A stretch of 64,000 bases of DNA from assembly GCA_025435555.1 (NCBI GenBank), contig JAIWWG010000041.1, forward strand, positions 228,815 to 292,814, given 5' to 3'. The notes beneath the pieces are model-generated. The model made no database searches. It worked only from the letters and a program-made list of their open reading frames with translations, and was not told where the DNA came from. The first letter of the stretch is position 1, and each line of letters begins with the position of its first letter. The translations under genes and the position numbers were made by a program. Positions 1 through 64,000 of the stretch are shown piece after piece. The stretch comes from Chytriomyces cf. hyalinus JEL632. Taxonomy: Eukaryota; Chytridiomycota; Chytridiomycetes; Chytridiales; Chytriomycetaceae.

Positions 1-314
1 TTCTTCCTGTCGGGAGGGAATGCAGGGGGTGTTTAGATTTGTTATAAGGGTGTTGTTCGATTCTCTGCGGGTGTTTCTCACCCGTCGCTACTGTTTTTGA
101 TGATAAGATCTGCGCCGTATGTTTGTTGGTACACTTTTGAGTACGCGTTTGTTGTGGCTCTTTTTTTTCGTTTGTTTTGTTTGAGGGAGGGCCCGGAGCA
201 TTTTGGACGTGTCAAGAGGTACCTGTTTACGAGACATGTTTTCCCGCACGCGCTTGAGCCGACAACGACCACCTTTTTGCAGTCCAGCGATGCCGGTTGA
301 TTTGGCGAGACCAT
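1..314 (-). CDS. Rab-family small GTPase, N-terminal part (cut by window edge)
   Basis: Start of a Ras-superfamily GTPase of Rab type, which would act in vesicle traffic. Three exon pieces fit: 223-314, 82-159 and 1-6, with introns bounded by GT and AG. The first exon ends in the P-loop GSSACGKT (residues about 19-26) followed by CLVN. The second supplies the switch I region ending YQQTYGAD, which matches the Rab effector-loop pattern (usually TIGAD) in position and spacing once the intron is removed. The second exon ends at a GTGAGA donor. The rest, with the DTAGQE, NKxD and SAK motifs, lies outside the window, so the subfamily cannot be named. It is tandem with the HECT ligase gene, whose stop is 227 bp upstream of this start. 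Confidence 0.75.
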
Positions 315-540
315 TTTATTTATTTGGCCAATTTGTCAGGTTCTCCCAAACAAACAATCAAAACAAACAGCCTTTCTTCATCTCTCAAAACGTGAGCAAA
401 ATTAACGGAAACGGAAACAAATTTATTTGAAAATAAAATAGTATATATCGCATTCACTGTTGAGATCCATCAGAAAAATTCGGCCTCTTTTAGACAAAGC
501 CAAAACCTGTTGCAAAAAGAGTGGTCAGACAACATCAGCC

Positions 541-3500
541 TCAGATACGAAAACCCATCATACCGGTTCCACACTCGGAGATTGCTGTCAGCAAGTTTGC
601 TCGTAAATCTTCATAGCAGTCGTACTCGGGCAAGTCGATTTGATTGAAGCTGGGGAAAAGAAAAAACTCGAGTCATCAGACAACAGACAACAGAGAGAGG
701 AGAAACAGACAGAGAAAGAACAGCAAATTCAGAGCACATACCATGTGTGGGCCGAAGGAAGCCGCAGTTTCGACGCGAAGTCTTTGTGAATTTGGAACTT
801 TTGAATGCCATTGGAGCCTTCCAGAGATTTGAAGCCCTCCAACGGCACTTTTGAAGTTCCCGTTGCAAACTGAATCAGCTTTGCGCGCTCTTCTTGAGAG
901 AAGCTGCGCACTGCCCGCCAGAACCATTGGATTTGAGGAGATGCGTGGGAGTAGTTTTGGTATTCCGTGTTGTTCTTCATGTCATCAATATCTATGTCTG
1001 GCAAACCAGAAATCAAGAGCTCCAACTCTTGTTCGTTGAAAATCTTGATCAGGTCTTTCGGAATGATGTCCTGGAAACCGCCCAGGAAAGCATCGATTTG
1101 CTGCTGAATCGCTTTCGTCAGTTTTTGCTCCGTAATCAGAGACACGTATTCTTGCTTGTTTTCCTCCGTGACAGGAATATTGCGCCCATTTGGTTTCAAG
1201 TCAATGATTCGCTCAACACCAAAATCGTCCACTTCGGTGGAGAACGTCATGTCAATCACGTCCGTGATATCGTTCTGAAGCATCCATTGAAGTGATTTAT
1301 GGAATTCAGGATCTATGGCTTCCATGTCTTTCCAGTCCACTGGAATTTCAAGCATGCACTTGTAAAATGAACGTGTGAAATACGCATCCAGCAATCGACC
1401 GTCGTAAATCGCTTTTCCGATTATTCTGCCAACAAAGCGGAAGTAGAGCAAGTGGTCCGGGTTGATCCATGATGATCGGTTGGGCTGGTATGTTACTTTG
1501 TCGACAGCCGAAGGCTTGAACAAGGCGTAGTCCGGATTAAACATCTGCCGCGCCAGAACTTGGAAAAACTCTCGTGTCACACCACCAGCATCCACACCTT
1601 CTTCGTCGTGGAACCGAATGTTGAGCTTTCCAAATTTAATTTCATCACCGCTGCGTCCATGCAATTGGTGGTAAGAGTCTTCAAAGACCATTGCACGGCG
1701 GACGTTCAGTGGAAGGCTTCCGTAATGCTCCCGAGCAGATTTTTTATGCAGCTGCAAATTGAAGTACGTTCGCTTGTTGTCGAATTCCAAAACTTTTGGG
1801 TTTTGAATGAGCAACGAAAACGAACCACTCATCAAACTTGGGTTATTCCGGACCATGACGTTCAAAATCTTCTTGTGGTCTTCAGTAAATTGATTGAAGA
1901 GCTCCTCATTGGTGCGAGTGGCAGGCTCCTTTCCTTTGGCGCTGAACGACGATGAATGGATAAGTCGTGCTGGGCCACCGGCACTTTTCTGCGACACAAA
2001 TGGCTTCGATATCACCATGAAAGCTTCAATGAGTGGAAGGAGAACTGTTCCAACCCGGGTCAATTCGTCATTTTCAGAAACGATGGTCATGACAGACCCA
2101 AGCGAACTCCACAAATGTGGAATGGCCACTTTGCTGTAAATGGCAGCAAGAGCTTCCTCAGGAGTTGGTTCTGGGGCGATAACTTCCATTTGAGCAGACG
2201 ATTCCCCAGTCATCTCTGTTGGGATAACTGGCTGGACGGTGGTATTTTCGCTCTTTGGTCCACTCAAGCGCAATTTCGAATGAATGTAGTCCAGAGTTTT
2301 CAGCACACGCAAAAATTTGGCCTGCTCCGACGCAGAAGTGGAGAATTTCGCCAGCGGGCCACTATTCACATCTATGTCCACCCCTGCTGATGAAAGAACC
2401 TCAGCTACGCTGTCCAGATCTTTCACGATCGAGGCGCCTGAAGCTTGTGAATGCGAAATGAGTTCGTTCGTGATAATTTCACGATTGTTGTTCAAAGGAG
2501 CAAGATGCTGAATCATGGACAAAGTGTACTGGAAGGTCTTGATAGAACACTCTCCAACCGTGAGGACTTGAACAATTGCGCGCACGTACTGGTCGGGAAT
2601 CATTGGCACCTTCAATACATCTTCGGCAAGCTCGGGTCCCACGGGCACTGACGGGCTCTTTTCACCAGGTGTTGCACTGGCGTCGGCATTCGCGATCGCA
2701 GAGGTTGAAGGCTCGGTTCCTAGTTCAGGAGGCTGCCCTGTGGCGGGAGTTTGCCCGATTGTGGCAGCATCTTTTGGCTTCACTCCAAGAGATGAAATGG
2801 GACGAAGAACAAACGTGAGAAGCTGAACCAGTTGTTCCAACAGCACAGGATTTGATAAGAAGATTGGGCGCTCTACAAGACTGAGTAAAACCACGACTGG
2901 ATAGATGTTCGCGATGGCCTTTTCTTTTCCCTTCCCTTTTTTGGAGTGCGGCCTGTATTTGCCAAACGTGTTCGCAAACTGCTCATTTTCCTGAAGGAAG
3001 AATATAACAATTTGGTCGTTGGTTCCAACTAAAAAGATAAGCGTTTCGAGGCAACGCTGAACAATGAGGTTGGGGATCGATTCGAACGACTGCGCGGTGG
3101 AGAACGAAACAACCTTTTTTGGTGTGGTATTGACCTTTCCTTTGCCTTTGATGGTCATTTGAGAGAAATTCTTGTCCAGCAAGATAAAATCCGCGTTTCC
3201 ATCCCACAGGATTGACAAAAACATTGACATCAGATCCAATCGAGATCTGCTATTTTCACAGAGATTCAGCAACAGGCGATTGAGAGTTTCCTTGTTTGCG
3301 GGTTCTGGGACAAAAAGCAAACGCAGCAGAGTGAAGAGGGCTGGCTTTTCAACGAGTTGGACCACATCGCGAGTTGATTTTTTCAATACTTTCTGAGGGG
3401 CCGGGGCCGGTACGGCCTCATCGGCAACGCTACCAGTTCGCCGAGTCATTTGGCGGATCCCTTGCTGTAGGCGAGAGATGCTCCTCATTGTAGCGCTTGC

Positions 3501-6500
3501 TTCTGCCATGAAAGCAGGAGGCAATCCTTGCAAAAAGTCGTTATCCTGCTCCATCATCACTGCCTGTCGCAAAGTAGGATCCAGGGTCGCCAAAAACGAT
3601 GCAGGATCCATTTCTACTGGGCCGGAGCCTTGTGCATTTCGCGAATTGGATGATGAAGGCTGCTGTTGCTGCGAACGCAACACTTCGTTGCGGATATCGG
3701 GAGGAAGAGCATTCAAGAACTCTGACATATCAGGATTGTCCGGCAGGATGGGCACAGCTGTTGTCCTTTGTCTCTGCTCTTGCAGATGCTGGTTCAGGAC
3801 TTCCATACGAAGGTCTTCTGGAAGAGCCGCCAGAAATTCGGGATCAATCCCTGAGTCTAGCAACCACAACATTTTCAGCTTCATTTCATTCAAGCCCGAA
3901 AGAACGACTACTCACCGGTTATGTCGATTGTTTGACCTCCAAGTTCCACAAACACGCGGGCAGGCGGGGCAGGAACATCAGGTGCAGCAGGCGCGTCCAC
4001 AGTCGCAGCTGCCACTTCAGGATTCGCGGCTTCTGCGACAGTTTCGGAAACTTCCATGGCGCTGCTGCTGCTACCTGCAGCTTCAGATCGTTCCGCAATT
4101 TCGGCTTCAGCTTTTGCCTTCTCAACCGCTTCTTTCTCCAATCTCTCTTTTTCCTCGGCTTCTTTCCGAATGCGCTCTTGCTCTTCTTCTTCAGCTTTGA
4201 GTTTCGCAGCGGCAGCTTCCACTTCCTTTCTTTTTTCTTCGGCGACGCGTTTTGCTTCATCGTCCCGGATTTTCTTCTCAGCCTCTTCCTTCTCTCTGGC
4301 CAGCTTTTCTTCCAAGGCCGCAGGAGTTAGCAGCGCTAGAGTTTTTTCCTGGAGTCGAACGGCCACATCAGCATATTCCGCTCCAAAGAGGAGACGTGCT
4401 TCGTAAGTCCAACGTTGCAATGACGTTTGTACGGGAGGAGCATTGTGCAGGGAAATGAGAGCGCGGTCCTCTGGAGTCGCATCTGCATTTGCAACAACAA
4501 CCTCAGATGCTGAAGCAGCGGGATCAATTCCTCGTCTGAAAATGTCACGGAAATCTCCCACTGGGACTCCGTTCGATTGGATTTCAATGCGGAATGGCTG
4601 GCCGTTTCTTTCCAACGCCTGAATCTGTTCGACCGCTCGCGGTCCTGCCAACGTTTGCAAGAAGCTTTGCCAGTCCATATCACTGAGAAGGCCATTTCTA
4701 CCTTGAGATTGCGTCCCGCGCGAGGCACCAACCATGGGACCGTTTTGCTGCACGTTCGCAAGAAGTGGATGCAACTCTTCTTGAGCACCCGATGGACGGT
4801 TAAGAGGAATGGGACGATCAAATAGGTCAGAGTCGAATCCATCTGTGGCATTATCCCAAATGTAGCGACGTCGGCGGTTGGCACGCTCATTTGGAACTCC
4901 TTCTTCGCTCAACTGATCATCATTTTCATCAAATGGAATGACAAGATCGTCATCATCTTCAGAGTTATCTTCTGAAATAGTTGTATAACTTTAGAACCCG
5001 ATTTCAAAAGGGCAGATTCAACTACCTTCGTTTTCGTCATCGCCTTCTTCCTCGCCCTCGCCCTGCTGCTCCGGGTCTTCATCGTCATCCTCGTCATCTA
5101 AGTCCCATACATTTAGACCAGTTGAACGCACCCAGACAATTGAAAGTCTCACCATTATCGTCATCATCATCGTCATCATCATCATCATCTTGCTCTTCGT
5201 CTGCATGGATCGCAATTTCATCTTCGTTACCTTCACCTTCGGATGAGTATTCGTCTTCCCACATCATTTCATCATTTTCACCGCCACCCTGCGAGTTGGA
5301 CATAAGCAACACTCCAACTTACCCTAACCAGGAAAACACTCACTTCATTATCCGTGGAATCAACTTCCTCATGCCCACCGTGATACGGTTGAGGCACCAC
5401 AATCTCCATGTCATCTTCGGGGTCAGAGTCGTCCTGATATGAGAAAAGTTAATAAGGAATTTACACTCAGCCATTTCTGCTCCATACATCGTCTTCGCCG
5501 TCGCCTTCATCGCCAGAGAATTCATCGCCAAACTCATCGTCATCGAACTCTTCACCACCCTCATCATCTGAATCAGAGATATCGTCCATATCCACATCTT
5601 CCGGTTGCATATTGTACATGTTCAGTGCAGAGTTTCTGTAAATATTGGAAATCTCCTCGTTTTCACTTTCTTGACCACCGCGCTCGTCTTCGGAGGAGGT
5701 TAAATCCGTGGATTCGCCTTCAGATTCCACCACCATCTTGTTGGACGAAGACTTTTTCGCCGGAGTCGCCTTCTCAGCATTTGCAGGAAGCTTGGCAATT
5801 CTGACGGCCATTTTGGTAAGATTTTCCAAAGGCTTCAGAACGGCACTTGTCAGCATTTTTGCTCGTGGATGGAAAGCATCAATTTCGGCCAACATGGTGG
5901 TTAACGTGTTTGCATATCCTTTCTCCAGCATCGTTTTGGTTGCGGAAAGATGTGGATTTTGGCTCGGAGCAATCTTTGACGTCTGGGGTGGGTAACGAAT
6001 AGTGAGAATACTTTGGCACAGTTCGGCTAATCCATAGAATCGACCGTAACGGATATCCGCCGTTTCAGTTGAAGCAAGAGCGTCCTTCATCGATCGCGAG
6101 ATGGACTCTACAACCGTTTTGCAAATCGTTTGATGCTGCTCATTGACCGCCTTATCATCGGCAGTGGCAGAGCCTGTACAAAGTTTGGTGATCAAAATCG
6201 CGCTCCATGAGCTTTCCATAATTTTCCGTTTCATCAGAGGATCCGAGTCATCTTCATTTGTGGCTTCCAGAGGAAGGAGGTCCGACAGCAAATGATTCAG
6301 CACTGGATGGCGCGACGACTTGAACGGTGTTCCTTTGCCCCCATGTTTCGAAAACGTTACAAAATGCGATTTGCAAACCCCGAAACAGGAGATCAGTTCA
6401 GTGAGAGCCTGAAGGATATAACCTCGCTTAAAGTGTTGCGCTCTTGAAAGCTTCTCATCTTCAGGACCAGCAGAAGTGACTGGCGAGGTGGTTGTCTTGC

Positions 6501-9500
6501 ACTCAAGGAGAGAATTCATCAAAAAGTTCATCACATCCTTGCTAAGATCTTTCTCTGCATCCGTACTTTCCAGCGTCAAAACTCTTTCTTCCAGTTTCGG
6601 TTTGAGCGCAATGGCAGGAGATTTCTGCTTCGCATCGTACAAGGGCAAATGGCAGAGTGCCTGCGTTACTTGAATAAAGAGCTCTGAGTCCCTGCATGCA
6701 AGTGCGGCATTTCCTTTCAAATAGCTGGCGATATCCTTGGACCGAGCAGTTTTAAACCAATTCGTGACTTCTACTTCCATATTTGATGCCAGTTCTTTTT
6801 TGGATTCTACCAGATGTCGCAGAATGACAATCATGAACGAAACTTGCGCAGGGAATTCTCCCAAACGCTCTGACTTGAATAGTAGCTTGAGGCCGTCATG
6901 AGCCACAAAGTCAGAGGCTGATTTTGCTGATCGAGTGATACGAACAACCACCCGAAGAATTGCATGCAAGCTGTCAGAGTCCAGAGCATTCACTTTGAGC
7001 AAATGAATCATGGGTTCCAGAACTCTTTCAGAATTAAATTGCGCCGACGACTGCGCCGAAAGCGATGAAGTTGCTGGATCTTCGGTGGATGGAGACAAGG
7101 TTGATAAATGGGCACTCAGACGCTTTTCATCCCATTCGGACACTGCTGATTCGACAATTAAAATCGCCGGAGACAACCACTTCGGGATTGCTGAATCCAC
7201 GGCCAGCTTGGTGACTGATGCTTCGAAGAACTTGACAAGCGACTCATAGAACTGTAACCTGGCGTCTTCAATGCCTTTTAAGAACAATGCATCATGCAGC
7301 ATCAGTGCCATCAAATGTAACTCCATGGGCAAATACTGAATCGCTTCCGATGATTCGGCAAGGCTGTCTCGGAGGCTCTCCTCAACCTTTGCAAAGAGTG
7401 CAGTCGCAATGCCGCTCATGTCGTCCTTTCCAATCATGCACAGCAGATCTTTCAGATCAAACGTGATGAAATCAATGCGGTCCAGAAGTTCCAAACTACG
7501 ATGAATTGCTTTCTTTGAAAACTCCGATCGCAGCTCATTTAAGGTTTGAAGAGCTGACTTTGCCTCCTCGGCTTTTCCCTTGCCTTTATCTACGACATTT
7601 GTTTCGGCGCCCTCCGTTTCAGCTGCTTCACTCATGGACACATCACCCGCAGCACCTTCTGTGGAAGCGGAAGGATCTGCTGGGGCGACGGACATGGACA
7701 AAGCTTGAGCGAGAGCATCCTCTTCATCCATTTCCTCATCCATTGCGTCATCATCGGCATCTTCATCTTCATCGTCTTCGTCATCGTCTTCATCGTCATC
7801 TTCATCGCTGTCCTCTTCTGCCGCATTGACGGTGCTCAACTCATTTCCGGTGGTTCCAGAAGGACCCGCGTCCGGTTGGCTTTCCGAGACAGTGTTTTGA
7901 GAAGCAGTTACGTTTGTTTCCAAGGAGCTCGGGCCGGCTTCAGTCGTGCTGGCAGCCGGTGCAGCAGGTTCTGCTCTTGTCGCACTGGAGGCCGCCGCAC
8001 TTTGAGCGGCAAGTGCATCGGTGATAAGCGATGGATGCGACAGAATATAATCCACAGCACGCATCAAGTTGTTTCCACAACGAATCAAGGCAGTCTCGGC
8101 AGCTCCACGAGGATAGCCCATGTCGACAAGTTGATCGACTCTAGACGCATCAGGAACGACTGGCTGTGGTGCCGCCATATGGCCTCTTCCGAGGAGTGCG
8201 GCCAGTGGTGAAGTGAACGAAAAGCCAGATGATGACGCAGACGAGCTTCCAGCTTCACCAGTTGGCCCTGATCGGGGAGACACTTCGCCTTCTGCTTTCA
8301 AAATTTGCCCCAGCATGCCCAACAAGGGTTTCCACAGGTTTGCGCCGGGTTTTCCACTTGAAAACAGAGTCACTTCTTCTGAATCCCAGATACGAGCCGC
8401 GATTGGCAGGATTCGAAATCGCATGGACACAAGGTGCTCATACGCATCAAAGAAATCTGGATTTGCCCGATCCTTCTCCTTGCCTTGAATCGTGGTCGTG
8501 AACGGAGAATTGTGCAAAGCCTTCATATCCACAGAGATGGCCAGGATACACAGACACTTTTCCAAAAGCTGGAACAGAGACACAAGTCGCTCCTTATCTT
8601 CTTCAGCCGACATGTCTCCCTTCATGCATGAGCAGACAGTTTCCCAGGCAGTTCCCGCAACTGAGAATACACCTTCCAAACCCCCACATTTGTCAAAAGC
8701 GACAACAAATGGCGTCTGCAAAGCTCCCTGATTCCTTTTGTCTGTCATCATTCCTTCGATAAGCGTCAAAACACTGATCATAAATGCAATCTTGGTTCCT
8801 TGAGTCCATGGCAGCTGCTCCAATCGCGGCCAGCTACCGCCTGCTCCAGAGATTTCGGTCACAGATTTTGCAATAGTGTCGAGAACCTGTTGCCCAGGCT
8901 TCCGGTTTGTAACCACGCTGATCGGCTTCGTGGTCAGAACACGCACAACGCCTTGCATCATACCCGTCAACAGAGTCGGAATTTGAGTCATGAATTCCTT
9001 GAAAAAGTAAGTATTCATCATTCGGTAGTCTTTTCCATTGATGGCCTCCTCGTCCACCAAATCCAGCTGATGATCCGATGCACGATCATCCACCAAAGTA
9101 CCGTTGATATTCATAGAGGATGCTTGACGTGACAGTGCTGAGCCGGTGCTGGCTGGGGTTGCTGCAGCCGGTTTTTTCGGATTCATTTCATACCATGCCT
9201 TCGGAACACTGTTTTTCAGCAGCGCATTTTCAAAAAGACAAGCTCGTTGCAGTTTGGAGAGGAGCGGCAAGATTTCTTCTCCTTTCCCAGTGAACGCAAG
9301 AATAATCGCAGCAACACTTCGACTGTGTGACAGATTGTGAGAAGAAAACATGTCGGCAACTAAACGGATGATGCATTCGAGCGTAATGAAGCTACGGAAT
9401 CTGCTTTGAGCTTTGGCACATGTTTCGGGAGTGGCATCTGCATTGCAAGTATTAGGCCGAAAGAATCTTCAGACATATTCAGCAAATAACGAAACCTGTA

Positions 9501-12500
9501 AAATCGATTGACTCCAAGCTCCAACATTTCTCTTCGGAATATTCAACAAATTCTGAAACTCGAGCGAGTGCGGTTTTCAGAGCTTCTTGTAATATAGGCA
9601 CGACACTAGCGGAGCTGCCGTCCATCAACATTCGGAACAAGAATAGCAATGAGTAGCCACCAGTCGTCGACAGGGCAAAATCCACAGGCAGAGTTGGCAA
9701 TGTGTAAAGCTCGACCAAAAGCTCGCAACCTCCCAATCGCACAAATTCTTTTGAGTGCGCTGGGTTCTGAAACAAACCTTCCAAAAAGCGAGCAAGGATG
9801 TCAATCAGAGTTCCAATGCGCGACTCCTTTTTCTCTTCCTCGCCATCAGCCCCAGTGACGTCAGCCGCAACAATCGAGGACGGCCCAGATACGGCAGAAG
9901 CTTCTCCCATGACTTGATCCTCCACTTCCTCCACCTTCTTGTGAATCCCGCGGAGACTGTGCAAAGACGCTTCCTCCTCTCGGACAGTTTTCCCAAACTC
10001 CACAACCTCACGAGCCACTTGCAACACCGTCTCCATTGTGCTCTCTTTCAAGCTTGGATGATGCCGAACGAGCTCATCCACACTACCTCCAATCACATTC
10101 GGCATGTCACGGTCGTAAAACGCTGCGCGGACATGCGGATCTTGGTTCAACAAAAGCCGAAGGAATTTGGGGAGCGGATTCGCGGCAACAAATGCATCGA
10201 GACCAGCTTGGTTGAGACAAATCGCGCCGAATGCATTTGGCAAAGCGCTGATAACTTCTGCGCTTAATGGGTATGAGCCGCTGTGGGCGACGGCGAGGAG
10301 GGTTTGCGGGAGTTTCGACTCCTGTAGAATGGGTAAACTGGCAGGTTCATTGTGAATGAACGTCGACATGATGTTGATGGCTGTTGTATAATTTGGCAAA
10401 GTCAGCGTCGCGAAAAAATACCCAGAATATCACAAAGTGGTACCCAATCCGAGAATGTTGGCGCCAAAGAAATTCGCACTCTCGAAGATCAGTAAAATAC
10501 TGTGTGGCAACGATGTTTCGATCAAATTCCGGAGTGTTTCTGCCATGCCTGAGATTTGCATCATGTGCATAATGCACTTGAGAAGAGATCGCAGGAACGC
10601 CACATGAACGAATGAGATGTCATTCAGAACAACAGAGTCGGCAGCAGTAGCCTTGGACTCAAGACATAGGCCAACTTCCCTCTGTGGTGACAAGGGTTCA
10701 GAATATGTCAAAGTTGCTGACAGCAGTGAAGATTGTGTACCTTAATTCTGGTTACGAGCATTTCAACCCCGTTACAAGCACTAAAGGCAGTGAATGCCGC
10801 TGGAAATGAGTAGATCATGAGATCCAAGAAGGTAACAAATTTGGCAATATTCTGATTGAAATACGGGATGGCAGTCAGACAATATACGTCCAAATTAATA
10901 CAACCAAAAACCTACCCTCATTTGCTCAAACGTATGCACTTGAAATGCCTTGACGATAACTTGAACGATACCAGATGCAACAACCATACTGCCGCCCATG
11001 CTTGTGTTGACAAGCTGGGACAGGAAGGAATAGTACGCCTCCAAAAAGTCAACAGTCTCCACCACTGCTCAAAGAAACCAGGATTAGTTATGTAGCGGAA
11101 CATAGTGGACAAAAAGGAGACGGACCATCTGTGGTTTCGAGGATGCTGATCACACGCCTTGTCACTGAAACAAGAATTCCATGATTCACAGATGCCCCAA
11201 CAGCATTTAAGACATCCATTGCTCGCGATTTGATGCGGCTGATGGATTCGAGGGCATAGAATGATGCCGCCTGCAGGTTCTGTTCACCCGAGAGCAAACA
11301 GAAAGTTTTGATTTGTGAGTCAAAATACTTGAAATGATGACATAGGAGAAACAATCGCGCGAAAAAAAAAGAAAGAGAGTGGAAGAAGGGTGCGTAACGG
11401 AGAGGATAGACAGACGTGCTTACAAATTCAATTCCAGGAGTTCCTGTTGGAGCTCCGATAATATCGGCCAAGACAACCGGCAAGTCAGGTTCGTAGAGAA
11501 AGAATTTGCTCTGACAGACGTCCTCAGTCAGAAGAGAAACTGTTGCAAGATGAGCAAAGAATATATATTTTAAGTCTTCACTCACAAAAAAAACGCATGT
11601 CATACCTGAGACACAAAGTGCCAATACACGCATCATGACCAACTTTTTCCGCAAAGCCGGATCTCTTTTCGAGAACGCACAACGCGCACGATGGAAAACG
11701 TCGAAATGGTGAGCCGGTGAAACGTCGTACTCCTTCAAAACGCGCTCCACAAATTCCGCTTCCGACAGCCCGGTTTGAAATACGCACGGCACATGAATTG
11801 TAACAAGCCCTTCGCGTTTTTCTGGAAGGGGTGCTGGCGAGTATGGAACTCCCAACCCGGAGCCAAGGTTTCCGGAAGGGGTCGAGAATCCTGCAACCGC
11901 CGACATCACAAACGGAGTTGATGGTGTCGCTGCAGATGATGAAGAGCCATGCAATCCAGCTGAAGGGGTGGAGAATGATCGGGCGGATGAGATTTCGTAC
12001 ATGGGTCTGCTGGCCTTCACAGGCGTTTCGAAGATTGCTGGAGATGGTGTATTTGGCGCAACAGCCTCTGAAACCATTGCAGGTGTATTTTCTGCGGCAC
12101 CCGCAATTGCAGACGGTGGTGCGGCTGTTGTCTGTGTTTCCAAAAATGTTCAGGTGGCTGAGTCATTGCAAACCAAGTGTGAAATAAAAATACCTCTGCG
12201 CTGTCATCTTTCGTGTTGAAATTGAGCGGTTGCGGTGTGGGCAGCGTCGTTGATGGCGACCAATAAAACTGGAACGAGAACGGACTGAGATCCGAATCCT
12301 CTTCGGCCATTTCTGAATTCGCGCTTTTGTCGGCATCCCCTTCCGTTTTATTGAGGGTTCGCTGTTGCCCTTTCATGCCTTCTCCTTTTTCGGATACGCT
12401 GCGCGTTTGTTTGATTTCTTTGATGAGTCCAGCAAGGTCAAGCCCGTCTTCTTTTGCACCCCATCTCGAAGCAAGGGTGATGAGTGTATCGTGGGCTGGT

Positions 12501-13074
12501 GCCAATGCAGCTTTGGCTGCTTTCGGTTTCGACTGCCGTTGCGGGGGTCGAACTAGGAAGTGCAGAGCGGCATTCACGATATCGACGTCTTTTGATTTCA
12601 AAAGTTGGATGACGTGCTAGATTTGAGTGGCGAGCCCTCGAATCAGCGCCGAGCCCAAGCAGGAAATAAAAACAAGTGGCTTGCCATACCTCAAACGACG
12701 AGTACAGCGTCCTGCTCGTGCAGTTGTCCCACAGCAGCCTGGACATGTCCAGCACAGCCAAAACAGTCTCTTTGGGCACCGCATTCGCATCCGCAACAAA
12801 AGCGCCCAAAACTGTGTCAAATCTGTTGAGCACTGCAGTCCAATGGTGGAGGTCGCTCTTGGCAATGCCCGTTGATGAGGCAATCGACAAGGCTGATGAA
12901 ATCGCCGCAGCAAGCGCGACGTCGTCTTTCGCGGCAAGGAGTGATTCGACGAGCGGGATAAGGGAGGGGTCCTGCAACGTGCGTAGTGTCATTAAACATA
13001 AAATACTATAATACCTCGTCGCTCACCAGCCCAGTCAGCCGCTTCGGCAGACTCTTACGCGGAATCGGAGTCAT
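541..13074 (-). CDS. TOM1: Giant HECT-type E3 ubiquitin ligase, TOM1/HUWE1 family
   Basis: Transfers ubiquitin through a C-terminal HECT domain; the family acts in nuclear protein quality control, ribosomal protein turnover and mRNA export. I estimate roughly 3,800 residues in about 15 or more exons. Exon 1 begins at 13074 (MTPIPRKSLPKRL) and joins DPSLIPLVESLL at a clean GT-AG intron. The N-terminal armadillo-like part (DUF908/DUF913 regions) carries the family signature LASRWGAKEDGLDLA near 12.45 kb. A UBA domain (RVDQLVDMGYPRGAAE) lies near 8.1 kb, followed by acidic tracts at 7.70-7.82 and 5.04-5.57 kb. DUF4414-like helices (GIDPEFLAALPEDLR) come before the HECT domain (about 541-1700). 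The last intron (650-741) falls inside the catalytic motif, giving HTCFN after splicing, so the active cysteine is present, 36 residues from the end. The C-terminus ends GMMGFRI rather than the usual GFGLA. Confidence 0.93.
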
Positions 13075-13301
13075 TTATTTACTTGCTTGATAAGTTGTTG
13101 GTTGGTTGGTGTGAATTTAGTTCAATGGGTATTGCTTGCTTGGTTTCCGTCTTTTCTTTTTCTTTTGGAGCACTTTTACGAATTTGACCAACTGTGGTTC
13201 TCGTGCGCGTCAAATTTATTTCATCTGTGCTCGCCATCATGAACTCCAACTTGCAATTGCTGTCTCAACAAGCCAGACGCATCACTTCACCGGCCATAAT
13301 T

Positions 13302-15017
13302 TTAACGGCGGTCTCTGCCGTAGCTGCCCTCACGTGGCGACAACGACCCTGATACAAAACAAAACGCGATCAGACGAACTATTCAAACGTTTCAAGATAA
13401 ACTACTCACTTTTGCCATCCCGGCCATCATCTGATCTTCGCATAGGCGGCGATCTCGACCGGTAATCACTGCGACCCCCACGAGCATCTTGTGGTTCGCG
13501 ACTGCGACCACTAAAAGCATCTCTGTCACCACCATACCCACCACGCCCATAACTCGGCTCGTAGCCTCGACCACTGCCTCTATCTCCCCGACCATACCGT
13601 CCGTCATCGTACCTTCGGGCAGGTGGCGAGCGACTCCGTCTCCTCCTGTTATCATCTCCGTAATCCAGATCGGCGTCATCATCATACCCTCTTCTTCTAT
13701 CTACATCGCGACGTCTGTCTTCGTCGATTCGCCTCCCATCGCCGTCACCTCGTCGCCTGTCATCGCCAGCGTCACCACCACGACCCCGTCCAGCCGCCCA
13801 ATCTCCTCTTTTGTTATCATCATCCCCTCTACCACGCCCTTGTCCATAGCTACCCCCTACAGGCCCACTACCCGCTGGGCCACTTTTTTTCCCACCCTCG
13901 CCCAAAACCTCCTTCACCTTTCCTTCCAACTCCCTGGCAATCGAAACCGGAATTCTGGGTAAAATTGTGCCGAGCCATTTGCTCTCCATGATTAAATCAC
14001 GCACGACTTTGCCAATTGTGACAACACGCGGCCGGATCCCGCTTTCAATCTGCACTTCCTCATCGTCTTCGAGGTAGTCGCCAAACCATGCCCATAACTC
14101 GTGCGGATCACAGACGTATCGGAGGTAAATGAACCCTATGGCGCGGATCTATAGATGAAACAATGAGGCAAGCATGAGTAAAGGCCTCAATGGAAAGTAT
14201 AAAACAGAAGAAAAAAGAGGTACATTACATGCGGACTATCTGCATTATCAACAAGCCCTTCAATCTGCTTGACTGTCAGTTTGAGCGTCCACAGTTTGTA
14301 CAGGAGGCAGAATGCGGTGCTCGCGTGGGTGCCCTTCAGAAAAGGCTCTGTTGGTGTAATTTGAGATTATAAAGATATGAGAGTTAGTCGCGATGCGTCA
14401 ATAGCTTGAAAATGACAGATGGATGAGAGGATGATAAATGGATTGCAGGAGAAACGAATGGAAAGTTGTGGACGAAAGGTTCGAAAACGAGAAAAAGGAA
14501 GAGTTCATCCGGCGCACAAGCAGTGCCAAGGAAATTAAAAGTGACTAGATGTGATAGGTGGTGGGCTTTACTCGAGGTAATGGCGGCGAATCGTGCGGAA
14601 GAGGATGGCCAGACAAGAGCTCCGTTTCGAGGGTAAATCATGGACTAAAAACCGGCCAACTTACCAAGCGAAGTGACTGTTGGGGAAGAGGAAGAGGAAC
14701 GTGTTTCAGCTGGTAGACAAGAGCAAAACTTGTGAACGAGTGAAGGAAAAAGAAAACAAATACCGTTGTTGAACACCTCGTCAAGGACTTCATGGTATGT
14801 CTTCTTGTCATAGAGGCCCTTGAAGTACGGGCTGGCAATAACTGGGTTTGAAAGAATCACGATGAGTGTTGGTAAAGCTGCAAGCGGAGCACGTACTGTT
14901 CTGATACAGAATTGCGTTCAAGTTCATGGTCTCGGCATTGCCCACGGTTTCTGAGAAGAAGGTAAGCGATCTTCTCTGTATGCAAAGGTTGAGGCACTCA
15001 CTCAGCTTGTTGCTCAT
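13302..15017 (-). CDS. PRP38: PRP38-family pre-mRNA splicing factor with RS/RG-rich tail
   Basis: PRP38 proteins join the U4/U6.U5 tri-snRNP and are needed for spliceosome activation. Exon 1 starts at 15017 and splices to KTVGNAETMNLN, the conserved opening (GNxxTMNLN). Next comes IASPYFKGLYDKKTYHEVLDEV, a diagnostic PRP38 block, then a short-exon core reaching VTIGKVVRDLIMESKWLGTILPRIP. The C-terminal third is low-complexity, rich in RD, RS and GG (about 13.41-13.9 kb), as in metazoan PRP38B. At 13409 a good GTGAGT donor and an acceptor at 13349 give a last small exon ending RDRR and TAA at 13302-13304. Without that splice the stop would be at 13402. The antisense reading frames over the RS region are composition artefacts. 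The gene faces the NDUFA1-like gene across 64 bp. Confidence 0.9.
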
Positions 15018-15081
15018 GCGTTGTGTTGAGTTGGTGGATAAATATTTTATTTGAAAGTATACGTAAAAAAGAGCGATAAAA
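15018..15081. promoter_or_regulatory. 64-bp bidirectional promoter (PRP38 / NDUFA1-like)
   Basis: Only 64 bp separate the two start codons. The interval is A/T-rich and contains a TATA-like stretch (aaatattttattt) in the middle, readable on both strands. Both 5' leaders must be very short, unless transcription starts inside the opposite gene. Confidence 0.5.
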
Positions 15082-15563
15082 ATGGCACAACGATTCCAGG
15101 CACCTGTCGAAGCCCTCTCGTCGTTGGGAGTTATCGGACTTCTCGGTCTGGCTACCGTCTTTGGACTCACCCAGTGGCAGAGCTTCCAGAACTACGGAAA
15201 GGTGCGTTGTGTGCTCCCGATTGTTGATGGCCCGATTTAAGTACTCCCAGTATGGGACCAGGCTCAATTGTTTGGAAGCCCGCTCTCTGTCGTTCTTTTT
15301 TTTATTGATGTATCGACGTTTTTGCAGGCAAAGCGATTCAGTGTGGACAAATGGGACCGCTACATGATGGAGCGAGACTCCAGACTGACGGGCAACGTCA
15401 ACAGACAGCGTGTGAGTCCCCTCATCTAGCCAACCTTCTGTTCTATCTGAAACGACCCCCCGCTGATCGCACGGCATCAATCCCAAATCAGTGCGAAACC
15501 GAAGCCCCGAAAGCATTCAGCACGAACTCGGCCTGGCCACTCGAAAAGCCAACCATTCAGTGA
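15082..15563 (+). CDS. NDUFA1-like (MWFE) small subunit of mitochondrial complex I
   Basis: A 91-residue protein from three exons (15082-15201, 15328-15411, 15492-15563), with GT-AG introns in register (120, 84 and 72 nt). It has one hydrophobic helix near the N-terminus (about residues 12-30), then a basic stretch and DKWDRYMMERDSRLTG, which matches the DxWxxxMMxRDxRxTG block of fungal NDUFA1 homologues. The end (AFSTNSAWPLEKP) resembles their NPWxxEK tail. NDUFA1 is a single-pass accessory subunit of NADH:ubiquinone oxidoreductase in the mitochondrial inner membrane. The family assignment rests on this motif pattern, not on an alignment. Confidence 0.72.
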
Positions 15564-17083
15564 TTCCCCTATCGTGCGAACTGGCTGTCTGCCACTCTGG
15601 AAAGGATTTTTCAGGCTCTTCGATCAATAAAGTCACCCTTACTCCGAATTTCCATGTCCAACGGGCCGTATTCCAAAGTACCGCAGGCAGTGCCGAGATG
15701 CTTGTAGACGACTGTTATCCTAACGCCTGCGAATCTCGAATTTTGTTGAGCCAATGTGATTGCATTTTTCATTTTTTGAGCAGTTCGAATTTTCTGTCAA
15801 CCTCGTTGGAGAGCACCTCTGAGCGGAGTAAGCGGCAGTTACGCTCGGCGTCCTGCTCACGTCCTACTCCATGCTCTCTGGGGCTATCAAGTACTTGGGA
15901 TTGTGCTTGTAATTCTCATCAGCCGGCGCAACTTGGCAGCTGTGACCCAAACTTATCACGCTCATAACAACCTGCAATATCCTTGAATTATATGCATCTT
16001 TTTCTTAACAGCGAAACGTCTCTTCCGGAGAAGATAGAGCAAAACTGTGTGATGCTTGATCGTATGGAGAATATTCTGTTCAATATAAAGTGGACACGCT
16101 TCCCAAAGTGATGTGATGACAGCGACTTTGACGTCGCACTTCTCGCCAGTGAAACGGAGCAACTCGTTTCAACGTGGAAACCGAGCTGTGCTGAAACCAG
16201 CCAAGATTCGGGGTCCAGGTTGATGAGATTGTTCTTCACCCACTCATACAAACCAATGGAGACAGGCGTAATTTCACCCCCATTGGTAAAGACAAGGAGT
16301 GATCAGTGGAAGAAATAGAGTCGTTTCGGACACCCAATCAAAGAAATTTCTACGTTTTTCGGACACAGATTGAGGTGACTCTTCATTGTCACCACCAGTC
16401 TGCAAGCATTGTAAAACGTTTTCTGAAAGCTATCTACCAACAGCACATAAACTCGACGCGCATCCGCTTTCGCCAGCTGAACAGGTCGTTTATGCTTCGT
16501 TTAACCTGGCCATCTGCGCATAAGGATGGGCCAACTCAAGCAGCAAGCTTGCTCCTTCTTTCTGCTGCTCATGTTTCAGTTTTCATTTCCTTCATAAACA
16601 CCCCCTTTCAGTCTTGCCCAAAAAAACCCATCTTTCTGTGAATTGTTCATCAGCTAAAGCACAAGTACCCAACCACCATTACAGTGTCTCCTTGTGTGAA
16701 GAAGGCGGGAAAGTATACTGGAGCATCCAGTTGAAGACAAGTCAGATGGTACCCATCAACAAAAGATAAACCTCTTAATAGCTGAGGAAGAAGGAGAATA
16801 TGATCAACTAGATGTATGACACGCGTTGGATTCTTTTTATGGTCACGAATTGGCACATTTGTGGGGACCGTCAACAGACTCCAGAAGAATCCGGAGCACT
16901 ACAAGGGCATGCGCAGACAGCTCAAGTGTTATCAACGTCGCCAACTTGTCTGACGTGTCTGACGAGGTACTTAAGCGTCACATTATGCGGTTTAGCAGAC
17001 AAGCGATTTGCCGCCCTTTGATTCGCAACGCGTTGAGAAAGACGCAATAAACAAAGTTGAACCTTGAACGATAAACACAAAAA
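15564..17083. other. 1.5-kb stretch with unresolved small reading frames
   Basis: I cannot model a complete gene here. On the plus strand, a plausible last exon runs from an acceptor near 15782 to a stop near 15978 and encodes one hydrophobic segment (VLLHALWGYQVLGIVLVIL) with a short polar tail, so a small membrane protein is possible. On the minus strand, 16251-15962 holds open frames (one containing YEWVKNNLINLDPESWL) that would need a frameshift or splice to join. From 16.3 to 17.05 kb several short open frames lie on both strands, none recognised. One plus-strand frame ending near 17050 reads RHIMRFSRQAICRPLIRNALRKTQ. Small intron-rich genes remain possible. Confidence 0.35.
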
Positions 17084-18228
17084 ATGTCAGAGTTTGTGAA
17101 CGGACTCGTAAACCAGACCTTCAACAACGCCATGGGTAGCGTCGGCAGCGCAATCAACGGCATCGGGAACTCGTCGGTGCTGCCCTCAGCGGGAGGCTCG
17201 GGAAACGCGTCCAACTTTAATCCCGGCGGTACCAGCTGTTTTGTTGTTGTTTCGCGCTGTGGGAACTGCTGACATCCCAACAACACAATCCTTCCCGTAT
17301 GGCGCTTAGACGTAATCCACGCCATCACCGCCAACCAGGGCATCTTGGGTGCCATCTGTCTTGGGCTTGGATGTGTAACTACATTTCCAGACCTCGCCCC
17401 ACATGAAACGCATCATTGACTCTCCGCATTGATCTTTTGCATGCCCAGTATCTTCTCATTCTGGGGTTCAAACTCTTCAAACCTACGCTCTTTATCATGG
17501 GATTCATTGCCGGCGGCGTGTTGGGATACACCGGGCTAATGCGCTTTCGTCCGCCAGAAGGATACCAAAGCGATGCCAATGTTCTTTTGTTTGGCTCAAT
17601 GGCTGTTGGATTTGTGTGTAAGCAGCGAACGCGACAAACAACTTTCCGTCTTCCTTATTTAATGACCTGCACCACGCAGGCGGAGGCATCCTGCTCTGTA
17701 TCATCCAGCTGGGTATAGCCATCGTCGGTGGTGTCGGAGGATTATTCCTGGCGCTGTTTATCCTCGGTTTCAAAAACTTGGGTTTAATTGAAGACGGCGT
17801 GAACCGAACCATCTTTATATGCGTGATGGTTGTTGCGGGAGTCGTGCTGGCTTTTCTGCTGGAAAAACATGTCGTCATTGTATCGAGTTCGTTTGTCGGT
17901 GCTTATGGGTGCGTTGTTGTTATCCTTGTTTCCTTACGAGACGCGCGACAGTCTTCCTCCCCACGAGAAAATGCGGCCAAGTAACGCGTTTTTTTATTCT
18001 ACTTCATTTTCAAGGATTTGCTTTGGTATCGACTGTTTCGCACAAACTGGCTTCGCTCGCGCATCCGAAATGTTTTTGAGCTCAGGAAACAGTTTCAACA
18101 TCACCGTGTTCCAAGTAAACCCGAAAGTGATTGCGCTGACCGTGTCGGTGGTGGTGATTACTCTGGTGGGCATTTTGTTGCAGTACCGCATCAACTCAAC
18201 CAAGAGAAGTCACAAGGGGGACAAGTAG
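17084..18228 (+). CDS. TMEM198/DUF4203-like multi-pass membrane protein
   Basis: About six exons joined in frame by GT-AG introns: ...FNPG/DVIHAITANQG, LGLGC/YLLILGFKLFKPTLF, FV/CGGILLCIIQLG and AYG/ICFGIDCFAQTG. The polar N-terminal 50 residues (rich in N, G and S) are followed by about seven hydrophobic helices with glycine-rich turns (FIMGFIAGGVLGY, GVGGLFLALFILGF, VVAGVVLAFLLEK, VIALTVSVVVITLVGILL), the pattern of the TMEM198/DUF4203 family. Human TMEM198 is linked to Wnt signalling; the role of fungal members is not established. It ends in a short basic cytoplasmic tail (KRSHKGDK). I call the family, not the function. Confidence 0.72.
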
Positions 18229-18513
18229 TGCCGGCAAAGTGAGAAGATGAGGGGCATAAATGTTCATTTTCGGATTTTTACAATATTTTGTTGGTTGTAC
18301 GATAAAAGCAGCAGTTTCCGTTTCATATTTTATTTAAGATACATACACGCCCATGCCCATCACCACAACAAAACACAATCAAACACCACCATACATCAAG
18401 GATCGGCATTACTTCAAATACCCGCACCGAGAATCATACTCCCAGCTTTCGACCCCAAAAACAAGAAAACGCGTCAACAAATAGACAGAGACCATAACAA
18501 AAAAGAATAACAC

Positions 18514-21500
18514 TTACAGATTACCCCAATACCCTGCCGCAAACACTCCTCCAGACCCTTTAGTACCTGCCCCACCAAACGGATTTCCATCCCCGGCCGT
18601 CCACCCAGTCGCAGGATCTCCGTATTCATCCCCAACAACGACATAGTCAGGCACCATCAGTCCAGTTCGGAAAGGAATCGTCCAAACGGCGCGTTTGAAT
18701 CCGAGCTCGTCGATTCCTGTGATGTACATCCCCATGAGAGTTCGCGTCGGCGATGGGGCCAAAAACAACATTCCTATTGCACAACCGCAAAAAATCAAAA
18801 CCACACGTCCATCCAATTGCTACAAGAAAAAAAAAAGAAAGCAAAGCATACCTGTTCCTTCAGCCTCATACTTTTTCGTATCAATCTGATACCCACCACT
18901 CTCCAAAAACTTGACCATCTTTGCTCCACCTTCCGTCTCACGTCTCCGCGTAAACGCATTGTCTTTCGGTCCACCCAAGACAATCAAGTGATACTTTGCC
19001 GCAATTCCATCCCGCACATCCACGTCTCGAATGATTTGGGTACCGCCGCGACCATACAGGTACCATGATGTGGCAATGAGTTGTGCATTACGATAGTAGG
19101 TTGCCGCGCTAATGATGGTGGGTTGTGATGGGACCACAATGATGAAGGGGTGGTTCAGAATTTGCATGGCAGGGCCGTATGTGCTCCAGTAGCGCTCTTC
19201 GCTGATCCAGAGCAAATCTGGGACAGGCTATACACATGATCATGATGATGAGAAAGAAATCTTTAAACAAATGCTGAAATACACCTCGTTACCTTCCACT
19301 CAGTCTCCCCATCAATCTTTAAATACGATGGACCAATCTTGGGAGGCTCCGCAAACGCCATTCCATCAATTTCCCACGACGATATATGCGCGCGATCATC
19401 TTTCAAAAATCCAAACCGGCGCACGTTGGTCGTATTCAAGACCCAATGTTGCTCAACACGATGCACACGGATAGTGGCCAGTCTGAACGGCACCTCCAAT
19501 TGCAGAATTCGAATTCCTCCTTTACTTCCAGTTGATCCTGGGTTCAATGTGCTGATTGTGAACGCTTCCGGCAACGGTGGATGTTGCCATCCTGGGTTAT
19601 TCAATGGATCCAGATGCTCGTCCAAAAATGATTGCAGAATATCGTCGTTCATGATTCCCGTGAACCAATGCCCTTGCGCGCTCACCTCAGACAAACTATG
19701 CGGTCGTTGAATAGGATGGCATGAGGAAAACAAAAAAAATGTGAATACGTACTGAATCGAGTTTGGATTCCGATTCCATTCATTCACAAGACGCACAATT
19801 CGGCGCGTGTTCATGGGGGGTACATTATCGTCGTTTCCACCTGTCCTGGCAAGGATCGGAACACCGGCCTGCAACAGAGAATGTTCAATTAAGTCGCCAT
19901 TCGCTGGGCTGAAATAAATGTGCTCACCATGTTTGCTGCATACATATCGATATCGTTTTCAGCAATGGATGATTCCATAATCTAGAAGATACAGAAGTGT
20001 GAGCAGAGATATAAATTGCACACGATCGCAACATACTGCGCGAAATACGGGATCCGTGTACGCATCTCCAAGCCTCATGTAATATGGTGTGTAGAATTGA
20101 ATTTTGAGGTATCCCGATGCAGGAATCGCTGGTACACTTCGCGTTAAAAATCAAAACAAAAAAATGCCACCTCTACACATCATCTCACCAGCCAAAGCGC
20201 GATCCGGGTAATGAGACGACATCCACCATGCTCCTTGTCCACCGTTACTGTGGCCCGTGTAAATGAGTTTATCTGGATTAATTCCAAAGTTACCCCTGAG
20301 TTCCTGAGGCACACCGTGTAAATGTGTGAGGGTGTGAATCGCAGCTTCCACGTTCAGATTCGAAGGACCGTGCCAATCAAATCCCCTGGAAAACGTACGG
20401 GTAAGATTTAGCCCAAATCATATTGACATGGTGTTTCGATAAATTTTACCACGGAGTTCGACCAGTTGGAAAGAGAATCTGGAGCGAAGGTAAGAATCCA
20501 TCCAAGTCAAATAGTGGATGAACCAGTTACCCATGCATAGTCCTGCTGCTTGTACGCCTCAGTCCAGAACGGAGAAGACGCTTCGACTCCAGCACTGTCA
20601 CCAAGATACACCGAGTGAGCTTGTTGCAACGCGACTGAATTTAAATGCTTTTCTCACCCATGAAGGGCCAGCACGATCGGACAGTTGGCCTCTCCTACAA
20701 CTGAGCAGGGCTTTTTCGGTGGTAACGCCATTGCTAAAATGCAAAAACGAAATTTCAGCCCTACCCCTACAAACAAAGACGCAACATCCATTACCGTAAT
20801 GAACCGAATTATCGTAATCCAGAAAAGTTAATTTGTACGGCTCTCCCCAGACGCGTTTTTCAAGCGTAAACTCTGCGCTCTTGACGGTAAATCTTTCCTT
20901 GGTATACAAATCATAAAACTGCACTTGAAAATGAATGGAGGTGAGGACTGCTCCATTCTTCTCTTCGAGATCGAAATCCACGTCGATGGGTAATGGGTAG
21001 AGTTGCCCTGGTGCGAGTTTGAGACTGAATATGACTGGGATTGCCGCAGAAAGCTGCGAAGGGAGCAATATCAGTGAAACAAGATACGATTTGAAATGAT
21101 TTTCATGCCATTGTCTCACCTTGGTTCCATCGTTCGCAACGGCCTTCACATCCAAAATTTGCACCCATCCAATATCGCTCCCCTCATGCAATCCAACTGC
21201 CAGGTCGGCAATATTATTCGCGTTATTCAACACTTCGCCGACACGCTCAGAGTGACTGTCGCTGCTCTTTGTTTTGCTGAGATGTACGGAACTGAATGGA
21301 TTTGGGACATATGCATTCATGATTGTCAGTGAGAAGTAGGGCGTCGCGAGTTTGCCGTCCACGAGTTCGGGTGTAACGGTATCGTCGTTCATTATGAGAA
21401 TATTCCGTGCAGAGGTGTCCAAATCCACTGGTTGGAATTTTCCAGTGAATACGGTTTTTGGAGGAACTTGACTGGGGACGGGAAAGAAGCGTCCAAAAAC

Positions 21501-22323
21501 GAAATTAAATGACGAAATATGTCATGCAGCGACGGCGCATACCCTCCAAAGATGCGAACATCCATGACAGCGCACACGTAAATTTTATGGACTCCGCGTT
21601 CCAAGTAAATCGCAGTTCCTGAGGCATGACTGAAGCCGTACACATTTCCAACGTATGCTTTGTCGTCAATCTTGTAGCTGACGACATGATCAAAATTGAC
21701 AAGAAACACGCCAGAACGCGGGACGGTGAAATTTCCACGAAAGTAAGTTGCATGGTGCAGCGATGTCCAGCCTGTCATTCGAAACGAGAAGTTTAAGTTG
21801 AAAAGTAAGAACATGCGAATAAAAACGCGTTGCAGGTTACCAAAGGGATCCTGGTTAAAGGACCATCGGACATTGTCAAAGTCAACCGGCCCCACTGACT
21901 GGTCCGAGTTTGTTTCCACAGTTCGCCATTTCACAAGGCCGCCGTCAGCCAGTTCGGATGGATACGTGTCAGATTCCGAGAATGGAATTACTTCGAAGCC
22001 GCCTTTGAGAGTTTAATAAAGTTTTAAACTCGTTCGATGGAGGCACCCAAGCATTTAAACCACGCACCATAGGCACTGAGTGGGTCCACACCCAATTCAC
22101 GCGCACCCATCGCAAAGGGACCGAGGACCTTGTTTGCCGTTCAGAGGGTGGAGTTAGTGCCGTTTCAAGGGGTGGATAGTTTGCTGGGTAAAGGAGAAGA
22201 CTCAGAAACCTCCCACGTCTCAGGTAGCGTCACACCGTTGTTTGCGTCTGACAGAATTTGCTGCGTTGAATGCGCTCGCCTGCCCAGCGCAAGCACACAT
22301 AAGGCGGAAGATAGAAACCACAT
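18514..22323 (-). CDS. Large secreted alpha/beta hydrolase (S9-type peptidase-like), GxSxG nucleophile
   Basis: Multi-exon gene of roughly 950-1,000 residues. Exon 1 (start 22323) encodes a signal peptide (MWFLSSALCVLALG...) and splices to VLGPFAMGARELGVDPLSAYG, then at another GT-AG intron to GFEVIPFSESDTYPSELADGG. That VxGPFxxGxRE...DPLxxxGG opening is typical of a fungal secreted hydrolase family. The middle is beta-rich with no recognised domain. The nucleophile elbow GHSNGGQGAWW lies near 20.23 kb within NPDKLIYTGHSNGGQG, and WDxHGLxxNTRR-like segments follow (NTRRIVRLVNEWNRNP near 19.8 kb). The C-terminus is rich in G and A (GGAGTKGSGGVFAAGYWGNL). A donor-like GTAAGT overlaps the stop, so a further 3' exon is not excluded, although the stop would be read first. 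Substrate unknown. Confidence 0.75.
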
Positions 22324-22658
22324 TCGTTTCCGACTTTTTATTTAAACTTGGCAGAAATTAACGTGTTTCTGGCATAAATACCTGCCAACCTAGTTGGATG
22401 AAGGATTGGTCGCGCAGGTACTGCAGGTGAGCGAAACTCGCCCAGGAGTAAGAGAGTCTGACGACCCGGACGGATGCATTTCCCTTGACCAAGTCAGACA
22501 GGAAGACCGATGGCGATGTATCTTTCACGCCGTCTTTTAAGCGGGTTTAAGCGGGCAAGGCCGTTAATAAAGCGACGCCGACCAAGAATGCGTTGGCTGA
22601 AGATCTGCCTTCAATTTGAACATTGTGTGCTCGTGTGATAAATAAATATCACAGTAAA
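22324..22658. promoter_or_regulatory. Divergent intergenic region, hydrolase / DUF5102-like gene
   Basis: 335 bp between two outward-facing start codons. TATA-like tracts sit close to each start: TTTAAATAAAA about 15 nt before the minus-strand ATG, and gataaataaatat just before the plus-strand ATG. A short direct repeat (ttaagcggg, twice) lies near 22545. No gene seen. Confidence 0.4.
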
Positions 22659-24338
22659 ATGGAGGACGACGGCAGTAATCCATGGGGCTCCTTCCCAGCA
22701 TCGACCTCCCTCACCGACACACCGAAACTACCTGATTTTGAATCCTCCTTCACCGCCCAAGCCGGCTTCGAGGACAGTTCGCCGGTCCAGCCTGAGTATG
22801 CCCATAGTCCCATTCATCCCAGCCAACCGTCAACACTCAGCAGCGACCATGAAACCAACGCGGAAACTCAGCCACGAGAAAAAGCGCCCGAAGCATCCCT
22901 TGCAGACGCTTCGCTTGCAAATATCGTCGATCCTGATCAAGTCGAACAAGTCCGCGAAATCAATTACCCGCAAATCATCGAAGCCGAAAACAACCATGAT
23001 GAGTTTCAAACTTTTAGCGCAGCGCCAGATGCTGTTGCGTCACACCCCGAACCTCTTGGTTCAGAGGCATCCGTTTACATCACTCCCTCGACACATGCCA
23101 CAACGGACAATCAACACTCTGCACCCGTGGAGGCCAGCGCCGTTGACGATGACGATGATTTTGGAGACTTTGGGGACTTTGATGCCGCGCCAGCAGCGCC
23201 AGCAGTTCCTGCACCCCTTCAAACAGTTACTGTGTCCGAGCCTCTGTTTTCAAGTTTGTTCGGAACTTGCACTAGCGATCCTGGCAGTGAAGAGCGCGTT
23301 CTTCAATCATTGGTTAGATTGAGTTTGTGTGAACACACGTGTGACTGGCCCGCTGACTCTTCTCCCATCGAAATCAATCAACAAAAAATCAGAATAAGAT
23401 CCTAAACGCAAGTACTAACGCGTCCAAGAGTTCTGCAATTGCATTTTCTGCTGCGCTCGCGAATGTGATACCGCTTGCTAATATTCCAGGCGCAGATGCC
23501 CCCGTAGAAGGGTTAATTGTTGTGAAGGAAGAAGGGTCCGCCGATACATCAGACGTCATGATCTTGCTAACACCAAACTCCAAGTTTGAAAATGAGGAAT
23601 GGTAATATGTTTTGAATATTTGATCTATTATTTCAGCAGCTAATTATAAAAAAACAACAGGTATCAGCTGTGGAAAGCTGTTGCCGTGGATCAAACATAC
23701 TCTGAAAACATTTTGCATAATTTCCGTTGGAAAAAGAGCCATGTGCGGAACGAGTTTTTGAACGCGCTGAATATGAGCGAGGATGTAGGAAACACCTTTC
23801 CTTTGGTTGTTTATATTCCGACCATTTGAGTCTGATTCTTGTTTTGCTCCAGATTCTTTTGGCATCAGAGAGCACAAACGCGTTGAAAGCTGACGGAGGC
23901 GCTGCTTCTGGAGCTGAAGGAGGTGCTCAACAGGCCACTGATACTGTAGTGGATGCCGAATCGCCGGTGTCATCAGATCCCCGACAAGCGGAACTGGACA
24001 AAGCAAAGAAATACTGCGCAATCTCCGAAGGTTCGTTTTTTTCTTTATTCATGTGTGTGATGAATCAAATGCCAACCGTCGACTCTTGTATCGTTCTCCA
24101 AACAGATGAGATTCGTGGCATGAGCACGGCAGAGTTATCAGACCTGGTCCAAGCTCTGGCGCAACTGCAGCTCAAGATGCAAGAGCAGAGCAACTTCTGG
24201 CTGGACTCGAAGGAGCAGCTGTTGATGGACGCTGAGATGCACAACAAGATGATTGCGTCGCTGGTGTTGTACGCTACGCAGAAGCCGAAAGGATCACCCA
24301 AAACGGGCGGGCGTGTGTTTGGCGGAAAAAAGAAGTGA
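22659..24338 (+). CDS. Aftiphilin/DUF5102-like clathrin accessory protein
   Basis: Likely acts in clathrin-coated vesicle traffic. The first exon encodes about 190 acidic, disordered residues with a WGSFP near the start and a D-rich run DDDDDFGDFGDFD; repeated DFGDF motifs are classic binding sites for clathrin adaptors. It ends in a helical segment (SLFGTCTSDPGSEERVLQSLVRL). A second exon (about 23.40-23.61 kb) carries a low-complexity link. A third, near 23.66-23.80, reads YQLWKAVAVDQTYSENILHNFRWKKS, which resembles the W-containing helical block of aftiphilin and fungal DUF5102 proteins. The last exons are an acidic linker and a C-terminal coiled coil (about 24.11-24.30) ending in a basic tail GGRVFGGKKK. 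Exact splice sites in the middle are approximate; the family call is by motif. Confidence 0.68.
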
Positions 24339-24446
24339 AGCAAAAACGCGCAGGAGATATTTATGATCAATGAATTTGCATTTGGTCTCATTGGAAAAAG
24401 GAAAGGAAAGAGAGCGTGTTTTCAAGATGCGCATAATTTTTACTCC

Positions 24447-25578
24447 ATGAACACACACATGCCAAACAGCCAGTCCAGATCAGCATCGCAGCAGTGGAAG
24501 TACTCACACAGGGACCTCCAGCGGCCGCCCTCCCTGCAGCATGGCATTAGTCTTGCTGAGGAGCGCGAACTTCGGAGCAAGGCAGCCAAGTTTATCAGCA
24601 ACATGGGATATGCTCTGAAGCTGTGAGTTGAATTGGGGGCTGTAACCAGCGGTAACACCATGGGCATTTCATACTGAAGCTGGTTGACCTCAATTCCAAA
24701 CAGACCGCAACTTGTTATCGCAACTGCGCAGACATTCATGCATCGTTTCTATATGCGCGAATCGTTTAAAAAACACCAGTACCATGACGTCTCCTCCGCC
24801 GCAGTGTTTCTTGCGACAAAGGTGGAAGAAACTGGGCGACGATTGAGGTGCGGATTCATTTGCTGTGACTTGGACAAGAATGGAACCTCATGCTCAACTT
24901 TTTAACAGAGCCGTCATCACTGCCGCTGCACAAAAGGCAAAGAAAGATGACTCGCATCAGGTTCTCGAGGGATCAAAAGAGTACCGGAATTGGTACGATA
25001 ATATGATGTACTACGAAGAACTTCTCCTGGCCGTGTTATGCTGGGACCTGACAGTGGAATACCCTTACGAAAGAATTCTTATTCTTTGTAAAGCCATCGG
25101 AGGTGTTTTTCATGTGTTCTTTTTCTCAGATGTCCAAACTAAACAGGTGATTGACTTTTTACTTGCAGCATCACAAGATCAAAAAGACTCTGCATGGGCT
25201 CTAGCAAATGACTGCTATCGGTCGCCGTTCTGTCTGCAGTATGGCCCCGGAGAAATCGCCGTTGCGTGCATGATGATTGGATCGAAAACGCAGTTCTCAA
25301 ACACGCATCCGGAGATGGCGCTAACGTTTAATTTGGAATGGCCGCACTTTTCGAGAATGTGCCAGGATGTGGATGCTGACACGGACATCGTTTTGGGTAA
25401 ATAGAAAAAAAAGATTTAAATTCGACAGCTTTGGAGAATCCCCCCGTCCTTGCTAACACTTTTTACACTTCTTTTTTCTTGCACCACAGAAATAATTATT
25501 GAAATTCTGGCCTTTTACGAACGTGATCAGAGGACGCGGCAGCAAGCGTCTCATTCTATATCGCATTCAAAAAGCTGA
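24447..25578 (+). CDS. Transcription-type cyclin (cyclin K/T/CTK2-like)
   Basis: Cyclin partner of a transcription-elongation CDK (CDK9/CDK12 or CTK1 type). After a short polar N-terminus the first exon has WKYSHRDLQRPPSLQHGIS, the characteristic W-x-x-x-R-x-x-L-x-x-x-PS opening of cyclins K, T and L. The cyclin box follows: PQLVIATAQTFMHRFYMRESFKKHQYHDVSS with AAVFLATKVEE. The second repeat includes EYRNWYDNMMYYEELLLAVLCWDLTVEYPYE and a weaker helical region (QYGPGEIAVACMMIGS). A last exon (from about 25.49 kb) reads EIIIEILAFYERD and stops at 25576-25578, so the total is about 300 residues without a long tail. An in-frame ATG further upstream is not needed, because the conserved region starts 20 residues in. 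Confidence 0.85.
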
Positions 25579-26076
25579 TTTTTGTCCAATCTTGAGCTGT
25601 GAGCGTATCCATAAACATACCTGCTGCAAATCCTCAACCACACATGGATTATCTCGCACTTTTGAGGGGGGGAAAAGAGAAAAGGAAGAGGAAAGAAGAG
25701 AAGTGGAAAGGGGCGGATAACGCCGGCGAATAAAAACCACAAAGAAAAGTGTCGTTGTTTGAGCCGCAGTTGGCTCAGGAGGGAGGGGACTCTGAAAAAT
25801 GGGCTTCCTGATTCCCGTACAATGTTTGTACCGTTTTTGTCCCTTGGCTTCAACGTGTGCTGAAAGGATGAATTCACGCGTCTTTTCGTCGTTGATGGTT
25901 GTTCATTTCTCAGATTGCGCACCACCCAGTCAAGGCTCGTGAATATCACCCGGGAATATTTTCTGGATTTATGAATCCTGCCATTTTCGTGTGTTCACTG
26001 TTGGCCTTTGTTATATTTTATGCCTTTGGAAAAGCGTAAATAAAATCGATAAATAAATTTGACGCGGACAAGAAAG
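25579..26076. other. Intergenic, no gene seen
   Basis: About 500 bp between the cyclin gene and the SNF2 gene, which are on the same strand. It holds a purine-rich tract at about 25663-25710 and, close to the SNF2 start, an A/T-rich stretch with aaataaaatcgataaataaat that probably serves as the core promoter. No convincing reading frame or RNA gene. Confidence 0.5.
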
Positions 26077-29000
26077 ATGGAGCAACAGCCGATGCAAATG
26101 CAGCAGCAGATGCAGTCTCTCATGGCGGTAAGCGCACAGAGAGAACAAGAGGAGGACGAGCGGGCGATGCTCGAAGAGCGCACTGACATCAAACTAAACA
26201 AATACACACAGCACATCAACCGTCTCAAAGCAAGTGGGGCAACAGAGTCCAACAACGCGGACCTCGCTCGTCTTATGGGTGTCGCACGGAGTATAAACAT
26301 GAATGCGGGACAGGCCGTGGGCATGAATATGAACATGAACATGAACCAGATGCTCATGCTCAACACTCCCACTGGCCCTCTCTCGCAACCGCTGTCTGCC
26401 CCGCTGTCAACCCCGCTCTCAACACCATTCTCAACAACACAACGGGAGAAACTGCGGACGCAAATACAGGCCTACAAACTGCTCGCGAGTAACCAACCTC
26501 TGCCAGATACTATGAAGACGGTGCTGTTCACGGTATAGCGTTTATGTAATCATGCACGACACTTTCGTAACCCCGTGTCCGGTTTCCAGCAGGATACCCC
26601 TTCTCCAGCCATGCCAGGAACTCCTACGGGAGAAACAGACCCGAACTGGCCCGTTGTCATTGATCCGGTGGCTTTGGTTGTGGAACGCGAACGCCGAATT
26701 CAAGCACGCATCAATCACAGAATTAAGTATGTCTTTGCACAACGACCGCTCTCGTGGTATTCCTATCCATCCATGTCTCACGGGTGTCTGCTTATCTAGG
26801 CTTCTCGAGAGTTTGCCTGCGAATTTAGACAACACTGTCTCCGAAGACTCGATGGAATCATCTGAAAAAATGCGCGCTTTGATCGAACTGAAAAGCCTGA
26901 AATTACTGCACAAACAGCAAGCTTTGAGGGAATCGGTGTTCAATGGAATGGTCCGAGGAACAACCTTGCTAACGACCGTGGACAGGTAGGATTTTGAGGC
27001 TTAAGCGCCTTCTGCGGTTGCACTGACATTTTATCGCAATGACAGAAACATGTATCGTCGTCAGAGAAAGACGACCTTGAGAGAAGCTCGTCAAACCGAA
27101 GCCCTCGAAGCTGAACGTCGCGGAGAAAGAGAAAGAAGGGAAAAGGCGCGTCTTGGAGAATATCTCAACGCCATTGTATCATGTTGAGTGAAGCTTTTTT
27201 TTATTTTTTTCGTTTTCGTTATATTTTACTTTCTTTTGATGTTCGTTTGTCTTGGTGCATTCATGCTCACCCAACTTACAATTCAGGTGGCCGCGATATG
27301 CTCAACAATTCGCGCACAAATGCCTTGAAATTCCAAAAACTTGGCGCGAGCATTGTCAAATACCACACATTTATTGAGAAGGAGGAGCAAAAGCGGTCAC
27401 AACGCGTTTCCCAGGAGCGTCTCAAGGCCTTGAAGGAGAACGACGAAGCTGCGTACATCAAACTTCTTGACGAAGCCAAAGATGGACGAATTATGCAGAT
27501 TCTCAATAAGACCAACAGCTATTTGGCGAATTTGGCTAGTGCAGTTGTTACTCAAAAGGAACATATTAGTGCCGAAGACGCAATTGTGCTGGATGGGGCG
27601 AACGTGATTATTCCAGATGATGACGAGGCTGCTGCAAATGGGGCTGCACCCGACTACTATGCTGTTGCTCACCGTATCAAGGAGAAGATTAGCAAGCAGA
27701 GTTCTTTGTTGGTTGGAGGGCAATTGAAGGAATACCAGGTCAAGGGATTAGAATGGTAACTTCTGATTTCAATTTCCGCTGCTGAGACGCTAATTTTTAC
27801 TTTTTTGATAAAGGATGATCTCTTTGTACAATAATCGGTTGAACGGCATTCTCGCTGATGAGGTGAGTTGACTGTATTGTAGCGTGATTTCTTTCTGGCT
27901 AACAAGTTTTGAAAAGATGGGTTTGGGAAAAACGATTCAGACCATTTCCCTTATTACATACCTGATTGAGCACAAGAAGCAGCTTGGTCCATATCTCATC
28001 ATTGTGCCTCTTGCGACGATATCTAACTGGGTAATTGTTAAAACTGAGCTTAATGAACGCTACTCACGATGAGTGTTTTTTTTTTGAAGACCCACGAATT
28101 TGAAAAATGGGCGCCATCTGTATCAAAACTCGTTTTCAAAGGAGGGCCTGAAGAACGTCGTCGAACTGCTGCTCAAATTCGTGCAGGAAATTTCCAGGCA
28201 CTTGTCACCACATTTGAGTACATTATCCGTGAAAAGGCTGTTCTGAGTAAAGTCAAGTGGGTCTACATGATCATTGACGAGGGTCATCGTATGAAAAACG
28301 CGCAGTCGAAACTGAGTACCACCTTACTGCAGTATTACACAACGCGTTACCGTGTGATTTTGACTGGAACTCCTCTGCAGGTTTATTTCTTCATCGACCA
28401 TTTTTTGCGCGAATCATTTTTGTAACACTGAATTCTCACTGTGTTATAGAACAATTTACCAGAGCTGTGGAACTTGCTCAATTTCGTGCTGCCAAAGATT
28501 TTCAACAGTTCCAAATCTTTTGATGAATGGTTCGCGTCACCATTTGCCACGGCTGGAGCCGCCAACGTGGAATTGAACGAAGAAGAGCGACTTTTGATGA
28601 TTAAAGGACTGCATAAAGTGCTTCGGCCCTTTTTGCTCAGACGTCTCAAGAAGGATGTGGAGAAGGAGTTGCCCGACAAAGTGGAGACGATCGTCAAGTG
28701 TCCAATGAGTGCGCTGCAAAGAAAGATTACGGAGCGAGTCAAAGTGCTGAGAAACATCGGGCCGTTCGATCAAACGTGAGTTGTTGTCAAACGGTTGTTC
28801 ACTAAGTTTTATGCCATCTAAACTTTCTCCACTTTGAAACAGCAAACTGAGCGGGTCCAAGGCGCTGAACAACTTGGTGATGCAATTCAGAAAAATTTGC
28901 AACCATCCGTTTGTGTTCCCTGAAGTCGAGGCGCTTGTCTTGCCGAATCACATCAACGGTGTGACGGAGACATCAGACATGATTTGGCGTGTATCCGGCA

Positions 29001-31022
29001 AATTTGAGCTGTTGGACAGGATCCTTCCAAAGTACTTCAAGACGGGACATCGTGTGCTGATGTTCTTCCAGATGACACAGGTTTTCTTTAATAATCTGCC
29101 ATTTTTTTACTTCGCAATGCGGACAAGTTTTCTGATTCCAATCTTTTTAGATTATGAACATTTGCGAAGACTTTTTCCGATACCGCGGCATCAAGTTCCT
29201 TCGTCTCGACGGAGCAGTTCGTGGTGAAGATCGTGAATCTCTCCTAAAAGTCTTCAACGGCCCCGACAGCGAATACGATATTTTCATCCTCTCCACGCGT
29301 GCTGGAGGTCTTGGTCTCAACTTACAAAGTGCCGATACCGTCATCATCTTTGATAGTGATTGGAATCCGCATCAAGATTTGCAGGCACAAGATCGTGCGC
29401 ATCGTATCGGACAAAAGAAGGAAGTGCGCATCTTGCGTCTGATTACGACCAATTCGATTGAGGAGCACATTTTGGAGAAGGCGCAGCAAAAGTTGGATTT
29501 GGATGGAAAGGTTATTCAGGCTGGAAAGTTTGATCAAAAGACGAGTGAGAAGGAGCGGGAGGAGCTGCTTAAAATTTTGTTTGAGGCTGAGAAGGATGAG
29601 AAGGAGGAAGGGGATGCGGAGAAGGAAGAGATGACGGATGAGCAGTTGAATGAGGCAAGTCTTTCAACTGGTTTCTTGCATGTATTTTTTAGTAACGCGT
29701 ACAGTTGTCTCCTTTCTTCATAGATGCTGGCTCGTAGTCCAGAAGAAGTTGAGATCTTTAATCAGATGGACAGGGAGCGTGAAGAGCGCGAAAGTATCCG
29801 ATATAATGGAAACCCCCCTGGGCGATTGATTGAAGAACACGAGCTGCCGAAAGACTACCGTATCGATTTTACGAAACTGAAGCGCGAAGAGGCCGATGAT
29901 TTGCTCAGCATTCGTCCAAGAGATCGCAAAACTGTAATGCAATTTTGTGTTTATTTATGGAGGGCCTACTGGCATGACTGATATTTATTCATCTCTTTAG
30001 GTACAATATGGAGAAGTTCTCAGAGAAGAAGAGTGGTTGAAAGCTGTGGACTCTGGAACGTTGGAAGAAGCGTTACAGGCCAAGACGGAGGAGCGTGCCC
30101 GACGTGCGGCGAAAAAGAGTGTTGACGGACCCACAACGGACGTCTTTTCTGACGACGACGCTGACGACGGTGCGCAGAATGAGCCCGATTTTGTGGAAGA
30201 CGATGAAGAGGAGGCTGCGAAACCCCGAAGAGGGGCGAAGGCTGCTGCGTACACGCCTTCTTCGGGTTTAAAGAAGCGAGGCAAAAAGTCGAAAGCAGAA
30301 ATGCTTGCGAGCGACACGTTGTCGATGGAAGACCGAGAGTTGCTTACTAATATTGGGCATGAATGTCTTTCTGCCGTTCGAGACTGTCAAGATGAGCATG
30401 CTGGGTGAGTGAATGTTCGTTATTGTTGATGAACGTTTCATTGACAAGAAATGAGTTTTGCAGAAGTGTACGTTTCAGGGCATCGATATTCGAAGTGCTG
30501 CCTCCAAAGCGCGGCTTCAAAGACTACTATGAGATTATTCAGAGCCCGATTTGCTTGGAGCAGATTCAGAAAAAGATTAATGGAATGAAGTACTTTTCCT
30601 TGCACGAGATGGTTGCCGACTTCACGTTGTTGTTTGAAAACGCGCGATCGTATAATGCCGAAGGAAGTGACGTTTATAATGATGCTCTGGTTCTTGAAGC
30701 GTGAGTACTTGCAGTTTGCATGCGTGTTGTATCTGACTGAACCAAAAACCTTTTTTTTTCCAGACTGTTCAAGAGGACATTTGAACGGCTTGCACCGAAT
30801 GGCGGAGAATTGAGCGGAGCATTGAAACGGAAGCGCGTTGTGGAAGATGACGATAATGACGGTGACGCTGCGGGTTCTTCTTCCATGTTTGAGAGAAAAG
30901 AGCTCCCATCGTTTAAAATACGCGAATGGGATGAAGGAGGTGGAGAAGATGGAGGTGTGACGCCAGGGCGGCGCACCAAGAAAATCCGGAACGACAGCGA
31001 CGAGGAAGATGGCGGATACTGA
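26077..31022 (+). CDS. SWI/SNF-type chromatin remodelling ATPase (SNF2/STH1 family) with bromodomain
   Basis: Motor subunit of a SWI/SNF or RSC complex; uses ATP to slide or evict nucleosomes. About 1,350 residues in a dozen or more exons. Order of domains: Q/M-rich N-terminus; QLQ-like block ([24 protein letters not shown]) near 26.45 kb; HSA region with [21 protein letters not shown] near 27.05 kb; helicase lobe 1 with [12 protein letters not shown], the [11 protein letters not shown]-loop at about 27.92 kb and the [10 protein letters not shown] Walker B box at 28.27 kb; LTGTPLQ at 28.37; lobe 2 with [31 protein letters not shown] and QDRAHRIGQ (29.17-29.41 kb); SnAC-like acidic/basic region; bromodomain near 30.48-30.70 kb ([38 protein letters not shown]). 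It ends in an acidic tail. Features fit both SNF2 and STH1; I do not choose between them. Confidence 0.93.
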
Positions 31023-31302
31023 TTGTGGGTGCATTTCTTTTTGTATTCCCCTGTTTTTCAAGCTGGAATAAAAAGCAAGCGTGAGAAGAGAGTGCCACGA
31101 TGATGAGAAGACGGGCTCCAGCAAAGATGATGATCAGGCTGAAACAGCGAGGCATCTTGAATCGTAATTTCTCTCAGAAAACGTGCCAGGTTCTATAAAT
31201 TGCCAAAAAGAGGCTGGGTCTCAGTTGCACCCTCAGTTGTCGGAATCGCGGACATCATGTTCCCTTCATTTTTTTTCACCGAAGGACCCGTGTGACAAAC
31301 AA

Positions 31303-33315
31303 ATGCTCTCGAGACGAGACACACAGCGCAGCAAGTACAACGCCCAAGTGGCCGCGATGGTTTCGAAGCTATCCCGCACTCAGTTCTACGCCGAGTCTCT
31401 TCTGCTGGCCCCGTTGCGCCAGCGCTTGCTCGATCTGGCGCGTGACGTTGATGCCAAGAGCGGAGAAGAGCAACAAGACCTGAGCGACGATCAAGTTGCA
31501 GCCGCATTCTCGCAGCTCGTGCCCATCAGTACTTATGCTGACTACGTGGCCTTCGTAGAGCGCGTGTCAACTCCAAGCGACAGTGTACCCTCTGACACGC
31601 TTGGCGTAGGCACTCCACGCTTTCTCATCCATTCAAGCAGCACGAGCGGTGGCAAACCAAAAATCTTTGCCGACTACTCGGATCCACGGGCCGCTCACAT
31701 TGTGAAAGCGAGCATGATCGCGAGAGGGGCAAATGTGACGGGCCGTTTCATGAGCGTGACGAGCATTGCTGTGAAGGAAGAATTGAATGGAATCCCGCTC
31801 TGTTTTTACTCGGTTTCGTTTTTCAGACGTATGATGGAACTTGAGGGTGTTTTGACCGACGAGGATCTTATTCATCATACTGGTACTGCCAATTTGCCCT
31901 CGGCAATGAGCATCCCTAAATTACCTTCAAATACGCATTAACGGATCAATTGTTATGTGTCTAGATCCATGGACCGGCGGATTCCCGGCTGCGATTAAAC
32001 TTGTAAAGCACTACCATTCTTTCCTGGTGGTTATGGCGTTGTTTGCACTGTCTGCACGCGACATTGGCTACCTGCAGTTTGTATTTGGATCCACCACCAC
32101 AGACTTGATGAATCTGATGGTCAACCAATGGAGGCAGCTCGTCCACAGCATTGAACACGGCGTTCTCTTGGATGATCTTGTGCTTGAAGAAGAGCTGAAG
32201 CCCGTTATAACGGTAAAGAATCGTTGCGGTTTTCGAAGCCGTCCAGTTTTTGAATCTTACTTATCGGGCTCTCCCAAGTTCAGAATGCATGGAAGGCCAA
32301 TCCGGAACGCGCTCGAAAATTGGTGGAGATTGATGTTGGTGCTGAAGGATGGTTGAAACGCGTGTGGCCTGACTTGCAAGTTCTTGAAGCTTCTTGCGCT
32401 GGCATTTTCGCGTCTGCGGTTCCAAAAGTGTGTTGGTCAAATATTTTTGATTTCCTGAGAAGTCTCCTTTGCTGAGAGAGAACGGCCGTAGATTCGATTT
32501 GCACTGGGCCCACATGTGAAACATGTGTTCGGCTCGTACGCCTGCACTGAAGGAGGCATCATCGGGGTCAACATGCAAGATCCCGGGAACCCGCATTTGT
32601 TTCACATTGTCGATCAAGGCTGTATTTTTGAGTTTATGGACTTGGACTCGGACAGAAAGCTTGTCAACATGGTCAGTCGACATCTTTTCATCAAATCTGT
32701 AAGTAACTGTCTAACTTTTTTTCTTCAAAAAAGGCTGACTTGGTGGCTGGAAAAAGATACTCGCTCATCATTTCCAACCCTTCAAATGGTCTTTGGAGGT
32801 ACAATCTTGAAGACATTTTTGAGCATACGGGATATCATCCCGCCACAAACCAACCACTCATGAACTACTGCGGGCGCGACACCGGTGTTCGACTGATGGC
32901 TTGCCTTCTTTCCGATGCCGAGGTTCGAGCATCCGTTGAGAAGGCCATTTTCGAACCATACGGCAAAGATTCATTCACCGGCGAATACGTGTCATTCTTT
33001 GATGACTCAGAAAGCGTCGATGCACTGTGCGTCTGTGTTGAGGCAGAGTCGGACGAATTGGAATCAATTTTCGATCGCGACACTGTCGAAAAGACGTTGA
33101 CGGCGTTGCTGAGTGTTCAGAATGAACTGTTTGAAGCTGGGCAGATGAATGGACGTGTTGGGCCGTGTATTGTGCGGTTGCTGAAGCCAGGTTCGTTTGC
33201 GGAATTTCGCGCGTGGAAAACTGGAGAATTGAATAGTTCAGTGGGTCAAGTGAAGGTGCCAACTGTTGTGGCAAGTTTGGAGTTGAAGCAGTGGTTCAAT
33301 GCGAGAATGCTGTAA
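31303..33315 (+). CDS. GH3-family acyl-acid amido synthetase-like protein
   Basis: GH3 enzymes are adenylating (ANL-fold) ligases that join acyl acids to amino acids; best known in plants for auxin and jasmonate. About 570 residues. Motifs in order: PISTYADYVAFVERV, HSSSTSGGKPKIF (the GH3 ATP-binding SSGTSxGKPK motif), WKANPERARKLVEI, LKRVWPDLQVLEA, HVFGSYACTEGGIIGVNM (second nucleotide motif YASSExxxG), NPSNGLWRYNLEDIFEHTGY (YRxxDxxxxxG) and the C-terminal SSVGQVKVPTVV. A GT-AG intron at 31883-31964 restores frame; without it the gene would look frameshifted. The start at 31303 is preferred over an upstream ATG at 31183 because a TATA-like tataaat lies at about 31194. The substrate cannot be told. 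Confidence 0.85.
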
Positions 33316-33437
33316 ATGCCATAACCTTGTTGTTTATTATTTTCACACGTGAAGTAAAGTGGGACTTCTTTTTGCAACCAGAATATGCCACAGTTTATTT
33401 CTGTGGGGTGAATCTGTAAATTTGTTTCCAAACAAAC

Positions 33438-35011
33438 ATGACAACACTTGTGCCTCTGATCCAAACGCTCTCAGCGCATTCAAAGGCAGTGTCGACCCTG
33501 GCCTACAGATTCGATGAAGCGACCGGATCGGCGATGCTGTACTCTGCGGGAAAGGACGGCGTGATCCAGGTATGTTTTTTGGAAACCCACACGCTTTGAT
33601 CTGACCACATTTGTATGGCGAAGGAATGGGAATTCGATCCATCACAGCACAAGAATACGTGGACTGCACAAAGATCGTTCACCGGCCACTCACGGTGGGT
33701 TCGATCCATCGCCGTCAGCGCAGAGACACTCTTCTCATGTAGTTGGGATGACACTGTGCGTTGCTTCTCCTTAAAGAGGTCGAGCGGCCAGACGCGTAGC
33801 AGTGAGGATGTTGACGCTGGGATGATTCTGGATCCAGCGGGTGGCCACGAGAAGGTGGGATTTGTTTTGATTTGTTGTGTGTGATGCAACTTTTTTTTGA
33901 CGAGTCTCGTTTTTTGAAAGGGTCTCGGTGTAAACTGTATCATTGCGAATGAAGCTGGAGATCGGTTATATACGGGGTCTGACGATGGATGCGTTGTAGT
34001 TTGGGATCTCGTGCATGGCGCTGCTGTGGACAAGTGGCGAGCGAATGCTGGTGAGTGAAACTATGTGAGCAGCATGCTGTCGTGTATTGACGCGTGCTTC
34101 GTTCGAAGGCGTTCTCTCGCTGGTTCATATCCCTATGAACAACTCTCTCGATACTGACGCCGAGGAGGGGTATGTCGCTGCAGCGTGCGCGGATGGATCA
34201 GTTTGTCTCTTCGATGCCTTGCTGGGCGAGCAAATCGAAACTCTCAAACCGACATTGTCAAACGAAGCCACTGGGCTCTGTGTGATTGGGTCGAGAATTT
34301 ATTCTGGCGGAAACGACTGTTTGATACACGAAATGGATTCATCCACTTGGTTGGAGACTCGTACTTTGCGAGGCCATGGGAGTTATGTGTCCAGCGTTGC
34401 TGGAGTGTCGGGGAATAGTACTTCGGAGTGCAACTTTTCTCTGGACGGGGGACCTCGGCTGTTTTCGGGTGATTGGAATGGCAACATCAAGATTTGGGAT
34501 CTGGTGCATGGCACATGTCTGGGCACGTTCAAGGCGCATGAAAAGTCTGTGAACGCCATTTGTTTTGGCGGTAGAAGTGGGGCGGGACCTGAAAAGTTTA
34601 TGTTTACTGCTTCGAGCGATGGAACGGTCAAGGTTTGGGACTTGGGTGAGTTCTGTTCTAGTTTACGCCGGTACTCATTTTTAATTGTGGTTTAATTCAG
34701 CGAACCTTCCTCAGTCGCTGATTGGAACTGCTGGGACTGCCATACCTGAACCACAGCAATCCTACGTTCCAAACCCACTTCTTCACGCATCGTCTTCACA
34801 CTATTCGGCACAGCCGTATCAGCCGTACCAACAGAATTACCCCCCACAGAACTACCAACAGAACTTCCAGCCAAGTTACCAGCCAAGTTACCAGCCAAAT
34901 TATCAACAGCAATCGAATTTCAGACCACGACCTCCAGCACAGAAATGCCATTTTTTCGCAAAAGGAGAATGCAGAAATGGCAGTAGCTGCCGCTTTTCGC
35001 ATGACCTCTGA
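33438..35011 (+). CDS. WD40-repeat protein with C-terminal CCCH zinc finger
   Basis: About 430 residues in five exons. At least six WD40 blades are visible (for example RSFTGHSRWVRSIAVSAETLFSCSWDDTVRCF, LYTGSDDGCVVVWDL, LRGHGSYVSSVAG, LFSGDWNGNIKIWDL, FTASSDGTVKVWDL). A Q/Y/P-rich linker with repeated SYQP/NYQQ units (about 34.81-34.92 kb) follows, then a single C-x7-C-x5-C-x3-H finger (CHFFAKGECRNGSSCRFSH) at the extreme C-terminus. CCCH fingers of this spacing usually bind RNA. WD40 plus CCCH architecture is best known from the plant ZFWD group, where the finger is N-terminal, so the order here is reversed. RNA-binding adaptor is inference. Confidence 0.8.
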
Positions 35012-35247
35012 GTCTGGGGAAGTGCCAGCGACTGAAACCATTGTTGGGGGGGAATCCTCTGCACACGCCTTGTTGTAAACGCCGCAGTTGAAATAAAGCA
35101 AAGTCGCGGTCAACAACGATCGCCCAATGTGGTGGTCTGTGGGATATTTGGTTGGTGGGGGAGACTGAAAGTTTTTTGGGGCGGAGAACGTGATCATAAA
35201 ACATGGGAACCGACGGGGAAATTTAAAAAAAAAAAAAGAAACAAGCG

Positions 35248-37663
35248 ATGAAGGTTGACGGCCAGTTCCTTGTTCGGCTGCGGCGGCTGATTGGCCTGTC
35301 GGTGAATGCGCATGACGGCATGCACGGGGATGCCAGGCTCAAGTGGGGCGTTGTCCAGACGGTGCCTCGGATGACGCTGTTGCTGTTGGTAGTGTCAGGG
35401 CTGCTCGAGGTGTTGGCCTACCTGTGTAAGTCATTTCCTTCCATCCGTCAAAACATGTAGCTAATGGGGACTTCTTCCAGCTGGTACTCGTGTGTCGGAG
35501 ATCTACCCAGCCCTTGCGACGAAGGATCATCCCCGCTTTGTCACCCTTGTTGGGACCGTTTCTGCGCTGTACACCTTCTATGCCGCAGTATTTGTTGCGC
35601 GTGCATGGGTTCAGGGATGTCTTGCTGTTCTTGTGCGGGCCAACCTGTCGGTGGTGATGCAGTCGAGGTGGGTGGGGGGGACACACTGATCTGTCGGCAG
35701 CTGAACTTTCATGTCCCATCCAGATTCATTCAAAAAAACAACCTGTACGATATCACACGCATCATTGCATCAACTGCTCCGTCCGCTGCATCTAAAAAGA
35801 ACCGTCCTGCCGAAGTCGAGATTATCATCAACGATGGCTTCCAGCAACCAACTCCGACCTCAGACTGTGAATCGCCGTTAAACCAGCGCATCTCTTCTGG
35901 AGATGAGGACTCTATTACTGAGGAGGAACAGTTTCCTCTGATTGCCAACAGAAAGAGAGCCGACAGCGATGGTGCGAACCCTCCTGCATTGTTGATTGAT
36001 AATCCGGACCAGACGATTGCGCAAGACGTGGACAAGTTTTCAGAAATGGTGAATGGCCTTTTCTAGCTGTCGAAATGGTACCGCATTTAACCCACGATTT
36101 GACAGGCGTCCGAGATTCTCATGGAGTCCATCACAGTTCCATTCTTGATTCTGTACTATGCCATTGAAACATACAATATTACCCAAACGATATGGTCGCC
36201 AATCATCATCACGCTGTTCTTCTTCTTGTCCTGGTCAATCTGCCGCATCGCCATGAACCCTGTTGTCCCCGCAGTGTATGCAAAAGAGAAACTGGAAGGG
36301 GACTATCGATTCTACCACGTGCATGTCCGAACTCAAGCGGAAGCTATCGCCATGATGCATTCGGAAGCGAGTGAGAGGCAGTGTCTTGATTCCCTGTTGG
36401 ATGCTGTGATTCGTGTCTCGTACACTGTATTGAACAAGACGGTGCCCTTGGAATGTGCCATGCAGCTTACCAAGTATCTGGCGGCAGTGGTCAGCTACGT
36501 CGTAGTCAGTATCCCTGTCTTTGATGGAACATTTGCGGACAAAACGGAGGCGGAGATTTCTGGAATTGTTGCCAGAAATCTGTTTGTGTGTTTATACCTT
36601 ATTCACCAGTACACCACGTTAACTAATTTGGCTGGAAAGTGAGTATATTTTTCCGTATTTTACGCATTTTTTGTGGGATGATCGCGTGGCCTTAACGTCA
36701 CTCGAATTCAGGTTGTCAAAGCTATCTGGATACACGACTCGTATTTCCATGCTGCTGGAAGCGTGCGATGAAATTGACCAGAAGAAGATGGAATCCGCGG
36801 CTGACAGAGTATTCACTCAGATTCACCGCCCGTCTGAGGATTTTGCGGACTCTGAAACTCTTCTCCAAGTCTGTAAACTCGATCCTCTTGCATCCAACGA
36901 AAGCGCCAGCGAACGTACTGTCTTAAACGCAGGATTCAGCCAATTTGCACTCAACTTTTTGATTCGAAAAGGGCAGCACACGCTCATTACTGGGCCTAGT
37001 GGTTGTGGAAAGAGTTCATTATTGCGAATCTTGTCTCGCGTGTGGACTTTGGAACCTGAGATGGAAGAATGCATTCGGTTTCACCCGACCTTGTTGGACC
37101 TGAATGCGGATGGCGTATTCCATCCATCCAAAGTCATGTTCCTGCCTCAACAAGGGTTTATCGTTCCTGTTACCAAAACTGCGCCTTCTTCTGGTCAATC
37201 TGCCCGGCAACCCGATTCCCCAGACTCGAACAGCGAGAGCGCGCTTTTACCATTGATTACGCAAATTGTATACCCTTTGCATCCTTCAGAAGCGGTGATT
37301 TCGAATGCGGAAGTGGGTCGAATTTTGGGACTTGTTGGGCTGCAGCATTTGATTCAACGATGCGTTTCCCGATCGGATGTTGAAGACTGCGGTGCTGAAA
37401 GTTGTCGTAATAGTGATGAAGGGTTTGTGAATGGACTTTCTGGAGGGGAGAAGCAGAGGCTGCAGATTGCGCGTGTTCTTTACTGGAGGCCTGTGTTGGT
37501 GTTTATGGATGAGGGACTTTGTGCGTTGGATTTGGACTCGGAGTTGGGAATGTATGATGTTTTGATGCGGGAGTCGGGAGGCGGGATTACGGTTGTTTCT
37601 GTAAGTCATACGGGGAGCGAGAGGGTGGCTTCGTTGTTTGAGCAGCGGATTGTATTGTGTTAA
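35248..37663 (+). CDS. ABCD4-like ABC half transporter (candidate cobalamin exporter of an acidic organelle)
   Basis: ABC half transporter of subfamily D, about 700 residues, with six predicted helices (first exons VPRMTLLLLVVSGLLEVLAYL and FVTLVGTVSALYTFYAAVFV; later PFLILYYAIETYNITQTIW and a helix ending LFFFLSWSICRIAMNP). The subfamily signature NPDQTIAQDVDKF is present. The ATPase domain has Walker A GPSGCGKSS, signature LSGGEKQRLQIARVL, Walker B VLVFMDEGLCALD and H-loop VSHTGS, so it looks catalytically complete. ABCD1-3 act on peroxisomal fatty acids; ABCD4 moves cobalamin out of lysosomes in animals. I favour ABCD4-like because of the compact form and the neighbouring cobalamin genes, but a peroxisomal ABCD is possible. 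A run of 16 A's lies 8 to 25 nt before the start. Confidence 0.8.
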
Positions 37664-37867
37664 CTTTGTTGTTTGGGGGGATTACAAGCATATCCAATGT
37701 TGTTTTTTATATCATTAAATCGTCACTTTTTTATTCCTTATATTTCTAAGAGGCACATTCAGGCACCTCTGATGAATGAATTCACATTCTGCCACACGAC
37801 AAACACGTTTGGTAACTGCGCATAGTTTCTCTCGGGTAGCGTGGGATACTGATTTAAAAGTCGCATT

Positions 37868-40750
37868 TTAGAAAGGGACATTCATTGAACATGAAATGGA
37901 AACCTGTAGCCGAGGAACAGTTTCGATAGCGCGTCCGGTGAAAAAGGAAGACGTTGTTGCGGATGTCAAGTAATAGTTGACAAGCCTGATTTTTGAAATT
38001 TGAGTAAACAAGAAACACGCATATTTGCATTCGGAATAGCGGAGAAAATACCGGTTGACAATGTATGTGTACTGGTAAAAGATGGCACTTGCACCGATCG
38101 GTACACTCTTTAGAACACAACACACAAAAATAAAAACATCAGCCATGTCGCAAACGGTCAAAATTCAAAGAAATCACCTCAATTTCGAAATACGCATGGC
38201 AGAAGGAATATGCCACCAGTTCAAACTGTATTCCGGCTGCATAGTTGAAAAATTGCACTGATCTTAGTGAAAGCCCGCGCCCGAACCCCAAGCGCAATAT
38301 TTTACCTGGCAGCCGATTTGGATCCTTGAATCGCAGCATGATGGCAAACAGTGGAAAATGGTTCAAAAACGCTAGCAAGATTTCGATACCGCCTTGAATA
38401 CAAATCACGCCAACTCGGGTCTGGTTTTATGTTGAGAGTAAGAACGAGGGCGGAAGTCAAACAAAAACTTCGACAAACCAGCGAGAACAAGAGGTAATAC
38501 ACGGCAACCGTTGGAAAAAGAAAAACAAGGAGTGCAAACAAGATCGCTCCAACGAGCAACTGATCCACATCAAATTCGGATGAATCGACACGATTTCGCA
38601 AAATGTTGAGCTTTTTGCCTGTTTCCAAAACCCACGTTAATTTTCATAGATATCAACACGGGCGCGTGAAATATGTACCTCGAAAAATAGTCAAAAGTGA
38701 TAAGATGGCATCCACCTGCCAACTGTAGATTTTTGCGGCAACCACATAAAATAAAAACAGCTGCAAAGTAAGAACTGCCACGAGATCAGATAAAAGGGAC
38801 AGCACGACCGTTGCGCCAAAGTATCCAGCGATTCCAATGCAGTAGATGATTGTGGGTAAATTGTCTCTCAGAGGAATCACAAAGTCTGATGGGGCGGGTG
38901 AATGACAACACGGTTAGCATTGTATCTTATGCGTTTAAAAAAAAAATCGCGTAAAGACCTCTCCACATGTACAAAATCCATAGAAATAGTTGTCCAAGAA
39001 ATTTGTTCAATTCACTGTTGAGTTTTAAGCCTGCCGGTGGGGGCCACCCCATCAACCATTCAATCACTAACTTGATGCCATCCAACGTGAAATACTGCAT
39101 TAAGTCAATGTACAGATTCAATAATTGTTCATCAGACCCATTTCAAAAAAACTCACGTCCAATGTGGCAAGAAATTGATCTGCCAAAACTGATGAGTTCA
39201 TCATCAGAAACGAGCCAAGTGTAACGCCAATGATGATATCGTTTGCAATGAGCCATACTACGTTGTAGAATCTGTGAAGCGCGTGTTAAGTCAGAATCGA
39301 GAGTCGCTCTCCAAAAGTTGAGCGTACCCAATGTACTGCGCTTGGCACAGGGGAGAAAGCTTGTTGCTGCTTTTCTGCCATTCGCTGTACTGCCACGGCC
39401 AAAAACAAGCTTGCTGCAACCTGAGATTTGCTTGATATCCTGTTGCAATAAAGGTTGGACTTGACGTGAAGACATTTCGAAAATAAAAATAGCACTGTTA
39501 CCGAATGTTGATACATCTTTGAAAGCAACTCGCGTGGATATCAAAGTCTTGTTAAGTAGCCAGAGGAACGCTTCAGCAAAGACTCTCGCAATAAAGAGCA
39601 TGGCAACACACGGCCAAACGAAGGGAAGCATGATTGCTTTGAATGCGCTCTGAAGTACCGCGACAGCGCGTGTTTGAATGCTGAAGATTAGAGTGCGACC
39701 AGAGGGGTACCGAAGTTCGAGGTCTCGCTCGTAGCATTCGTTGATCTTTGAACATTTTTGTCAGGTTGAACAGGCAGTTCAATAAACGGCATGAATACAT
39801 GAACTTAACCTTTTCAAGAGCGCGTCTCAAATCTGCATCGTCGATTGGAGTAGTTTTTTGATCAGAGGGCATATGCTCCATCTTTCGAACGTCCGTAAAG
39901 GTTTTTGCCTGATAGGACCCCTTTGATGCTGAAATGTGTTTGAGCATATTCTGCGCAATGGTATACTCGCTTTGCCGAGTCGCGGCAGCTTCAGGAGAGT
40001 TTTGATTTTTAGTGTCTCCATTGAGACGGTTCAAATGCCTGGCAATGTGGACGTCGATGGGTGTTGAGGCCGTTGAATTGGACGCATTCATGATTGTCTG
40101 AGCAAGCGACAGGTCCAGGATTAAAGGGTCCAGGGACATGTACTGCAAGGAGATTGAGCGGGGTTGGCGGAAGTAGATTGTTTCGCACGATGTAATTGGA
40201 CGTCGGAGTGGCGACTTATCGCTTGTTGGGGGTACAAAGAACCTGAGGGGTCGCATAATTCAGGGACAGATGCAGAGGATAAGCGACGTGGAACTTCGAA
40301 CGCACCGAGCCGAGAACCGCTGTCGAAAATCCAGCGCAAAGACAAAGAATGGATCCGATGCGCTCGAATCTGTCTGAAGCAATTTTAGGATTGGAGATGA
40401 TGCGGATATTTGCGAAAGGCAACCAATGCAAACCAGTAAAACCATTCGAAGAGAGTCCAGCTGGACGACGCCAATGTATCCGAATTCAGAGCCACGAGCC
40501 TGGAATTGATTATTGGCAAGCTTAAGGGAGTTTATACAGCATTTGTGATTGGGGGCATTACCCTCCTGAGATCTGGCTTTGTGTTGCTGACTCCCACAAT
40601 CACGGCAATAGTTCGGGCGTCTGAACCCGTCCACACCCAGCCATACGTATACACGGGTTGCTGTTTCGCACTAAGCGCTTGCACAGACGCTTCAATGCTG
40701 CGGGGAACGAATACGCGCACGTTCTCTTGATGGTCAAGCGGATCGTCCAT
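37868..40750 (-). CDS. GPI1: PIG-Q/GPI1, subunit of GPI N-acetylglucosaminyltransferase
   Basis: Part of the GPI-GlcNAc transferase complex in the ER membrane, which performs the first step of GPI-anchor synthesis. About 780 residues in 9 or so exons. Start at 40750 (MDDPLDHQENVRVFVPRS). Diagnostic blocks: RQPRSISLQYMSLDPLIL; FTLDGIKLVIEWLMGWPPPAGLKLNSELNKFLGQLFLW (family pattern L-x-WLMGxPAGLKLNxxLxxxLG); IAGYFGATVVLSLLSDLVAVLTLQLFLFYVVAAKIYSW; and LRNRVDSSEFDVDQLLVGAILFALLVFLFPT, almost residue for residue the human PIG-Q pattern. The last exon (IFYQYTYIVNRYF...) ends at 37868. It lies between the ABCD4-like and CobS genes. A product bearing a GPI signal is encoded 2.3 kb beyond its start. 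Confidence 0.92.
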
Positions 40751-40772
40751 ATATGTTTATCAAGCTTTTATT

Positions 40773-41931
40773 TTATCCGCGGATCAGTCCTTGGACAACT
40801 TCACGCAGCATGAGGTACAACGTCGCAAAGTCCCCAAACACGCGCACCCAGTTCACTCCCAGCGTCAGATACATGGCACACTCAACAATCTGGTTCGTGG
40901 CACCGCAGCAGTCCCCAATCACCCCCCCGAGGATCCGGTTAATGTACCGACCCATGTAAACCGTGAGCCACACAGCAACAACCCACACCATGATCATTTG
41001 CACGACAAAGTTCTCGTGGGTGGAAAGAGAAATGCCCACAATCACAAAGTTCATCAAGCTCGCCATGGCCAAGCGCATGGGAGTCACCGACAAGAGGAAC
41101 TCCTTTCCAGCTGCACTCGCATTCTCAACGTATTTGTATTTTTGAAGAAGGTACGTGCAGCTCCAGCGTCCAAACGCGTGAGCTGTGACAAACGTTCCAA
41201 CGAGCTGAGACAGTTTATGCAGATGCGCATACAACAAAGGAAACTTGGCCGGGCCCGAGCTGATCAACTCCGGATTCAGCATAATCACTTGCTGAAGATT
41301 GACGATTGCGCCAATCTTGGTCGTGAGTGTGAGGATCAGTGCCAGCGCGCCAAATGTGCCAATGGCGGAATCACGCATAATTCGGAGAACTGATTCCCGT
41401 TTCCAACCTCCTCCAAAGCCATCTCCCATATCTTTTTTCAATTGTATGTGTGGTGTGAGTTCTTCATAGACGCGGATTCAAAGCAGTACGTGTGCTCACC
41501 AGCCAGGCCGTCCTCGTGAAAACCGCCCGTGAGCCTGATTGTTGCCGCAGTGAATGCAATGGCAGGAATGATTGGGGAGTGTGGCAGCATGTAGTACGCG
41601 ACGCAGAAGAAGAACGAGCCAAACAGGCCGACAATGATGCCGATCGCAGGGTAATAGACGGTGGAGAGCGACATCCAGTACTTTGAGAAACCGTGCGAGT
41701 GGTTGACCCACTTTGGAACAGAGATGCGAGTAAAGAACTGTCGGTTCAAGCAGCGTCAGTATCTTGGAACAGAGAGCAGGAAACACGGCTTACCATGACG
41801 CCGTAGTAGAATGCCGTCAGCTCCTGGACAAAGAAGGAGGAGCTCACGGCCTCCTTCGGGATCACGGGTTGGGCCTCTGCTGGCACGTCTTGCTTGACAG
41901 CGGTTGTGTTCTCGTTTGCTGCGTCCCCCAT
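40773..41931 (-). CDS. cobS: Adenosylcobinamide-GDP ribazoletransferase (cobalamin synthase, CobS/CobV), eukaryotic with introns
   Basis: Joins adenosylcobinamide-GDP with alpha-ribazole (or its phosphate) to give adenosylcobalamin (phosphate): the last assembly step of the nucleotide loop. Three exons (41794-41931, 41500-41737, 40773-41431) give exactly 1,035 nt, 344 residues plus stop. Splicing creates ELTAFYYGVMFFTRISVPKW (bacterial CobS: FxTRxPVP) and GGFHEDGLADMGDGFGGGW followed by RIMRDSAIGTFGALALIL, the acidic active-site block and the most conserved CobS motif. Six or so membrane helices follow, with the late RILGGVIGDCCGATNQIVE motif (bacterial GGxTGDxLGAxxE). All key acidic residues seem present. 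The N-terminal 30 residues are a eukaryote-specific extension, not an obvious signal peptide. It faces cobU. Confidence 0.93.
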
Positions 41932-42023
41932 TTTTTGATTTGTGGCGATGAAAATCAAAAAGAAAAGAGACGAAGACACGGTGAAATAAACACGCAAGAA
42001 ATACACGTTCAGGGATATTAAAA
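41932..42023. promoter_or_regulatory. 92-bp divergent promoter shared by cobS and cobU
   Basis: Only 92 bp separate the two ATGs. A/T-rich tracts near each start (gtttatttc on the cobS side, gatattaaaa just before the cobU ATG) are probable core elements. I see no bacterial-type promoter, Shine-Dalgarno sequence or cobalamin riboswitch box here. Confidence 0.5.
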
Positions 42024-42877
42024 ATGAGTAACGGAAAAGTGATTCTTGTTCTCGGAGGAGCTCGTTCGGGCAAGTCCTCGTTTGCCGAGAAGCTCGCATC
42101 AACAGCCCCCGTCGATCCCAAGTCCGGGCTCCTCGAGATCAGCTACATTGCGACTGCTAAGAGGTCCGACGCAGAGGTAAACGGCCTTATGGCTGCGTCA
42201 TGTGCTCGGTAGCACTCGTCAAACTCACTCTTGTCTCGCTCAGATGACCGCCAGAATCGAACGGCACGTGCTTGACAGGGACACGAACGCAAATGTGCCC
42301 ACAACTATTGCCAGGTCTCAACTCAACATCTTTCCAAACTAGTTAATTCCGCTTTCTAAACGCAAGTACAACCAGCGTGAAAAACATCAGCTGGAAGACA
42401 ATCGAATGCCAGGCGAACCTTTCGCAGCTGTCGCTGCCAGCCACGGCATCTGTGGTCATCGTGGACTGTCTCACTATTTGGCTGAGCAACTGGATGGGCA
42501 CTTTGGGATGGCCCGTGGACGAAACGATCGACGATGAAGCTGTGGCGTGGGCTGACAAGGTGGATGTGACAGCGCGTAAAGAAATGAATTCGTTTCTGGA
42601 CCGAATGACGAGTGAGGGACGCACTGTGATTCTTGTTGCGAATGAAGTCGGACTTGGGATGGTTCCAAATGGTGGGGAGGCAAGTTTGCTTACTGATCAA
42701 GTGTTTACTGACTGAAGGGTTTGTTTCTTAACAGGCAAGATATCGCGGTATTTTAGAGATACGCTGGGACGGGTGAACCAGGATATTGGACGGAGAAAGG
42801 ACACGGAACGCGTGTACTGGATGGTGGCTGGGTTTGGGCTGGACATCAAGAAGATGTCGCAGGAAGCGACGCTGTGA
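42024..42877 (+). CDS. cobU: Adenosylcobinamide kinase / adenosylcobinamide-phosphate guanylyltransferase (CobU/CobP), eukaryotic with introns
   Basis: Phosphorylates adenosylcobinamide and then attaches GMP, making the substrate for CobS. Four exons (42024-42176, 42244-42314, 42367-42671, 42735-42877) sum to 672 nt, giving 223 residues plus stop. Motifs: VILVLGGARSGKSSFAEKLA (P-loop, residues about 6-25), ISYIATAKRSDAEMTARIERHVLDRD with the His at about residue 59 aligned to the guanylylated His of bacterial CobU, VVIVDCLTIWLSNWM (Walker B-like), VILVANEVGLGMVPNG, RYFRDTLGRVNQDI and VYWMVAGFGLDIK. The last intron uses a GTGGGG donor inside the VPNG motif. A stop-overlapping GTGAGT could be a donor, but the family usually ends here. 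No targeting peptide seen. Confidence 0.94.
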
Positions 42878-43073
42878 GTTCAAGTTGGGGTTTTATGGGG
42901 GATGAGGGTAGAGCATTGTCCACGGGGTGTGTGCATGTGTGTGTGCCAAGGTTGGGGATGAAAATTCGGTGGGGGTGTCATTGTGGGTATTTTTGGGGAC
43001 AGCACAAATTGCCTTTTCTTTATTTTTGTTCAACTGGCAACCAAAACAAAACGAAAAAAAAACACCTCTGAGA

Positions 43074-44905
43074 ATGATCGTCCCCATCCTCGCCGCCGTC
43101 ATGGCCACTGTCGCTGTTGCCCAGGCCCCAACTGCAAACCTCCAGACCTGTGTCGCTGAGGCCGACTACAACGCCTCGTACGACTACTTCCCCGAGAAGA
43201 TCAGCAACCGTAAGTTGCTTAGCTCATCACCCATTCCGCCTTCTCAGCCACCAAAAATGGCCTGGCAGATGAAAAGCTGCTGCGATCAAGCTAGTTTCCT
43301 GTTCCTAATTCCATGTATTGATGCGTATTGTCACAGGGGCTGTCTCCAAGAACCTCAAGTACACATACAACAACAACTACAAGACCATCGTCAACAGCTT
43401 TTCCAACGAGACCATCGTGCTTTACCAGTGCGGTACTCCCATGCCCACTGTTGCCGGCGCCACTGTCGTGATCGCTGTTCCCATCCAGAACATGACCATC
43501 GCCGACACCACCATCGTGCCATACGTGGAGTTGCTCGGTAAGCTTGACCAACCCCCGCATTCCCTGTCATGCATCTGATACACATACCCTCATCTCGCAG
43601 GAAAGCGCTCTGCCCTCAAGTACGCCACCGGCGGAACTCTGGCGTACATCTCCTCGCCATGTGTCCAGGCCGAAATTGCTGCCAACCCAAAATCTTTCCA
43701 GGAAATCGACAGCAAGAACATCACCGCTGGAATTGAGCAGATTCGCAGGTGATTATTCGCGTCAAACATTGTTTGTTTTGGTCTTGCTTTTTTTTTTTGT
43801 TACTTTTTTCTTCATTTTTATTTGTTGTGTTAATCATTTTTTATCGCCGGCGATTAACATGCGATCATTCACACATCAGCACTGACGCATACCTGCACTA
43901 CTACGGATCATACACTGCGAACGTTACCAACGATATTACATTCCCTGCCTCTGCTGACCCTGGTGTCATGGGCCGTCTCGGATGGCTTGGGTACGCTGAC
44001 AATTGATTCTTCCGAAACTTCCTTCATTCAGCTGACCTCCTGCATTCGTAATCAGAGTGACTGGGTCCCTTTTCAACCTCGAAGGACTTGCCAACACCGT
44101 CTCCAACACCATTTACGACAACTACGACGCCCTTTCCAAGAATGCTAACAAGGCCTCATTCAAGCCAGTTGTTGCCTGGATTGAATACTTCCAAGCTTAC
44201 GCCGGAAGCGACACCTACCCAGCTACCCCAGCTTCGTGGAGCATCAATGCCGCCCAGTACATTCTGGACTACACTACTGCCGCCGGAGCCACCTCATTTG
44301 TCCCAACCAGCAGCGCCTTCAAGGCCTCTGGTGCTGCCATGCAAGTTACCAAATACACCTACACCACCGCTGCTGACCTCCTTGCCGACTTGAAAGAGGT
44401 TGACATTGTGATTGACTTGTCATTCTACGATGTCAACACTACCGACTTTGGCAAAAGCTTCGGGGCACGTGCCGACTTCTTGACCGAGAGCACCAACGAG
44501 CACAAGTTTATTCAAAAGCGCCAGATTTACATGTTTAACGGAGAGACCAGCCCTGCCAACGGAGGAAGCAGCTTCTTTGAGAGTGGAACTGTTGAAATCA
44601 ACATTGTTCTTGCTGACTTGATTTCCGCGACCCACCCAGAGACTCTCCCCAACTACAACCCCACCTACATCCGTAACATCTTCAACAACGACCCTGACGT
44701 CGTGACTGCCTCCCAGTGCGCTGACTTTAAGATTGCCGCTGTCGCACCCGTTGTGAAGGACTTTGTTGCCCCAACTGCCACTGCTTTGCCAGTCGTCTCC
44801 GCCACCGCTGCTGCGTCTCCCAAGGCTACCGCCAGCAAGTCTGCTGGAGTTGTGAACTCTGCCGTTGCTGGAGTGGTTGCCTTTGCTGCTTTGTTCATGC
44901 TCTGA
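43074..44905 (+). CDS. Secreted GPI-anchored substrate-binding-like protein (BtuF/CBA1-like candidate)
   Basis: About 500 residues in five exons. It has a clear signal peptide (MIVPILAAVMATVAVAQA) and a typical GPI-attachment tail: an A/T/S-rich linker, then a hydrophobic end (SAVAGVVAFAALFML). The mature part looks like a helical-backbone periplasmic binding protein: NYKTIVNSFSNETIVLYQCGTP, then VPIQNMTIADTTIVPYVELLG, a SSPCVQ motif, and RLGWLGVTGSLFNLEGLANTVSNTIYDNY, which resembles the E-W-(I/L)-x-F-L-x-x-x-F-N-x-E-x-x-A-N segment of BtuF/FecB-like and CBA1 proteins. CBA1 is the algal surface protein needed for vitamin B12 uptake. The CBA1 link is my inference from this pattern plus the cobU neighbour 197 bp away. 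A siderophore- or metal-binding relative is the main alternative. Confidence 0.62.
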
Positions 44906-45133
44906 TTTTCGCTGACCGTTTTGAAAGCAGACTATCCATTCTCAACAAATAATAAAGAGACTCTTTAATGATGACTTTGGACTATTTGAAATCTTTGTTT
45001 ACATTGACCTGATCGCGAATAATACCTATTGGAGGAACGGACACAATGTATGGGGACCCAAAAAATGCTGTCACAAGCAAAATATTTGGCACCCAATTTT
45101 ATGTTGCAAACGTCAGAGCCTCCAATCCAACAT

Positions 45134-46075
45134 TCACGAATGTTGGTAAACAAAGCACACTTTGTCATCTTCAGCATGGTACTTTTGCATGTGCCAGCCG
45201 TGCTTGAGAAATTCAGAAGAGATGGTGTCCAACGCCTCCATGTCGATCCTATAACTCGCTGGCGACGGTGTCTCGCACGACACTTTCTGAATACGCGAGC
45301 CCTTGATTCGCCGCAGAATGTCTTGCACCACACCCGCAGAGGCATTATGTAGCAGTTGCATGAAAGAAATTTCCTTCAAATTCACGCACCGCGAAAGAGT
45401 GTCGTTTTCAGTAATATCTTCTGGAACTTGTACTTCAATGTGATGTAGTCCTGAAATGGATGGAAATGCGTCCTGAATTTCGACTGCGAGATATCCTTCA
45501 TCTCTCCAGACGAGAGAGTGTATTTGTAGCCGAGTTAGTTGCTTGGCGACTTCCGACCAATCGTTGTACGCCGAGTCTGCGTCGACTCTGCAAGATTGGA
45601 TTTGCTTGTTTGCATCCGCGAGCCCGCATAGAAACTCGGCCCATCCAGAGCTTGAGCGGTTATCGCCAGGATGAACAGACAAGAAATCAGGAAGAGCGTC
45701 CACGTAATTCAAAACATTCTTGGAACAAGGTACATGAATGTTTCCACCGTATTTTGAAACAATGCGAGAATACACTCGCGTGGCGTGCATGTGATGGATT
45801 GGGAAGTCGGTCATTTTCGAGTTGGTGTTTTGGATCATGGGGAGATACATGTCTGGCCATAGTTCGGAGGGTGTATAGTATTCGAGTGGGAATCGTTGCG
45901 CAAAGTCGAGCATGGCTGTGGAGATGTATTTGCAGGATGGCAGTGAATGGCATAGCGGTATGATCGAATCGGCGTCGACGAACTGGACGATGCAATCGAG
46001 GACCTCTGGAGGCATTGTTTCAAGAGCAGCAGTGCGAGTGGTGGATCTCTGGCATGGGGTGGGTTCGCCGGTCAT
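45134..46075 (-). CDS. F-box-like protein
   Basis: Single-exon gene, 313 residues. After 20 polar residues comes LETMPPEVLDCIVQFVDADSIIPLCHSLPSCKYISTAM, an F-box-like motif (LPxEvLxxIvxfvd...l), so the protein may be a substrate receptor of an SCF ubiquitin ligase. The rest has a leucine-repeat flavour (LTRLQIHSLVWRDEGYLAVEIQDAFPSISGLHHIEVQVPEDITENDTLSRCVNLKEISF) without clear repeats. It faces the DUF4097-like gene across 45 bp. Confidence 0.65.
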   Translation of the reverse strand: MTGEPTPCQRSTTRTAALETMPPEVLDCIVQFVDADSIIPLCHSLPSCKYISTAMLDFAQRFPLEYYTPSELWPDMYLPMIQNTNSKMTDFPIHHMHATRVYSRIVSKYGGNIHVPCSKNVLNYVDALPDFLSVHPGDNRSSSGWAEFLCGLADANKQIQSCRVDADSAYNDWSEVAKQLTRLQIHSLVWRDEGYLAVEIQDAFPSISGLHHIEVQVPEDITENDTLSRCVNLKEISFMQLLHNASAGVVQDILRRIKGSRIQKVSCETPSPASYRIDMEALDTISSEFLKHGWHMQKYHAEDDKVCFVYQHS

Positions 46076-46120
46076 ATTTATCAGTCGGAAAGTTTAAACT
46101 TAAAAACGGTCCGACGAAAA
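46076..46120. promoter_or_regulatory. 45-bp divergent promoter (F-box-like / DUF4097-like gene)
   Basis: The two start codons are separated by only 45 bp. The sequence contains a TATA-like tataaat/atttata motif next to the minus-strand ATG and an A-rich stretch before the plus-strand ATG. Both 5' leaders must be close to zero length, or start within the other gene. Confidence 0.45.
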
Positions 46121-47761
46121 ATGTGCCAAACAACACCGCGCCACTCTGTCCCGCACTTGAACGAAACGACCCCGTTGCTTACTCCAGCCACGAGTCCTTG
46201 TCCGTACAGAAAGAGCAATACGGACGAAATCGATGCCACAGAGACAGAGGGAACGAAGCGAAAAGTACGGTGGGGCAATGCCTGGCTTGTGTGTTTCTAC
46301 GTGTTGGTGGCGGTCGCGGGCCATGTTGGGTTGTTGCATATGGGAATGCTGTGTGCCAGGGCGAGGTGAGCTTCCGTTGATCGAAACACAGAAACCGTAC
46401 TGACGCTCTCTCTCTCCCTTGCTCGTATCATCCCTTACCACACTCTGCACTTTCTCGCTGCATTCTCTCCCACTTGAATATTTTCAATCTTTAAACAACA
46501 AGGTATCCAGACCCTCAGCCAATCAGCGGCGCATTCCAGTTCGCATCCACCTTCTCACGCGTGCGGGTCTTTTCCGTCGGCGCTGCTGGAGATGCAAAGC
46601 TGACTGTTTCCTTGGGCACTTCCGAGCATGCTCATGTTGCATGTGAGTTGTTAGAACTCGTTTTGCTTTTATTAACTGGTGACACTCTCATATTGTCACA
46701 GTCGCTATCCAAGCAGAAAAGGGAAACGAGGCTGCTCAAAAGGAAACTAAAGTGATTGCTTCTCTGAATAAGGGTTCCAGCGAGCTGAATATTCAGATTC
46801 TGCTGCCTCCATCTTCGAATGTAAACTTGCGAAAATCCGCAGTTCAAACCGTCGTCTTTATTAACTTCCTCTCCTGCTTGTATTACTCAGGGAATGCTGC
46901 ACGCTGAAGTCAGGGTAACTCTGCCGCAGTCGCTCGAAGAATTTCTGATGCATGGGAACCACGCGTCGCTTCATTGGGAAGGTCCCAATGTCCAATCCAA
47001 CTTTACGGTTTCCCTAAACACTGGATCTGTGAAAATCTTTACTCCTTTGGATGTTTCGGGACCATCATCATCATCAACGCGTTCGGCAGCCATTTCGAAA
47101 GGGTCTTTTGCAGCAACCACCGGAACTGGGTCCATATCTTTACTTGAGACCCTGAATGTTGGAGCGGGAAATGTGGATCTGCTCACGAATTCTGGATCCA
47201 TTGATGTTGTTCACGTTCGGTGAGAGTGTATTTTTTGATTCGCGGGCACCTGTGTTCCAGTAGGAGTGACCCGCTTTGCTCTCTGTTCTTCTCTCAGCGC
47301 GTTGAACTTGAAGGCGCACGCAAGAATTGGAAAAGTGTCTGTTCAAGACGCGCTGCTGGACCATGGAAATGTGGATCTGGAGTCGAATAACGGGAATATT
47401 GCCGGCGTTTTTTCTGGCTACTCCAGCTTCATTCTCAGAGCAAACACTGGCTCTGCAGCTGTTTCGCTGTATCCAGGTTTGAATATCTTTCAAGTGCTGA
47501 AAGTGTTTTTTGATTAATTGTTTGTTGAAAGGGATCGGCGACACTCAGAATCTCCTGACTTGCTACACTGGCGCCATTGACGCGGCTGTGTATGAGTTCA
47601 AGGGAAAGTACTCTGCCTCCACCCAGATGGGCAGCGTGCAGGTGTCGGGGAACGAAGTGCACAAGATCAACGGCACGGCTGGATGGGTTGCTGACTCTGA
47701 CTCAAACGGTGTGTTTGATGCTGAGACGCGAATCGGGAACGTCAAGCTTTCTTTTCTTTGA
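46121..47761 (+). CDS. Type II membrane protein with DUF4097-like beta-repeat ectodomain
   Basis: About 440 residues in six exons. A polar cytoplasmic N-terminus of about 55 residues with an LNETTPLLTPA motif (dileucine-like) precedes one membrane helix (AWLVCFYVLVAVAGHVGLLHMGML, about residues 53-76). The outside part is made of short beta-strand repeats that read alike: FTVSLNTGSVKIF, FAATTGTGSISLLE, GNVDLLTNSGSIDVV, GKVSVQDA, NVDLESNNGNIAGVF, FILRANTGSAAVSLY, YSASTQMGSVQVSG, FDAETRIGNVKLSF. The recurring (T/N)xxGx(V/I)x(V/L) unit is the signature of DUF4097/adhesin-like right-handed beta-solenoids. Surface or vacuolar role unknown; the dileucine suggests endosomal or vacuolar sorting (inference). 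Confidence 0.68.
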
Positions 47762-47810
47762 TTGGCATTATTATGAAGGAAAAGGGGGTATCCGAGGAGG
47801 CTGTAAATGG

Positions 47811-48534
47811 ATGGGAACTGGGGCATTGAATTTAAAAAACAAAACCAAATTTGAAGAGATGTTCAACGTGAAAGATGTGCTCGGGACTTCGGACATCTGC
47901 AACTGTCTCGGACGGGCCAGCATTGAGAAGGATCCCATCCTCAATTACCTCCTTCCTCACGAAACTGCGTACATCATGTTCAAGTCTGGGAAGGAGACGC
48001 ATCTCTTCACTGACCTCGCATACGTGACCATCAGAGGAATCACGGCCGGAACCAGCCGTCGATACCTGGACCGCATCGAGTACACTGAGGCTCCCATCAG
48101 TGACGTGTGCTTCGAGACTGCTGGATATGGGATCACGGACCGGGATGTGGAACTCAAGTTCACGATGGTATGTCACTTTGCGCACTTAAATTTTTTTAGA
48201 CAACTCTATTTCTTGACGCGCAAACTGGGACGATGTAAAGGGAGCCAAACGCATTTCAATTGACATTTGGAAAAACGAGATCCAGACGGCGCTTGGCTAC
48301 TACCGAGCCATCCTGATCATCTCGCACGAACAGGCCAAAAACCGTGAGCTGATGACGCTGAGTGTCGATGCACTGTCGCGAATGATGCCAACAAATGTCG
48401 TTGTTGCGGAACCTGAGAAGGAGCAGAGCGTCGGAGAAGCCATCGCGCTTCAAGCTGTGAAAGCTGCCAGTTTCTTGCACCGACAGTATTCACCGCAGTC
48501 TTACAAGCATGTTTTTGAGAGTTTGGGTCTTTGA
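47811..48534 (+). CDS. PH-like domain protein (bacterial-PH/DUF1696-like)
   Basis: Two exons, about 220 residues. The first has LLPHETAYIMFKSGKETHLFTDLAYVTIRGITAGTSRRYLDRIEYTEAPISDVCFETAGYGITDRDVELKFTM, a beta-strand series like the bacterial-type PH fold (YvbH/DUF1696), often with phosphoinositide or protein binding. The second exon (from about 48.24 kb) ends in a helical region ALGYYRAILIISHEQAKNRELMTL. The start at 47811 is chosen because it leads straight into the conserved part; it lies only 50 bp after the stop of the previous gene on the same strand. Role unknown. Confidence 0.55.
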
Positions 48535-49112
48535 TTTTCTTGCGCCCCGAGTGTTTTGGGGACCCATCCTGTGGGTTGAATGCGAATACAGTTTGACCTT
48601 TTGCCGTATCCAGTCGTTCGAGAAAACGATACCCGACTCGCGCGTCAACAGACTTTCTGCCAAGAACTTGACGAAAGTGAATCGAACAGAAAAAAAGAGC
48701 GCCTGCGTTAACAAGGAAAGAATGATGTGTCAGAAGCAAACATTCTTTTATTCCCTTCGCCACCACTGCAAAACAATCCCCGCCATGATAAGTCGTTGAA
48801 TCACTCCACAAAACAACAGCAGCCACCGCTTCACACTAAAACATGAGAATGAGTGACTGCCAATCACTCTGCTGCGTATTTCGGTTGCTCACCTCGAGGC
48901 GGAGAAAATTCGTACCCGAACAAGTGAAGTTCACTTCCTGTTGCAGTGACGAGCAAGAGCAGGCAGGCTTGTTCCTTAAAGATTCGACGGAGGCGAGGGT
49001 CAGTGAAGAATGGGCTTGCTTGCGCTCTTTGATGGCCATGGGTTCTGATGAGATGTCAGACTGTTAGTGTCGCGCTAAAATAAAGGAGAGGCAGGAGAGG
49101 CAAGGAGGCAAG
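48535..49112. other. Intergenic, possible small minus-strand gene
   Basis: No firm gene. On the minus strand an open frame starts at 49034 (MAIKERKQAHSSLTLASVES), has a good GTGAGC donor near 48895 and an acceptor near 48837. After splicing it can read either a long open frame antisense to the PH-like gene or a short hydrophobic one (KRWLLLFCGVIQRLIMAG). I cannot choose, and neither resembles a known family. Confidence 0.25.
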
Positions 49113-49520
49113 GAGAGGGACATGACAGCCGGTTTAGTCTTTGACCCAAAAACCTCACGGCCAGACAGACCGGGAGAGACCCTCGCCCAGTCAGCCATCA
49201 TCACATCAAAACATCCCAAAACAACAGCTGGTTCAGTCTTCGACCCGAAAACCTCACAGCCAGACAGACCGGGAGAGACCCTCGCCCAGTCAGCCACAGA
49301 AGAGATGGGAAGGGAGGGGGAAGGAGAGGGACATGACAGCCGGTTTAGTCTTTGGCCCAAAAACCTCACGGCCAGACAGACCGGGAGAGACCCTCGCCCA
49401 GTCAGCCATCGTCACATCAAAACATCCCAAAACAACAGCTGGTTCAGTCTTCGACCCGAAAACCTCACAGCCAGACAGACCGGGAGAGACCCTCGCCCAG
49501 TCAGCCACAGAAGAGATGGG
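49113..49520. repeat. Tandem repeat, two copies of a 211-bp unit, each with two half-units
   Basis: The unit starting gacatgacagccggttta occurs twice with a period of 211 bp and near identity. Each unit contains two related halves of about 100 bp, both with the block ccagacagaccgggagagac. Several frames on both strands are open through the array, giving repeated peptides such as KTSRPDRPGETLAQSA; this follows from the repeat and does not show coding. An array this young marks the left edge of the repeat-rich part of the window. Confidence 0.9.
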
Positions 49521-49913
49521 ATGGGGTGGGGATATGGGAATGTACGTATCTTTGTTTGGGTCTGGACGCGTGTTTTGCACCAAAATGCTTGGCCGAAACT
49601 GACCCTTGGATTTAACTAAATCATAAATTTGCAGGAGAACAAATAATAGTGCAAGGATACGTCAATGTCCGCCCGCTTCCACTGCTGCGATTTTCAATAG
49701 CTCGTAAGCGTGCTGGCTTTGTGCTTCAACTGATGATGTATGGATCGGAAGCATGATGTGGATTTAGATCGGCTGAGAGCAGTGGCTTCGGAAAGCAACA
49801 CGTTTCAAATCGTTGTAAACTTAAAAATAAACAGAGTAAATTCAACAAAACCCTGGCCAAACCGCCGTCTGCCCAATTCAACCTTCGCCCTAGGACGCTC
49901 AGACAGTGTGGAC
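49521..49913. other. Intergenic, nothing recognised
   Basis: About 390 bp after the tandem repeat with no supported gene. A start at 49914 (MSRGKSAFRTRT) may be the original beginning of the broken gene that follows. Confidence 0.4.
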
Positions 49914-50830
49914 ATGAGTCGCGGAAAGTCTGCTTTTCGAACTCGCACCGCGGCAGAAATGCAGGGCAAGAATGCCATCGATTCACGTCATGACAGCGTC
50001 ACAGCAACCAGTGCTGCAACTTCGCCACCGGAAACAATCCGCGTGCTTTGAATTTACTCTGGAAACGTGCATCTGAACGCAACCTTCAAAAACCGTTGTT
50101 TGGAACGAGGACACAACTGTTGGTGCTCTGTTGGAAACTGCCATTCGGAGACTTTATGTTTCGAATTCTGCGAGCGCGGAGTACCACTTGAGTATTCTGC
50201 ATTTCGATTCTCGTAAGTTTGCGATACTTTTAGTCTGTTGATTGTGTTTTAACTGGACGTACGTGTTTTTCGGCGACAGAGGAACGGGAATTACCCAAAC
50301 GCGAGAATATTCAACATGTGCTCGAAGTTCTGAGCAACAAGAAACTGCCGGGTCTTTTTTACATCCAAGAAGTCACAAGATTTCTCAACGGCGAAAACAA
50401 TGCAGCTGCAATCCTCATCAATGGCGATCAGATCATCAAGATTCTCATCAATCAAAACGTCAATGCCGTTGAGCGCAACAGTATCCGACTTGTGCTGGTA
50501 TGCATGTATGACGAGGCAGATGTTACGGGCATTGCGCGCACATCAAAGACTTTGAGTATTGGAGCTGACGTGAATGTTGCGCTGTCTTCTCGAGCTGGCT
50601 CATAAGAAGTTTAAGGCTGGCCAAGATAAGGAGAGCAACTATCGGCTTATGGCGGCCTGCAATGGGAAAAGGTATGTCCAATCATCAATGAGTTTAGCTC
50701 ACTTTTATCTCGCGATTTATCGATATGGTTCACAGAAACCTTGCGGGAAGTCAGCGCATCAGCTCATGAAATTTCTTGGGGATGAAGGCAACGGTCTCGA
50801 GGAGCTGGAATTTACTTTACAGCACTCCCG
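49914..50830 (+). pseudogene. Broken gene with two Ras-association-like domains
   Basis: Pieces in different frames line up as one protein: MSRGKSAFRTRT...PPETIRV, a stop-bearing joint near 50050, then TVVWNEDTTVGALLETAIRRLYVSN...HLSILHFDS, an intron (donor near 50211), REN...LNGENNAAAILING, then RLVLVCMYDEADVTGIARTSKTLSIGADVNVA and, in another frame, LELAHKKFKAGQDKESNYRLMAACNGK. Both main segments look like ubiquitin-fold Ras-association (RA) domains. At least three lesions are needed: a stop without an available acceptor near 50050, a frame change near 50585 and another near 50765. No function is expected unless the reference sequence is wrong. Confidence 0.55.
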
Positions 50831-50979
50831 TCGAAAAAGCCACAGTTTTTTTCACACCCAACGACATTCGGCTGCCATAGAGACAACATTTGAATTAAAG
50901 TCAAAAGCAATCGATACTGCACGTCACCAACTGAAGTTGCCCCTCATCCCGCAACAAGAAACAGCTCCTGCATCGCATC

Positions 50980-51880
50980 CTATTCTGTCACCCCAATCTT
51001 GGTCATTGCACCCTCGCTAGAACTGGCGCATCAACTTTACAAAGAATCAAATGTGATTACCCGAACGCATCGCTTAAACGCTGTCCCTTTGGTGGGCGGA
51101 GACAATCCCGCAAAGCAGCGCAAAAGAGACTGTTTACGATCCCGTCCAACTCATTGTCGCAACACCCGGGCGTTTACTGGATCTTCTTCAGTACGAACCG
51201 AAACTGAAACTTAAACTGCACAGTGTCAAAGTGGTAAGGCTTATTCTTGCTTGTGAAGCAAAAGCCGACCTTTTACTCGAATACGGATTCAGCGTCGCAA
51301 TGGAACGCATCCTAAAATACTTGCCCCCCCACGCGAAGAACGCCAGACATTCATGTTCAGCGCCACAATCTCTGAAGACATTAAACTCCTCGCAACCGAA
51401 ACCGTGCGTCCATCCCAAACAATCAGCATCGACACGGTCGCGCTCAACCAAACTCCTACCTACTCAAAAACAAAAGTCACATTATTCAATGCCCGTACAG
51501 TCTTCAACCCGCAGTTGTTGCTGGCAACTTCTTGAAAACCGCATATCGCCACAACGCCGCAATTGAAAATTATCGTGTTTTTTCGCAGCAGCGCCACTTT
51601 GATGACGCTTTTGGCGCAAGTGTTCAATGATGTTTCAAAATCTTGGATGTACTGCAGACTCAATCGCAGATTGATCAGCGCGAACGCATGTCAAGTGAGT
51701 GACTGGCTCCGTTGCTCCTCGATTATATTCACAAGCGACGACGTGAGTGCGCGTGAAGTTGGTAACGTACCTTGCCCTTGAATTCAAAAGAAATAAACCC
51801 TTTTGTCGCTCACTTCCGACAACAAAAAAAGATTACCCGGACGTGGCCCTCGCATTCCAAATGCCCCCCTCCTCCCCGAG
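50980..51880 (+). pseudogene. Decayed DEAD-box RNA helicase
   Basis: Helicase motifs appear in order but in different frames: PILVIAPSLELAHQLYKES (motif Ia region), DPVQLIVATPGRLLDLLQ (motif Ib, ATPGR), a damaged DEAD-box region (LACEAKADLLLEYGF where VLDEAD-LLEYGF is expected), QTFMFSATISEDIKLLA (motif III, SAT), KIIVFFRSSATLMTLLAQVF (motif IV region) and IIFTSDDVSARE with DYPDVALAFQMP (motif V region). Frame changes occur near 51125, 51330 (at a run of seven C's), 51540, 51700 and 51770. The MSS116-like spacing of motif V suggests a mitochondrial-type helicase ancestor (inference). Confidence 0.65.
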
Positions 51881-51903
51881 TCATTCAGATAGATAGCATT
51901 GAT

Positions 51904-52032
51904 ATGAATACGCAGCATCTCGGACCGCATGAATTACTCGCAACACTATCTCAACTGGTCGATGGGAACCGCTTTGTCAGGTTGACTTCACCTACAGCCT
52001 CAGGAAAGATCTCTCTACTTCAAATATATTGA
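51904..52032 (+). pseudogene. Fragment of a P-loop NTPase
   Basis: A 42-residue frame reads LGPHELLATLSQLVDGNRFVRLTSPTASGKISLLQ: an N-terminal helix followed by a Walker A (SGKxS) and then a stop after 7 more residues. Such VRLTSPxxSGKxSLL starts occur in P-loop domains linked to Crinkler-like and other expanded fungal proteins (recalled, not checked). No downstream domain is present, so it is a remnant. Confidence 0.45.
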
Positions 52033-52277
52033 AACAGTAGTAAAAGAAAAAGTGACGTTGTGTGGACATCCTGTTTGGACACCCGGTCCTGCTCACAAGC
52101 AAAATTTGCACTCACCAACAGCAGTCGGGAACCCGTCTAACCCCCGTATGTGATTAAGCAGAATAGGATCCTATTCAGCCATGCGCTCGATTTTGTATGG
52201 TTTGGGGTGGTGTTGGCAGTGCGCTGCGGTTGTGTTCAGAAAATTTCTCAATTTTTGTTCCATCCCAGTGCGTGTTC

Positions 52278-55200
52278 ATGAGCAAGTCCCCGCCAACGCC
52301 CGAGTCCCCGACAGCGCGTAAAGCAAGCGAATTGAATGCTGGCGCGACAATAGGTGCGATCCTTCTTTTCCTGTCCTTTCCTTCCCTTCTTTCCTGCCAT
52401 TTTCGTTCATTGATCAATTTAAACAGTTCTCGCCCGTTTGGACACGGATCCATCACGCAGTATGTCGCATGCTCAATCAATGTTGTCGGATAATGCAACA
52501 CTTCTTGGTACAGTCGCTCTCACTTTTTGGTCTCGCTTTGGCAATGTCTCTTTACCAACTTTATTATTTCAACAGGCAGCCCCGATCAAAGCGCCATTCC
52601 TCCGGTGACACATGCAGAACAGTTGTTGAAGGGTTCCGCACCCGCATCCACAGACGCAGACGCAAACGGAGACGCAAACGGAGACGCAAACGGAGACGCA
52701 GACGCGGCCGCTGAAAAAGGTGGGGACCCTGTCCATTTTGCATTTAAATTGGTCACGTGCCATTAACCAAAAACCCAGTTTTTTCTGACGCGTTTGTCAA
52801 GTTGACGAAATGTCTGAGCATGAAGGAACCAAGCATGAAGGAACCGATCGCAAAGGAAGCAAGCATGACGAATACTTACAAGGGTCATGGTCAAGACTGC
52901 ACAGGGATTGCTGTCTTGAACAAAGCCTTTGACGACACCGCCAAGCCAAACAATATCTCTCCAACCAGCTATGGCTTAAAGAATCGGCAGCATGTGATCA
53001 ACACAATTCACGCGGATGTTCAGCACACACTCTACAATCGCTCAACTCGATTCAGGTACCTGGAGCAAATTGAGGATGCGTGGAATACCTGGTTGGTTGC
53101 CAAGCATCATGACTGCACTGACAAGCAGCACCTGTCCAAGTATGCCCAAGATGCCTTAAAGACTGAGGTCAACTTACGAATGAAGAGAGGGGACGATATT
53201 GCCAACAACATCACGTTAGAAAGCCTGGAGAAGCTGGAGGCCCTGTTGACCTCTGAAACATTGACCTCTGAAACGTTGGAAAAGGCTCTGAAAGAAGGTA
53301 ATCATTAGTTTAACAAGGTTTGGAGCAAAGTTTAACAGAACAATCAGCCAACAGTGTTGCTCGAAGGGTTGTCATGACCCGACTATGCAGGGAGTTCAAG
53401 CAAGCTAAATCAGCATGTGATGCCATTTCTGCCATATCCAGAGCTAGCAATGCTGTCGATAAACCATTTGAAGACAAGCTCAAACAGTACTGGAATTTGA
53501 AAGTTGGGTCCAAGACAAAGTCAGACAAATCTGACATCATCAATGCCATGGAAGACTTTTTGAAAGGATCAGGACTCACACATATACAACAGGAGGAAAT
53601 CAAAAGGTACACTGGGGCGATGGAGATTCTAGTGCGCAGCAATTTGGATCCCCAACAGCTTTCTTCTGAAGACATGCCACCACTTTCTGTTGAACACTTG
53701 ATGTGCGTTCTTGCATTCTGGGGCCACGAGTTGGACTTAATTGAACAAAGGATTGATGGCCTTTTGAGAGGCAGTTCCAAGAAGCACCAAGCCACCGACA
53801 CTATGCCCACGTTTCTCTCAACTGAGGAGAAGAATGAGCTTTCCAAGTATCGCTCTCTGTTTGATCAGCCAAATCTTGGTCCCCTTATGCAACAGATACT
53901 GTACTGCGAGCACAAGGGCTCAATCAATTTGTTCTGGAGCAGTCTCGAGACCCTAAGTGCGAACTTAAAAGGAGAAATAACAGGGACAGGCAACAAAAAC
54001 AACAATGGGAAAGAAGGGGAAGAAGGTGCTGGTGAAAATGATGATGATGATGGTGATGGTGATGGCAACCTTGATGCAGATACAACATTGATGAAATTTG
54101 TGGCAAAGGGAACTATTACGGCCTTTTCAATTGTTGGTGCTGTCATTACTGCCCTTGGAGCCCCCTCAGTAATTGGCAAGCTGGTGACCAATGTGGGTAC
54201 ATGGCTGGTCCAGGGAATTACTGACAATCTCAACCTCACAAAAGGAATTGTGGCAATTCTGACGGATTCAACTACTTTTCTGAATGTGCTTTTGGATGCT
54301 GAATCTCAACTCCGTAAAATGAATTCAAGTCATTCAAGAGGAGGCAGCACTTCTCAGGATCTTGAATTTTTCTACAGGGAAAAAAAGCGGGTGTATGGGA
54401 GTCTTCTTGTGCCTCTGGAAGGGAAGCTTAAGGACTTTAAAAGGGAGGGTGAGCAGGGGAAGGAGCCAGAGAAATCAGCATTTTCCTTCTACAGCTGTTT
54501 TTCAAGGGGGAAGTCATATGCCAAGGTGTCCACAAAGATTGGTGGTGAAGACGTGGCAGAATACTTGACCAAAGCCAAGGAGGAAATGGTGGCTATTCGG
54601 GAAGAAATTCGCGATCGTGTTCAGTCACATATATCCATTATGAGTGCAGAGATCTCCAACAAGCTGGACAAAGAAAAGAAAAAGCTGGAATCTATTGAGG
54701 ATAAAATCATCAAGGGGAATGATGCCTTTGAAACCCTGAGCTGTGAAATTAAGACAAGGGAAGCTGCATCTGAGGAACTTCTTGTAACGCAAGGTATGCT
54801 GCACTTTCACACGTTTGACTGATTTGATTTTCTTAATTTTATATTCATCTTGATAGATCTGTTTGGCGAAGTAGCATCTTTGAGGGCCAACATTTACGAT
54901 ATGCAAGATGAGATCCTCAACGTTTTTCCTGACAAAAAGCTTGTTCTGTATACTCTTGCAAGTAGTGCCTTTGCAAGGGAACATACTGTTCAGACTGCAC
55001 TCATGTTGGACTACTGTGAGGGTGGCTCTAGACGGAAAGCACTTGTCCAAGCAGCTCTCAAAATGATCTGCTCATACACTGATATGGTCAAAAAGCTGAA
55101 TGCAAGAACCAAGGAAACAGATGTCATGAGCAAGGAGTTTCCCAGCTTCAAATTTGACGAATGTTTCAGTGTGAGGCTTGATGGACCGGGCTTGAAGAAA

Positions 55201-55365
55201 ATCTATGAAGCTGATGAAGATGAAAAGAATACAGGTCGTCCAACCTGGCAGGGTGTGTTTCAGGTGGGGTTGCTCACACTGAAGAAGAGCAATGGAATTG
55301 AGAAAATTATAACGAATTGGGGGAATGATCCAGAAGAATGGCATCATCTGAAGTTCTGGGAATAG
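52278..55365 (+). CDS. Unrecognised large protein with coiled coil and central hydrophobic pair
   Basis: About 900 residues over five exons that join in frame: MSKSPPTPESPTARKASEL; then a repeat of (DANG) units near 52.66 kb; a helical exon starting FSDAFVKLTKCLS (about 52.78-53.30 kb); the main exon (53339-54793) after a 41-nt intron; and a last exon from 54857. Within the main exon: a helical region, an acidic D/G-rich spacer (about 54.0-54.08 kb), two hydrophobic segments (ITAFSIVGAVITALGAPSVIGKLV and a weaker one), and a coiled coil (IREEIRDRVQSHISIMSAEISNKLDKEKKKLESIEDKI). The C-terminal part holds SFKFDECFSVRLDGPG. It resembles no family I know. Codon use is less GC-ending than in the genes before 49 kb. 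It could be a lineage-specific expanded-family protein or one brought in with the repeats. Confidence 0.6.
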
Positions 55366-55430
55366 GAGTGAATGTGTAAGGGCAAACTTCTTTGATTGTT
55401 TTGATGATTAAAATTGTTGTAGACCATTTT

Positions 55431-55733
55431 CAAGGTGCACCACTGGTTCCCTCAGGTGCTTAAATAAAGGAGACTTCTCACCTCCAAATACATGAAGGTA
55501 TGAGACTTGGACCCTGAGATGTCTGATCTTCTCATATGCAACATAGAAATGCATTCATGGTACTCAGTGTAATGTAGAGTTTACCACAGGGACAGTAACA
55601 CACCATTGATCACACTGGAAGGTGACAAACAAACTTACAAGCACTCAGGTGTCATCTATAGCAAGTCACTACTGCCATGTGAGAAGTTATAAGGCATGCG
55701 CCAAGACCCCAATAAGCTTTATTGTCAGTGTAA
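55431..55733 (+). repeat. Left copy of a 300-bp inverted repeat
   Basis: This segment matches the reverse complement of 62739-63040 over about 300 bp with scattered differences (for example both contain caccactggttccctca on this strand, and acagggacagtaacacacca). The two copies lie 7 kb apart and enclose the LINE. Nothing gene-like was seen in the 330 bp that follow (55734-56065). Confidence 0.85.
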
Positions 55734-56065
55734 ATGGTGGTGGCACCCTGTACAAGGGTTTGTGACTTGAGGACTAGGTGCTACAACAATAGTATTGATC
55801 TAAGAAGATGTTTATTTGCCTTGTGGAAGCTCTACCATTTTTCCCTTTTGGAATAGAACATGAAAGAATCACTCATGGGTGGAAAATTGTGGGTATCTCC
55901 CTGGTTTTCTATTTTTCACGGTAGAAATTATAAAGTCCCAAGATGGAAAACCTCCAAATGTCCCCAAGGACTGTTGGGCCTTTACCAATCCTAAAAGTTA
56001 CCTTTTCAGTTTCATTTAATCAAGTTACGCTGTAACACAGGTGCTAGATTAAGAGAATACAAAAA

Positions 56066-59000
56066 TCACTCAAGAAGTTCAGAAGAAATTCCGACAAAGT
56101 CAAAAATAAAGTGCAATGGTGTTAAAAACAGATGGTCGATAAGTAGAATAGAGTACTGGTGGTCGGTTGGGGCTTGGAGTGTGTTTATCCAGGCTCTGGG
56201 TTTCACTGAGGTCATCCACTTGAGACTCCCCCGGGTGGGTTTATGCAATATTGTGCGGTTGTGGCAGTGGGCGTGCTGGTGTGTCAGGCTTGGCCCAGTA
56301 GCCATTGGCTTGCTGTTGGAGATGGCAGCATTCGGTGTAGATGAGTGCAATGGCGGCAGAGATTTTGTTGTAGGTGTCAATGTCAGAGGGTGGAGTATTC
56401 CGGACTTTGTTCAGGATGGTGTCAAGCCACGTCATGTGGCCAGCAGGCGGGGCGAGTGTTGTCCAGTTTGGGCGTAGAAGGGCTGTGGTGCCGGAGCAGT
56501 CAGCAGCATAGGATCGGGTCAGGATGTCAGCGCACTTGAGGCACGGTTTGTGTCGGGTAACAGCACCAAGAGTCCAGCGGAGGATGTTGTTGCATGTCTT
56601 GCAGTTGATTCCCTTGCAGGCAGTCAGATACTGCCGGATTGGGTCTTTGTTTCAACTTTGATAGCACCAGCAATTGTGTCTGGGTTATTGTCCAGGTTGA
56701 CAATGGATTCCTTGCGCAGCTTCTGGCGGACGGTGTCAGACAGGGCCCTTTGGGGTTTTGGATGGTGCATGACTGGGACTGCAGCTTGGGGCGGTGGGGT
56801 CAGTGGGTGCTGTTGAAAATCAATCTATTTAGCATCTGCATGCGTCACAAGAGGGTTGGAGCGAGCAAGACGAGGAAGACATTCCTGATGTGGTCTGTTG
56901 ATGCCCAGGAGAGTGCCTCGCCAGAAACGAACAGCTGGGATGGAGCGATCAGTTGAGTTGTGCAAGCGTGACAACCACATGACGTTGAGTTCAGTGGCTC
57001 GATGTTTGAACGGTTTGACTTGCAACAGCTTGTGGAGTGCAGGAGAGGACGTGTTGCAGGGTGTGGAGGTGAGGGTCTGCAGTGCAAGGCGTTGGACTGA
57101 CTCATACAGCTTGAGGGTTGATGCAGACGGAATCTTGAGAGCAACACCGTACTTGAGAACAGGCCGGATGAAGCTCCTGGAAATGTTAACAGATGCAGCG
57201 GGGCCCATCCCATTGCATTCATACCAACCGACGCAAGCGCCATGATGACACTGCGTGCTTTTGCTGTGCGTTCCTTGGCCAAGAGAGCCCAGTTGATGCC
57301 GTGATGACTGAAGGGGATGCCAAGGTATGGTGCTGTCTGTGAGGAGGGGAGGTCCGTGCCATAGAGCTTGAGGGGGACATCGCGCAGAGCAGGAGTTGGA
57401 CCCAGGTAGATACACTTGGATGGCGAGAACCGGATTCTGACATCGTTGGACCATTCCTCGCACGTTCGTAGCAAGACAGCAAGATCATGTTGGTTGGCGC
57501 CCACAAGCGATGTGTCATCAGCAAACAGGAGATTGTTGAGGCGGATACCGTTGATCATGATGCACAGGATCCCAGGAGCACGGAGCCGGATTGAAAGACC
57601 ATGGATGTGACAGTTGAAGAGCAGTGGCGAGAAGGTAGCACCCTGTAGAAGATCTCATTCATTGGCAATCAGATCACTAGTCACACCAGCCACCACCAGA
57701 CAGCACAAATTGTGGTCGAAAAGATCCTGGAGCCACGTGAGCATGAATTTGTCCAGACCAAAGACTTGCGAGAGCATTTGCCAGAGGACCCGTCGATCGA
57801 CTTCATCATACGCAGCTTTGATGCCCAGCAGGATGGTTGATGCATGTTCGTTGGTGTTCAGAGACACGTGGAGGACCATGGCTTGATCAAGTGAGGACCG
57901 ACCGGGTCTGAAGCCGCCTTGGAAGTCATCCAGTTGTTGCATTACAGGACCAAGTTCAGGGACAAGCAGCCACTCATAGAGTCGTCGGAGTGTACATGTA
58001 AGCGCAATAGGCCGGTAGTTCGCAATGTCCTGGTCAGAGCCCTTCTTCTTGAAGACTGGCATGATGAGCGCCTTCCTCCAGTCGGACGGGATGGTTTCAG
58101 CAGTGTGAATCATGGGCAGAAGTACGCCGAGGACATCAGCCATACAGTTGCCACCAGCTTTGATAAGTTCAGCCGGGATTCCGTCGGATCCAGTAGCCTT
58201 GCCAAGAGGGAGCCCACAGATTGCAGACTTGATTGCGTCCAGAGTGAAGACTTCCAGAGTTGATCGTGAGTGGACTTCCTCGGGCGTGGGGGGTCCAGGT
58301 TGTAGGTGACCAGTGGGCATTGCACCGAAGGTAGTTCGAAAGTGTGCCGCATGCTCATTGATTTTCGCTGGGTCCAGTTTGCAGGTAGTGCGATCCTTTC
58401 ATGACTTGACTCTTTTCACCATGCGCATAAACGACAACATGTTTTGGGGGACCGCGATCTTGTCAACAGCATCTTCGAAAAGAACTTGCATGCGGGTGGT
58501 CAGATCAGCTTAGGGTCATTGATCAGTTCTTGAGTTCCATCACGGTTTGGTGTGTGAGTAATGTTCAAGAGTAGGTCACGAGAAGTACTTCCCGGGAGGG
58601 GGGTGCCTACTGCAGGTTCAGTGGTGTGTGCATCGCACTGTGATGCACCCGCCTTATACCCCGCAGCAGGCATGTTCACAGCACATACATGCGTCCTGCT
58701 GCGTAGACAGAGATGGGTCACCAGTAGGACACTGGGGTGGGTGTGATGAGCTTGCAGAATGAGATGGACCGGCGTGGGATTGGACATCGGCTCTGGGGCA
58801 GTTTGCAGTGTGAGTAACATGACCAATTGGAGCATGGGGAGTACTTCCCAGAGGGGGTGCGCCTGCTGCAAGTACCACGGTGTGTGCATTGCACTGTGAT
58901 ACAACCGTGATGTACCCCACAGCAGGGCTTTCCAAGCTAAATCGCAGCAATTCCAGTTGATCCAAGATTGCCTGCTGCGTAGATTCCAGCTACGCTGATG

Positions 59001-59710
59001 GTATTTTGCAGTTGTGAGGCGGCGAACATTCCAGCGTGCAAAGGACTTGGGATCGGTTTCGACCTCCAGAGGCACAGAGAACGTCATTGGCCGGTGATCA
59101 GAACCTCCAAGCAACTCACGTTCATGGAACTGTAAGGTTAAAGACTGGGAAGCTCGAGAGGATAACGTCCGGGATCCCACAACCACCACCAGACCACGAT
59201 GTCCATTTCCCAGACTCCGGGATTTGGAGCGCCAGTCCAGAGTTGGCCAGTTCCTGTTGCAGGTACGTCCCACGCGCATTTGTGAGTGAGTCGCCAGCAT
59301 CTGTCATCTGTGCATTGAGGTCACCAACCACAAGACAGTGCAGTGTAAAGCCCTCAGACAATGTTTCCGCCTTTTGAAGCATGTCCCCGAGGATCCGATT
59401 GTCAGCAGAAGGGGGGATGTAGGCAGTGATGATGATGAGGTCGCAGATTCGCATAGCACAGTAGAACCGGGGAGAGGGTGGGGGATGCAAATGCCAGGAT
59501 TCCTCCGAAATTGCGACATCATCCCACGATGTGGTCCATGTTTGTACTTGTGATATTAAATAGATGTGGTCGAAAGGGGATGGAGGAGGTGGGAGAGAGC
59601 CACGTTTCCACCAGTAACAAAAGGTCAACAGAATGCTCGGACTTGAATCTCAGGACTTCTTCAGCTTTGCCAGACAGCCCGTTGAGATTCGAAAATGCGA
59701 TTTTGATCAT
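56066..59710 (-). pseudogene. LINE ORF2: endonuclease and reverse transcriptase, broken
   Basis: Starts MIKIAFSNLNGLSGKAEEVLRF with LLLVETWL (endonuclease motifs N and E), then in other frames DLIIITAYIPPS, CLVVGDLNAQMTD and LLGGSDHRPMTF (GDxN and SDH motifs). The reverse transcriptase has LPLGKATGSDGIPAELIK, NYRPIALTCTLRRLYEWLL, FQGGFRPGRSSLDQ, a motif A reading LLGIKAAYDEVD where the family has D for G, and LLFADDTSLVG (FADD box). An in-frame TGA (57654-57656) interrupts before GATFSPLLFN. Further frame changes lie in the endonuclease part (59.5-59.1 kb) and around 56.9-57.2 kb. The end has CxxC-rich segments (CLKCADILTRSYAADC). A 58.55-59.0 kb stretch contains an imperfect duplication, period about 250 bp. 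Confidence 0.85.
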
Positions 59711-61948
59711 TCTTGGTCGGCGGCATCAGCCGCAGAACCAAGATCCAGATTGGGTGCCAACATGGAGATATTGCCTTGACTATTGACAAACTTGGGTGAG
59801 GCTGGTACAGGGGTGGGGGGCACAAAATCGGTTAGCGACAGTGTGGCTGGAGCAGCAAAGCGTGCAAATGCGCTATGGTGGGGGCGTGGGGGCGCAATGA
59901 GAGAGTCCGACGGGGAGGCACGGATGGTTTCAAACACTTTCTGTGTGGCTTCCTTGAGTGACTGTGGGGCTCTGGCAAGGATGGCAGCACGGAGATTGAC
60001 AGTGCGGGCGGCTTTGCAGAGTACAGCAAGGCGTTTGGCAGCCTGTTCCTGTTGGGTGGGTTCAAGAGACTTGCCATCAATGTCGAAAGCAAGGGGGTTG
60101 AAGGTGGCAGTGAGGACTTGTTGACCGCGCTCTATAAGAACTTTCGCAACATCCACAACCACATCAGTTGGACAGTACAGCTCAATGATAGAGTTACCAA
60201 TAGATGAGGTGAGAGCCACATTGTGACGCACGCCCATCTGTCCCACAAACACGTCAATCAGGTGTTTACGGTCCTGTAGGGAGCATGCACGGAGTTGACG
60301 GCTACTGTGAAGCTCGACACGGAGGATGGCAAAGTCCTTTGGTTCGGGGACAGCCTTTGCCATCCTGAGAGCCTTCTTTTGACGTAGGCGGTGGACCGAT
60401 TCATCATACTGCTGCTGAGTCTGTGGCGCACGTTGGCGTGGTTCATGAGGTGGTGAGGGGGCACGGCGCGCTCCATTGCAGGCAACAGTGTTTGGTTTTG
60501 AACTTGGGCTGATAAGTATTTATTATCTTAAGGGTGAATCACAACACATCAAAACAGCTCTCCTTATATACATTTTTGTCTCCCATAAAATCTAATTAGG
60601 CTTTCTTCAATTTCACTTCTCAGCCACCTTTTTTTCCATTTCATTTGTCATAATTGAGATTTTCAGTCAGAAAAGTCATTATGGATGTGAAATCACTCAT
60701 TTGTCATTTTCCAGTTTGAAATTGCTGAAAAAGTGAGTCATATGTATTGAGGTTGGTGGAATGGTGAGGTGCAGGACTCTTCTTTATCTGCAGTAGAGAA
60801 TAAGAGATGAATCGGGGAGAATTAACCTTTATTGAAGTAAACAGTACTCCATCACTTGAGACTGATATTCAACAAACAGTGGTCCAGGTGGTTTCAGCAG
60901 CCTGGGGAGAAGGGTTTTCAACAGTAATAGTAATGTGGTCAGTTGTTGGTGGGGCAGGGGCAGCACCTGGGACAATGTGACCTCCAGGTCCAGATCGACC
61001 TCTACGGCCTCCACGACCGCTCCTATTCAGGTTTCGGGCCTGGGGCTGTGTGGGCGCAGTCTGGGGGACACCAGGGATGGCTGCTGCAGTTGCTGGGGTG
61101 ACTTGCTGGCTGATGGATGCCATGAAGGCAGCTGCTGTGCTTGGTGGCTGAACCACATTTGCTGAACCTGGTGGCTGAGCCACCCCAGCTGAACCTTGCT
61201 GCAACAACATGACCAGCTGGGTCACCAGCGCAGTGAGGGACTGCATCTGACTATGGAGAGATGCTGTGGCTGCTTCTGCGGCCTCTGCACGCTCCTGCCA
61301 GTTGGGGGGGGGGGGGGTGTTCGGATGATTTGAAATGCGGTTTGACTGCATTCCAGGGGCTGCTGCGGTGGACAACAGTGGCTGCACAGGGCCAACGAAG
61401 GTGAAGGCACTCTGTGGAGGGCCTGCAGGGACAGACTGAGCTGTGGGGGAGGTTTGGACAGCTGGGACATTGTTGGTTGTGGTGGTGGTGGTTGAGGGTT
61501 GCTCAGGGGAGCAACCAACAGCAGCTGCTGCAAAGGACAGGGTCTGCTGGACCTTGCGGCTCGTTGGAGCAGTAGATGGGGAGTCGGAGGCTGCAGAGGC
61601 AGCATCTGTCTCCGAGTTTTTGCGACAATGCTTCGAGGCACCTGTGGTGGCAGCAACTGGGACCAGCTTACCATGGGCCTTCTCCCACTCGGCCAGGAGG
61701 TCTGCTGAAGTCGAGCCTCCAGCACGCAGCGCCGCATCGAGCCTGCACCGCTTGTTGCACGTAGTGCATCGGATCTGGATGTACTGGAACCCATACTGGT
61801 TCGGGGCACCCCCAACACCGTTGCTCTTCATGGCATTAGACCTGCATGCCACAACCGGATATCGGGCCTTCTTCCCAATGCGTTTTGCTATGTTTGACTC
61901 CAGGATCGCAAACGGATGTTTGTTGGACATGACCAAGGACATTTCCAA
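59707..61948 (-). pseudogene. LINE ORF1, split by an insertion
   Basis: Begins MEMSLVMSNKHPFAIL, has a single CxxC pair (IRCTTCNKRC) and long P/T/A/Q-rich stretches, then a helical part and an RG-rich stretch (NRSGRGGRRGRSGPGG). It stops after TTWTTV at the insertion near 60880 and resumes in the same frame at ACNGARRAPSPPHEPRQ, followed by MAKAVPEPKDFAIL and a C-terminal half rich in helices. The stop (TGA at 59707-59709) overlaps the ORF2 start as ATGA. A 12-base G run near 61306-61318 codes for prolines. Its job would be RNA binding (gag-like). Confidence 0.75.
60491..60874. mobile_element. 384-bp non-coding insertion inside LINE ORF1
   Basis: The LINE ORF1 frame breaks on one side and resumes in frame on the other. 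The 7-bp sequence aacagtg is present at both borders (60484-60490 and 60875-60881), a target-site duplication. An inverted second copy of the element starts at 63361 exactly where this one ends (gttgaatatc), which confirms the border. No reading frame; probably a MITE-like or other non-autonomous element. Confidence 0.75.
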
Positions 61949-61983
61949 GAAAGTTTTTTTTTCCTAAAAGTTACGACCTAACC

Positions 61984-63018
61984 CATGTACTCAAATAAAA
62001 GAGACTTCTCAACTCTAAATACATGAGCAGATCATAAACTGGTCAAAACAAACCAAACACACATTTTCAACTGAGACTCCCCACCAAGTCATCAGAAGAC
62101 ATCCAGAGACTATACAGTACACCGCCCAACCCCTACTAAGGGACAACTGCAGGCTACAACCTAATATTGGCAGAAGATACACCAGTACATAGCTTGTGTA
62201 GTTGGAGCATAATGGAAGCCAGGACAGTCATTACTTGAAGACCTAAGAATTGCAAACATGCAATGATTGTGTTAGTACAACATCGAGGCAATGACAAGCT
62301 GGCCAGCATACCATCACTTGGTCTCTCACTGTCACTGCCTACTCAGCTGTTGACAATGGCAGAGCACTGGAGACTATGTCATATGCACTTTGGATGTTGG
62401 GAGGATAGTTTTCTGGTCACACCTAAAAGTTTCACACTGGTAATGTTTCCAATGCCTTTTGGGGAATCATCGGATTTGTTTCAGGAATTTTCTTCCAAGT
62501 GAATGAAAAACTGGAAACAGATACCATTTCCTTTCTGTGAGCATGAACAATAACATCTAGAACATTCTATTCACATGGGTATAAATAGTGGAGTGTATTT
62601 AAGGCAAAATAAACAATCTTTCTGAGACACAACTTATCACTGTAGCAAGATCCTCAAGTTACACCATTTGTATTGGCTCAGTTGAAAATGTGTGTTTGGT
62701 TTGTTTCGACCAGTCTATGATCTCCTTACTTTTGTGTGCAATAAAGCTTCTTGGGGTCTTGGTGCATGCCTTATAACTTCTCACATGGCAGTGGTGATTC
62801 ACTGTAGATGACACCTGAGTGCTCTTAAGGCTTTGGTTACCTTACAATGTGATTGATGGTGTGTTACTGTCCCTGTGGTAAGACTTTATGTTACACTGAG
62901 TACGTTGAATGTGTTTCTATGTTGTGTAAAGAGATTGTCAGACTTCTAACTTCTCAGGGTCTGAGTCTCATACCTTCATGTATTTAGAGTTGAGAAGTCT
63001 CCTTTATTTGAGTACATG
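61984..63018. repeat. Fold-back element of about 1 kb with 43-bp terminal inverted repeats
   Basis: 61984-62026 (catgtactcaaataaaagag...) is nearly the reverse complement of 62976-63018. A second inverted pair lies inside: 62027-62075 against 62677-62725. The interval 62726-62975 lies between the inner and outer right arms and belongs to the same family as the left repeat at 55431. No coding frame of note; the 61949-64000 stretch otherwise holds no gene. Confidence 0.7.
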
Positions 63019-63040
63019 AGGGAACCAGTGGTCCACCTTG
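62739..63040 (-). repeat. Right copy of the 300-bp inverted repeat
   Basis: Reverse-complement partner of 55431-55733. Part of it is also the right arm of the fold-back element, so the same family was copied or inserted several times in this interval. Confidence 0.8.
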
Positions 63041-63495
63041 ACCATGGTCCAGAACAGAGGACAGGTCTGGAGCAGCAACTGCAGAAGGAGTAGGAGTAGA
63101 GAACGGTTGCTTATCACTGTAGTTCCCAGCCAAACGACTAACACAAGGCAATATCTCTATATCCAATGTGTGTTTCAAGTGCTGGGGATACTGTTGGCAT
63201 TGTCTTGAACCTTGACTGAACCTTAATCTGCTGATTCACTACAAATTTCCATTAACACAAACAAAGTAAATCAAACTAACTTCTAGAACACGTGAAACTA
63301 ACTGAAAACATCAATGACATCAAAACAAAGAACGGAAACACTGCCTCAGCCATCCCAAGTGTTGAATATCCGTCTCAAGTGATGGAGCACTGTTTACTTC
63401 AATAAAGGTTAATTCTCCCTGATTCATCTCTTATTCTCTAATGCAGATAAAGAAGAGTCCTGCACCTCACCATTCCACCAACCTCAATACATATG

Positions 63496-63986
63496 GGCAT
63501 GAATTATGACATTGAGTAGGGTAAATGTCTAGTAGATAACAAGGAATGAATACATGAATCCTTGTGTTCTATAAAGGGTGCAGACTTGTAGATGATGATA
63601 GCTTATTCCACTACATGATTTCAACTATTCTTGCTCTGAACAAGCATAAACATGGTTGGAAAGCAAATGTATGGAATTTATATGATTCTGGCATAGCTGT
63701 TAAGGTTCGCGACCACAGACCCACAGGTCACTGGTTCAACCCACTGCTGCCAACTCCATCCAGCTATCTTCTGATCTTTATAGAGAAATAAGCAGAAGAA
63801 GAGGAAATAGAAATCAACTTAGACAAGTATTCTATTACCACTTTTGTATGACTAATCTGTCAAGCCAGTCAAGCAATTAATCAATAACCTTACCCACTGT
63901 GGGGATATTGATTATAATTGACAAGCCTTTGCTGTCAGCCCAGTTCTGATTAATGAATCAGCCTGAAAACTGATTTGTGAGCAATG
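63496..63986. mobile_element. 491-bp nested insertion containing a tRNA-like segment
   Basis: This block has no counterpart in the first copy of the host element and is therefore a later insertion. A 3-bp match (atg) at both ends may be the target duplication. Inside lies a tRNA-like stretch (63689-63752). A short frame ending in a stop near 63791 is not credible as a gene. Confidence 0.5.
63689..63752 (+). other. tRNA-like segment (SINE head or tRNA relic)
   Basis: The segment has an A-box-like tagctgttaagg and a B-box-like ggttcaaccc at proper spacing, and its ends (tggca...tgcca) can pair as a short acceptor stem. The anticodon arm is imperfect (gacc...ggtc with an 11-base loop). A tRNA-derived SINE head is more likely than a working tRNA. 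Confidence 0.35.
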
Positions 63987-64000
63987 ACTCACTTTTTCAG

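Follow-up and report, generated by a model that had tools for sequence, protein, structure and literature searches.

Completing vitamin B12 from an incomplete precursor is usually credited to bacteria and archaea. In this report, we examined a window of 64,000 nucleotides from the genome of a chytrid fungus, Chytriomyces cf. hyalinus JEL632, in which positions 40773-42877 hold two divergent, intron-bearing, full-length genes, CobS on the minus strand and CobU on the plus strand. Our main finding is that these are probably intact chytrid nuclear genes for cobinamide salvage, a process in which the fungus would not make the corrin ring but would attach the nucleotide to scavenged cobinamide. The enzymes themselves are known; it is the host that is unusual, and it carries most of the salvage branch. 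The pair is organized as follows (coordinates in the window):

40773 to 41431, minus strand: CobS exon 3, 659 nt with stop; encodes MGDGFGGGW and GVIGDCCG; matches PF02654 in the raw genome search too
41432 to 41499, minus strand: CobS intron 2, 68 nt, GT..AG; splicing restores GLAD/MGDGFGGGW
41500 to 41737, minus strand: CobS exon 2, 238 nt; matches PF02654 in the raw genome search
41738 to 41793, minus strand: CobS intron 1, 56 nt, GT..AG
41794 to 41931, minus strand: CobS exon 1, 138 nt; N-terminal extension of low conservation, plus the first conserved segment (from the alignment)
41932 to 42023, no strand: gap between both ATGs, 92 bp; putative shared two-way promoter
42024 to 42176, plus strand: CobU exon 1, 153 nt; P-loop GGARSGKS
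42177 to 42243, plus strand: CobU intron 1, 67 nt, GT..AG
42244 to 42314, plus strand: CobU exon 2, 71 nt; RIERH
42315 to 42375, plus strand: CobU intron 2, 61 nt, GT..AG; acceptor not certain
42376 to 42671, plus strand: CobU exon 3, 296 nt; EVGLGMVP
42672 to 42734, plus strand: CobU intron 3, 63 nt, GT..AG, preferred; the alternative donor 42684 gives a longer protein
42735 to 42877, plus strand: CobU exon 4, 143 nt with stop; FRDTLGRVNQD

The original prediction of two divergent genes with 92 bp between their ATGs was borne out by the start codons and the gene models, and this gap presumably acts as a two-way promoter for both. CobS runs from an ATG at 41931 to a stop at 40775-40773; its exons (138 + 238 + 659 = 1035 nt with stop) encode 344 amino acids, and both of its introns (56 and 68 nt) have GT..AG borders. 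Its active-site motif is cut by the second intron, and splicing restores it exactly. CobU runs from an ATG at 42024 to a stop at 42875-42877 and has three introns, for a protein of about 220 amino acids. The four residues that donor 42684 would add are present in none of the 12 aligned fungal CobU sequences, and the placement of intron 3 at 42672-42734, which gives 220 amino acids and 663 nt with stop, is therefore better supported. The exon sum proposed earlier holds for CobS (1,035 nt) but not for CobU, for which 672 nt amounts to 224 codons without a stop and implies an intron at 42684-42734. The borders listed above are the predicted ones, with those of CobU at 42672 being the better supported. 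As for the acceptor of CobU intron 2, the public Chytriomyces confervae protein model (P0121) is 12 residues longer there, perhaps owing to a mis-called splice site in either model. Further downstream on the plus strand, at about 43074-44905, lies an apparently intron-bearing gene with a hydrophobic, signal-like start, whose largest frame (44036-44902) gave no Pfam match.

Judged by sequence, both proteins match their Pfam families far beyond chance: CobS scores 157.8 bits with PF02654 (cut-off 23.2; profile positions 2-207 of 207) and CobU 136.2 bits with PF02283 (cut-off 27; positions 1-168 of 168). These whole-profile matches agree with the earlier description of both genes as full-length. 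Alignment with the solved Salmonella CobU (1c9k) upheld the claim of an intact P-loop, RIERH and EVGLG, as the chytrid protein keeps the GGARSGKS P-loop, RIxxH, EVGxGxVP (as EVGLGMVP) and GRVNQ. Among fungal CobU sequences, GGARSGKS is found in 12 of 12 and strict EVGxGxVP in only 7 of 12. We take the histidine of RIxxH to be the guanylylated one. In CobS, HEDGLADMGD fits HxDxxxDxxD and GVIGDCCG fits GxxGDxxG, two motifs whose aspartates are reported to be needed in the Salmonella enzyme (PMC8092220). The first is present in all 21 CobS sequences checked and the second in 19 of them, in a set that includes two sequences without an organism name (P0015 and P0017); GxxGDxxG is lacking in P0006, a partial protein, and in P0113, a model that matches poorly. 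A loss of active-site residues, for which the alignments had been proposed as a check, was thus not seen in the key motifs of either protein. A plain hydropathy scan of CobS gave three strong hydrophobic stretches, so that its membrane nature would follow mainly from homology, and a search of solved structures by sequence gave no match for CobS.

Neither protein reaches the cut-offs of the NCBIfam equivalog models searched: CobS scores 178.7 of 273 bits with NF001277 and 79.5 of 110 with TIGR00317, and CobU 145 of 161 with NF004469. These naming cut-offs apply to prokaryotic equivalogs, and we filed the two proteins under their Pfam families only. Such scores fit a diverged eukaryotic branch, and it is from family membership that we infer function.

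Partner genes were sought in the whole genome (37,782,357 bases in 242 contigs) by family searches run exon by exon in six frames, in which a much-interrupted gene could be missed. CobU and CobS each occur at one place. CobT is present in two copies, on contigs C178 (L033, C178:104800-112800) and C36 (L034, C36:27800-35800), each of which yields 365 amino acids once four introns are spliced; the two regions align in pieces of 5.2 and 0.7 kb with about 92% identity. CobT scores 308.8 of 319.3 bits, below the NCBI cut-off, and 306 of 306 with a subfamily model, at the cut-off. It keeps the GEGTGA segment of the solved CobT, the glutamate of which is presumably catalytic. Among enzymes that use or process B12, MetH is present, as are methylmalonyl-CoA mutase, on two contigs (C8 and C241), and an adenosyltransferase, also on two (C174 and C90). 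The loci found on two contigs may be unmerged haplotypes or recent duplications, the CobT regions being about 92% identical.

The salvage role is strengthened by CobT and by the B12-dependent enzymes that this genome also encodes, and the earlier suggestion of cobinamide salvage thus appears likely. We counted in its favor the whole-profile Pfam matches, the motifs kept in CobU and CobS, the CobT copies, MetH, methylmalonyl-CoA mutase and the adenosyltransferase, as well as the single genomic place of CobU and of CobS and the one fungal clade in each careful tree (see below). Against it we counted the sub-cut-off NCBI scores, the absence of an identified CobC and of a convincing BluB as base source, the strict EVGxGxVP in only 7 of 12 fungal CobU sequences, and the three strong hydrophobic stretches to which the hydropathy scan of CobS came. 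CobU, CobS and CobT all miss NCBI equivalog cut-offs (the score with one CobT subfamily model equals its cut-off), so that a shift of function, say to a different nucleotide transfer or to lipid-phosphate transfer, is conceivable; the catalytic motifs are kept, however, and a matching CobT and B12-dependent enzymes accompany the pair, which makes such a drift quite improbable.

Searches for other enzymes of cobamide metabolism delimit what the fungus could do. CbiB and CbiZ had no match in the genome, although the same searches matched 8 and 5 of 14 control genomes, respectively. The best BluB match, which scored 27.2 bits over 43 positions where the cut-off is 150, was not accepted, as this search was weakly positive in all 14 controls and exceeded the cut-off in three. 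That CobU, CobS and CobT are late enzymes of the complete pathway might suggest that cobalamin is made entirely from scratch, but of the two enzymes searched for that bear on this, CbiB was not matched where 8 of 14 controls gave a match, and BluB gave no convincing one; we rejected de novo synthesis on the absence of a CbiB match and give it practically no credence. The best CobC match reached about half of its cut-off (81.8 of 162.9 bits) and resembles a sugar bisphosphatase. This candidate, on contig C170, was rejected for its presumed likeness to 6-phosphofructo-2-kinase/fructose-2,6-bisphosphatase, judged by motifs in the frames read. A weaker candidate on contig C172 has the look of a generic histidine phosphatase. 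Phosphatases unrelated to CobC might serve instead.

The roles of CobU, CobT and CobS are established knowledge of these families, and from them the following route can be proposed. If the pair is expressed, CobU would phosphorylate adenosylcobinamide, its presumed substrate, and then convert the product to adenosylcobinamide-GDP. CobT, encoded elsewhere in the genome, would join a lower-ligand base to phosphoribose, giving an alpha-riboside phosphate with any suitable base available. CobS would join both halves, its activity being placed at a membrane, and a putative phosphatase would remove the last phosphate. MetH and methylmalonyl-CoA mutase would use the finished cofactor. Bacteria, rather than synthesis by the fungus, would supply the ring and, judging by the genes found, the base dimethylbenzimidazole. 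This scheme resembles the CobU/CobT/CobS/CobC assembly of Salmonella enterica in having full-length CobU, CobT and CobS with key motifs kept; unlike that system, the chytrid has introns, divergent CobS and CobU genes, CobT on other contigs and no CobC identified.

It was also proposed that the fungus remodels pseudocobalamin. The genes would then mainly serve to turn pseudocobalamin or other cobamides into cobalamin, a conversion also carried out by some algae, the loop being opened by some other enzyme and rebuilt by CobU, CobT and CobS. According to Helliwell et al. 2016, Chlamydomonas is among the algae that carry COBT, COBS and COBC, and pseudocobalamin is remodelled (PMC4850488); C. reinhardtii and P. 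lutheri achieve this without cbiZ or cbiB. The chytrid is likewise a eukaryote with CobT and CobS and without a CbiZ or CbiB match. However, CobU, which activates cobinamide, does not appear in the text on those algae (PMC4850488), and its presence in the chytrid therefore points to cobinamide as the entry point. According to the same source, C. reinhardtii does not grow on cobinamide. Because no known loop-opening enzyme was found among those searched (CbiB and CbiZ), remodelling is possible but less supported, and we regard it as unlikely to be the main function; salvage of cobinamide is the reading we prefer. The top non-algal match for COBS named by Helliwell et al. is Sphaeroforma arctica (PMC4850488), and other relatives of fungi may therefore carry COBS. 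By name, no algal or holozoan COBS was among our best 120 of 1218 matches, nor among the best 120 of 7998.

Fungal names head the matches to both proteins. For CobS, 19 sequences (15 from chytrids and 4 from blastoclads) were among the best 120 of 1218; for CobU, 12 sequences from 11 taxa, all chytrids, were among the best 120 of 7743. The latter list and that of 7998 matches were each drawn from 8000 scored candidates. Fungal groups were assigned from taxonomy records for C. confervae, Paraphysoderma, Quaeritorhiza and Obelidium, and the remaining taxa are those that we take to be chytrids or blastoclads. Seven taxa appear in both lists (among the best 120 of each). The check for the same pair in other chytrids was positive as regards proximity: among the matches listed, CobS and CobU adjoin by locus tag in Podochytrium (HDU98_010832 and _010833) and in Phlyctochytrium planicorne (HDU97_002744 and _002745), in each case on contigs equal in size. 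The contigs are also equal in size in Chytridium lagenaria and differ in Siphonaria, Dinochytrium, Nowakowskiella JEL0407 and Cladochytrium. From locus tags and contigs, the two genes are therefore neighbors in some relatives, but not in all. Podochytrium sp. JEL0797 has two CobU sequences (P0124 and P0128) on different contigs, one of which adjoins CobS by locus tag.

Genes of a bacterial type in a fungal assembly call for caution, and two of the fungal sequences, both from Siphonaria (P0002 and P0130), are labelled UNVERIFIED_CONTAM by GenBank. Bacterial contamination or a misassembly at the CobS/CobU locus is nevertheless contradicted by several observations. The pair has five predicted introns. 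In the tree columns used, CobU shares 98-99% identity with the protein of C. confervae, a member of the Chytridiales (taxonomy record), and the host is therefore presumably that species or a very close relative; the 92% shown in the search listing stems from the difference between the public model and ours near intron 2. The fungal sequences form one clade in each careful tree, fully supported for CobU and with 97/100 for CobS. Finally, 5 of the 10 window frames scanned match Pfam families (HECT with UBM, UBA, HSA, WD40 and ABC transporter), and the HECT, UBA, HSA and WD40 domains are eukaryotic. On the strength of the introns, the fungal clades and the neighboring genes, we rejected contamination, the chance of which we consider negligible: this is a fungal nuclear locus, and the eukaryotic gene structure ascribed to it in a chytrid is confirmed.

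Fungi had been regarded as standing apart from B12. This view holds for Dikarya but not beyond them, as 50 of the 59 non-Dikarya fungi studied by Orlowska et al. 2021 have B12-dependent enzymes, and the nine that have none all belong to the Chytridiomycota (PMC8085122). The chytrid studied here resembles the non-Dikarya B12 users in having MetH, methylmalonyl-CoA mutase and an adenosyltransferase. It adds CobU, CobS and CobT: Orlowska et al. tracked eight use and processing enzymes, and their text mentions neither CobU, CobT, CobP and CobS nor cobinamide (PMC8085122). A 2023 fungal-genome paper, citing that work, places 'cobalamin synthesis proteins' among the families lost in fungi (PMC10406608), and Dorrell et al. 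2024 state that no eukaryote synthesizes B12 (PMC11439496). Among the open-access papers listed, none deals in its title or the start of its abstract with fungal CobS, CobU or cobinamide salvage. Automatic annotation in public databases has already given several of the fungal proteins the name CobS or cobinamide kinase. If salvage is confirmed, fungal B12 metabolism would extend from using the vitamin to finishing it. Some chytrids would then be predicted to live on incomplete corrinoids, which would link these fungi in a new way with aquatic bacteria that make corrinoids. The locus, with the pair still adjoining in some relatives, would also lend itself to the study of how introns and promoters are acquired by bacterial cofactor genes once they are in a fungus.

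To examine the origin of the pair, we built trees from chosen sequences. The quick trees, with support values weaker than those of the careful trees, comprised 13 fungal and 66 other sequences, or 13 fungal, 16 Chloroflexota and 35 others, for CobU; for CobS, one comprised 21 sequences labelled as fungi (including P0015 and P0017, the partial P0006 being left out), 38 of 80 bacterial loci and 18 others, and a second 19 labelled as fungi (including P0017), 12 Chloroflexota and 30 others. The careful CobU tree held the query, 9 of the 12 fungal sequences, 9 of 16 Chloroflexota regions and 13 of the 52 loci with CobU. In it, the fungal sequences form one clade (100/100) that groups at 96/96 with seven of the nine Chloroflexota sequences; the remaining two fall immediately outside this group. 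By this tree, fungal CobU groups with Chloroflexota, although at the 5% level neither a union with Bacteroidota (p-AU 0.083) nor one with Betaproteobacteria (p-AU 0.098) was rejected. In the careful CobS tree (the query, 10 named fungal sequences, 7 of 12 Chloroflexota CobS and 14 others), the fungal sequences again form one clade (97/100), without a settled sister group; union with Chloroflexota CobS was not rejected in the quick tree (p-AU 0.284) or in the careful one (0.523). Three metagenome sequences (P0241, P0244 and P0256) were nearest to fungal CobS in quick trees, a nearness that the careful tree did not resolve. The protein phylogeny that had been called for thus placed CobU with Chloroflexota and left the sister of fungal CobS unsettled.

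Bacterial gene order bears on the idea of a single bacterial transfer, later flipped. Within the fetched flanks of 80 bacterial loci, CobT was found in 68, CobU in 52, and CobU together with CobT in 52; cobU, cobT and cobS are often close together. CobS was found in 12 of 16 Chloroflexota regions, always immediately upstream of cobU and in the same orientation. A CobU match was found in 178 of 400 genomes from the phylum of an Anaerolineales locus, the ten best having 44-49% identity and 106-126 bits; the genome of that locus itself gave none. CobU was also matched in four of the ten genomes searched to which other loci belong, best in a betaproteobacterium (44%, 80.2 bits). The bacterial loci best found by the fungal CobS profile are mostly from Bacteroidota and Betaproteobacteria. 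One transfer of a neighboring pair, later inverted, is possible, and so are two bacterial sources for CobS and CobU. Because CobU nests among Chloroflexota but the source of CobS is not settled, we leave a single joint transfer undecided, a union of CobS with Chloroflexota not being rejected. As a tentative view, with somewhat less than an even chance of being right, chytrids would be the first eukaryotes recognized to have CobU joined to CobS and CobT and to complete cobalamin from scavenged cobinamide and a scavenged base, CobU having come from a Chloroflexota-like donor and CobS from elsewhere, early in chytrid evolution.

One CobS (L084), from a contig assigned to a Lokiarchaeota metagenome-assembled genome, groups among Bacteroidota sequences, which would reflect either gene transfer or a binning error.
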